A stretch of 39,095 nt of DNA, taken from the NCBI RefSeq assembly GCF_001699815.1, contig NZ_MCGB01000082.1, positions 1 through 39,095 on the forward strand, written 5' to 3'. Below are positions 1 to 39,095 of the stretch, one piece after another. The position numbers were made by a program, and so were the translations under genes. The notes beneath the pieces were generated by a model. It was not told where the DNA came from and made no database searches. It saw only the letters and a list, made by a program, of their open reading frames with translations. Each line of letters opens with the position of its first letter. Position 1 is the first letter of the stretch. This stretch comes from Ralstonia pickettii (lineage in GTDB: Bacteria; Pseudomonadota; Gammaproteobacteria; Burkholderiales; Burkholderiaceae).

Positions 1-570
1 AGCGCCGCGCTGGCCTTCGTCAACACGCTGCTGGCGACCGCCGCTGCCGTGCTGTCGTGGAGCTTCGGCGAGTGGTTCGGCAAGAGCAAGCCTTCGATGC
101 TGGGTGCCGCATCGGGTGCCGTGGCTGGCCTGGTGGCCATCACCCCGGCCGCCGGCTTTGTCGGCCCGATGGGTTCGATCGCGCTCGGCATCATCGCCGG
201 CCTGCTGTGCCTGTGGGGCGTGAATGGCCTCAAGCGCATGCTGGGCATGGACGACACGCTGGACGTGTTCGGTGTGCACGGCGTGGGCGGTATCCTCGGC
301 GCGCTGCTGACCGGCGTCTTCGCGGCGCCGAGCCTGGGCGGCACCGGCATCTACGACTATGTCGCCAACAAGGTAGCCGACGATTACTCGATCGGCGGCC
401 AGCTGTGGATCCAGTTCCAGGGCGTGGCGACCACGGTCATCTGGTCTGCAGTGGTGGCGTTCATTTCGTACAAGATCGTCGATGCCATTGTTGGCCTGCG
501 CGTGCCGGAAGAAGAGGAGCGCGAGGGCCTGGACATCACGTCCCACGGCGAAACTGCCTACGAAGACTGA
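1..570 (+). CDS. amtB: Ammonium transporter AmtB, C-terminal part (cut by window start)
   Basis: Inner-membrane channel for ammonium/ammonia uptake. The reading frame is open from base 1, so the N-terminal half lies outside the window; the 189 residues here are the last membrane helices and the cytoplasmic tail. The DVFGVHGVGGILGALLTG segment carries the second histidine of the conserved pore twin-His pair (His318 of E. coli AmtB), and the KPSMLGAASGAVAGLVAITPAAGFV helix is characteristic of the family. The tail after the last helix is acidic (EEEEREGLD). In most proteobacteria amtB follows glnK, which would lie just outside the window. It ends at a TGA followed 24 bases later by a good terminator. 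A GTG at 49 is internal, not a start. Confidence 0.95.
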   Translation, partial: SAALAFVNTLLATAAAVLSWSFGEWFGKSKPSMLGAASGAVAGLVAITPAAGFVGPMGSIALGIIAGLLCLWGVNGLKRMLGMDDTLDVFGVHGVGGILGALLTGVFAAPSLGGTGIYDYVANKVADDYSIGGQLWIQFQGVATTVIWSAVVAFISYKIVDAIVGLRVPEEEEREGLDITSHGETAYED

Positions 571-593
571 TCGTCTGCGTCATCCCGCAAAAG

Positions 594-617
594 ACCCGGC
601 CGCGCGCCGGGTTTTTT
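594..617 (+). terminator. Intrinsic terminator of amtB
   Basis: A 7-bp perfect stem (ACCCGGC / GCCGGGT) with a 5-base loop is followed directly by six T residues. It lies 24 bases after the amtB stop codon on the same strand. Confidence 0.85.
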
Positions 618-668
618 GTGTCGCCACCTGAGCCGGACGTCCTTAAGTCCGATGTAAAAAAGCTTCAA

Positions 669-697
669 TTGCCTCTCGTTATGCGGGCGCTTACATT
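669..697 (+). promoter_or_regulatory. Candidate sigma70 promoter for a small RNA
   Basis: TTGCCT (669-674) and TACATT (692-697) are separated by exactly 17 bases. Each hexamer matches 4 of 6 consensus positions. It lies after the amtB terminator and points at no open reading frame, but 58 bases downstream there is a second strong terminator. Transcription would begin near base 704. Confidence 0.45.
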
Positions 698-703
698 GCA
701 GAC

Positions 704-782
704 GTGGTTTCCTCCACCTGCAGAACGCTCCCCGTATCTGTCAGGCTATTCCCCAAGCGCGGCAGCCCCGCGCTTTTTTTTT
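704..782 (+). ncRNA. Candidate small RNA (about 79 nt) upstream of gshA
   Basis: Inferred from a promoter-like pair (669-697) and an isolated Rho-independent terminator (755-782) with no credible coding sequence between them. The predicted transcript starts with a short hairpin, GTGG-TTTCCT-CCAC, whose loop and 3' arm give a CU-rich TTTCCTCC stretch complementary to Shine-Dalgarno sequences. It continues through a C-rich single-stranded stretch and ends in the terminator hairpin. That layout is typical of trans-acting sRNAs. No known Rfam family was recognised. The rest of this 366-base gap (783-936) is the gshA leader. Confidence 0.45.
755..782 (+). terminator. Orphan intrinsic terminator (3' end of the candidate sRNA)
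   Basis: A perfect 8-bp stem (AAGCGCGG / CCGCGCTT) with a 5-base loop runs into a tract of nine T residues. The amtB transcript already has its own terminator 140 bases upstream, so this one needs a separate transcript. Confidence 0.8.
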
Positions 783-895
783 GTCCGGTTTTTTTGTGTG
801 GCCTGCTGCACTGCCGCACAGCGCCTCTTGCGAATCCTCTTTCCTGACCGCATATCGATAGCCCGCTGTCGTCTGCAAGCTATTGTCTGTTCCTC

Positions 896-901
896 TACAA
901 T
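896..901 (+). promoter_or_regulatory. Possible -10 box of the gshA promoter
   Basis: TACAAT matches five of six -10 consensus positions, 36 bases before the gshA ATG. No convincing -35 box is seen 16-18 bases upstream, so this is only a weak promoter call. Confidence 0.3.
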
Positions 902-936
902 TGGAGTGGGCGATAAATAACATCAATAGGAAGGGT

Positions 937-2232
937 ATGGTTCCGCACTTGATCACCGCGCTGAACGGGCCGCTGCTTGAGCTCGAGCAGAAGATTCTTG
1001 ACGCCACGCCCGCCATCGAACGCTGGTTCCGCCTGGAATGGCAGGAACACACGCCGCCGTTCTACTGTTCCGTCGATTTGCGCAACGCCGGCTTCAAGCT
1101 GGCGCCGGTCGACACGAACCTGTTCCCGGGCGGCTTCAACAACCTCGCGCCCGAGATGCTGCCGCTGGCTGTGCAAGCCGCCATGGCCGCCATCGAAAAA
1201 ATCTGCCCCGACGCCAAGAACCTCCTGCTGATCCCCGAGCGCCACACGCGCAACATGTTCTATCTGCAGAACGTGGCGCGCCTGTCGCAGATCATGCGCC
1301 AAGCGGGGCTGAATGTGCGTCTCGGCTCGCTCTCCGAAGACATCACCGAGCCGACCTCGATCGATCTGCCCGATGGACAGCGCCTAGTGGTCGAACCGAT
1401 TAAGCGCATCGGTACCAAGGGCCGTCGCTTGGGCATGGAAGACTTCGATCCGTGCTCGATCCTGCTGAACAACGATCTGTCAGCCGGCGTGCCGCCCATC
1501 CTCGAGAACATCAACGAGCAATATCTGCTGCCGCCACTCCATGCCGGCTGGTCGCAGCGCCGCAAGACCAACCACTTTGCCGCCTACGATGAAGTGGCCA
1601 AGAAGTTCGCCAAGCTGATCGACATCGACCCGTGGATGGTCAACCCGTACTTCACCAAATGCAGCGGACTGGACTTCCATGAGCGCGCCGGCGAGGAGGA
1701 ACTCGCCCACGCGGTCGAGACGGTGCTGAAGAAAACCGCCAAGAAGTACAAGGAATACGGCGTGACCGAGACCCCCTACGTGGTGGTCAAGGCCGACGCC
1801 GGCACCTATGGCATGGGTGTGATGACCGTGCGCGATCCTTCCGAGGTCAAGGGCCTCAACCGGAAGGAGCGCAACAAGATGAGCGTGGTCAAGGAGGGCC
1901 TGGAGGTCTCCGAAGTGATCGTGCAGGAAGGCGTGCACACCTTCGAGAAGATCAACGAAGCCGTGGCCGAGCCCGTCGTCTACATGATCGACCGCTATGT
2001 GGTGGGCGGTTTCTACCGGGTTCACACGGGCCGCGGCGTTGACGAGAATCTCAATGCGCCGGGCATGCATTTCGTGCCGCTGCCGTTTGCGTCGAATTCG
2101 CTGCCGGACAGCCATGCCAAGCCGGGCGCCGGTGAGCCGAACCGCTTCTATATGTACGGCGTCGTGGCGCGCTTGGCGCTGTTGGCTGCATCGCTCGAGC
2201 TTGAGAAGACCGACCCGAACCCGCTGATCTGA
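937..2232 (+). CDS. gshA: Glutamate-cysteine ligase, proteobacterial (T. ferrooxidans-type) family
   Basis: Catalyses the first, ATP-dependent step of glutathione synthesis, joining glutamate and cysteine to gamma-glutamylcysteine in the cytoplasm. At 431 aa it belongs to the shorter GshA class found in beta-proteobacteria and acidithiobacilli, not the 518-aa E. coli type. Recognisable blocks are the N-terminal VDLRNAGFKLAPVDTNLFPGGFNN, the LLIPERHTRNMFYLQNVARL segment, the VVVKADAGTYGMGVM segment (ATP-grasp-like) and VVYMIDRYVVGGFYRVH. The frame stays open upstream to a TTG at 883, but the ATG at 937 has an AGGAAGG ribosome-binding site directly before it and begins with the family-typical MVPHLITALNGPLLELE. 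The next enzyme of the pathway, gshB, starts 32 bases downstream and is probably in the same operon. Confidence 0.93.
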   Translation: MVPHLITALNGPLLELEQKILDATPAIERWFRLEWQEHTPPFYCSVDLRNAGFKLAPVDTNLFPGGFNNLAPEMLPLAVQAAMAAIEKICPDAKNLLLIPERHTRNMFYLQNVARLSQIMRQAGLNVRLGSLSEDITEPTSIDLPDGQRLVVEPIKRIGTKGRRLGMEDFDPCSILLNNDLSAGVPPILENINEQYLLPPLHAGWSQRRKTNHFAAYDEVAKKFAKLIDIDPWMVNPYFTKCSGLDFHERAGEEELAHAVETVLKKTAKKYKEYGVTETPYVVVKADAGTYGMGVMTVRDPSEVKGLNRKERNKMSVVKEGLEVSEVIVQEGVHTFEKINEAVAEPVVYMIDRYVVGGFYRVHTGRGVDENLNAPGMHFVPLPFASNSLPDSHAKPGAGEPNRFYMYGVVARLALLAASLELEKTDPNPLI

Positions 2233-2264
2233 TCGGCCGTATCCCCGCTGCAGAAGGAACCGCC

Positions 2265-3236
2265 ATGCGCATCCTGTTCATCGTCGATCCGCTGTCGACG
2301 TTCAAGACCTACAAGGATTCCACCTTCGCGATGATGCGCGAGGCGGCGGCGCGCGGCTATGCCATCTACACGTGCCTGCAGTCGCAGCTCACGTTGGCGA
2401 ACAACGTGGTCGAAACCGTTGCCACGCCTATCGCACTGACCGGCGATGAGGACGACTGGTATCGCGCCGGCGATGCTCGCCTGCTCCCGCTCACCGGCTT
2501 TGACGCCGTGCTGATGCGCAAGGACCCCCCATTCGACATGGAATACGTCACCAGCACGTGGCTGCTGGAGATTGCCGAGCGGCAGGGCGCGCGCGTGTTC
2601 AACAAGCCGCAGGCGATTCGTGACCATTCGGAGAAGCTCGCCATCGCGCAGTTCCGCGAGTTCACCGTGCCGACCATCGTGTCCCGCGATGCCAAGCGTC
2701 TGCGCGAATTCCACGCCGAGCAGGGCGACGTCATCTTCAAGCCGCTCGACGGCATGGGCGGTGCGGGCATCTTCCGCGTGGGACCGGATGGCCTGAACCT
2801 CGGGGCGGTGATCGAATCGCTTACCGACAACGGCGCGCGCACGATCATGGCTCAGCAGTACATTCCGGCGATCCGTGAGGGCGACAAACGCATTCTCCTG
2901 ATCGGCGGGTCGCCGGTGCCGCATTCGCTGGCGCGGGTGCCGATGGCGGGCGAGGTACGTGGCAATCTGGCGGCTGGCGGTACGGGCAGGGCCCAGCCGC
3001 TGTCTGAGCGCGATCAGGTGATCGCACACGCACTTGCGCCCGTGCTGTGGCAACGCGGTCTGCTGCTCGTCGGCCTCGACGTCATTGGGGATTACCTCAC
3101 CGAGGTGAACGTCACCAGCCCGACGTGTTTCCAGGAAATCACGCAGCAGACGGGCTTCAATGTGGCCGGAATGTTCATCGACGCGCTGGAGCGCGCCGCA
3201 GGCAAGAGCAGCGGATTGGGCCGCAAGCCCGCCTGA
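2265..3236 (+). CDS. gshB: Glutathione synthetase
   Basis: Second step of glutathione synthesis: adds glycine to gamma-glutamylcysteine with ATP hydrolysis. It is 323 aa, close to the usual 315-320. It is an ATP-grasp enzyme. The N-terminal substrate domain includes MRKDPPFDMEYV (84-95), the ATP-grasp core starts with FKPLDGMGGAGIF (158-170, glycine-rich loop), and the C-terminal VGLDVIGDYLTEVNVTSPTCFQEI supplies the Mg-binding Glu and Asn. An AAGGA ribosome-binding site precedes the ATG by six bases. It follows gshA at 32 bases on the same strand. Confidence 0.96.
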   Translation: MRILFIVDPLSTFKTYKDSTFAMMREAAARGYAIYTCLQSQLTLANNVVETVATPIALTGDEDDWYRAGDARLLPLTGFDAVLMRKDPPFDMEYVTSTWLLEIAERQGARVFNKPQAIRDHSEKLAIAQFREFTVPTIVSRDAKRLREFHAEQGDVIFKPLDGMGGAGIFRVGPDGLNLGAVIESLTDNGARTIMAQQYIPAIREGDKRILLIGGSPVPHSLARVPMAGEVRGNLAAGGTGRAQPLSERDQVIAHALAPVLWQRGLLLVGLDVIGDYLTEVNVTSPTCFQEITQQTGFNVAGMFIDALERAAGKSSGLGRKPA

Positions 3237-3355
3237 TTGGGCGGCATGGCCCCTCCGCCGAGGGTCCTCCACAAGGGGGAAGTCTGGAACACGGCTGCAC
3301 AATTGCGCCAAATGGCCCTGATACAATCGGCGTTACACCGATTCGCTTTTCAATC

Positions 3356-3811
3356 ATGGCAGGGATTCTGATCATCGCTCATGCGCCGCTGGCCAGCGCA
3401 CTGCGCGATTGCGCTGCACACGTCTATTGCGGACAGCCTGAAGGGCTGGGCGCAATCGATGTCCTGCCCGATGCCGAGCCGGCTGCCGTGCTGGCCCAGG
3501 CGCGCGACAAGCTCGCCGAACTCATTGAAGCCAACGGCGCGCTGGTGCTGACCGACATCTTCGGGGCCACGCCCGCCAATATCGCCTCGCGCCTGGCTGA
3601 TCCGGGCCGCGTGCGCGTGCTGGCCGGCGTGAACCTGCCGATGCTCGTGCGCGCCATCTGCTATCGCTCCGAAAAACTCGAACAACTTGCCGCCAAGGCC
3701 CTGGCCGGCGGCGCGCAAGGCGTACTGCAGGTCGGCTCGACAGCCGTTCAGAACCAGGTTGCCAACCATCCGGACAAATATGCTGCAGAGGGATATCACC
3801 ATCATCAATAA
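3356..3811 (+). CDS. PTS EIIA component, mannose/fructose (Man) family
   Basis: A cytoplasmic phosphocarrier of 151 aa that takes phosphate from HPr~P. The fold is recognisable from MAGILIIAHAPLASAL, where His9 corresponds to the phosphorylated His10 of E. coli ManX, and from TDIFGATPANIASRL and VLAGVNLPMLVRAICYR. It is a stand-alone EIIA domain, with no EIIB, EIIC or EIID in the window, so a regulatory job is more likely than sugar transport. That is how similar sets in Ralstonia/Cupriavidus are viewed (inference). The ATG at 3356 was chosen because the family begins with this strand; the frame is open further upstream. Its 3' end overlaps the start of ptsH by 32 bases in another frame, which indicates tight translational coupling. 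Confidence 0.92.
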   Translation: MAGILIIAHAPLASALRDCAAHVYCGQPEGLGAIDVLPDAEPAAVLAQARDKLAELIEANGALVLTDIFGATPANIASRLADPGRVRVLAGVNLPMLVRAICYRSEKLEQLAAKALAGGAQGVLQVGSTAVQNQVANHPDKYAAEGYHHHQ

Positions 3812-4049
3812 GCTCGGGCTGCATGCGCGCGCCTCGGCCAAACTCACGCAGCTCGCCAGCAAGTTCGATAGCCAGATCAAGATGTCGCGCAACGGTCGTC
3901 AGGTCGACGCCAAGAGCATCATGGGCGTGATGATGCTGGCTGCGGGCATTGGCTCCACCGTCACGCTGGAGATCGACGGCCCGGACGAGCACGACGCCAT
4001 GGATGGTCTCGTCGCGCTCATCAACGATCGCTTTGGCGAAGGCGAATAA
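3780..4049 (+). CDS. ptsH: Phosphocarrier protein HPr
   Basis: Transfers phosphate from enzyme I to EIIA proteins. It is 89 aa, the normal HPr length. His15 lies in the LGLHARAS active-site motif and Ser46 in KSIMGVMMLAA, at the exact positions known from other HPr proteins; Ser46 is the site used by HPr kinase in organisms that have it. The ATG at 3780 lies inside the end of the EIIA gene (32-base overlap), so there is no free leader. ptsI follows after 45 bases. Confidence 0.95.
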   Translation: MLQRDITIINKLGLHARASAKLTQLASKFDSQIKMSRNGRQVDAKSIMGVMMLAAGIGSTVTLEIDGPDEHDAMDGLVALINDRFGEGE

Positions 4050-4094
4050 AGCGCCCGCCGCACTCCACTTCAACGCCCGCTCCGGCCAGCGTCT

Positions 4095-5846
4095 ATGCCT
4101 TTTACCCTTCACGGTATTCCGGTCTCGCGCGGCATCTCCATCGGCCGCGCCCACATGCTGGCGCGCGCGGCGCTCGATGTGTCGCACTACCTGGTCGACG
4201 AAGACAAGCTTGACGCTGAGGTCGAGCGCTTGCGCAGTGCCCGCGCCACCGTACGCTCCGAACTGGCCGCACTCAAGCGCGACCTCCCGAGCGATGTGCC
4301 CGAAGAGATGGGTGCCTTCCTCGATGTGCACGCGATGATTTTGGATGACGCGTTGCTCTCGCAGGTACCCGAGACGCTGATTCGCCAGCGGCGCTACAAC
4401 GCAGAGTGGGCGCTCACAACGCAGCTTGAAGAGCTTATCCGCCAGTTCGGTGAAATCGAAGACGAATACCTGCGCGAGCGCAAGGCCGACATCGAGCAGG
4501 TGGTTGAACGCATTCTGAAGGTACTGGCCGGCGCGCCGGCCTTGGCGCCGGCACCGGTGGCCGTTGGCTGCGATCCGGATGCCGGCATGATCGTCGTCGC
4601 ACACGATATTGCGCCGGCCGACATGCTGCAGTTCCGCGGCCAGACCTTCGCCGGCTTCGTGACCGACCTGGGCGGCCGCACCTCGCACACCGCCATCGTG
4701 GCGCGTAGCCTCGACATTCCGGCGGCGGTAGGTGTGCATAACGCGAGTACGCTGATTCGGCAGGATGACATCGTCGTCATTGACGGCGACAACGGCATCG
4801 TCATTGTCGATCCGAGCACGTCCATCCTTGAGGAATACCGCCACCGCCGCAGCGAAGGCGAGCTGCAGAAGAAGCGTCTCGAACGTCTGCGTCATACGCC
4901 TACCGTTACACTCGACGGTACGCAAATCGAACTGCAGGCGAACATCGAAATGCCCGAAGATGCGGCTGCCGCTGTCAAAGCCGGCGCCGTGGGCGTGGGC
5001 CTGTTCCGCTCCGAATTCCTCTTCATGAACCGTCGTGGCGCGCTACCTGACGAGGAAGAACAGTTCCGCGCGTACCGTACCGCCGTTGAATCGATGATGG
5101 GCCTGCCCGTCACCATCCGCACCATCGACATCGGTGCCGACAAGCCGCTGGACATCCGCGACGACGTGTTCGAGACCGCGCCCAATCCGGCGCTGGGTTT
5201 GCGGGCGATCCGCTGGTCGCTGTCAGAGCCGGCGATGTTCCTGACGCAGTTGCGCGCGCTGCTGCGGGCGTCGGCATTTGGGCCGATCAAGATTCTCGTG
5301 CCGATGTTGGCGCACGCCCGCGAAATCGACCAGACCCTGGAATTGCTGGCGCGCGCCAAGGCTTCGCTCGACGCCGACGGCCTGGCCTATGATCCGGGCA
5401 TCAAGGTCGGTGCCATGATCGAGATACCGGCCGCCGTGCTGATCCTGCCAGTGTTCCTGCGCCGCATGGATTTTCTCTCGATCGGCACGAACGACCTGAT
5501 CCAGTACACGCTCGCCATCGATCGCGCCGACAACGCCGTCGCGCATCTGTACGACCCGCTGCATCCAGCGGTGCTGCAATTGATCGCGCGCACCATCCGC
5601 GAAGCGCATCAGGCGGGCAAGCCCGTTTCCGTGTGCGGCGAGATGGCGGGCGACGCTTCCATGACGCGCCTGCTGCTCGGCATGGGCCTCACCGAATTCT
5701 CGATGCATCCGTCGCAGTTGCTGAGTGTCAAGCAGCAGATCCTGCGCTCGGACCGCCCGCGCTTGATGCGCGAGGCCGACCGCCTGCTGCACGCCTGCGA
5801 GCCGGCCGAAATCGAAGAGGCGCTCGGCGCGCTGGCGCGGGCTTGA
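4095..5846 (+). CDS. ptsI: PTS enzyme I (phosphoenolpyruvate-protein phosphotransferase)
   Basis: Takes phosphate from PEP and passes it to HPr; cytoplasmic dimer. It is 583 aa, a canonical EI, without the extra N-terminal GAF domain of the nitrogen-type EI(Ntr). The active-site His198 is in GGRTSHTAIVARSLDIPAAVG. The PEP-binding barrel shows GVGLFRSEFLFMNR, TIRTIDIGADKPL, NPALGLRAIRWSL, FLSIGTNDLIQYTLAIDRAD and the catalytic cysteine in VSVCGEMAGD. With the upstream EIIA and HPr it makes a complete phosphorelay that lacks any membrane permease in this window. Confidence 0.96.
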   Translation: MPFTLHGIPVSRGISIGRAHMLARAALDVSHYLVDEDKLDAEVERLRSARATVRSELAALKRDLPSDVPEEMGAFLDVHAMILDDALLSQVPETLIRQRRYNAEWALTTQLEELIRQFGEIEDEYLRERKADIEQVVERILKVLAGAPALAPAPVAVGCDPDAGMIVVAHDIAPADMLQFRGQTFAGFVTDLGGRTSHTAIVARSLDIPAAVGVHNASTLIRQDDIVVIDGDNGIVIVDPSTSILEEYRHRRSEGELQKKRLERLRHTPTVTLDGTQIELQANIEMPEDAAAAVKAGAVGVGLFRSEFLFMNRRGALPDEEEQFRAYRTAVESMMGLPVTIRTIDIGADKPLDIRDDVFETAPNPALGLRAIRWSLSEPAMFLTQLRALLRASAFGPIKILVPMLAHAREIDQTLELLARAKASLDADGLAYDPGIKVGAMIEIPAAVLILPVFLRRMDFLSIGTNDLIQYTLAIDRADNAVAHLYDPLHPAVLQLIARTIREAHQAGKPVSVCGEMAGDASMTRLLLGMGLTEFSMHPSQLLSVKQQILRSDRPRLMREADRLLHACEPAEIEEALGALARA

Positions 5847-5999
5847 TGCGCGCATCTCAAAAGCGCCGGCTGCACCGAGTGTCGCACCGGCACATCGCCT
5901 TCCACGGGCATGACCTCGCTCTAAGTGACTGAAATTGCACGTCTTTCTCTGAAAAGACGGCCCACATGCACCTGCATGACCCTCCGCTCGAAATGGTGC

Positions 6000-6021
6000 A
6001 GAACAAGAATTGTTCTCATTT
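6000..6021. promoter_or_regulatory. Candidate Fur box in front of bfd
   Basis: An inverted repeat AGAACAA-GAA-TTGTTCT (6000-6016) continues into CATTT. Read on the minus strand it resembles the Fur operator (ATGAGAACAATTCTT compared with ATGATAATCATTATC, 10 of 15 identical). It covers the -35 box of the promoter at 6010-6038. Iron-dependent repression of a bacterioferritin-ferredoxin gene is biologically expected. Confidence 0.5.
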
Positions 6022-6038
6022 CCATTCTCTGTTATTCT
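6010..6038 (+). promoter_or_regulatory. sigma70 promoter of bfd
   Basis: TTGTTC (6010-6015) and TATTCT (6033-6038) are spaced by 17 bases, 39 bases before the bfd GTG start. The -35 element lies within the Fur-box-like repeat. Confidence 0.5.
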
Positions 6039-6076
6039 GGTTTCACAGCGCGTTCTGAGCGCTGCGGAGGAATCCC

Positions 6077-6352
6077 GTGTACGTCTGTATTTGCAACCAA
6101 GTGACCGACCGCGAAATCCATGGCGCCGCCCGTCTGGGCGTGTCGACGATGGACGAACTCGCCGAAACGCTCGGCGTGGGAACGTGCTGCGGACAATGCC
6201 GGGACTGCGCCAAGCAGGTGCTCGCCGAGGCGGTGAGCTGCATCCCCGTCGACCAGACCTTGGGCCGTGCCAGCACGCATGCCATAATCGAACGTCGCGA
6301 CGAGCCCGTCGCCAATGATCAGGCCATCGTGGCTGGTGCATTGGCTGCCTGA
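6077..6352 (+). CDS. bfd: Bacterioferritin-associated ferredoxin
   Basis: A small [2Fe-2S] protein that reduces bacterioferritin so that stored ferric iron can leave as ferrous iron. It is 91 aa. The four cluster cysteines are at the standard spacing: Cys4, Cys6 and the pair Cys38/Cys41 in GTCCGQC. The start is a GTG at 6077 with a strong GGAGG six bases upstream; the family begins MYVCICNQVTD. The C-terminal third (after about residue 65) is longer than in E. coli Bfd (64 aa) and shows no motif. It is followed by bfr 148 bases downstream, and the two act as a pair. Confidence 0.93.
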   Translation: MYVCICNQVTDREIHGAARLGVSTMDELAETLGVGTCCGQCRDCAKQVLAEAVSCIPVDQTLGRASTHAIIERRDEPVANDQAIVAGALAA

Positions 6353-6500
6353 TCTCCCGTCTTTTCCTGTCGCCGCGAATTGCCGCCCAGGCGCTGAGCC
6401 TCGGTGGCATTTGTTGCTTTCTGGTCAGGCACGGGGCTCGCCTTGAACGGACGCGTGCGTGCGTCCATCACCGCAGTTGCACTTTGCTGGAGCCCCAAGA

Positions 6501-6980
6501 ATGAAAGGCGATAAGAAGGTCATCCAATATCTGAACGCCCAGCTCAAGAACGAGCTGACCGCCATCAACCAGTATTTCCTCCACGCGCGCATGTACGGCC
6601 ACTGGGGGCTCAAGCGCATCGGGGACCACGAATACAAGGAGTCGATCGGCGAGATGAAGCATGCCGATCGCCTGATCGAGCGCATCCTGATGCTCGACGG
6701 CCTGCCCAACCTGCAGGACCTGGGCAAGATCTTCATCGGCCAGGACACGAAAGAGATCATCGAATGCGACTTGAAGCTTGAGCGCGCAGCACACGGCACC
6801 GTGGTCGAGGGCATTGCCTACTGCGAATCGGTCAAGGATTACGTCAGCCGCGAAATTCTGGTCGACATCCTGGACGACACCGAAGAGCACATCGACTGGT
6901 TGGAAACGCAGCTTGAGCTGATCGACAAGGTCGGCATTCAGAACTACCTGCAATCGCAGATGGAGCCTGAGGGCGAATAA
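6501..6980 (+). CDS. bfr: Bacterioferritin
   Basis: Subunit of the 24-mer heme-containing iron-storage shell. It is 159 aa and aligns without gaps to the E. coli protein numbering: ferroxidase ligands Glu18, Glu51, His54, Glu94 and His130 and the heme ligand Met52 are all present. The sixth ferroxidase ligand, Glu127, is a threonine here ([11 protein letters not shown]), which is reported as a finding. The ATG at 6501 has GGAG eight bases upstream and gives the canonical MKGDKKVI start; an earlier in-frame codon at 6459 has no support. It lies behind bfd, probably co-transcribed from the Fur-box promoter, and is closed by a strong terminator. Confidence 0.94.
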
Positions 6981-6994
6981 GGCTCGTCAGCCGC

Positions 6995-7025
6995 AAAAAA
7001 GAAGGAGGCCTCGGCCTCCTTTTTT
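6995..7025. terminator. Bidirectional terminator between bfr and the moeB-like gene
   Basis: A 9-bp perfect stem (AAGGAGGCC / GGCCTCCTT, 7002-7021) is flanked by six A on the left and six T on the right. It can therefore end both the rightward bfr and the leftward moeB-like transcripts. Confidence 0.88.
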
Positions 7026-7045
7026 GTCGTGCGTGTACCGGCGCG

Positions 7046-7795
7046 TCAGTGCATGCCCCCGCAGACCGGACAGGACGGCTGTCGAGCGATGCGCATCGTC
7101 GTCCATTCCATCGTTAAACCGTCGAGCATCAGAAGGCGGCCGGCAAGCGAACTGCCGATGCCGGCGATCAGCTTGAGTGCCTCGGCGGCCTGCACCGTAC
7201 CCACCATGCCCACCAGCGGCGAGAACACGCCCATCGTTGCGCACGCCACGTCGGGCGCGGGCTCGTCGGGTGGGAACAGGCAGGCGTAGCAGGGGCCGCC
7301 GGCGCGGCTGTCGAACACGCTGATCTGTCCGTCGAAACGGATGGCTGCGCCCGACACCAGCGGCACGCCAGCCCGCACGCAGGCAAGGTTGGTGGCCTGG
7401 CGAGTGCCGAAGTTATCGGAGCAGTCCAGTACCACGCTCACGCCATCAAGGCGTGCGCCGATGGCATCCGTATCGAGCCGGCGCTGCACGGCATGCACGC
7501 GCACGTCGGGATTCAGCCGGGCGATGGCCGCCTGCGCGGATGCCACCTTCGGCTGCCCGACCGATTCCGTTGTGTGGATGATCTGGCGCTGCAGGTTGGT
7601 CAGGTCCACCGTGTCGTCGTCGACGATGGTGAGCGTGCCTATGCCCGCCGCCGCCAGATACGGCAGGGCCGCAGCGCCCAGCCCGCCCGCGCCGATGACA
7701 AGCGCATGGCTTTCAAGCAGGCGCGTCTGCCCCTCGATGCCGATTTCGTCGAGCAGGATATGGCGCGAGTAGCGCAGCAGTTGATCGTCGTTCAT
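7046..7795 (-). CDS. moeB: MoeB/ThiF-type adenylyltransferase (sulfur-carrier-protein activating)
   Basis: An E1-like enzyme that adenylates the C-terminal glycine of a ubiquitin-like sulfur carrier (MoaD for molybdopterin, ThiS for thiazole). It is 249 aa. Seen: the nucleotide loop GAGGLGAA, DDDTVDLTNLQRQ (adenylation residues), DCSDNFGTRQATN, and two CxxC pairs (CYAC and CPVC near the C terminus) that bind structural zinc. GVFSPLVGMVGTVQAAEALKLI is typical of MoeB/ThiF. There is no C-terminal rhodanese domain. Sequence alone does not separate MoeB from ThiF, so the symbol is tentative. No clear ribosome-binding site is seen, and a terminator sits just 13 bases before the start codon (see findings). 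Confidence 0.85.
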   Translation of the reverse strand: MNDDQLLRYSRHILLDEIGIEGQTRLLESHALVIGAGGLGAAALPYLAAAGIGTLTIVDDDTVDLTNLQRQIIHTTESVGQPKVASAQAAIARLNPDVRVHAVQRRLDTDAIGARLDGVSVVLDCSDNFGTRQATNLACVRAGVPLVSGAAIRFDGQISVFDSRAGGPCYACLFPPDEPAPDVACATMGVFSPLVGMVGTVQAAEALKLIAGIGSSLAGRLLMLDGLTMEWTTMRIARQPSCPVCGGMH

Positions 7796-7807
7796 GGTGG
7801 TGCAATG

Positions 7808-7832
7808 AAAAAGGCCGTGCAGTGCACGGCCT
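7808..7832 (-). terminator. Intrinsic terminator after ctpA, minus strand
   Basis: A perfect 9-bp stem (AGGCCGTGC / GCACGGCCT on the plus strand, 3-base loop) has five A to its left, which reads as a five-T tail for leftward transcription. It is 33 bases past the ctpA stop and 13 bases before the moeB-like ATG. Confidence 0.75.
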
Positions 7833-7864
7833 CGTAAGTTTGCCAGTGTTTGCCGGCAGGTGTC

Positions 7865-9481
7865 TTATCGTGCGCCGGTGGGCTCCGGCGCAGGCTGCAC
7901 GCCGCTGGCCGGAACATTGGGCTTCGGTGCAGGCGGCTCGGAAGCCGGTGTGGCCTTGCCCTTGGGCAGCTTGGCCGGGGCGCTAGAATCCTTGGCCGCC
8001 GGCGATTTCACCGCCTTGTCCGGCACCGCGGCAGCCGCGGCTTCCAGCACCGACTTCGAGCGCTTGACCGGCTGACCCTTCAGGTCGGCAAGGGCTTGCT
8101 GGAGCATGAAATCTTCGGCCGAACCGAACTCGATCGGCTTCTTGTTGCGCTCCTTCTCGCGCTGCTCGGGCGTCTTCTTGGCGTTTTCTTCTTCCAGGCG
8201 ACGCAGCTCTTCAACGCGGCGCTTTTCGCGCTCGGTCATCTCGGCTTCTTCCGATTCCTGCTTGTTGTGCAGGTGGCGTTCGGTGTCGATTTCGCGCGTG
8301 ATCAGCGCGTCGTCCGGGTCGCCGTCCGGGTTCTGGTCAACCGGAATATCCGGGCGGATGCCCTTGGCCTGAATCGACTTGCCCGACGGCGTGTAGTAGT
8401 AGGCGATGGTCAGCTTGATGCCGGTGTCGTTCGACAGCGGACGCACCGTCTGCACCGAGCCCTTGCCGAAGGTCGTCTTGCCCATCGTCTTGGCACGGTG
8501 ATGATCCTGCAGCGCGCCGGCCACGATTTCTGAGGCCGAAGCCGTGTAGGCGTTGGTCAGCACGATGATCGGCACGGTCTTGAACTCGGGATCCAGGCCC
8601 ACCAGAGGGTCGGAATCCAAGTTGCTCAAGCGGTAGTTTGCGAAGGTCGCCTTGTACGTGCGCTTGGCATCTGGCACCTGGCCGTTGGTCGACACCACCG
8701 TCGCGTCCGGCGGCAGGAATGCAGCCGACACCCCAACTGCTGCCTGCAGCACGCCACCGCCGTTGTTGCGCAGGTCCAGGATCAGGCCCTTGAGGTGGGG
8801 GTCCTGTTTCGCCAGGTCATTGAGCTTCTTGGCCAGGTCCGGCACAGTGCGTTCCTGGAAGCTGGTAATGCGCACCCAGGCAATGCCGTTGTCCAGCATC
8901 TTTGCCTTGACCGACTGCACCTGGATCTCGGCGCGAGTGATGGTCAGCGGGAACGTGCGCTCTTCCTTCTTGCGGTAGATGGTCAGCGTGACCTTCGTGC
9001 CCGGGGCACCGCGCATGCGCTTGACGGCTTGCTCCAGCGGCATGCCGCGCACGGGCTTGTCGTCGATGCGGGTGATCAGGTCGCCCGGCTGCACGCCGGC
9101 GCGGAAGGCGGGGGTGTCTTCGATCGGGTTGATGACCTTAACCAGACCTTCTTCCTGCGAGATCTCGATGCCCAGACCGGCGAAGCGGCCTTGGGTCCCT
9201 TCCTGCAGCTCCTGGAAGTCCTTCTTATCCAGGTAAGCCGAATGCGGGTCGAGGCTGGCGACCATGCCCTTGATGGCTTCGGTCAGCAGCTTGTCGTCGT
9301 CCACCGGCTCGACATATTCACGCTTGATTTGGCCAAAGATGTCCGCCATGAGCCTGAGCTTTTCCAGCGGGAGCGGGCCGACCGTCGCGTTTTGCGCGGT
9401 GGCGGAGAGCTGGAGCGTCGCCAGGACCCCGGTGACGAGGCCGATGGCGATCAAGCTGATGTTCTTGAGCGAAGTTCGCAT
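7865..9481 (-). CDS. C-terminal processing peptidase, S41 family (CtpA-like)
   Basis: A periplasmic serine protease with a PDZ domain that trims or degrades proteins from their C terminus; substrates cannot be told from sequence. It is 538 aa. In order: an N-terminal signal segment (about residues 8-29), a tail-specific protease N-terminal region with FGQIKREYVEPVDDDKLL and the GLGIEI motif, a PDZ domain (about 100-180), and the S41 core with LRNNGGGVLQAAV, the catalytic serine in AYTASASEIVAGAL (Ser317) and the catalytic lysine in TTFGKGSVQT (Lys340). After about residue 425 comes a charged Glu/Lys/Arg coiled-coil-like stretch and a Pro/Ala/Lys-rich tail, longer than in shorter CtpA proteins. 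The ATG at 9481 starts the signal peptide; the frame is open to 9538 but that extension is hydrophilic. Confidence 0.9.
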   Translation of the reverse strand: MRTSLKNISLIAIGLVTGVLATLQLSATAQNATVGPLPLEKLRLMADIFGQIKREYVEPVDDDKLLTEAIKGMVASLDPHSAYLDKKDFQELQEGTQGRFAGLGIEISQEEGLVKVINPIEDTPAFRAGVQPGDLITRIDDKPVRGMPLEQAVKRMRGAPGTKVTLTIYRKKEERTFPLTITRAEIQVQSVKAKMLDNGIAWVRITSFQERTVPDLAKKLNDLAKQDPHLKGLILDLRNNGGGVLQAAVGVSAAFLPPDATVVSTNGQVPDAKRTYKATFANYRLSNLDSDPLVGLDPEFKTVPIIVLTNAYTASASEIVAGALQDHHRAKTMGKTTFGKGSVQTVRPLSNDTGIKLTIAYYYTPSGKSIQAKGIRPDIPVDQNPDGDPDDALITREIDTERHLHNKQESEEAEMTEREKRRVEELRRLEEENAKKTPEQREKERNKKPIEFGSAEDFMLQQALADLKGQPVKRSKSVLEAAAAAVPDKAVKSPAAKDSSAPAKLPKGKATPASEPPAPKPNVPASGVQPAPEPTGAR

Positions 9482-9518
9482 GTGTCGAGCGTGGACGTGG
9501 GAACAGTAGATAAACATG

Positions 9519-9547
9519 GCCCGGGACGGCTCGCGCACATCCCGGGC
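9519..9547 (-). terminator. Hairpin between gpmA and ctpA, possible weak terminator
   Basis: A perfect 8-bp stem (GCCCGGGA / TCCCGGGC) with a 13-base loop lies in the 118-base gap between gpmA and ctpA. The T tract on the minus strand is poor, so termination is uncertain. A TATACT-like -10 for ctpA (plus-strand AGTATA, 9561-9566) lies just upstream. Confidence 0.3.
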
Positions 9548-9599
9548 TACAGGCTTCGACAGTATAAAGGCGTTGGAGTGCCGCAGCGCCCGTTACGGT

Positions 9600-10346
9600 T
9601 TATTTCGACTTGCCTTGGCTGGCCACCGCCGCGAGCGACGCGGCAATCGCTTCCTGGTCGCCCAGGTAGTAATGGCGGATCGGCTTGAGGTTGGCGTCCA
9701 GCTCATACACAAGCGGCGTGCCGTTGGGAATGTTCAGGCCGACGATGTCCGCGTCGGAGATGCCGTCCAGGTACTTCACCAGCGCGCGAATGCTGTTGCC
9801 GTGCGCGGCGATCACCACGCGCTTGCCGCTCTTGATGGCCGGTGCAATCGATTCTTCCCACAGCGGCATGACGCGTGCGACGGTGTCCTTCAGGCATTCG
9901 GTCAGGGGCACCTGCTCGCGCGTGAGTCCCGCGTAACGCGGGTTGCCGAAGGCGTCGTTGTCGGCGCCGGGCTCCAGCGCGGGCGGCGGCGTGTCGTAGC
10001 TGCGGCGCCAGACGAGAACTTGCTCGTCGCCATATTGCGCGGCGGTTTCTGCCTTGTTCAGGCCCGACAGCGCCCCGTAGTGACGCTCGTTCAGACGCCA
10101 TTCGTTGCGGGTCGGGATCCACATCAGGTCCATTTCGTCCTGCACGTGCCAGAGCGTGCGGATCGCGCGCTTGAGCACCGAGGTGTAGGCCAGATCGAAC
10201 GTGAAGCCGGCTTCGCGCAGCAGCTTGCCGCCTTGGCGGGCCTGGGCGACGCCCGTGTCGGTCAGGTCGACGTCGACCCAGCCGGTGAAACGGTTCTCCA
10301 GATTCCACGTCGATTCGCCGTGGCGGATGAGGACGAGCTTATGCAT
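9600..10346 (-). CDS. gpmA: 2,3-bisphosphoglycerate-dependent phosphoglycerate mutase
   Basis: Interconverts 3- and 2-phosphoglycerate in glycolysis/gluconeogenesis. It is 248 aa, the family's normal length. The phospho-acceptor His9 is in [20 protein letters not shown], the catalytic Glu in [18 protein letters not shown], and the second His in [17 protein letters not shown]. The start at 10346 gives the usual [11 protein letters not shown]; an in-frame ATG three codons upstream (10355) is possible, and neither has a good ribosome-binding site. It is divergent from the rhodanese gene. Confidence 0.95.
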
Positions 10347-10433
10347 GACTGCCATGATGAGAAGTGAGAAAACCTGCGCGGGGCTGTGGCGACGTGTCGT
10401 ACGTCATCGTGCAGCCGCTGAAACCGACTATTT

Positions 10434-10439
10434 TATAAT
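10434..10439 (+). promoter_or_regulatory. -10 box for the rhodanese-grxC unit
   Basis: A perfect TATAAT lies 82 bases before the rhodanese start in the divergent gpmA/rhodanese gap. No clear -35 box is seen at the right distance. Confidence 0.4.
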
Positions 10440-10520
10440 GCCGCGGGCATTGGGCCCCCGAATCGTTCGGCTGATATTCGCCCAGTAGACTTGCTCGACC
10501 CATCCCAGGAAACCGATACC

Positions 10521-10943
10521 GTGAAGTTCTTCGCCGATTACAACAACCTCGCACTGCTTGCCGTCGCCATCGTTTCGGGTCTGCTGCTGCTCTGGGCGCC
10601 CATCCAGCGCCGCATTGCGGGCGGCGGTGGCGCCAAGGTAGGTGCTTCGGCGGCCACCCAGCTCATCAATCGCCGCAATGCTGTGGTGGTGGATGTGCGT
10701 GAAAACGCTGAATACGCCGCCGGCCATCTGCCGCAAGCCAAGCACGCGCCGCTTGGGGAGCTTGCAGGCAAGGCTGCCGGGCTTGCAAAGAACAAAGAGA
10801 CCCCCATCATCCTCGTGTGCCAGACCGGCCAGCGCGCTGGGCGGGCCCAAGCAGTCCTGAAGCAGGCCGGTTACAGTGAGGTGTATTCGCTGGAGGGCGG
10901 ATTGGCCGCCTGGCAACAAGCTGGCCTTCCGGTTGTGAAATAA
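10521..10943 (+). CDS. Membrane-anchored single-domain rhodanese
   Basis: A sulfurtransferase-fold protein of 140 aa. One N-terminal membrane segment (about residues 9-26, LALLAVAIVSGLLLLWA) is followed by a rhodanese domain with VVVDVRENAEYAAGHLPQAKHAPLGEL and the active-site Cys100 in LVCQTGQRAG. The start is a GTG at 10521 with AGGA ten bases upstream; the frame also offers a TTG at 10491, which is less likely. It sits 18 bases before grxC, and in many beta-proteobacteria this rhodanese-grxC-secB-gpsA order is conserved. The exact substrate is unknown. Confidence 0.88.
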   Translation: MKFFADYNNLALLAVAIVSGLLLLWAPIQRRIAGGGGAKVGASAATQLINRRNAVVVDVRENAEYAAGHLPQAKHAPLGELAGKAAGLAKNKETPIILVCQTGQRAGRAQAVLKQAGYSEVYSLEGGLAAWQQAGLPVVK

Positions 10944-10961
10944 AGAAACGAGGTTGAAGTT

Positions 10962-11219
10962 ATGGCGCACGTGGTCATGTACAGCACCACCGTCTGCCCC
11001 TATTGCGTGGCAGCGGAACGACTCCTGAAGCAGCGCGGTGTTGAGCAGATCGAGAAGATCCTGATCGACCGCGAACCCGGAAAGCGCGAAGAGATGATGA
11101 CGCGCACGAACCGCCGCACGGTTCCGCAGATCTACATCGACGAGCGCCACATCGGCGGCTTCGACGATCTGTCTGCGCTGGACCGCGAAGGTGGCTTGGT
11201 TCCGTTGCTGGCTGCTTGA
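10962..11219 (+). CDS. grxC: Glutaredoxin 3
   Basis: A glutathione-dependent disulfide reductase of 85 aa with a CPYC active site at residues 12-15 and the GSH-binding TVPQIYIDERHIGGFDDL segment (cis-Pro and GG motif). It forms an operon with the rhodanese gene (18-base gap) and lies close to secB. Glutathione itself is made by gshA/gshB elsewhere in the window. Confidence 0.95.
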   Translation: MAHVVMYSTTVCPYCVAAERLLKQRGVEQIEKILIDREPGKREEMMTRTNRRTVPQIYIDERHIGGFDDLSALDREGGLVPLLAA

Positions 11220-11247
11220 TTCGGCGGACTGCGCACCACACAGAAAT

Positions 11248-11265
11248 GCCCGGCTTAGACCGGGC
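11248..11265 (+). terminator. Weak hairpin after grxC
   Basis: A 6-bp GC stem (GCCCGG / CCGGGC) with a 6-base loop is followed by GTTGT rather than a T run. It could slow or end transcription before secB, but the signal is weak. Confidence 0.35.
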
Positions 11266-11379
11266 GTTGTACTTTCAGGCCGGCTCTCATAGCGGGCACC
11301 ATCTGGTCATGTACCATACGCGTCTTGCGCGGCGGACGCTTCCGCCAAGCACTGTCCACATCCTATTTGAAGGCGAGTC

Positions 11380-11898
11380 ATGAGCGACCAGCAACAGCAG
11401 CAACCGGGCCAGGATGGCCAGCCGTTCTTCAACATCCAGCGCGTCTATCTGAAGGACCTGTCGCTGGAGCAACCGAACTCGCCGCACATCTTCCTCGAGC
11501 AGGAACAGCCGTCCGTGGAAGTGCAGGTCGACGTCGCCGCTTCGCAACTGGCTGAAGGCGTGTTCGAAGTGACCGTCATCGGTACCGTGACGACCAAGGT
11601 GCAAGAGAAGGTGGCGTTCCTGGTGGAAGCCAAGCAAGCTGGCATCTTCGATATCCGCAACGTGCCGGCCGAACAGATGGACCCGCTGCTGGGTATCGCC
11701 TGCCCGACCATCGTGTACCCGTACCTGCGCTCGAACATTGCCGACACCATCGGCCGCGCCGGCTTCCAGCCGATCCACCTGGCCGAGATCAACTTCCAGG
11801 CGCTGTACGAACAACGCCTGGCCGCTGCCATGGAGCAGCAAGGCCAAGCCGGTGGCACTGGTCTGGTGATGCCGGACGGCTCGAAGGCCACCCACTAA
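11380..11898 (+). CDS. secB: Protein-export chaperone SecB
   Basis: A tetrameric cytoplasmic chaperone that keeps preproteins unfolded and hands them to SecA. It is 172 aa. Family blocks: [37 protein letters not shown], the [17 protein letters not shown] segment, [41 protein letters not shown]. The C-terminal region after that is a Gln/Gly-rich tail. The N-terminal [14 protein letters not shown] is a low-complexity extension. A strong terminator follows. Confidence 0.96.
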
Positions 11899-11921
11899 GT
11901 ACGAGGCGCACTGCGCCAGAG

Positions 11922-11957
11922 GCCCGCGCCAGCCGCACGCTTGCGCGGGCTTTTTTT
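11922..11957 (+). terminator. Intrinsic terminator of secB
   Basis: A perfect 8-bp stem (GCCCGCGC / GCGCGGGC) with a 13-base loop is followed by seven T. It ends 48 bases before the gpsA start, so gpsA needs readthrough or its own promoter. Confidence 0.8.
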
Positions 11958-12004
11958 GCCCGACCTGTTGCTCGACCTTTGCCTGACCGATGTTGAACAC
12001 GCGC

Positions 12005-13021
12005 ATGCGAATTTCCGTTTTGGGTGCCGGTGCCTGGGGCACTGCCCTGGCCAGCCACGCCGCGCAATCGCACGACGTCATGCTGTGGGGGCGTGACGCG
12101 AACCTCGTCGCGCAGATGGCCGCCACACACATCAACGCGCCGTATTTGCCGGGCATGACGCTGCGGGCGTCGTTGCATTTTTCTGCTGATCTGCAAGCCG
12201 CGCTCGACCATGCGGCGGGCGACGACGCGCTCGCCGTCATCGCTTCACCTGTCGCCGGGCTGGCTGACCTGACCCGCACGATTGCCGCGCACGGCGGCGT
12301 GCGCAACGTGATCTGGCTGTGCAAGGGGTTCGACCCCGAAACCAGCGCACTGCCGCACGCCATCGTCGCCGATGTGCTGAAGGTGTCTGGCCGTACCGAC
12401 CTCGCTGTCGGGGTGCTGTCGGGGCCGAGTTTCGCCAAGGAAGTCGCGCAGGGTTTGCCGTGCGCCATGACGGTCGCCTCGACCAGCGATGCGCTGTGCA
12501 AGCTCACGCAGCGCGGTTTTCACCATCACGCGATGCGCGTGTATGCAAGCGATGACCTCGTCGGCGTGGAAGTGGGCGGTGCCGTTAAGAACGTGCTCGC
12601 CATTGCGACAGGCGCCGCCGACGGCCTGGGCCTCGGGCTGAACGCGCGCGCCGCACTGGTCACGCGCGGGCTGGCCGAGATGACGCGCCTGGGGTTGGCG
12701 CTCGGTGGTCGGCTGGAAACATTCATGGGGCTGACTGGCGTGGGCGATCTGCTGCTGACCGCCACCGGCGATCTGTCACGCAACCGCACGGTCGGGATGC
12801 AGCTTGCGCAGGGCCGCACGCTCGACGACATCCTGCACAGCCTCGGTCACGTCGCCGAAGGCGTGCGTTGTGCGCGTGCCGTTGCGGCGCTCGCGCGCGC
12901 CAAGGGCGTGGACATGCCGATCACCTTTACCGTCTGCGAAGTCCTGTTCGAAGGGCTTCCTGCTGCGAAGGCGGTCGAGCGTCTGCTGCAGCGCGACGCC
13001 AAATCCGAATCGGCACGCTAG
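12005..13021 (+). CDS. gpsA: Glycerol-3-phosphate dehydrogenase [NAD(P)+]
   Basis: Reduces dihydroxyacetone phosphate to sn-glycerol-3-phosphate for phospholipid synthesis; cytoplasmic. It is 338 aa (E. coli 339). The Rossmann motif [12 protein letters not shown] is at the N terminus. Catalytic blocks are [32 protein letters not shown], the lysine in [31 protein letters not shown], and [23 protein letters not shown]. An in-frame ATG at 11990 would add five residues (MLNTR); the shorter form matches the family start better. Neither has a clear ribosome-binding site. Confidence 0.94.
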
Positions 13022-13050
13022 TCACGCCGCAATCAAGGGGCGCGTCAGGC

Positions 13051-13521
13051 TCAGGCGCCGCCCGCGAACCCGTTCTGCCGCCACGCTTCGAACACCACCA
13101 CTGCCACGGTGTTCGATAGATTCAGGCTGCGGTTGTCCGGCCGCATCGGCAGGCGAATCCGCTGAGAAGCGGGAAACCACTCGCGCCGCTCCTCCGACAA
13201 CCCGCGCGTTTCCGACCCGAAGACAAACCAGTCGCCCGGCTGGAACGCCACGCTGGCAAACGGCGTCGAGCCGCGCGTGGTGAGCGCAAACATGCGCGTG
13301 GGATCGGGCTGCGCATCGCGCAGGAAGGCGTCCCAATCGGCATGCACGCGCATCGTCGCGTACTCGTGGTAATCGAGGCCGGCGCGGCGCATGCGGGCAT
13401 CTTCGAGCGGAAAACCCAACGGTTCGATCAGATGCAGTTGCGCGCCCGTGTTGGCGCACAGGCGGATCACATTGCCGGTGTTGGGCGGGATTTCGGGTTC
13501 GACAAGGATGACGTTGAACAT
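13051..13521 (-). CDS. trmL: tRNA (cytidine(34)-2'-O)-methyltransferase TrmL
   Basis: A SPOUT-fold methyltransferase that modifies the wobble base of some tRNA-Leu. It is 156 aa, the usual length for the minimal single-domain SPOUT enzyme. Seen: MFNVILVEPEIPPNTGNVIRLCANTGAQLHLIEPLGF, then the knot region FVFGSETRGLSEE and IRLPMRPDNRSLNLSNTVAVVVFEA. It is convergent with gpsA and lies downstream of comF on the same strand with a 111-base gap. Confidence 0.93.
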   Translation of the reverse strand: MFNVILVEPEIPPNTGNVIRLCANTGAQLHLIEPLGFPLEDARMRRAGLDYHEYATMRVHADWDAFLRDAQPDPTRMFALTTRGSTPFASVAFQPGDWFVFGSETRGLSEERREWFPASQRIRLPMRPDNRSLNLSNTVAVVVFEAWRQNGFAGGA

Positions 13522-13632
13522 GACCGGGCGGCAGGAGGAATTTCGGCGGCGAGCTTATCCACATTGGGAAGGGTTGTCACCCCGCCACAGCTTGGCACAA
13601 ACAGCGCGACACAATGTCGCACAAGCACGTGA

Positions 13633-14355
13633 TCAAGGCGTGCGCAAGGCGACAACGTTGGTGACGCGGGTCGCGCCGGCGCGTTTGAGCTGCGTGGCGA
13701 TCTCGCCAAGGGTCGTGCCGGTGGTCATCACATCGTCAACGACTCCGATGTGACGCCCCGCGATGCGCGCCGGCTCGGCAACGACAAATGCGCCGTGGAG
13801 GTTGGCCAGCCGCTCGGCGCGATCCAGCGTGGCCTGCGCGACGTTGTCGCGCACACGCTGCAGGGCGCCGGCGTGGGCCGGAATGTCCAATCGGCGGGCG
13901 ATCCGGCGGGCAACCTCCCATGCCTGGTTGTAGCCGCGCGAGCGCAGGCGGGCCGGCGAAAGCGGCACTGGCAGCAGCATGTCCGGCAGGTCGCCCGGCG
14001 CCGCCGCGAGTGCGTTGCCCAATTGGGCTGCCAGCCAATCTGCCAATGGCAATTGCGCCCGAAATTTCAATCCAGTGACAAGGTGGTCGAGCGGCCAGGC
14101 GTAGTCGGCGATGACGACGGTCGCGTCAAAGTCGGGCGCGCCGGCCAAACATGTGCGGCAATGCCGGGCGGCGTGCCGGGCATCCAGTGCAATGGCGCAT
14201 TGGATGCAGCGCCGCCTGTGCAGATGCGAGGCCAGGTCGCCCGTGCAGCCGTTGCACACCAGGTCGCCCTGAACCGCGCCGCAAAGCGCGCAGGCGCATG
14301 GCAACAAATGGCGCAGTCCTGCCCGAAACCATGCCGATAACGCGTGTTTATGCAT
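13633..14355 (-). CDS. comF: ComF-family phosphoribosyltransferase
   Basis: A ComF-like protein of 240 aa. The N-terminal part has four paired-cysteine clusters (CACALC, CNGC, CIQC, CRTC), as expected for the zinc-binding region. The C-terminal part is a type I phosphoribosyltransferase fold with the PRPP loop IGVVDDVMTTGTTLGE and the LLPVPLSPARLRSRGYNQAWEVARRIARRL segment. ComF homologues are needed for DNA uptake in several naturally competent bacteria (Ralstonia is competent), but the biochemical reaction is unproven. It is divergent from the BioC-like gene. Confidence 0.9.
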   Translation of the reverse strand: MHKHALSAWFRAGLRHLLPCACALCGAVQGDLVCNGCTGDLASHLHRRRCIQCAIALDARHAARHCRTCLAGAPDFDATVVIADYAWPLDHLVTGLKFRAQLPLADWLAAQLGNALAAAPGDLPDMLLPVPLSPARLRSRGYNQAWEVARRIARRLDIPAHAGALQRVRDNVAQATLDRAERLANLHGAFVVAEPARIAGRHIGVVDDVMTTGTTLGEIATQLKRAGATRVTNVVALRTP

Positions 14356-14463
14356 GCAAAAAGCCGCTATCCAAGCCGATTTGCGGCTTCTGCGCTATCA
14401 GACGGCGCCTCAAACTGCGGGCCGGTATACTTGGCGACCGCAGTGTTCCGTCCCGCCTTGTCG

Positions 14464-15405
14464 ATGTCTGATCCCGTCCTTGCTCGCCCTGCCGCCTTGC
14501 GGCGCGCCTTCGATCGCCGCGCCGCGCGTTTCGCCGACGTGGACTTTTTGCTGCGCGAAGTGGGCAGTCGCATGCAGGACCGGCTGTCCTACATCAAGGC
14601 CACGCCTGTCCGCGCGCTGGATTTGGGTTGCGGTCTGGGACAAGGCTTGGCGGTGCTGCGTGCGCAATATCCGGATGCGCAGATCTGCGGGGTGGACTGG
14701 TCGTCCGCCATGCTGGCGCAAGCGCAGAAACTCGACCCGCAGCGCACTGACGCCGGATGGCTCGGCAGGCTGCTGAAGAAGCGGCCGGTCTTTGACTTTG
14801 CCCAGGCGGACTTTCGCGCTTTGCCCTTTGCTGGCGCGTCGTTCGACCTGCTGTGGTCGAACCTGGCGCTGCACTGGGACCCGGCGCCGCACGCGATCTT
14901 TCCAGAGTGGCACCGCATCACCACGGAAGGCGGCCTGCTGATGTTCAGCCTGTTCGGTCCGGATACCCTGCGCGAGCTGCGCAGCGCCCTGGCCGGCATC
15001 GACGCGGGCGTCCATACGCTGCGCTTTGTCGATATGCACGACATTGGCGACATGCTGGTGCACAGCCGCTGGTCTACACCCGTCATGGACATGGAGCAGA
15101 TCACGATCACCTACGAAACGCCGCAGGCGTTGCTGGCCGATGTGCATTTGCTGGGCGGCATGGCCGGCTTGACGGACGAAGCCGGCCACAGTCTCGCGGG
15201 CGCCGGCCTGCACACGCCCCGCTGGCGCCAGCGACTATTCGACGCATTCGACGCGCAACGCAATCCCGATGGGCTGATTCCGCTGACCTTCGAAATCGTC
15301 TACGGCCACGCCTGGAAGCTTGCGCCCACCCAGCGGCAGGCGCTGGACGAGCAGGGAAGGGCGATGATCCCGATCGATCAGATCGGTCGCAAACCGCGCG
15401 CCTGA
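14464..15405 (+). CDS. SAM-dependent methyltransferase, BioC-like
   Basis: A class I methyltransferase of 313 aa. The SAM-binding motif LDLGCGLGQG is at residues 52-61, followed by GVDWSSAMLAQAQ and, after a loop, DLLWSNLALHWDPAPHAIFPEWHRITTEGGLLMFSLFGPDTLRELRSAL. This last block resembles BioC, which methylates malonyl-ACP at the start of biotin synthesis. No other biotin gene is in the window, so the BioC role is tentative. The ATG at 14464 opens directly with MSDPVLARPAALRRAFDRRA, typical of BioC N termini. The frame is open upstream into the comF leader, but that part is the shadow of comF. Confidence 0.7.
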   Translation: MSDPVLARPAALRRAFDRRAARFADVDFLLREVGSRMQDRLSYIKATPVRALDLGCGLGQGLAVLRAQYPDAQICGVDWSSAMLAQAQKLDPQRTDAGWLGRLLKKRPVFDFAQADFRALPFAGASFDLLWSNLALHWDPAPHAIFPEWHRITTEGGLLMFSLFGPDTLRELRSALAGIDAGVHTLRFVDMHDIGDMLVHSRWSTPVMDMEQITITYETPQALLADVHLLGGMAGLTDEAGHSLAGAGLHTPRWRQRLFDAFDAQRNPDGLIPLTFEIVYGHAWKLAPTQRQALDEQGRAMIPIDQIGRKPRA

Positions 15406-15475
15406 AGCGCTTTTAGTGCGGGAACGGCATTGGCTCGGCCTTGTCAAGCCGGGACTTGCATAAAGGCGCTTTACC

Positions 15476-15504
15476 TTGTTCGGGGTCAATCGCGGCCATA
15501 TAAT
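15476..15504 (+). promoter_or_regulatory. Strong sigma70 promoter upstream of the cox cluster
   Basis: TTGTTC (15476-15481) and a perfect TATAAT (15499-15504) are spaced by exactly 17 bases. Transcription would start near 15511, pass through the broken DUF2244 gene and continue into coxB. It is the best promoter seen ahead of the oxidase genes. Confidence 0.65.
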
Positions 15505-15597
15505 GCGCCAGTTTGTCGCAGCAGTCCCCCAAAGGCCTATCCCGTTTTTTGCCACGGGCGAACCGTTCGGGTATGCATCCGAGGCAGGAGTGGTTCA

Positions 15598-15984
15598 ATG
15601 CACGACATTGAAACCGTGCTCCACCCAGCATGCGGCGCCTCCACCATCTCGGAATCGCCGCGCAAGAACTGGCTCATGAAGCGAAACTGCTCGCTTTCAA
15701 CCCGCCAGATTGGCTGGTCCACCCCCTTGGTCGTCATTCCCCCGTTCGTAATCGCTTGGTTTTCTGCCTGGCAAGTCGCGTGATTGGTGTTGCCTGATGC
15801 GGGGCTGGAGGTCGCGATTCTCGGATGGGCATTGCTGTACTATGCCCGCCACGCCTCCGATTACGGGCACGTCTGGCCGGAAGATGGCGCGCGCGTGATC
15901 CAGCAGGTGAGCGCCAGGCGGCGCAAGCTTGCGGACGAGCTTTCCCGGTGTTTGGGACACGGGCAACCAACCCAGGTCTCATGA
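15598..15984 (+). pseudogene. DUF2244-family membrane protein, broken by a stop codon and an internal loss
   Basis: The ATG at 15598 has AGGAG seven bases upstream. The frame reads into the DUF2244 hallmark MKRNCSLSTRQIGW and a membrane segment, then meets TGA at 15781-15783. In the same frame after the stop the protein continues as LVLPDAGLEVAILGWALLYYARHASDYGHVW, the next part of the family (AW-LVLP-AGLE-YARHA-D). The TGA thus replaces an expected Trp codon (TGG). After that the sequence jumps to ARVIQQVSARRRKLADELSRCLG, which resembles the family's C-terminal end, so roughly 50 middle residues seem to be missing. Intact homologues usually sit in front of coxB and are about 150-170 aa; their function is unknown. 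Confidence 0.75.
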
Positions 15985-16031
15985 GCCGCGCACCGGGGCA
16001 GAGTGGAATCTGTCAATTGGGTAGATAAAAA

Positions 16032-17288
16032 ATGAAAATGTTGAATAAGACATTGGCAAGTTTGCTGGCGGCAGGCTCCCTCCTCGCCCTCAGTCAAACG
16101 GCCCTGGCAGTGGAAGACATGCCAGGCGGCCCCGCAGTGCGGCAGCTTAATCTCGCGCCTCCGGTCACCAAGATCGCCGCCGAGATCCATTGGCTGCACT
16201 GGATGATGCTGATCATCTGTATCGTGATCTTCATCGGTGTTTTCGGGGTGATGTTCTACTCCATTTTCAAGCACCGTAAGTCGGTCGGTCACAAACCGGC
16301 GACGTTCCATGAAAGCACCACGGTCGAAATCATCTGGACCATCGTGCCGTTCCTGATCGTGATCGGGATGGCGCTGCCGGCCACCAAGGCCGTGGTCGCC
16401 ATGAAGGACACCACCAACTCCGACCTCACCATCAAGGCCACCGGCTACCAGTGGAAGTGGGGTTACGACTACCTGAAGGGCGAAGGCGAGGGCATCTCGT
16501 TCCTCTCCACGCTCACCACGCCGCGCGACCAGATCAACAACCAGGCGCCCAAGTCGAACACGTACCTGATCGAGGTCGACAACGAGCTGGTCGTGCCGGT
16601 CAACCGCAAGGTGCGCATCGTCACGACCGCCAACGACGTGATCCACTCGTGGATGATCCCGGCGTTCGGCGTGAAGCAGGATGCGATTCCGGGCTTCGTG
16701 CGCGACGCATGGTTCAAGGCAGAGAAGGTCGGCGTCTATCGCGGCCAGTGCGCCGAGCTTTGCGGCAAGGAACACGCCTTCATGCCGATCGTCGTGCGCG
16801 TGCTCTCGCAGGACGACTACACCAAGTGGGTCGACGGCAAGAAGAAGGAAATGGCCGCCAAGGCCGATGATCCGAACAAGACCTACACGCTGGAAGAGCT
16901 GAAGTCGCGCGGCGAGAAGGTCTACACCGCCAACTGCGCGGTCTGCCACCAGCCGAACGGTAAGGGCGGTGGCCCGTTCCCGGCCCTTGATGGCTCGAAG
17001 ATCGCCAATGGCCCGCTGGCCGACCACGTTGGCATCGTGCTGCACGGCAAGGGCGCGATGCCGCCCTGGGCTTCGGCGCTGAACGATGTCGAAATCGCTG
17101 CCGTCGTCACTTACGAGCGCAACAACTGGGGTAACCATACCGGTGACCTGCTGCAGCCGACGCAAGTGAAGGATGCGCGCGGCGGCAAGATGCCCGAAGG
17201 TGGGGCTGCCAAGACCGCTACAACTGAATCCGCCGGTAAGGTGGCGTCCAAACAAGCGAATGCGGCCGAAGACCGCAACGCTGGCTGA
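16032..17288 (+). CDS. coxB: Cytochrome c oxidase subunit II with fused cytochrome c domain (caa3 type)
   Basis: Receives electrons and passes them through CuA to subunit I. It is 418 aa: an N-terminal signal peptide (about 1-26), two membrane helices (about 55-78 and 97-120), and a periplasmic cupredoxin domain with CuA ligands His205, Cys240, Cys244, His248 and Met251 (CAELCGKEHAFM). The C-terminal class I cytochrome c domain has CAVCH (302-306) and a Met ligand in KGAMPPWA. The fused heme c marks a caa3-type oxidase. The tail is Ala/Lys-rich. The ribosome-binding site is weak (AT-rich leader). coxA follows after 40 bases. Confidence 0.96.
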   Translation: MKMLNKTLASLLAAGSLLALSQTALAVEDMPGGPAVRQLNLAPPVTKIAAEIHWLHWMMLIICIVIFIGVFGVMFYSIFKHRKSVGHKPATFHESTTVEIIWTIVPFLIVIGMALPATKAVVAMKDTTNSDLTIKATGYQWKWGYDYLKGEGEGISFLSTLTTPRDQINNQAPKSNTYLIEVDNELVVPVNRKVRIVTTANDVIHSWMIPAFGVKQDAIPGFVRDAWFKAEKVGVYRGQCAELCGKEHAFMPIVVRVLSQDDYTKWVDGKKKEMAAKADDPNKTYTLEELKSRGEKVYTANCAVCHQPNGKGGGPFPALDGSKIANGPLADHVGIVLHGKGAMPPWASALNDVEIAAVVTYERNNWGNHTGDLLQPTQVKDARGGKMPEGGAAKTATTESAGKVASKQANAAEDRNAG

Positions 17289-17328
17289 TTGATCGTCTGC
17301 GTGACGAACCGAACCTAGGAGTTCCTCG

Positions 17329-18933
17329 ATGAGCACCGCTGTTACGCACCCGCAAGATCACGCGCACGGTCATGGAGACGACCACGCGCACGACCATCCG
17401 CACGGCTGGCGCCGTTGGCTGTTCGCGACCAACCACAAGGACATCGGTACGCTGTATCTGCTGTTCTCTTTCATGATGCTGCTTTCAGGCGGCACGCTGG
17501 CCCTGCTGATCCGCCTTGAGCTGTTCCAGCCCGGCCTGCAGTTCTTCCATCCGGAGCTGTTCAACCAGTTCACCACCCTGCATGGCCTGATCATGGTGTT
17601 CGGCGCCATCATGCCGGCCTTCGTGGGCTTTGCGAACTGGATGATCCCGCTGCAGGTTGGCGCGTCCGACATGGCGTTTGCGCGGATGAACAACTTCAGC
17701 TTCTGGCTGCTGCCGCCTGCTGCGCTGCTGCTGGTGGGCTCGTTCTTCGCCCCGGGCGGCGCCACCGCTGCCGGCTGGACGCTCTACGCGCCGCTGTCGG
17801 TGCAGATGGGCCCGGGCATGGACATGGCGATCTTCGCGATCCACATCATGGGCGCATCGTCGATCATGGGCGCGATCAACATCATCGTGACCATCCTGAA
17901 CATGCGCGCGCCGGGCATGACGCTGATGAAGATGCCGATGTTCTGCTGGACGTGGCTGATCACGGCGTACCTGCTGATCGCCGTGATGCCGGTGCTGGCA
18001 GGCGCGATCACCATGGTGCTGACCGACCGCCACTTCGGGACGAGCTTCTTCTCGGCAGCCGGCGGCGGTGACCCGGTGATGTACCAGCACATCTTCTGGT
18101 TCTTCGGGCACCCCGAGGTGTACATCATGATCTTGCCGGCGTTCGGTATCGTCAGCCAGATCGTGCCGGCCTTTGCGCGCAAGCCGCTGTTCGGCTACAG
18201 CTCGATGGTGTATGCCACGGCGTCGATCGCCATCCTGTCGTTCATCGTGTGGGCACACCACATGTTCACGACCGGTATGCCCGTCACCGGCCAGCTGTTC
18301 TTCATGTACGCGACGATGCTGATTGCGGTGCCGACCGGCGTGAAGATCTTCAACTGGGTGGCCACGATGTGGCGCGGCTCGATGACGTTCGAGACGCCGA
18401 TGCTGTTTGCGATCGGCTTCATCTTCGTGTTCACGGTGGGCGGCTTCACGGGCCTGATCCTGGCCGTGGCCCCGATCGACATCCAGCTGCAGGACACCTA
18501 CTACGTGGTGGCGCACTTCCACTACGTGCTGGTGGCTGGTTCGCTGTTCGCGCTGTTCGCGGGCTTCTACTACTGGGGCCCGAAGTGGTCGGGCTACATG
18601 TACAGCGAGACGCGCGGCAAGATCCACTTCTGGGGTTCGATGATCACGTTCAACCTCACGTTCTTCCCGATGCACTTCCTGGGCCTGGCAGGCATGCCGC
18701 GCCGCTATGCGGACTACCCGCAGCAGTTTGCCGATTTCAATGCGATCGCGTCGATCGGAGCTCTGGGCTTCGGTCTGATGCAAGTGTATTTCTTCTTCTT
18801 CGTGGTGCTGCCGTCGTACCGCGGTGGCGAGAAGGCTGCCGACAAGCCTTGGGATGGCGCGGAAGGCCTGGAGTGGACCGTGCCGTCGCCGGCGCCGTTC
18901 CACACCTTTGAAGAACCGCCGCACGTGAAGTAA
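17329..18933 (+). CDS. coxA: Cytochrome c oxidase subunit I
   Basis: Catalytic subunit that reduces oxygen and pumps protons. It is 534 aa with about 12 membrane helices. Heme a ligand His85 is in [11 protein letters not shown]; CuB ligand His261 and the cross-linked Tyr265 are in FFGHPEVY; CuB His310/His311 are in WAHHMFTTG; heme a3 and a ligands His396/His398 are in [13 protein letters not shown] clear TAGGAG precedes the ATG by six bases. The N terminus (residues 7-25) is unusually histidine-rich, with eight His. Confidence 0.98.
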
Positions 18934-18986
18934 TGCAGGTGTTGCGGGGCTGGCGAGTGCCGGCTCCGCGATCCTCCGGACAAACG

Positions 18987-19118
18987 ATGTCGAATCCAGA
19001 AAAAAGCCCAACGCCCGAGCAACGCGCTGCCAACCGTCGCCTGGGGTTGATCCTCGGCACGATCGCGCTGGTTTTCTTTCTGGGTGTGATTTTCAAGCGC
19101 GTGGTGTTCGGCGGCTAG
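18987..19118 (+). CDS. Small cytochrome oxidase assembly protein (43 aa)
   Basis: A single-helix protein of 43 aa: MSNPEKSPTPEQRAANRRLG, then a membrane segment (LILGTIALVFFLGVIF) and KRVVFGG. The position between coxA and cox11 and the PEQRAANRRL-helix-KRVVFG layout match the short cytochrome oxidase assembly proteins annotated in Burkholderiaceae. The frame opens at 18933, overlapping the coxA stop, but the ATG at 18987 starts the conserved part. The function is inferred from context only. Confidence 0.75.
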   Translation: MSNPEKSPTPEQRAANRRLGLILGTIALVFFLGVIFKRVVFGG

Positions 19119-19167
19119 CCGGGCAAGCGACGCGCTGGTCGCTGAACCGAGATTTCGCGAGACCCCT

Positions 19168-19776
19168 ATGAGCCAGACACCGGCGCAGCCGGACCCGACC
19201 CAAAACGACAAAGCTCTCGAGCGCGGCCTGAACCGTTCCATGCTCGGCAAGCTGGCCGTCGTGGTCGCGATCATGTTCGGCTTCGGCTACGCGATGGTGC
19301 CGTTGTACAAGAAGATCTGCGAGATCACGAACATCAACGTGCTGAACACGCGTGATGAGGATGGCGGCGCGCTGCGCAACTCCCAGGTCGACAAGACGCG
19401 CACGATCACGGTGGAATTCGATTCGAACAGCCAGGGGCCGTTCCGCTTCCGCCCGGTCAAGAACAGCATGGATGTGCACCCCGGCGAGATCAGCCAGATC
19501 GTCTACGAGGTGGTGAACAAGGAGGGGCGTACGGTGGAGGCGCAGGCCATCCCGAGTTACGCGCCCAAGCAGGCAACCGAGTTCTTCAAGAAGATCGAGT
19601 GTTTCTGTTTCAAGCAGCAGACGCTGACGGCCAACGAATCACGCGAGATGCCGGTGGTGTTTGTGATTGATCCGGATCTTCCCAAGGACGTGAAGACGAT
19701 CACTCTGTCCTACACTTTCTTTGAAATCCACGCGCCGTCGGTCATTGCGCCGGCGATGCCGAACAAGGGAACGTGA
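19168..19776 (+). CDS. ctaG: Cytochrome c oxidase assembly protein CtaG/Cox11 (CuB insertion)
   Basis: A membrane-anchored copper chaperone that delivers copper to the CuB site of subunit I. It is 202 aa: one N-terminal helix (about 26-46, followed by MVPLYKKICEITNINVLN), then a periplasmic Ig-like domain with the copper-binding CFCF motif (Cys145, Cys147) in FFKKIECFCFKQQTL. The C-terminal ITLSYTFFEI is typical. The next gene starts five bases after its stop. Confidence 0.96.
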   Translation: MSQTPAQPDPTQNDKALERGLNRSMLGKLAVVVAIMFGFGYAMVPLYKKICEITNINVLNTRDEDGGALRNSQVDKTRTITVEFDSNSQGPFRFRPVKNSMDVHPGEISQIVYEVVNKEGRTVEAQAIPSYAPKQATEFFKKIECFCFKQQTLTANESREMPVVFVIDPDLPKDVKTITLSYTFFEIHAPSVIAPAMPNKGT

Positions 19777-19780
19777 GGAC

Positions 19781-19993
19781 ATGGACGACCTGAAGGAAGC
19801 GACCAAGCGGCGCGCATCATTCGCACAGACGATGAAGGCGGTGTTCTGGTCCTTCTTCGGGGTGCGCAAAGGCCGCGACCACGACCGTGACATGGCGCAG
19901 TTGAATCCGGTGCACGTGATCGTGGCGGGCATTCTGGCGGCGGTGATCTTTGTGGTTGTGTTGTTGCTGATCGTGCGAGCCGTGGTCGGTTGA
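19781..19993 (+). CDS. DUF2970 family membrane protein
   Basis: A 70-aa protein with one C-terminal membrane helix. The N-terminal part has TMKAVFWSFFGVRKGRDHDRD and the helix region NPVHVIVAGILAAVIFVVVLLLIVRAVVG, the recognisable DUF2970 pattern. Its ribosome-binding site (GAGGA) overlaps the cox11 stop, so the two are translationally coupled. The function is unknown; its constant position in the cox operon suggests a role in oxidase assembly or stability. Confidence 0.85.
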   Translation: MDDLKEATKRRASFAQTMKAVFWSFFGVRKGRDHDRDMAQLNPVHVIVAGILAAVIFVVVLLLIVRAVVG

Positions 19994-20081
19994 GGATTGA
20001 GCAGGTTGAGGAGACGGCCCCGCAGCATGGGCCGGGCAATATCGAGTGGATTCTTAAAAAAATAGAGCTGGAGAAAAAGAG

Positions 20082-20942
20082 ATGAGTGCGAATCGAGCAA
20101 ACGCTCCGTACTACTTCGTGCCCGGGCCCTCGCGGCATCCGATTACGGCAAGCCTCGGCCTGCTGATCGTGCTGTTGAGCTCCGCTGCATGGGTGAATGC
20201 CCAGCCGTGGGCCCCGTGGACGTTCCTGGTCGGGCTGCTGTGGTTCCTCTTTGTGCTGCGCGCGTGGTTTGCCGACGCCATCTCCGAATCCGAGACCGGC
20301 AAGTACGGCGACCGCGTGGATGCCTCGTTCCGCTGGTCGATGAGCTGGTTCATCTTCTCGGAAGTGATGTTCTTCGCGGCGTTCTTCGGCGCGCTGTTCT
20401 ATGCCCGCACGATCGCCATGCCGTGGCTGGGCGATCTGAACAACAAGCTGCTGTGGCCGGACTTTAACGCGCTATGGCCGAACGCTGGCCCCGCCGGCAC
20501 GGTATCACCGTTCACGACGATGGGCCCGTGGCCGATCCCGACCATCAACACGGCGCTGCTGCTGACCTCCGGTGTGACGCTCACGTGGGCACATCATGCG
20601 CTGCGTGAAGGCAAGCGCGCGCAGGTCATCCAGGGTCTGCTGCTGACGATCCTCCTGGGCTTTACGTTCATGGGCTTCCAGGCGTTCGAATACATCCACG
20701 CCTATCACGAACTGAACCTGAAGCTGACCTCGGGCATCTACGGTTCGACGTTCTTCCTGCTGACGGGCTTCCACGGCTTCCACGTGACCATGGGCGCCAT
20801 CATGCTGTCGGTGGTGCTGGGGCGTGTGATCAAGGGCCACTTCACGCCGGAGCATCACTTCGCATTCGAAGGCGCCGCGTGGTACTGGCACTTTGTGGAC
20901 GTGGTGTGGCTGGGCCTGTACGTGGTGGTGTACTGGCTGTAA
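20082..20942 (+). CDS. coxC: Cytochrome c oxidase subunit III
   Basis: The third core subunit, which stabilises subunit I and its proton path. It is 286 aa with seven predicted helices. Typical blocks: YYFVPGPSRHPI at the N terminus, MSWFIFSEVMFFAAFFGALFYAR, GFQAFEYIHAYHELNLKLTSGIYGSTFFLLTGFHGFHVTMGAIML and the C-terminal FAFEGAAWYWHFVDVVWLGLYVVVYWL. A purine-rich GGAGAAAAAGAG precedes the ATG. A hairpin terminator follows near 21008. Confidence 0.97.
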   Translation: MSANRANAPYYFVPGPSRHPITASLGLLIVLLSSAAWVNAQPWAPWTFLVGLLWFLFVLRAWFADAISESETGKYGDRVDASFRWSMSWFIFSEVMFFAAFFGALFYARTIAMPWLGDLNNKLLWPDFNALWPNAGPAGTVSPFTTMGPWPIPTINTALLLTSGVTLTWAHHALREGKRAQVIQGLLLTILLGFTFMGFQAFEYIHAYHELNLKLTSGIYGSTFFLLTGFHGFHVTMGAIMLSVVLGRVIKGHFTPEHHFAFEGAAWYWHFVDVVWLGLYVVVYWL

Positions 20943-21007
20943 GACAGCATGGGAATGGGGCAGCGCAGCGCCGCCCCGTAGCACGGCCCACGACAGGTGA
21001 AGACAAT

Positions 21008-21045
21008 GCCGCAGACGGGACACCGCTGCGGCGTTTTCGTTTTTC
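21008..21045 (+). terminator. Probable terminator after coxC
   Basis: A perfect 7-bp stem (GCCGCAG / CTGCGGC, 11-base loop) is followed by GTTTTCGTTTTTC. This would end the coxB-coxC transcript before the converging small gene at 21068-21277. Confidence 0.6.
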
Positions 21046-21067
21046 TGGCGTGACGGATTTGCCGTGG

Positions 21068-21277
21068 CTACTGGCCGAATTGGATGCCGGTGCTGTGGAT
21101 CCACCCCAACCGATTGGCGACCAGGATGAAGATGAACAGCGCGATCGAGAAACCGACGCGGAACATCAAGGATCGAACGGTCCGGTTGCTGTGGCCCTTG
21201 TCGCGCATCAGGAAGAACAGCGCGGAGGCAAGGCTGCCGAGGATCAGCAGAAACGCAATGGCAACGACGATGCGCAT
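21068..21277 (-). CDS. Twin transmembrane protein, DUF2909 family
   Basis: A 69-aa protein with two membrane helices (about 2-22 and 42-62) joined by a short basic loop, FFLMRDKGHSNRTVRSLMFRVGFSIALF. This is the DUF2909 pattern found next to SURF1 in many proteobacteria, where it is usually on the opposite strand as here. The function is unknown. The start was placed at the ATG at 21277; a few more upstream residues are possible. No clear ribosome-binding site is seen. Confidence 0.8.
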   Translation of the reverse strand: MRIVVAIAFLLILGSLASALFFLMRDKGHSNRTVRSLMFRVGFSIALFIFILVANRLGWIHSTGIQFGQ

Positions 21278-21346
21278 GGAGGGTTGCCGGTTGGGCAATG
21301 ACGGGTTGGAAATGGCTGCCGGGCATTATCTCACCGAGGCCGCGCA

Positions 21347-22117
21347 ATGACCGAGCGCGTACCGATGCGACGCTGGTTTGCGCCTGTGCCGATGTTGGCA
21401 GGTGTGGCACTGATCGCGCTCACGAGCTTGCTGGGGCGTTGGCAGCTGACGCGTGCGCACGAGCGCATCGAGCGCCAAGCCCGCATTATGGCGCTGGAAA
21501 ATGCGCCCGCCCAGCGCATCACAGCTCAGCCGGTGACAGCAGATTCAGTAATGTACAGGCCGGTGCTGCTGCGTGGAACGTTCGACGTGGCGCACACGGT
21601 GCTGCTCGAGAACCGCCCGCACGTCACCAACGACGTATCGCGCCCGGGTTTCGAGGTGCTCATCCCGCTGATGCTGGAAGGTGCGGGCGGGCGCGCCGTG
21701 TTGGTCGACCGGGGCTGGTTGCCGCGCGATCCGGCCGATCGCACGCGCATCGCGCCGTACACCACGCCGGCGGGCGAAGTGCAGGTCGAAGGGATGGCGG
21801 TGCCGCATGCCAGCCGAGTCTTCAGTCTGGGCAGCAAGGACGGCGCTGATGAAGTTGGCCAGCGACTTAGGCAGAATATCGACCTCGACGCTTTCTCGCG
21901 CGAAATCGGCGTGCCGCTCCAACCCTTCGTGGTGCAGCAGCAGTCCGACGTGGAGGACGGCCTGTTGCGCGATTGGCCGCGCGCAGACTTGGGCGCTGAG
22001 CGCAATTACGGTTACGCATTCCAATGGTTTGCGATGGCGGCGGCAGTGCTTGGGCTGATGGTCTTCTACAGCGTGCGGCGTTATCGCCGCTTGGCAGGCA
22101 CCTCCGAGCCTGCCTGA
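21347..22117 (+). CDS. SURF1-family cytochrome oxidase assembly protein
   Basis: An assembly factor linked to heme a insertion into subunit I. It is 256 aa with the classical topology: an N-terminal helix (about 15-30, followed by LGRWQLTRAHERIERQ), a periplasmic domain with YRPVLLRGTFD, VLLENRPH, GFEVLIPLMLEGAGGRAVLVDRGWLP, and a C-terminal helix (about 228-244) after NYGYAFQWFAMAAA. GAGG lies 7 bases before the ATG. Confidence 0.93.
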   Translation: MTERVPMRRWFAPVPMLAGVALIALTSLLGRWQLTRAHERIERQARIMALENAPAQRITAQPVTADSVMYRPVLLRGTFDVAHTVLLENRPHVTNDVSRPGFEVLIPLMLEGAGGRAVLVDRGWLPRDPADRTRIAPYTTPAGEVQVEGMAVPHASRVFSLGSKDGADEVGQRLRQNIDLDAFSREIGVPLQPFVVQQQSDVEDGLLRDWPRADLGAERNYGYAFQWFAMAAAVLGLMVFYSVRRYRRLAGTSEPA

Positions 22118-22169
22118 ATACGAACTCGCGTTGCGGCTTAGTGCCGCAGCTGAATGTATTGGGAATCAC

Positions 22170-22826
22170 ATGGTGAATCAGGAATCTGCACCCGGCGCGC
22201 CGGGCACACTCGGGTCGTCCGAAGACCCGCGCATCGACGCGCGCACACGCCGCGGCCGCTTGATGATGCTGTTCCTGCTGCTGGTGTGCGCCTCTCCGGT
22301 GATCGCGTCGTACCTTGCGTATTACGTCTTCACCCCCGCCGGCGGCAAGGCGGCGTACGGCGCGCTGGTCGATCCGCAGCGCCCCATTCCGACCGGTCTG
22401 ATGGTGCAGGACGAGCACGGTGCTGAAGTGCCGCTCGCCAGCCTCAAGGGCAAATGGCTGATGGTGTCCGTAGATGGCAGCGCCTGCGACGACAACTGCG
22501 CGCGCAAGCTGTTCACCATGCGCCAGCTGCGCATCGGCCAGGGCCCGGACCGCGACCGTATCGTCCCTGTCTGGCTAGTGACCGACCGGGGGGAGATCGA
22601 CCCGCGCCTCATCAAGGCTTACAACGACGATTACGGTGCCGTGCGCTTCCTGCGCGCGCCCGATCTGCCTAAGAACTGGCTTGCCGACGGCAAGACGCCG
22701 CCCACAGACCACCTCTTCCTGGTCGATCCGCTCGGCAACCTGATGATGCAGTTCCCGAAAGATCCGGATCCGAAGAAGGTGCGCGCAGACATGACGCGGC
22801 TCTTGAAGTATTCGCGCATCGGATAA
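22170..22826 (+). CDS. SCO-like thioredoxin-fold cytochrome oxidase assembly protein
   Basis: A 218-aa protein with one N-terminal helix (about 31-53) and a periplasmic thioredoxin-like domain. It carries a CxxxC pair (Cys106/Cys110 in DGSACDDNCARK), as in SCO/SenC copper chaperones, and a His in TDHLFLVDPLGNLMMQFP. It lacks the prolines of the classical CPDVCP motif. It lies between SURF1 and ctaA, and its TAA is three bases before the ctaA ATG. A role in CuA maturation or thiol handling is likely but unproven. The ATG at 22170 has GGGAA upstream; the frame is open to 22131. Confidence 0.75.
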   Translation: MVNQESAPGAPGTLGSSEDPRIDARTRRGRLMMLFLLLVCASPVIASYLAYYVFTPAGGKAAYGALVDPQRPIPTGLMVQDEHGAEVPLASLKGKWLMVSVDGSACDDNCARKLFTMRQLRIGQGPDRDRIVPVWLVTDRGEIDPRLIKAYNDDYGAVRFLRAPDLPKNWLADGKTPPTDHLFLVDPLGNLMMQFPKDPDPKKVRADMTRLLKYSRIG

Positions 22827-22829
22827 GCC

Positions 22830-23921
22830 ATGCTGCTGCAACTTGCTTCCATTGGCATCCTGATCGCGCTGATCCCACTCTGTTACGTGCTGGTCAAAGG
22901 GGATCGCAACAAGTACCGGAAGCTGGTGTGGATCACCGCTTTCCTCACGCTGGACTTGATCATGTTCGGCAGCTTCACGCGTCTGACGGATTCAGGCCTC
23001 GGTTGCCCGGATTGGCCGGGCTGCTACGGCACCTCCAACCCGTTCCACGCCCGTGAAGACATCCATGCTGCACAGGCCGCCATGCCGAGCGGCCCCGTCA
23101 CCTGGATGAAAGCGTGGATCGAGATGACGCACCGCTACTTCGCGCTTGCGTTGGGCGTGCTGATCATCACGCTGGTGGTGCTGGCGTGGGTCAAGCGCAA
23201 GGAACTGCAGCAGTCTCCCTGGTATGCGACGGCGGTGCTGGCGCTGGTGTGTGTGCAAGGCGCCTTTGGCGCGTGGACGGTCACGCTCAAGCTGCAGCCG
23301 GCCATCGTGGTGACGCACTTGCTGCTCGGCATGTCGCTGCTGGCCGCGCTGATCTGGCTCGGCTGCAAGAACGACGCGCCGCGTGCGGTCGATGCGCGCG
23401 GCGCCTCGTTGCGCATGGCGGTGGCCATCGGGCTCGTGCTGCTCGTTGTGCAGATTGCCCTGGGTGGCTGGGTCAGCACGAACTACGCTGTGCTGGCCTG
23501 TACCGATTTTCCGCTGTGCAACGGCCAGTGGGTTCCGCCGATGGACTTTGCACACGGCTTCACATTCTGGCGCCAGCTCGGCAAGACCGCCGGCGGCGAT
23601 TTCATCTCGCACGATGCGCTGGTCGCCATCCATTGGACGCACCGGGTGTTTGCAGTCGTTGTGCTGAGCTACCTGGCGTGGCTCGGTGCGCGCGCACGTC
23701 GCATTGGCGGCCTCGGCCGTGTCGCGACGGTGCTGCTCGTTGTGCTGGCCGTGCAATTGGCGACCGGGCTTTCGAACATCGTGCTGGGGTGGCCGCTGCT
23801 GGCCGCCGTGGCGCACAACGGCGGCGCGGCCGTGCTGCTGTTGCTGATGGTGCGTCTGCATTACCTGATCGGGCTCGCGCAGGCGCGGGCGCCGATGCCT
23901 GTGGCGGCTGCCGTCGTCTGA
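22830..23921 (+). CDS. ctaA: Heme A synthase (COX15/CtaA)
   Basis: Oxidises the C8 methyl of heme O to give heme A. It is 363 aa with eight predicted helices in two four-helix halves. Conserved: GSFTRLTDSGLGCPDWPGCYG (first half loop with cysteine pair), IEMTHRYFALALG, VVTHLLLGMSLLAALIWL, GGWVSTNYAVLACTDFPLCNGQWVPPMDF and AIHWTHRVFAVVV, which supply the heme-ligating histidines. It follows the SCO-like gene at three bases and precedes ctaB by 20 bases. Confidence 0.96.
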   Translation: MLLQLASIGILIALIPLCYVLVKGDRNKYRKLVWITAFLTLDLIMFGSFTRLTDSGLGCPDWPGCYGTSNPFHAREDIHAAQAAMPSGPVTWMKAWIEMTHRYFALALGVLIITLVVLAWVKRKELQQSPWYATAVLALVCVQGAFGAWTVTLKLQPAIVVTHLLLGMSLLAALIWLGCKNDAPRAVDARGASLRMAVAIGLVLLVVQIALGGWVSTNYAVLACTDFPLCNGQWVPPMDFAHGFTFWRQLGKTAGGDFISHDALVAIHWTHRVFAVVVLSYLAWLGARARRIGGLGRVATVLLVVLAVQLATGLSNIVLGWPLLAAVAHNGGAAVLLLLMVRLHYLIGLAQARAPMPVAAAVV

Positions 23922-23941
23922 ATGCCGTCTGACCGTTTTTT

Positions 23942-24883
23942 ATGAATACCGTGGCAACCCCAACAACTTCCACTCAACTTCCTGGCTGGCGAACGACCGC
24001 ATCGCAGTATGCGGCGCTGACCAAGCCGCGCGTCACGCAGCTCGCCGTGTTCTGCGCCGTGATCGGCATGTTCCTGGCCACGCCGGGCATGGTCCCGTGG
24101 TCGGTGCTGATCGGCGGCGCGGTCGGCATCTGGCTGTTCGCCGGCGCCGCCTTCGCCATCAACTGCCTGGTCGAGCGCAAGATCGATGCAATGATGCGCC
24201 GCACGGCCTGGCGCCCGTCGGCAAGCGGTGAACTGGGCACGCGGCAGATCCTGGTGTTCTCGTTGGTGCTGGGCGGCGCGGGCATGTGGACGCTGCACGT
24301 ATTCGCCAACGACCTGACGATGTGGCTGACGTTCGCCACCTTCATCGGCTACGCGATCATCTACACGCTGCTGCTCAAGCCGGCCACACCGCAGAACATC
24401 GTGATCGGCGGTCTCTCGGGGGCGATGCCGCCGGCGCTGGGCTGGGCGGCCGTCGCCAACAGCGTGCCGGCCGAGGCGTGGATCCTGGTGCTGATTATCT
24501 TTACCTGGACGCCGCCGCACTTCTGGGCACTCGCGCTGTACCGCCGCGCAGACTACGCCAAGTCGGGTCTACCGATGCTGCCGATCACGCACGGCGAGAA
24601 ATACACGCTGCTGCATATCCTCTTGTACACGCTCATCATGATCGCCGCGACCATCCTGCCGTTCGTCTACGGCATGAGCGGCTATATCTATCTGGTGACC
24701 GCGCTGGTGCTCGGCTTCGGCTTCCTCTCGTATGCCTGGCGCATGTACCGCAAGTACTCCGACGCGCTGGCGCAGAAGACTTTCCGCTACTCCATCATCT
24801 ACCTGTCGATCCTGTTTGCCGCGCTGCTGGTGGACCACTACTTCAAGTTTGGCCCGGCGCTTACGCAAAGCGCGGCGCTGTGA
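23942..24883 (+). CDS. ctaB: Protoheme IX farnesyltransferase (heme O synthase)
   Basis: Adds a farnesyl group to heme b to make heme O, the substrate of CtaA. It is 313 aa, a UbiA-type polyprenyltransferase with about nine helices. Seen: [21 protein letters not shown], the first prenyl-diphosphate-binding region [47 protein letters not shown], and the second acidic region [26 protein letters not shown]. It is in one operon with ctaA. Confidence 0.97.
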
Positions 24884-24946
24884 CGCACAGGGGCGCCAGC
24901 GAGCATGTGCTGTTGGCGGTACGCTAGGCGGTCTGCTTCCAACACA

Positions 24947-25558
24947 ATGACCATGCTCTCTTTCCGATACTTCCGCGCCGCGCTGTTCGCCATGCTGGCC
25001 GTCGCCGTGCTGGCGCTCGCGGCGTGCAGCGACAAGCCGGCCTTCAAGAACCTCGACATCACCGGATCCAAGAGCTTCGGCACCGATTTCTCGTTGACCG
25101 ATCACACCGGCAAGCGCCGCACGCTCGAAGATTTCCGCGGCAAGGTCGTCGTCATGTTCTTCGGTTACACGCATTGCCCCGATGTCTGCCCGACCACGCT
25201 GGCTGAGCTGCGCGCCGTGATGGATACCCTCGGCAAAGACGCCGACCGCGTCCAGGTCCTGTTCGTCACCGTCGACCCGGAGCGCGATACGCAAGACCTG
25301 CTGGCCAAGTACGTGCCCGCGTTCGATCCGCGCTTCATCGGCCTGCGTCCGGCCAACGAGACTGAACTGAAGAAGGTCGCGTCCGACTTCAAGGTGTTCT
25401 ACAGCAAGGTGCCGGGCAGCTCGCCCGACAACTACACCATGGATCACACCGCCGGCAGCTACATGTTCGATCCGAAGGGCAACCTGCGCCTGTTCATCAA
25501 GCACGGCCAGGGCCCGGAGCCGATCGCGCACGACATCAAGCAACTGCTGGCCGACTGA
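24947..25558 (+). CDS. SCO1/SenC-family copper chaperone, lipoprotein
   Basis: Delivers copper to the CuA site of oxidase subunit II. It is 203 aa. An N-terminal lipoprotein signal ends in the lipobox LAAC (Cys27), so the protein is membrane-anchored through lipid. The thioredoxin-fold domain has the copper motif CPDVCP (Cys77/Cys81) in FFGYTHCPDVCPTTLAEL, VTVDPERDT, and the third copper ligand His167 in YTMDHTAGSYMFD. The ATG at 24947 (or 24953, two codons later) starts the signal; the open frame to 24905 is not needed. Confidence 0.94.
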   Translation: MTMLSFRYFRAALFAMLAVAVLALAACSDKPAFKNLDITGSKSFGTDFSLTDHTGKRRTLEDFRGKVVVMFFGYTHCPDVCPTTLAELRAVMDTLGKDADRVQVLFVTVDPERDTQDLLAKYVPAFDPRFIGLRPANETELKKVASDFKVFYSKVPGSSPDNYTMDHTAGSYMFDPKGNLRLFIKHGQGPEPIAHDIKQLLAD

Positions 25559-25579
25559 TCTTCCGCCACCGCCCAAAGA

Positions 25580-25606
25580 AAAAGCCCGCCAATTTGGCGG
25601 GCTTTT
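25580..25606. terminator. Bidirectional terminator between sco1 and rpoH
   Basis: A perfect 7-bp stem (GCCCGCC / GGCGGGC, 5-base loop) has A residues on the left and four T on the right. It serves the rightward cox/sco transcript and the leftward rpoH transcript. Confidence 0.88.
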
Positions 25607-25624
25607 CATTGCAGGGCGGGCAGC

Positions 25625-26554
25625 TTAGGCGAAGGCCTGCAGCGCACCCTTCATCTTTTTCATCGCGGCCGATTCGATCTGGCGAATGCGCTCAGCCGAC
25701 ACGCCAAACTCGTCGGCCAACTCGTGCAGCGTCGAGCCGCCCGATCCGTCGTCGTTCACGTTCAGCCAGCGTGCTTCGATGATGCGGCGGCTGCGATCGT
25801 CCAGCTTGGCGAGGGCGGCTTCGATGCCCTCGCTTTGCATGCGGTCGTTGCTACGCGCTTCGATCACGCGGGTCGGCTCGTTGTGCGTATCGGCCAGGTA
25901 GGCGATGGGAGCGAACGACTCCTCACCGTCGTCCATCTGGCCTTCCAGCGCAATGTCGCCGCCGGACAGGCGCGTTTCCATCTCGCGCACTTCCGTGCCC
26001 TTGACGTTGAGTTCGGCCGCCACGGCGTCGATCTCGTCCGACGTGAAGGTCGCCTGCGCATCCTGCTTGTGACTGCGCAGGTTGAAGAACAGCTTGCGCT
26101 GGGCCTTGGTGGTGGCCACCTTGACCATGCGCCAGTTCTTCAGGATGTACTCGTGCATCTCGGCCTTGATCCAGTGCATCGCGTATGAGACGAGACGCAC
26201 GCCCTGATCCGGGTCGAAGCGCTTGACGGCCTTCATCAGGCCGATGTTGCCTTCCTGGATGAGGTCGGCATGCGGCAGGCCATAGCCGAGGTAGCCGCGG
26301 GCGATCGACACCACCAGACGCAGGTGCGAGAGCACCAGTCGGCGAGCGGCATCGAGGTTGTCGTTGTCGCGGTATTCGCGGGCCAGACGCTGTTCTTCTT
26401 CGGCCGACAACATCGGCACACGGTTGACGCTCTGGATATAGGCGTCGATGTTGCCCAGGTTGCCGGGGAACGCCAGTGCCCATCCATTACCGGCGTTGCC
26501 GGACGGCTGGGTGGCGATTGCGGAAACGGTATTCACGGGGATGACTGCGTTCAC
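25625..26554 (-). CDS. rpoH: RNA polymerase sigma factor RpoH (heat shock sigma32)
   Basis: Directs RNA polymerase to heat-shock promoters. It is 309 aa. Sigma region 2 contains DLIQEGNIGLMKAVKRFDPDQGVRLVSYAMHWIKAEMHEYILKNWRMVK. The RpoH-specific box QRKLFFNLR is at residues 152-160, which separates it from RpoD/RpoS. Region 4 ends with LHELADEFGVSAERIRQIESAAMKKMKGAL. The start is a GTG at 26554 with AGGAG six bases upstream. A CIRCE operator lies 43 bases before the start codon. Confidence 0.96.
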   Translation of the reverse strand: MNAVIPVNTVSAIATQPSGNAGNGWALAFPGNLGNIDAYIQSVNRVPMLSAEEEQRLAREYRDNDNLDAARRLVLSHLRLVVSIARGYLGYGLPHADLIQEGNIGLMKAVKRFDPDQGVRLVSYAMHWIKAEMHEYILKNWRMVKVATTKAQRKLFFNLRSHKQDAQATFTSDEIDAVAAELNVKGTEVREMETRLSGGDIALEGQMDDGEESFAPIAYLADTHNEPTRVIEARSNDRMQSEGIEAALAKLDDRSRRIIEARWLNVNDDGSGGSTLHELADEFGVSAERIRQIESAAMKKMKGALQAFA

Positions 26555-26597
26555 TCAGGACTCCTGTCGAAATCCAGTGGAGATTTGGAAAGGCATC

Positions 26598-26624
26598 TTA
26601 GCACTCCAACCGGATGAGTGCTAA
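26598..26624. promoter_or_regulatory. CIRCE element (HrcA operator) upstream of rpoH
   Basis: TTAGCACTC (26598-26606), nine spacer bases, then GAGTGCTAA (26616-26624). Both 9-base arms match the CIRCE consensus perfectly. It lies 44-70 bases upstream of the rpoH start codon and at the predicted transcription start, as expected for an HrcA repressor site. Confidence 0.92.
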
Positions 26625-26649
26625 TAGGACATTTTTGTCGGGTTGATAG
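26621..26649 (-). promoter_or_regulatory. Possible rpoH promoter
   Basis: Read on the minus strand, CTATCA (26649-26644) and TATTAG (26626-26621) are spaced by 17 bases. The match is moderate (3/6 and 4/6). The -10 box overlaps the edge of the CIRCE element, which would let HrcA block initiation. Confidence 0.35.
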
Positions 26650-26752
26650 TTCCTGTAAATCAGGATTTGTCTTCTAATAGTGAGATGTTTGCGGCGCAAC
26701 AAAAAGGCGCCGCACCCAGTCATAGACCGTGATAGAAGGGTTCGGTTCTCGC

Positions 26753-29670
26753 CTATGCCGCCGTGTTACGGCCGCGTGACTTTGCCCAGTAAAGTGCGCG
26801 ATCGGCTTCACGTAGGGCGGCGTCTGGATCATGTACCTCCGGGCCCGGGCAGGCCACGCCAACGCTCGTGGTGACGTGCAGGACGGTGCCATCCGACAGG
26901 TGGATCGGCGGGCGGATCGCGCTGACGATCTTCTGCGCGGTGTGCAGCGCATCATCCGGGGCGTCGATGGGGTCGAGCAGGATGATGAATTCGTCACCTG
27001 CGAGGCGGGCGACGGTGTCGGTGCGGCGCACGGCACGTTGCAGCCGGTGTGCGACCTCCACCAGCACCGTATCGCCGGCGGCGTGGCCGTAAGTATCGTT
27101 GATGTGCTTGAAGTGGTCGACGTCCAGGTACAGCACGCCAAGCGGTGCCGGCAGGCGCTGACGACGCTCCAGTGCGGCGCGCAGGCGCTCGTAGAGTTCG
27201 TAGCGGTTCGGCAGGCCGGTGAGGGCATCAAAGTGCGCCATCCGTGACAGTTCCATCTCGCTGCGCTTGGCTGCGGTCACGTCCTGCACGAAGGCGTAAA
27301 AGCCACAGCGGCCGTCATGTGCTTCTGCGGAGTCGGGGACGAGCTGGCCGCGGAAATGTCGAGTGCGGTTGCGCGGGCCGGCGGCGTGCGGCTTTTCGTA
27401 CCAGGGCGCGGTGATCTCGAATTCGACCGATTCTCCGCGTTGGGCGCGCACCATATACGGTGCCAGCAAGGCGTACGTGCCTGGCGTGAACACCCGTTCC
27501 GGCATCTGGCCGCATACCTCCTCGGGCGTGCGCTGCAACCAGCGCGCATGCGTGACGTTGCAGAAAGTGAAGACGCCGTCGGGGTTGATGTGCGACACCA
27601 GCAGCGGCGCGTTGTCGAGCACGAGCTTGAGCGCGCGTTCGCTGCGCGCCAGGGCCAGCTCGGCGGCGGTGCGCGCCGTCAGATCCTGCAGCACCGAGAA
27701 ATAGCCGCGCAGCGTGCCGCGATCATCGTAGTCAGGAAAGTAGTGGCCGCTCAGGTAGCGGGGCACGCCCGTGCGCATGGACGTGATCTCGAACTGCACG
27801 GGGTAGCCGGCCAGCACTTCGGTCATGTAGGGCAGCAGCGTGCGGTAGTCCTCAGGGGCGTAGATGTCGCGCACGTGGCGGTCGAGCATCTCGCCTTCAC
27901 TGCGGCCGAAGGCTTCGAGCAGGGTGCGGCTCGCAAAGCGGACGATGCCGTCGGAGTCGACGTAGCTGAGCTGCGCGGGGACGTTGTCGGCCACCAGGCG
28001 CAGTTGTTCGCGGCTCGCGCGCAAGGCATCACGGCGGCGTTCCAGGCTTTCGTTTGCGGTACGCAGCGCGCGTTCGGACGCGGCCAGCCGGTTGGCAAAC
28101 GGCCGCACCGTCAGGCGGATGACCAGCACGCTGGCGATCATCAGGCACAGCATGAAGGCGCCGAGCCGCTCGAACTGCACGCGCATCGGGGCGTACAGCT
28201 CGGCGCTCGCGATCTTGCTGATCAGCGCCAGGCCCGTGTGGCCGATGGGCGTGTAGCTGAACGATGTCGGCATGCCGTGGATGTCCTGCCACTGGCCGTA
28301 GCCTGCCTCGCCCGCTAGCGCCAAGCGCGACGGCAGCGGCCGGCGGTCGACCGTAAGAGCCGGCAATTCGAACACGTACGCATCGAAGCGCTGCGGAAAC
28401 GACATTGCACGCCCGCGCGCATCAAAGCCCGACATCGCCAGCGTTTCGGTCTTTCCGATGCCGCGTTCACTGGCGTAGCGGCCGGTCATGTGGGCGAGCG
28501 GTTGCTCTGCGACCAGCCAGCCGATCTGCATGCCGTCTGCCATGACAGGCGTTTCTGTGCGCATGGCAAATCCGTGTACCCATTGCAGCGTGACGCGCTC
28601 GGGCGCGAGGCCGGCGTGCAGCCGAATCGACAGCTCGGGCTCAAGCGTTTGCGTGCCGAGACTGACGATGCCCTCGTCCGCCAGCGTACGCAGTTGCAGG
28701 TACGAGTACCCTTGCTGGCGATACGCCTGCAGCGCGCTCTCGCTGCGCAGGCGCGCCGCATTGTCGGTGGGATGGCGCAGCACTTCCTGGATGTACGTGG
28801 CGGCGGCCACCAGGCGCGGGTTTTCCGCGCGCATGGCCAGCAGTTGGTCAAGCTCTTCAGCGTAGCTGGATAGGGCCCGCGCCCGCGCGGTGCCGAATGT
28901 CAGGCTGACGCTGTCCACCTGGATGATGAACGCCGTGATGGTCGCTCCCAGGCCTGCAAGTACCACGCAGCCGCCGCTGATCCACACGATGGTGTCTTCC
29001 GGCGACAAGCGCAGGCGCAACACGCCCGGCTGCCGGACCACCGCAACGCACAGCACGCCCATGACCACCAGCAGCGTGCAGATGGCCGCTACGTCCGAGG
29101 CGCGCCACACCAACCACGCCGGGTACAGATATTCGAGCGCCATGGCGCGGCCAAGCAGGTCGCCCGCGCAGAGCAGCATCGCCAGGCCGACCAAGCCCCA
29201 GAACCACCGCGCGCGGTGCGGTTGCGCAACGTCGGCACAAGGCTCAGGGCCGTCGCCGATGCGGCCATCGCCAGCGCGTGGCTGGGGTGCATGCCGCCAA
29301 TCCATCCGGTCACCCATTGGCGGTCCAGCCATGTGTGCATGCCCGGAAAGTCGAGCCCGATCGGCCATCCCGTGATCATCTCGGCCAGCCGCAGCGTGGA
29401 CAGCACCGCCACCACGCCGCCCAGCCCCCGGGGCACCGGATCTGCCCAGCGCACATTCGGCCGTACCGTCCCGACGAGCAGCGCAGCCAGCCCCGCGCCA
29501 AGCAGGGTCAGGTTGACGCCGGTGGCGAACACGATCAGCAGCCGATCGCTGCCGAGCTTCACTGCCCACGGCCAATGCCGCAGCCAGCCGACCATCACGG
29601 TCAGTCCAACAAGGACGAGGAGGAAGCCGATGCCGCCGGCAATGGCGACAAGCGGCCGGCGAGGAACCAT
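26753..29670 (-). pseudogene. Membrane-bound PAS-PAS-GGDEF diguanylate cyclase, split by a one-base frameshift
   Basis: Two frames must be joined. From the ATG at 29670 the first frame codes for five or so membrane helices (MVPRRPLVAIAGGIGFLLVLVGL to LVPTLRNRTAR). Near 29208-29216, in a GCGCGCGG run, reading must move by one base to continue as WFWGLVGLAMLLCAGDLLGRAM, further helices, a periplasmic sensor region, a last helix (FMLCLMIASVLVIRL), two PAS domains and a C-terminal GGDEF domain. Joined, it would be about 972 aa. The cyclase motif reads AGDEF (Gly to Ala at the first position) with an RxxD inhibitory site (RRTD) five residues before it. Such proteins make cyclic di-GMP. The apparent long N terminus of the second frame upstream of the join is not real protein. 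The disruption may be a sequencing error. Confidence 0.78.
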
Positions 29671-29911
29671 GCAGGTGACGCGTAAGCGGGGCGGTTTCTG
29701 GGCGGATGTCTTCTAACCGGAAGATCGGCCGAAAACCGCGCCGCTTGAGCGTTTCCACCCCAATGGGTGGGCCGAATTGCCATGTCTGCAATGTCAAGTG
29801 ATCGAAGCGCCCGTGAAAGCGATGCGCGACGCACGTCGGGTCTTCTCCCGTGCCGTCACGCAAGTTGGCTACACTGCCCGGACATCGCAGAAATCGCTAC
29901 AGGAGCCGTCA

Positions 29912-30316
29912 ATGAGCATCGTCGTCAGCAAGGACACCGAAGGCCTTTTTCGCCACAAGGTCACCTTTCCCGAAGGCGTGACCTACACCGATGTGCCCAA
30001 GCCGACTGGCGAGGGCAGTGCGCCCGACCCGCACGCCTACTTTGACGCGGCCCTGGCCAGCTGCAAGGCGCTGACCGTCACGCTGTATGCGCGCCAGCGC
30101 AAGTACCCGCTCGATTCGATTGACGTGGCTGTGGAGCACGACGGCACCCAAGAACGCCAGGGCCGCTACAGGCTGCGCACCGTGCTGACCCTGCACGGCA
30201 ACCTGACCGACGAGCAACGCGCCGACCTGCTGCGCGTGGCCGGCAAATGCCCCGTTCACAAGCTGATGACCGAGGTCGAGATCAGCGTCGACACCGAACT
30301 CGCCGAGCACGCCTGA
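29912..30316 (+). CDS. OsmC/Ohr-family protein (YhfA-like)
   Basis: A 134-aa OsmC-fold protein with the two redox cysteines of the family: Cys51 in LASCKALTVTLYARQ and Cys113 in VAGKCPVHKLM. Ohr and OsmC relatives reduce organic peroxides with these cysteines; the exact subfamily here is uncertain. The ATG at 29912 has AGGAG six bases upstream. The pirin gene starts 14 bases after its stop, so the two are probably co-transcribed. Confidence 0.85.
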   Translation: MSIVVSKDTEGLFRHKVTFPEGVTYTDVPKPTGEGSAPDPHAYFDAALASCKALTVTLYARQRKYPLDSIDVAVEHDGTQERQGRYRLRTVLTLHGNLTDEQRADLLRVAGKCPVHKLMTEVEISVDTELAEHA

Positions 30317-30329
30317 GGAGGCTTCCGTC

Positions 30330-31199
30330 ATGACTTCCATCCAGCACATCATTGGCCCGCACGTGCGGGACCTCGGCGGTTTCTCGGTCAAGCGCGTGCT
30401 GCCCTCGGCAGCGCGTCAGACGGTGGGGCCGTTCATCTTCTTCGATCACATGGGCCCGGTGAATTTCGCCCCCGGCGAGGGCATCGACGTGCGCCCGCAC
30501 CCGCACATCGGGCTGGCCACCGTCACGTACCTGTTTGACGGCAGCATGGTCCACCGAGACAGCCTCGGCAGCGTGCAGACCATCACCCCCGGCGACGTGA
30601 ACTGGATGACGGCCGGCAACGGCATCGTCCACTCCGAGCGTTCCTCGCCGGAAGGGCGCGAAAAGGGCGCGCGCATGCACGGCATCCAGACCTGGGTAGC
30701 GCTGCCGAAGGACCAGGAAAAGGTCAACGCCAGCTTCGCGCACCATGCGGCCGAGACGCTGCCCAAGCTGGAGTGCCCAGGCGTGCAGGGCGTGGTCATC
30801 GCGGGAGATGCGTTCGGGCTGACGTCGCCGGTGAAGGTGAGTTCGCGCACGCTGTATGTGGCGCTGGAACTCGCGGCCGGCGCATCGCTGGTGATTCCGC
30901 CTGAGCATGCAGACCGTGGCCTGTATCTGGTCGACGGCGCCGTCACCATCGACGGCGAGGCGCTCGACCCGCAGCACCTGGCCGTGCTGGAGCCCGGCGG
31001 CGACGTGACGCTCACCGCGCAGGCATCGTCACGCGTGATGCTGCTGGGCGGTGCCCCGACCGATGGCCACCGTCACATCTACTGGAACTTCGTCGCCAGC
31101 GACAAGGCCGACATTGAAGACGCCAAGCAGCGCTGGGAGAGCGACGCCTTCGCTCACGTGCCCGGCGAAACGGAGCGCATTCCGCTGCCGTCCAAGTAA
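30330..31199 (+). CDS. Pirin family protein
   Basis: A bicupin of 289 aa. The N-terminal cupin keeps all four metal ligands: His57 and His59 in DVRPHPHIGLATVTY, and His101 and Glu103 in GNGIVHSERS, matching human pirin. Bacterial pirins include quercetinase-active members and regulators; the substrate here is unknown. GAGGAGG lies directly upstream. It forms an operon with the OsmC-like gene and converges on ybiB. Confidence 0.9.
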   Translation: MTSIQHIIGPHVRDLGGFSVKRVLPSAARQTVGPFIFFDHMGPVNFAPGEGIDVRPHPHIGLATVTYLFDGSMVHRDSLGSVQTITPGDVNWMTAGNGIVHSERSSPEGREKGARMHGIQTWVALPKDQEKVNASFAHHAAETLPKLECPGVQGVVIAGDAFGLTSPVKVSSRTLYVALELAAGASLVIPPEHADRGLYLVDGAVTIDGEALDPQHLAVLEPGGDVTLTAQASSRVMLLGGAPTDGHRHIYWNFVASDKADIEDAKQRWESDAFAHVPGETERIPLPSK

Positions 31200-31213
31200 G
31201 ACCGGGCGATCGA

Positions 31214-32224
31214 TCAGGCAGCCTGCGCCGGTCGTGCACAGCGCACGATCGCGCGGACCTGCTTGGCGATCGGCTCCGGCACCGGCTGCTTGCCGTCGAG
31301 CACCGCTTCAATCCACCGCGCCGTTGCCGCCACGTCTGTCCCCACGGGCAGCTCAGGCGGTGCGTCGCTTGAACCTTCCACCGCTTCGATCACCGTTTCG
31401 TGCGCGCCGTCGTGCAGCCACTCCACCGCGCTGCCGCGCCGCGCATCGGCCACTGCCTCGCCTTCGGTGCCGCGCGCCAGCAGCACGTTGGCCGGATGAC
31501 GCAGGAAGTAATCGGTGAGCGTGTCGCGGTATTCCGGGTGCGTGTAGCTGACCAGCCGTAGCGCCTCGTGCGGCGCGTGCCCGCCGACGGGCTGCAGCAT
31601 CTTCACCACCGTGTGGGCGGAATTGCGCAGGCCGACGATCTCGCGCTTATCCAGCAGTGCCGTCAGTTCGGGAGAGAGCACGTCGATCGGCACATAGGCC
31701 AGGCGATCGCGCTCCAGGCGCTCGCGGGCGTCGTCCATGTGTTCGCAGAGGGGCCAGCCGAGCGCTTCGAACAGCGCAGCCGTGGTGACGCGGCCGTCGA
31801 AGCGGCGGATGCCATGCACCAGCACCGGCACACCTTCGCGCGCCAGCAGCTTGGCCAGCAGCGGCACCAGGTTCGGCTGGCGGCGGGCGCCGTTGTAGCT
31901 GGGGATGACGACTGGCAACGCATGCTCGGGCGTGTCCGGCGCCGGCAGCGGCCGGCAATGCGCATGCGTGGCTTCGAGCATGCCGTCGAGTTCTTCCGGG
32001 GTCTCGCCTTTGATGCGGTAGGCCATGAGGATGGCGCCGAGCTGCACGTCGGAGATGCGGCTTTCCAGCATGGCCGTGAAGAGCGCACGGGCATCGTGCT
32101 TGACCAGCGCGCGGGCGCCGTCTGCGCCGCGGCCGATTTCCTTGATGAAGCGGGCAGCGGGGAAGGGGGCGTTCGCGAGGGCGTCTTCAGCGGCGGTGTC
32201 GGGGAGGATGGGAGGGGCAGGCAT
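31214..32224 (-). CDS. ybiB: YbiB/TrpD2-family protein (anthranilate phosphoribosyltransferase-like)
   Basis: A 336-aa protein of glycosyltransferase family 3 fold, related to TrpD but of the YbiB/TrpD2 group, which in E. coli binds nucleic acids instead of making a tryptophan precursor. Seen: N-terminal helical FIKEIGRGADGARALVKHDARALFTAMLESRISDVQLGAILMAYRIKGETPEELDGML, then VVIPSYNGARRQPNLVPLLAKLLAREGVPVLVHG and VGLRNSAHTVVKMLQPV. It lies downstream of the nrt genes on the same strand, separated by a long palindrome (32301-32375). Confidence 0.87.
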   Translation of the reverse strand: MPAPPILPDTAAEDALANAPFPAARFIKEIGRGADGARALVKHDARALFTAMLESRISDVQLGAILMAYRIKGETPEELDGMLEATHAHCRPLPAPDTPEHALPVVIPSYNGARRQPNLVPLLAKLLAREGVPVLVHGIRRFDGRVTTAALFEALGWPLCEHMDDARERLERDRLAYVPIDVLSPELTALLDKREIVGLRNSAHTVVKMLQPVGGHAPHEALRLVSYTHPEYRDTLTDYFLRHPANVLLARGTEGEAVADARRGSAVEWLHDGAHETVIEAVEGSSDAPPELPVGTDVAATARWIEAVLDGKQPVPEPIAKQVRAIVRCARPAQAA

Positions 32225-32300
32225 TGTTCATGGCGCGGGTGATGGGCTCGGGGGTGATCATAGCGCTGTGGGTTGCGCGCTGGCGCCATGCCGTGGTGTT

Positions 32301-32375
32301 TTTTGCCCTGGTGGTGCATCCCTTGTTTCATCCCCTGCCGGGGCATGAAACAGGAGATGGACCACCAAGGTAAAA
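32301..32375. repeat. 75-base imperfect palindrome between nrtD and ybiB
   Basis: The segment folds back on itself almost completely. The central stem is TGTTTCAT-CCCC with GGGG-C-ATGAAACA (loop TGCC, 336-339 in the last three digits). Further out, CATC pairs with GATG, TGGTGGT (32309-32315) with ACCACCA (32361-32367), and TTTT (32301-32304) with AAAA (32372-32375), with only a few mismatches. It contains no gene. It may act as a terminator/attenuator between nrtD and ybiB, or be a copy of a dispersed palindromic repeat. Confidence 0.75.
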
Positions 32376-32399
32376 CAACAAAGCCATCCCCACAGCGAA

Positions 32400-33203
32400 T
32401 CAAGCCGCCTCCGCCACCGGATGCCTCTGCTTCCGATACAGAAAATCCAACACCGCCGTCCGGTAAGCGTGATAAGTCGGATCCTCCGCCAACGCCATCC
32501 GATCCCGAGGCCGCGGCAAATCCACCGTCAACACCTCACCAATCGTCGCAGCCGGCCCATTCGTCATCATCACGATGCGGTCCGCCAGCAGCACCGCTTC
32601 ATCCACATCGTGCGTGACCATCACCACCGTGCTGCCGGTCGCGGCCACGATCTTCAGCAGCTCATCCTGCAGATGCGCCCGCGTGAGTGCATCCAGCGCG
32701 CCAAAGGGCTCATCCATCAGCAGCACCTTCGGCTCCATGGACAATGCGCGAGCGATCCCGACACGCTGCTTCATCCCGCCCGAGATTTCATGCGGATACT
32801 TCTGCTCGGCATGCGACAAGCCGACCAGTGCCAGCGCCGCATGCGTGCGATCACGCAACTGCGCTTTGGTCTCGCTCTTGCCGAAGACGCGCTCGACGGC
32901 GAGATACACATTGTCAAAGCACGTGAGCCACGGCAGCAGCGAATGGTTCTGAAACACCACCGCCCGATCCGGCCCCGGCCCGGCAATCTCGCGCTCGGCC
33001 AGGATCAATCCACCCGTGGTCGGCCGCGTCAGCCCGGCGATGAGATTGAGCAACGTCGATTTACCGCAGCCCGAGTGCCCGATGAGCGCGATGCACTCAC
33101 CGCGCGCAACCGTCAGGTTGATGTCGCGCAGGGCGACGAACGGGCCGCGCTTGGTCTTGAACGTCTGCCCGACGTTTTCAATGCGCAGGAATTTGTCTGT
33201 CAT
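32400..33203 (-). CDS. nrtD: Nitrate/nitrite (or related anion) ABC transporter, ATP-binding protein
   Basis: Energises uptake by the NrtA-NrtB system. It is 267 aa. Walker [10 protein letters not shown] (42-50), Q-loop [13 protein letters not shown], signature [16 protein letters not shown], Walker [13 protein letters not shown] and switch His in VTHDVDEA are all present. The FQNHSLLPW form is typical of the nitrate/taurine-like group. The ATG at 33203 ([11 protein letters not shown]) is preceded by GGGGA; an ATG four codons upstream is less likely. It lies 17 bases after nrtB. It does not carry the extra NrtA-like domain of cyanobacterial NrtC. Confidence 0.88.
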
Positions 33204-33220
33204 GGCGATCCCCATTTCGC

Positions 33221-34072
33221 TCAAACCGCGTCGTACGAGAAGCGCCGCGCAATCGCCAGCAGCGCGTGCTCGAGCAGCAAGCCCACCACGCCAATCACGA
33301 AGATCGCGATCACGATGTGTTCGACCTTCAGGTTGTTCCACTCATCCCACAGCCAGAAGCCGATGCCGACACCGCCGGTGAGCATCTCCGCCGCCACGAT
33401 GACCAGCCACGCCGTGCCGATGGACAATCGCACACCCGTCAGCATATAGGGCAGCACGGCGGGAAATAGCACGCGCGTGAACACCTTCCACTCAGACAGG
33501 TTCAGCACGCGCGCCACGTTCAGGTAGTCCTGCGGCACGCGCGTCACGCCCACGGCGGTGTTGATCACCATCGGCCAGATCGAGCAGATGAAGATCGCCC
33601 AGATGGCCGCCGGATTGGCCGACTTGAATAGCAAGAGGCCAATCGGCAGCCACGCCAGCGGCGACACGGGCCGCAGCAGGCTGATGATGGGCGAGGCCAT
33701 CGCGTTGAGAAACGCAAAACGCCCGATGAGGAAGCCCGCCGGAATGCCGATGACTGCAGCCATGCCGAAGCCCGCACCCACGCGCGCCAGCGAAGCGAGC
33801 ACGTTCCAGCCCACGCCCTGGTCATTCGGGCCATTGCGGTAGAACGGATCGGCAAACAACGCGACCGCTGCTTTCCACGTCACCGCTGGTGTCGGCAATG
33901 CGGGGATGGCCGTGGCAATGCCCTGCCACGCCAGTACAAACAGAACCAAGCCCAGCACGGGCGGAAAGCCGCGCACCACGGCGGCGACAAACCAGTCGCG
34001 CACGGCAAAGCGGCGGCTTTCAGGGGCGGCGTCGGACTGCACGCCGGACAACGTTTTGACGAGCGTGTTCAT
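33221..34072 (-). CDS. nrtB: Nitrate ABC transporter permease
   Basis: Membrane channel of the nitrate uptake system. It is 283 aa with about six helices and the binding-protein-dependent permease domain, including [29 protein letters not shown] and the EAA-like cytoplasmic region [60 protein letters not shown]. The ATG at 34072 has GGAG upstream; an in-frame ATG four codons earlier (34084) is possible. Gene order is nrtA-nrtB-nrtD with short gaps. Confidence 0.9.
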
Positions 34073-34127
34073 GTCGGGCTCCATCGATGTGAGGGACCGC
34101 AATCAGAAATTCGGAAGGCCGGAGGCG

Positions 34128-35408
34128 TCAGGCTTTCAGCTTGAAGCCGTCCGCATACGCGGCAGGGTTCTTCGCATCCCACACCACGCCGTCGATCAAC
34201 TTGGCCGTGCGCATGTCGCTCTTGGGCAGCGGCGTGCCGGTGGCGGTTGCCGCCTGCTTGAAGATGTCCACGCGGTTGACCTGCTTGGCCACGGCCAGGT
34301 AATCCGGATGCGCCTTCAGCAGGCCCCAGCGCTTGTGCTGCGTGAGGAACCACATGCCGTCCGACAGGTACGGAAAGTTGACCGCGCCGTCGTGATAGAA
34401 GCGCATCGGGTCCGGGTCGTCCCACGTCTTGCCCAGACCATTCGTATAGCGGCCGAGCATGCGGTCGAGAATGATGTCCATGTCGGTGTTGACGTAGGAC
34501 TTGGCGGCAATGGTCTCGGCCGTCTTGCGGCGGTTCGATGCGGATGCATCGATGAACTTGCTTGCCTCCAGCACCGCTGCCGTGAGCGCACGCGCGGTGT
34601 TCGGATACTTCTGCACGAACTCCGCCGTGGTGCCGAGCACCTTCTCGGGGTGGTCTTTCCAGATGGCCTGTGTGGTCTCGGCGGTAAAGCCGATGTTGTC
34701 TGCAATCGCGCGGGCACCCCACGGCTCGCCCACGCAGTAGCCATCCATGTTGCCCACCCGCATGTTCGCGACCATCTGCGGCGGGGGCACGGTGATCGCC
34801 TTCGCGTCCTGCAGCGGGTGGATGCCGTGCGCGGCCAGCCAGTAGTACAGCCACATCGCATGCGTGCCGGTCGGGAAGGTCTGCGCGAACACATATTCGC
34901 GCTTGTCTTTCGCCATGACGGCCTTCAACGACGCCCCATCCTTGACGCCCGCTTCCTTGAGCTTGGACGACAGCGTGATCGCCTGGCCGTTGTTGTTGAG
35001 CGTCATCAGCACGGCCATGTCTTTCTTGGGGCCGCCAATGCCGAGCTGCACGCCGTAGATCAGGCCATACAGCACGTGCGCCGCATCCAGATCGCCCGAC
35101 ACGAGCTTGTCGCGTACGCCGGCCCACGAGGCTTCTTTCGACGGCGTGATCTTGATGCCGTACTTCTTGTCGAGGCCGAGCGTGGATGCCATGACCACCG
35201 AAGCACAGTCCGTGAGCGGGATGAAACCCACCTTCAGTTCCGTCTTCTCGGGCGCATCGGAGCCGGCGGCCCAGGCCCCGGCACGCACCAGCGGATCGAT
35301 CAATGCCACGGCACTGCCTCCTGCAATCGTCGCCGCGGCTTTCATGATGCTGCGGCGCTTCGGGTTGATCGGGTTGACGAGAGCGTCGGTCTTGTCTGGC
35401 GCGGCCAT
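34128..35408 (-). CDS. nrtA: Nitrate/nitrite-binding protein NrtA (Tat-exported)
   Basis: Periplasmic solute-binding protein of the CmpA/NrtA family, 426 aa. The N terminus shows a twin-arginine signal (KRRSIMKAAATIAGGSAVA, Arg18-Arg19), so it is probably exported folded by Tat. The mature part has LKVGFIPLTDCASVVMASTLGLDKKYGIKI, SWAGVRDKLVSGDLDAAHVLYGLIYG and MRVGNMDGYCVGEPWGARAI, the ligand-binding blocks of NrtA. The ATG at 35408 has GGAG eight bases upstream; the open frame up to 35597 runs through the regulatory leader and is not coding. It is controlled by the sigma54/ANTAR leader directly upstream. Confidence 0.92.
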   Translation of the reverse strand: MAAPDKTDALVNPINPKRRSIMKAAATIAGGSAVALIDPLVRAGAWAAGSDAPEKTELKVGFIPLTDCASVVMASTLGLDKKYGIKITPSKEASWAGVRDKLVSGDLDAAHVLYGLIYGVQLGIGGPKKDMAVLMTLNNNGQAITLSSKLKEAGVKDGASLKAVMAKDKREYVFAQTFPTGTHAMWLYYWLAAHGIHPLQDAKAITVPPPQMVANMRVGNMDGYCVGEPWGARAIADNIGFTAETTQAIWKDHPEKVLGTTAEFVQKYPNTARALTAAVLEASKFIDASASNRRKTAETIAAKSYVNTDMDIILDRMLGRYTNGLGKTWDDPDPMRFYHDGAVNFPYLSDGMWFLTQHKRWGLLKAHPDYLAVAKQVNRVDIFKQAATATGTPLPKSDMRTAKLIDGVVWDAKNPAAYADGFKLKA

Positions 35409-35419
35409 CCATGGCTCCA

Positions 35420-35489
35420 AAGAAAAAGCGTCCCGACGCGCGACCGCCGCCCATCCGAAAGAGGGGCGCGCTGCCGTGCATCGGGACGC
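35420..35489 (-). terminator. Leader terminator in front of nrtA
   Basis: On the minus strand GCGTCCCGA (35489-35481) pairs perfectly with TCGGGACGC (35436-35428), followed at once by TTTTTCTTT. The T tract runs into the nrtA ribosome-binding site. The 5' arm is shared with hairpin P2 (35482-35499), so only one of the two can form. Confidence 0.75.
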
Positions 35490-35523
35490 CGTTGTCCCGT
35501 GCCGGTACCCACGTTGGCACCGG
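35482..35523 (-). promoter_or_regulatory. ANTAR-type two-hairpin antitermination element (P1 and P2)
   Basis: On the minus strand P1 (35523-35502) has arms CCGGTGCC and GGTACCGG, eight pairs including one G-U, around a hexaloop AACGTG. P2 (35499-35482) has arms CGGGAC and GTCCCG around a hexaloop AACGGC. Both loops have A at position 1 and G at position 4, the rule described for RNA targets of ANTAR proteins. The hairpins are two bases apart. P2 uses the bases that would form the 5' arm of the terminator at 35420-35489. The ANTAR protein itself is encoded immediately upstream. Confidence 0.82.
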
Positions 35524-35538
35524 CTTCGCAGCGACACT

Positions 35539-35554
35539 TGCAAGGGGTATGCCA
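35539..35554 (-). promoter_or_regulatory. sigma54 (RpoN) promoter of the nrt operon
   Basis: Minus-strand TGGCATACCCCTTGCA has the -24 GG and -12 GC exactly ten bases apart and fits the consensus TGGCAYR-N4-TTGCW fully. Transcription would start about 12 bases downstream (near 35529), only a few bases before hairpin P1. This predicts control by NtrC under nitrogen limitation. Confidence 0.8.
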
Positions 35555-35631
35555 ACGTTGAGCGATGCATGCTGGCGTTCCGCGTTCCGATCTCCACGCG
35601 CCGAGCTTTTTTCTCGGCGTTCCGAGCTCGG

Positions 35632-35738
35632 AGCTCGGCGTGCGAGGCTTTTAGCTTGGCGGTTGAGGTTCAGAACTCGGCGCGCGAGGCTTTTAGCTCG
35701 GCGGTTGGGGTTCGGAACTCGGCGTGCGAGGTTCGGGA
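35632..35738. repeat. 42-bp direct tandem repeat, about 2.5 copies
   Basis: Copies start at 35632, 35674 and 35716 (exact 42-base period), each beginning with A[AG]CTCGGCG[TC]GCGAGG. Copies 1 and 2 continue with CTTTTAGC[TC]TGGCGGTTG-like sequence; copy 3 is cut after about 23 bases. The left flank has a 7-bp hairpin (35599-35619) and the palindrome CCGAGCTCGG. It lies between nasT and the sigma54 promoter, in the zone where enhancer sites would be, and codes for nothing convincing. Confidence 0.8.
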
Positions 35739-35811
35739 CGCCGCGCGCGACTGGTGCGTTTCCAGCGCCGGAGTTGTGCGGCGCACCAAAACTGGGCGGC
35801 GGCCCGACCGC

Positions 35812-36450
35812 TCAGCCAGCCATCACATCGATCACGCGTTGTGCGGCTTCCACCAGCTTGATGTTGCGATCCATCGCCATCTTGCGCAGGCGCTTGAAGG
35901 CGTCGTCTTCCGACAGGTTCATCTGCTTCATGAGCATGCCCTTGGCGCGCTCCAGGACCTTGCGCTCGGCGAGTTGCGTCTTGGCGGTGTCCAGCTCGGC
36001 ACGCAACTCACGCTCGTGTTCGAAGCGGGCATAGGCAACGTCCAGCACGGCCTTCACACGCGTGGGCTTGATGCCGTCGACGATGTAGGCGGTGATGCCG
36101 GCGGCAAACGCCGTCTTGATGCGCGTGGCGTCGTCGTTGTCGGTGAACAGCACGATGGGGCGCGGAGCATGCTGCGTGGCCACGCAGACGTGCTCGATGG
36201 TGTCGCGCGCGGCCGATTCGGAGGCGACGATCACCATGTCGGGCTGGGTCTCGGCGATGCGCTCGGGCAGCGTCAGGTCGGCATCCGCCAAGCCGACGTC
36301 CACGAAGCCGGCCTCGGCCAGCCCGGCGCGGATCAGCTCCAGATTGATCTGTTCGGCGTCGAGCGGATCGCGCACCAGCAGCACGCGCATCGGCGCGGCC
36401 GGGTGGTTGGCAGCGGGCGGGGCGGATGGGGTGGGCGGTTTCGCTTGCAT
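35812..36450 (-). CDS. nasT: NasT-like regulator: receiver-like domain plus ANTAR RNA-binding domain
   Basis: An antitermination protein of 212 aa. The N-terminal receiver-like domain begins MRVLLVRDPLDAEQINLEL, and the C-terminal ANTAR domain reads ELDTAKTQLAERKVLERAKGMLMKQMNLSEDDAFKRLRKMAMDRNIKLVEAAQRVID. The usual phospho-acceptor Asp at the end of strand 3 is an Ala (DMVIVASES), so the receiver is probably not phosphorylated. The ATG at 36450 gives a Pro/Ala-rich lead of 20 residues; an internal ATG at 36390 would give a more usual 192 aa. Its gene lies just upstream of the nrt leader that carries the matching RNA hairpins. Confidence 0.88.
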   Translation of the reverse strand: MQAKPPTPSAPPAANHPAAPMRVLLVRDPLDAEQINLELIRAGLAEAGFVDVGLADADLTLPERIAETQPDMVIVASESAARDTIEHVCVATQHAPRPIVLFTDNDDATRIKTAFAAGITAYIVDGIKPTRVKAVLDVAYARFEHERELRAELDTAKTQLAERKVLERAKGMLMKQMNLSEDDAFKRLRKMAMDRNIKLVEAAQRVIDVMAG

Positions 36451-36597
36451 GGTGCAAAGTGGGGCAGGGTGCACGTCGCTTATGCAAGAACCGCGCCGGG
36501 GCGGTGCGGGTGTATCCTCGCAAACTCGTCGGTCGCCGGGGGGCGGTGGCCGCAGTTTCCCACCTGTTCCAATCCAGCTTAGTCCGAGGAGACCCGC

Positions 36598-37298
36598 ATG
36601 ACCGATTTCGTCGTCACCCCGCCCGCCGTCAATGGCATTCCCGTGCGTGGCGGGCATGGCCAGTTTCCGGTGCGCCGTGTGTACTGCGTCGGCCGCAACT
36701 ACGCCGCCCATGCGCGCGAGATGGGTTCCGACCCCGACCGCGAACCGCCGTTCTTCTTCTGCAAGCCGGCCGACGCTGTGCGCTACGTTGCCGACGGCGA
36801 GACCGGCCAGTTCGTCTACCCGACTGAAACCAAGGATTGCCACTACGAGATCGAACTCGTGGTTGCCATCGGCACGGGCGGGCGCGACATCGCCGTGGAA
36901 ACGGCAGCCCACCATGTCTACGGTTACGCCATCGGCCTGGACATGACGCGCCGCGACCTGCAGAACGCTGCCAAGAAGGGCGGCCGCCCGTGGGAGACCG
37001 GCAAGGCGTTCGACGGCTCGGCCCCCATCGGCCGATCGTGCCGGCCAAGGATGTGGCCCACCCGGACAAGGGCGCCGTGACGCTGTCGGTCAACGGCCGC
37101 GAACACCAGCGCGGTGATCTGTCGGACCTGATCTGGTCGGTGCCGGAAACCATTGCGTATCTGTCGCGCCTGTTCGAGCTGCGCCCGGGCGATCTGATCT
37201 ACACCGGCACGCCCGAAGGCGTCGGCCCGGTCGTCGTCGGCGACCTGATGGTCGGCAAGATCGACGGCGTGGGAGAGCTGCACGTGAAGGTGATTTGA
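36598..37298 (+). pseudogene. Fumarylacetoacetate hydrolase family gene with a one-base deletion
   Basis: The ATG at 36598 starts a normal FAH-family protein: RRVYCVGRNYAAHAREMGSD, FFFCKPADAV, HYEIELVVAIG, VYGYAIGLDMTRRDLQ, KGGRPWETGKAFDGSAPIG. Just after 37032 (ATCGGCCGATCG) the frame must shift by one base to continue as PIVPAKDVAHPDKGAVTLSVNGREHQRG and end with YTGTPEGVGPVVVGDLMVGKIDGVGELHVKVI at 37298. One missing C in a GGCCCG run explains it. The intact protein would be about 233 aa and would hydrolyse fumarylpyruvate or fumarylacetoacetate. Unshifted, translation stops at 37080. It may be a sequencing error. Confidence 0.85.
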
Positions 37299-37324
37299 TA
37301 GACCCGCTAGAAGAGTCAGAAGCC

Positions 37325-37975
37325 ATGTCGATCAAGCTGTACAACTATTTCCGCAGTTCGGCGTCATTCCGCGTGCGTATTGCCCTGGAGGTCAAGGGCC
37401 TGCCGTACGACTACGCGCCGGTCCACCTGCTCAAGGGCGAGCAACTGGCCCCCGACTTCGTCAAGCTGAACCCCGATGCGCTGGTGCCCGTGCTGTGCGA
37501 TGGCAACGACGTGCTGAACCAGTCTTTGGCCATCGTCGAGTATCTGGAAGAGACGCATCCCGAGCCCACGCTGCTGCCGGGTTCGGCGAGTAATCGCGCG
37601 CATATCCGCGCGATCGCGCTGGCCATTGCATGCGAGATCCATCCGCTCAACAACCCACGCGTGCTGAAGTATCTGAAGCACACGTTCAACGTGGAAGAAG
37701 AAGCGCGCAACGAGTGGTATCGCCACTGGGTGAAGCTGGGGTTTGCGGCGCTGGAAACGCGGCTGTCACAGTCGCCGCTGACCGGTGCCTACTGTGTTGG
37801 CGACACGCCAACGCTGGCCGACGTGTGCCTCGTGCCGCAGGTGTTCAACGGCAAGCGGTTCGATGTGGCGGTGGAAGATTACCCGACGCTTGCGCGCATC
37901 TTTGCGCACTGTATGGCGCAGGAGGCGTTTCAGCGGGCTGCGCCTGCGGCGCAGCCGGATGCGGTTTCCGCGTAA
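37325..37975 (+). CDS. maiA: Maleylacetoacetate/maleylpyruvate isomerase (zeta-class GST)
   Basis: A glutathione-dependent cis-trans isomerase in tyrosine (homogentisate) or gentisate breakdown; 216 aa. The N-terminal thioredoxin-fold part has SSASFRVRIALEVKGLPYDY (the SS-x-S/F-RVRIAL motif of the zeta class, with Ala in place of the usual Cys) and NPDALVPVLCDGNDVLNQSLAIVEYLEE. The C-terminal all-helical part has ACEIHPLNNPRVLKYLK and YCVGDTPTLADVCLVPQVFN. It is paired with the FAH-family gene 27 bases upstream, which would act on its product. Gentisate and homogentisate routes cannot be told apart here. Confidence 0.9.
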   Translation: MSIKLYNYFRSSASFRVRIALEVKGLPYDYAPVHLLKGEQLAPDFVKLNPDALVPVLCDGNDVLNQSLAIVEYLEETHPEPTLLPGSASNRAHIRAIALAIACEIHPLNNPRVLKYLKHTFNVEEEARNEWYRHWVKLGFAALETRLSQSPLTGAYCVGDTPTLADVCLVPQVFNGKRFDVAVEDYPTLARIFAHCMAQEAFQRAAPAAQPDAVSA

Positions 37976-37993
37976 TTTGTAGCGGTACTGCGC

Positions 37994-38027
37994 AAAACAA
38001 AACGCCCTGATCAAGTCAGGGCGTTTC
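37994..38027. terminator. Bidirectional terminator between maiA and ftsY
   Basis: A perfect 11-bp stem (AAACGCCCTGA / TCAGGGCGTTT, 5-base loop, 38000-38026) lies next to an A-rich left flank that gives T residues on the minus strand. It ends the rightward maiA and leftward ftsY transcripts. Confidence 0.85.
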
Positions 38028-38055
38028 TACGTTGGAGCGTTGCGCGCGAGGGTGG

Positions 38056-39095
38056 TCAACCCAACAACGCATCCGCAAATTCGCGCGCGGAAAACGGCTG
38101 CAGGTCCTCAACCTGCTCGCCCACGCCGATGAAGTACACCGGCACCGGCCGCTGCCGCGCGATGGCGGCCAGGATGCCGCCCTTGGCGGTGCCGTCCAGC
38201 TTGGTGACGATCAGGCCCGTGAGGCCCAGCGCTTCGTCAAAGGCTTTGACTTGCGCGAGGGCGTTCTGCCCCGTGTTGCCGTCGATCACCAGCAGCGTTT
38301 CGTGCGGCGCCGTGGCCATCGCCTTGGCGGTCACGCGGCGCACCTTCTTCAGCTCTTCCATCAGGTGCAGCTGCGTCGGCAGGCGGCCAGCGGTGTCCGC
38401 CATGACGATGTCGATGCCGCGTGCGCGTGCGGCGTTTACTGCATCGAAGATCACGGCGGCGGGGTCGCCCGATTCCTGCGCCACGACCGTGACGTTGTTG
38501 CGCTGTCCCCAGATCACGAGTTGCTCGCGCGCGGCGGCACGGAACGTGTCGCCTGCGGCCAGCAGCACCGATTGACCGTAGGTCTGGAAGTGCTTGCACA
38601 GCTTGCCGATGCTGGTCGTCTTGCCGGCGCCGTTCACGCCCGCGATCATGATCACCATCGGCTGCTCGCGGCCGAGCACCATGGTTTTTTCCAAGGGGTG
38701 CAGCAGCTCGACCAGCAGGTCACGCAGGGCGGTCTTCACGCCTTCGGCGGTTTCGATACGCTGTGCCTTGATGCGGCGGCGCAGTTCGCCGAGCAGGTAT
38801 TCGGTGGCGTCGACTCCGGCGTCGGCCATGAGCAGGGCGGTCTCCAGCTCTTCGAACAGCGCTTCGTCCACCTTCACGCCCACGAACAGCGTGGTCAGGC
38901 CCTTGCTCGTCTTCGACAGGCCGGAGCGCAGGCGTGACATCCAGCCCTTGCGCGCCTGCTCGATCACAGCAGGCGTCGGCACGGTTTCGATATCGTCGGT
39001 TTGCATGTCGAGTGGAGGCTGCACGGCAGGCGCATCCGGCACGGCAGTGTGGACCGGCGCAGCGACAGGTCCGGGAGCAGGTGCAGCGACGGGCT
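38056..39095 (-). CDS. ftsY: Signal recognition particle receptor FtsY (N terminus cut by window end)
   Basis: A GTPase that docks the SRP-ribosome complex at the membrane. The NG domains are complete: N domain with GWMSRLRSGLSKTSKGLTTLF, then G1 GVNGAGKTTSIGKL, DTFRAAAREQL, DTAGRLP, TKLDGTAKGG and the C-terminal FIGVGEQVEDLQPFSAREFADALL. The frame stays open to the window edge through an Ala/Pro/Val-rich stretch (PVAAPAPGPVAAPVHTAVPDAPAVQPP), the usual low-complexity A domain of beta-proteobacterial FtsY. The GTG at 39042 is therefore internal and the true start lies outside. Confidence 0.95.
   Translation of the reverse strand, partial: PVAAPAPGPVAAPVHTAVPDAPAVQPPLDMQTDDIETVPTPAVIEQARKGWMSRLRSGLSKTSKGLTTLFVGVKVDEALFEELETALLMADAGVDATEYLLGELRRRIKAQRIETAEGVKTALRDLLVELLHPLEKTMVLGREQPMVIMIAGVNGAGKTTSIGKLCKHFQTYGQSVLLAAGDTFRAAAREQLVIWGQRNNVTVVAQESGDPAAVIFDAVNAARARGIDIVMADTAGRLPTQLHLMEELKKVRRVTAKAMATAPHETLLVIDGNTGQNALAQVKAFDEALGLTGLIVTKLDGTAKGGILAAIARQRPVPVYFIGVGEQVEDLQPFSAREFADALLG

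Follow-up and report, generated by a model that had tools for sequence, protein, structure and literature searches.

The leader of nrtABC, the nitrate-uptake operon on the minus strand of the window (the whole stretch of 39,095 nucleotides of Ralstonia pickettii DNA analysed here), reads as a transcription attenuator dependent on the ANTAR protein NasT, an interpretation to which we assign a probability of about 0.9. The earlier note on this DNA had proposed an ANTAR antitermination leader located behind a sigma54-type promoter and before nrtABC, with an ANTAR gene directly upstream, and our analysis supports that arrangement. The second leader before narK-nirB, the relatives with three hairpins, the Rfam narK match and the Ala in the NasT receiver, all described below, were not part of that note. 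The rules given for ANTAR target RNAs in parts of PMC7496416 and PMC3369931 are hexaloop hairpins with a closing C-G pair and an overlap between the second hairpin (P2) and a terminator. The leader has two A1/G4 hexaloop hairpins closed by C-G, a P2 that overlaps a terminator, and an ANTAR gene in the same genome; judged from its letters, it is a not previously known member of the ANTAR (NasT) antitermination leaders.

The nrtA leader and its genes

The first gene of the operon, nrtA (34128-35408, minus strand), encodes a nitrate-binding protein of 426 amino acids with a Tat-type signal, KRRSIMK, recognised by eye; it matches PF13379 with 348 bits, and its closest solved sequence is NrtA 2g29 (E 2.1e-84). 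On the same strand lie nrtB, encoding a nitrate ABC permease (33221-34102 as the listed ORF; TIGR01183, 247 bits, cut-off 209), and a gene for an nrtC/D-type ATPase (32400-33341 as listed; TIGR01184, 344 bits, cut-off 292), whose true start is probably later than listed because the listed ORF overlaps nrtB. Upstream of the leader is nasT (35812-36450, minus strand), which carries the receiver-like plus ANTAR domains (PF03861) that define NasT and is the sole ANTAR match of the genome; its product matches 1s8n, a putative antiterminator, over the full length. Beside nasT, on the plus strand, genes for an FAA hydrolase and a glutathione S-transferase are found at 36598-37975, and other genes in the window encode an SRP54-type GTPase (38056-39042), a PAS-GGDEF protein (26753-29863) and a YbiB-type protein (31214-32224).

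Read 5' to 3' on the minus strand, from 35554 to 35408, the leader is made up of a sigma54 promoter, hairpins P1 and P2, a terminator, a T-tract, GGAG and the nrtA ATG at 35408. The promoter is the -24/-12 element TGGCATACCCCTTGCA (35539-35554). P1 (35501-35524) has a stem of 9 bp with arms GCCGGTGCC and GGTACCGGC around the loop AACGTG, and P2 (35482-35499), the putative antiterminator, a stem of 6 bp with arms CGGGAC and GTCCCG around AACGGC; both closing pairs are C-G, and a reading of the minus strand confirms the earlier statement that both loops follow the A1/G4 rule. The intrinsic terminator (35428-35489) has a stem of 12 bp, with arms GCGTCCCGATGC (35489-35478) and GCGTCGGGACGC (35439-35428). 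Reuse of the 3' arm of P2 as the 5' arm of the terminator, which had also been claimed, is indeed seen, and the terminator arm includes the last two bases of the P2 loop in addition to the entire 3' arm. The T-tract TTTTTCTTT (35419-35427) abuts the ribosome-binding site of nrtA, GGAG (35415-35418), just as had been described. The spacing of two bases reported between P1 and P2 is in fact one base, and becomes two if P2 is counted as 5 bp.

Folding and predicted mechanism

The leader from 35540 to 35410 folds at -74.4 kcal/mol, 5.26 standard deviations below dinucleotide shuffles, none of 200 being as good. This minimum-energy fold contains P1 and the terminator without P2, as would be expected in the absence of protein. 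When the folds were imposed, P1 plus terminator gave -74.4 kcal/mol versus -65.8 for P1 plus P2, and in growing-chain folding P1 and P2 were present at lengths of 58-100 nt, and the terminator appeared at 115 nt and beyond. The computed fold energies are thus in the order expected of an attenuator. A simple terminator scan did not flag the leader terminator, because the scan has a loop limit of 8 bases and this stem encloses 38 structured bases.

We infer from the arrangement that NasT binds the leader, that sigma54 is used and that there is read-through at nrtA. RNA polymerase carrying sigma54 would initiate just 5' of P1, and P1 and then P2 would fold as the transcript lengthens; synthesis of the distal arm would then allow the terminator, being more stable, to capture the 3' arm of P2, and transcription would stop before nrtA. 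NasT sitting on both A1/G4 hexaloops would hold P2, so that transcription would pass through. NasT itself would be switched by protein-protein gating, with NrtA as a candidate partner, rather than by a phosphorelay, which is less likely because its receiver is devoid of the usual phospho-acceptor Asp. At the position that we take, from general receiver biology, to be that of this residue, the alignment has Ala in the protein studied here and in the Cupriavidus-like ones, Glu in genera g17 and g18, and Asp in other genera of the family; Ala at such a position would speak against kinase control.

Conservation of the leader and its promoter

The earlier note had stated that a lack of conservation in related Ralstonia would tell against it. 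The leader is present in 15 of the 16 Ralstonia-group genomes, the contig of the sixteenth ending before the site, with loops, shared arm and promoter kept in all 15 that could be tested, and nasT is present in 16 of 16. In an alignment with 14 distinct rows, 99.0% of the P1/P2 cells are paired, three pairs are changed on both sides, and none of 500 shuffles reaches the covariation score. Pairing amounts to 99.2% of cells for P1, where two pairs show changes on both sides, and to 98.8% for P2, in which a GC to AU swap appears in 2 of the 14 rows. All 168 terminator cells are paired, with changes via G-U only and no double change, so that the common arm can still pair in P2 and in the terminator alike. 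Covariation across the genus is modest, three pairs being double-changed and none of them in the terminator. A P1-P2 covariance model built from near-identical leaders was run on 7 genus genomes and gave one strong site in each, at 67-81 bits, the next best site scoring 22.7. The model was discarded for finding divergent leaders, since at low E-value it returned only the nrtA site of each genome and missed the narK-nirB leader described below.

The promoter had been described as full-consensus. Its GG-N10-GC core is exact, but 2 of 7 positions of the -24 element differ from TGGCACG-N4-TTGC, the consensus used for comparison (PMC4676750, in part). The pattern TGGCAYNNNNYTTGCW has one exact match in 39 kb, and three matches with one mismatch allowed versus 1.62 expected. 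The promoter match by itself is therefore weak as an indication of sigma54 use, and its value would come from conservation: TGGCA[TC]ACCCCTTGC, with the GG-N10-GC core that defines sigma54 promoters, is kept in every one of the 15 testable genomes, which supports the proposed sigma54-type promoter ahead of the ANTAR leader and nrtABC. No sigma70 promoter was found in 35300-35900. In R. solanacearum, nitrate use has been described as entirely dependent on rpoN1, and a role of NtrC is cited in the same paper (PMC4676750, in part). NtrC, proposed as the activator, would here be no more than a candidate: with up to 3 mismatches allowed, no NtrC-like site was found in the stretch that separates nasT from the promoter. 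A match with 2 mismatches, 36440-36456, is located at the start of nasT, and the whole window has 59 matches versus 69.2 expected. The gap between nasT and the promoter is of 160 to 619 bases in the 15 genus genomes; part of it is filled in the window by a 42-base tandem repeat in 3 copies (35605-35731), where enhancer sites would be expected.

A second leader upstream of narK-nirB

A search of the genome with the P2 pattern GGRCAANGGCGTCY rendered 4 matches, the reversed control giving none. Two of the 4 contain the exact core GGACAACGGCGTCC, one being in the nrtA leader and the other in a leader upstream of narK-nirB (C92:102058). This second sigma54-ANTAR leader (8973-9232 of locus L106, on C92) follows TGGCATACCTGTTGC; by eye, it has a P1 with the loop AAAGGC and one stem mismatch, then a spacer hairpin, and then P2 with a shared-arm terminator. 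The gene after it has its best match in the NarK family, at 299.7 bits, just below the cut-off of 311.7, and the next gene is nirB. From the presence of this leader, NasT probably controls at least two nitrate operons in this genome.

Similar leaders stand ahead of nirB in both of the other Ralstonia-group genomes that were fetched (L107, L108) and in the Cupriavidus-like L109, and altered leaders of similar kind in L102, L110 and L111. In genus g17 (L061/L103, which are one genome, and L062), a similar leader precedes a gene for a signal-less NrtA-like (NasS-like) protein, with nirB downstream in L103, so that the sensor may there be under its own switch. A search of 55 kb with Rfam (E<=0.1) gave no match on the narK-nirB leaders L106, L108, L111 and L102 or on L103, and therefore the Rfam models do not cover them.

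NasS and the possible role of NrtA as sensor

The response of NasT to nitrate or nitrite that had been predicted skips a gap, as NasT is described without a recognised nitrate-sensing domain (PMC3795266, in part) and no NasS was detected in this genome. The NasS of Paracoccus is a cytosolic nitrate-binding protein that resembles NrtA without its signal sequence, and it holds NasT until nitrate binds (PMC3795266, in part). Control of this standard kind, with a cytosolic NasS encoded elsewhere in the genome, would follow the Paracoccus mechanism, and a NasS-type gene beside nasT is found in other genomes of the family. In a PF13379 search (E<=1e-40) of 24 genomes, however, no NasS was seen in the Ralstonia group: each of its 12 genomes included (of 16) gives a single protein, which is NrtA, and no second NrtA-type gene is found in the near-complete G008, G012 and G015 (2-4 contigs). 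The next-best PF13379 protein of the window's genome, at 102 bits, is an ABC-type binding protein adjoining an apparent ABC ATPase gene. As positive controls in the same search, six sister-genus genomes (G028, G031, G093, G134, G160 and G185) have a best NasS-type protein at 285.8-302 bits, a level at which a NasS would be detected. A NasS located elsewhere was rejected on these grounds, and we consider the standard scheme very unlikely in Ralstonia.

Each of the six NasS-type genes follows nasT directly, and the approximately 10 kb fetched contains neither an nrtB nor an nrtC match. No signal is seen at the N-termini inspected (G031, G134 and G160), and G031 and G185 contain a second, weaker NasS/NrtA-type protein elsewhere (156 and 166 bits, respectively). 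Exported forms only were found, with N-termini judged by eye, in 12 of 22 hand-picked genomes of the class, although one of the 12, G635, is 75% complete. NasT is thus often present where no NasS can be detected (all 12 Ralstonia-group genomes searched and these 12 of 22), and the NasS-NasT scheme may therefore not be general. In a tree of 46 proteins, which was obtained by a quick method, with long-branch warnings and the root not inferred, the NasS-type proteins of the family are placed inside the clade of exported NrtA proteins, where their sister is the group that contains Ralstonia NrtA, and two signal/no-signal label changes suffice. Gene order, homology and this branching suggest that Ralstonia NrtA occupies the place of NasS.

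It could also be the case that NasT, for which no sensor partner was found and whose receiver has no phospho-acceptor Asp, is constitutively active, regulation being exerted by the sigma54 promoter alone and the leader being a relic or a fixed attenuator. A relic should decay, whereas loops, shared arm and terminator are kept across the genus, and leaders of the nrtA-leader type recur in other genera, which makes this situation improbable.

Tentatively, NrtA might double as the sensor, a cytosolic form produced from an internal start in the Tat-signal codons holding NasT until nitrate binds. The candidate site (35307-35321, minus strand) consists of GGAGG (35321-35317), resembling a Shine-Dalgarno (SD) sequence, and an in-frame GTG at codon 34 (35309-35307). 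GGAGG is kept in all 15 genus nrtA genes read, followed 7 nt on by GTG in 14 and by ATG in one (L022), in which codons near the internal start are changed with GGAGG unchanged. The SD codon is GGA in 16 of 16 genes, including that of Ralstonia sp. TCR112, whose NrtA is 98% identical, versus 0 of 415 other Gly codons read, most of these genes being read in part. As background, the 269 called ORFs of a sister genome, with 86,841 internal codons, contain 12 instances of an in-frame GGAGG with a start 5-9 nt on. For GGAGG or AGGAG with a start, the nrtA site is the single instance among the 6,658 internal codons of 19 window ORFs, which were chosen by hand and of which not all were confirmed to be genes. 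One ORF (32403-33206) in a set of 13 from the window is probably out of frame, and its codon frequency was left out.

Among 70 named relatives with an RR signal (10 of 80 loci having been dropped, 7 without the domain motif and 3 without RR), 3, including one from Ralstonia, have a 5-base SD plus start in the signal, versus 0 of 560 mature-part control stretches, and a 4-base SD plus start is seen in 14 of 70 versus 41 of 560 (p 0.0013). At the homologous codon, an SD-like motif accompanies 12 of the 45 genes with a start codon there versus none of the 56 without (p 2.4e-5, related rows; 1 of 102 genes dropped). GGA is also enriched in the signal codons of 36 relatives (44 of 80 dropped, 7 without the domain motif and 37 without the cleavage-site motif), with 21 of 123 Gly codons versus 26 of 1070 in the mature part (p 4.8e-10), although rare codons near 5' ends may explain this without any start site. 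The p-values bearing on the internal start are not independent, since the rows are related. The association of motif and start codon, the low background and the branching of sister-genus NasS-type proteins within the exported NrtA clade argue for NrtA as sensor. Against it, nine of the ten Cupriavidus-like nrtA genes shown (g3) have ATG and only one (L056) an SD-like motif, Comamonadaceae nrtA genes have neither internal start codon nor SD, and among the 12 NasS-less genes picked from the class, 8 lack an SD plus start in the signal and 4 have one; all 5 genes with NasS lack it. An internal start was accordingly discarded as a general rule, as it does not extend to Comamonadaceae or to most of the Cupriavidus-like genes.

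In-frame SD-like motifs may slow ribosomes, and the conserved GGAGG, which sits within the signal codons, might represent a ribosome pause aiding Tat export instead of a start site. This we find doubtful, because the motif goes together with a suitably spaced start codon (12 of 45 versus 0 of 56, as above). A dual role of NrtA may be put more broadly, and with considerable reserve: in NasS-less NasT systems the exported NrtA would double as cytosolic sensor, the form from the internal start would hold NasT in lineages like Ralstonia, and NasT would switch the leader of the same gene. If true, one gene would be a transporter part, the sensor and the target of the switch.

Related leaders and known RNA families

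The leader shares with the two-hairpin ANTAR RNAs of EutV and NasR (nasF leader) the A1/G4 hexaloops, the closing C-G, P2 over the terminator and a nitrogen gene downstream (PMC3369931, PMC7496416, both in part). It differs from that type in that P1 and P2 are one base apart, the sigma54 promoter lies directly before P1, and the protein is NasT and not the one-component NasR. With Paracoccus NasS-NasT it has in common an ANTAR protein of the NasT type and a leader RNA preceding nitrate genes (PMC3795266, in part); unlike that system, no NasS was found, an exported NrtA takes its place, and the receiver Asp is replaced by Ala. A survey of ANTAR RNAs already reports matches before nitrate transporter genes and in Burkholderia (PMC3369931, PMC7496416, both in part).

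Judging from their predicted structures, Cupriavidus-like and many Comamonadaceae leaders carry a third hairpin. In the Cupriavidus-like leaders, three consecutive A1/G4 hexaloop hairpins are seen by eye, the loop rule being obeyed in all three in 12 of 12 aligned (12 of 14 were used; L047 and L049 were dropped). For named relatives, 36 of 80 nrtA loci pass a strict rule of sigma54 promoter, hairpin, shared-arm stem and T-tract; upstream of P2, 30 of these 36 carry one or more additional hexaloop hairpins and 13 carry two, while shuffles give 0.98 and 0.015 leaders, respectively. P2 is located at base 62 from the promoter in the Ralstonia leader versus 89-96 in 30 of the 36 relatives. In an alignment of 28 leaders, mostly Comamonadaceae by record titles (28 of 31 used; L195, L201 and L234 were dropped as their layout differs), the third hairpin, P0, shows pairing in 86% of cells; double changes affect three of its pairs and five of those in P1, and P2 is invariant. 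There the loop rule is followed by P1 and P2 in 28 of 28 and by P0 in 13 of 28, so that the generalisation that all third hairpins obey it was rejected.

At gathering scores, Rfam gave no match in the window. Below them, RF03032 (narK RNA) matches over the whole length of the model (1-72; E 1.4e-4, 33.2 bits, gathering 43.2). By eye, the unpaired 5' end of the model corresponds to the sigma54 promoter and its hairpin to P1, and its unpaired 3' end can form P2, whereas the Rfam structure line leaves P2 unpaired and contains no terminator. Of 369 genomes of the class, 16 show a match to RF03032, 2 of them above gathering. An ANTAR gene is present in 14 of these 16 versus 114 of 369 overall (Fisher p 2.6e-6), at 54-9,194 bases from the match; the two genomes without it (L122, L126) show no P1-P2 pair at the match. 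A script found P1 plus a P2-like second hexaloop hairpin in 10 of 16 RF03032 places outside the window's genome, with L113 and L125 not printed by its filter and L118, L121, L122 and L126 without a pair. The Rfam narK RNA appears, from these comparisons, to be a NasT leader together with its sigma54 promoter, which would suggest a function for the family and would make a portion of that 'RNA' promoter DNA. Neither 'narK RNA' nor 'narK motif' was found in the open-licence literature searched, in which there was likewise no earlier account of the three-hairpin form, a NasS-less NasT or the narK/ANTAR link, although the hit tables of PMC3369931 may list the leader or its relatives.

A weak match to another Rfam family, P11 (RF00625, a Pseudomonas sRNA), is located at 35465-35566 (19.7 bits, gathering 70; E 0.036). 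The RF00625 consensus contains GGCACA, a sigma54-like start, an ANTAR-like loop with CAACG, and the hairpin GGACAAAGGCGUCC with a terminator, a likeness that may serve as a lead.
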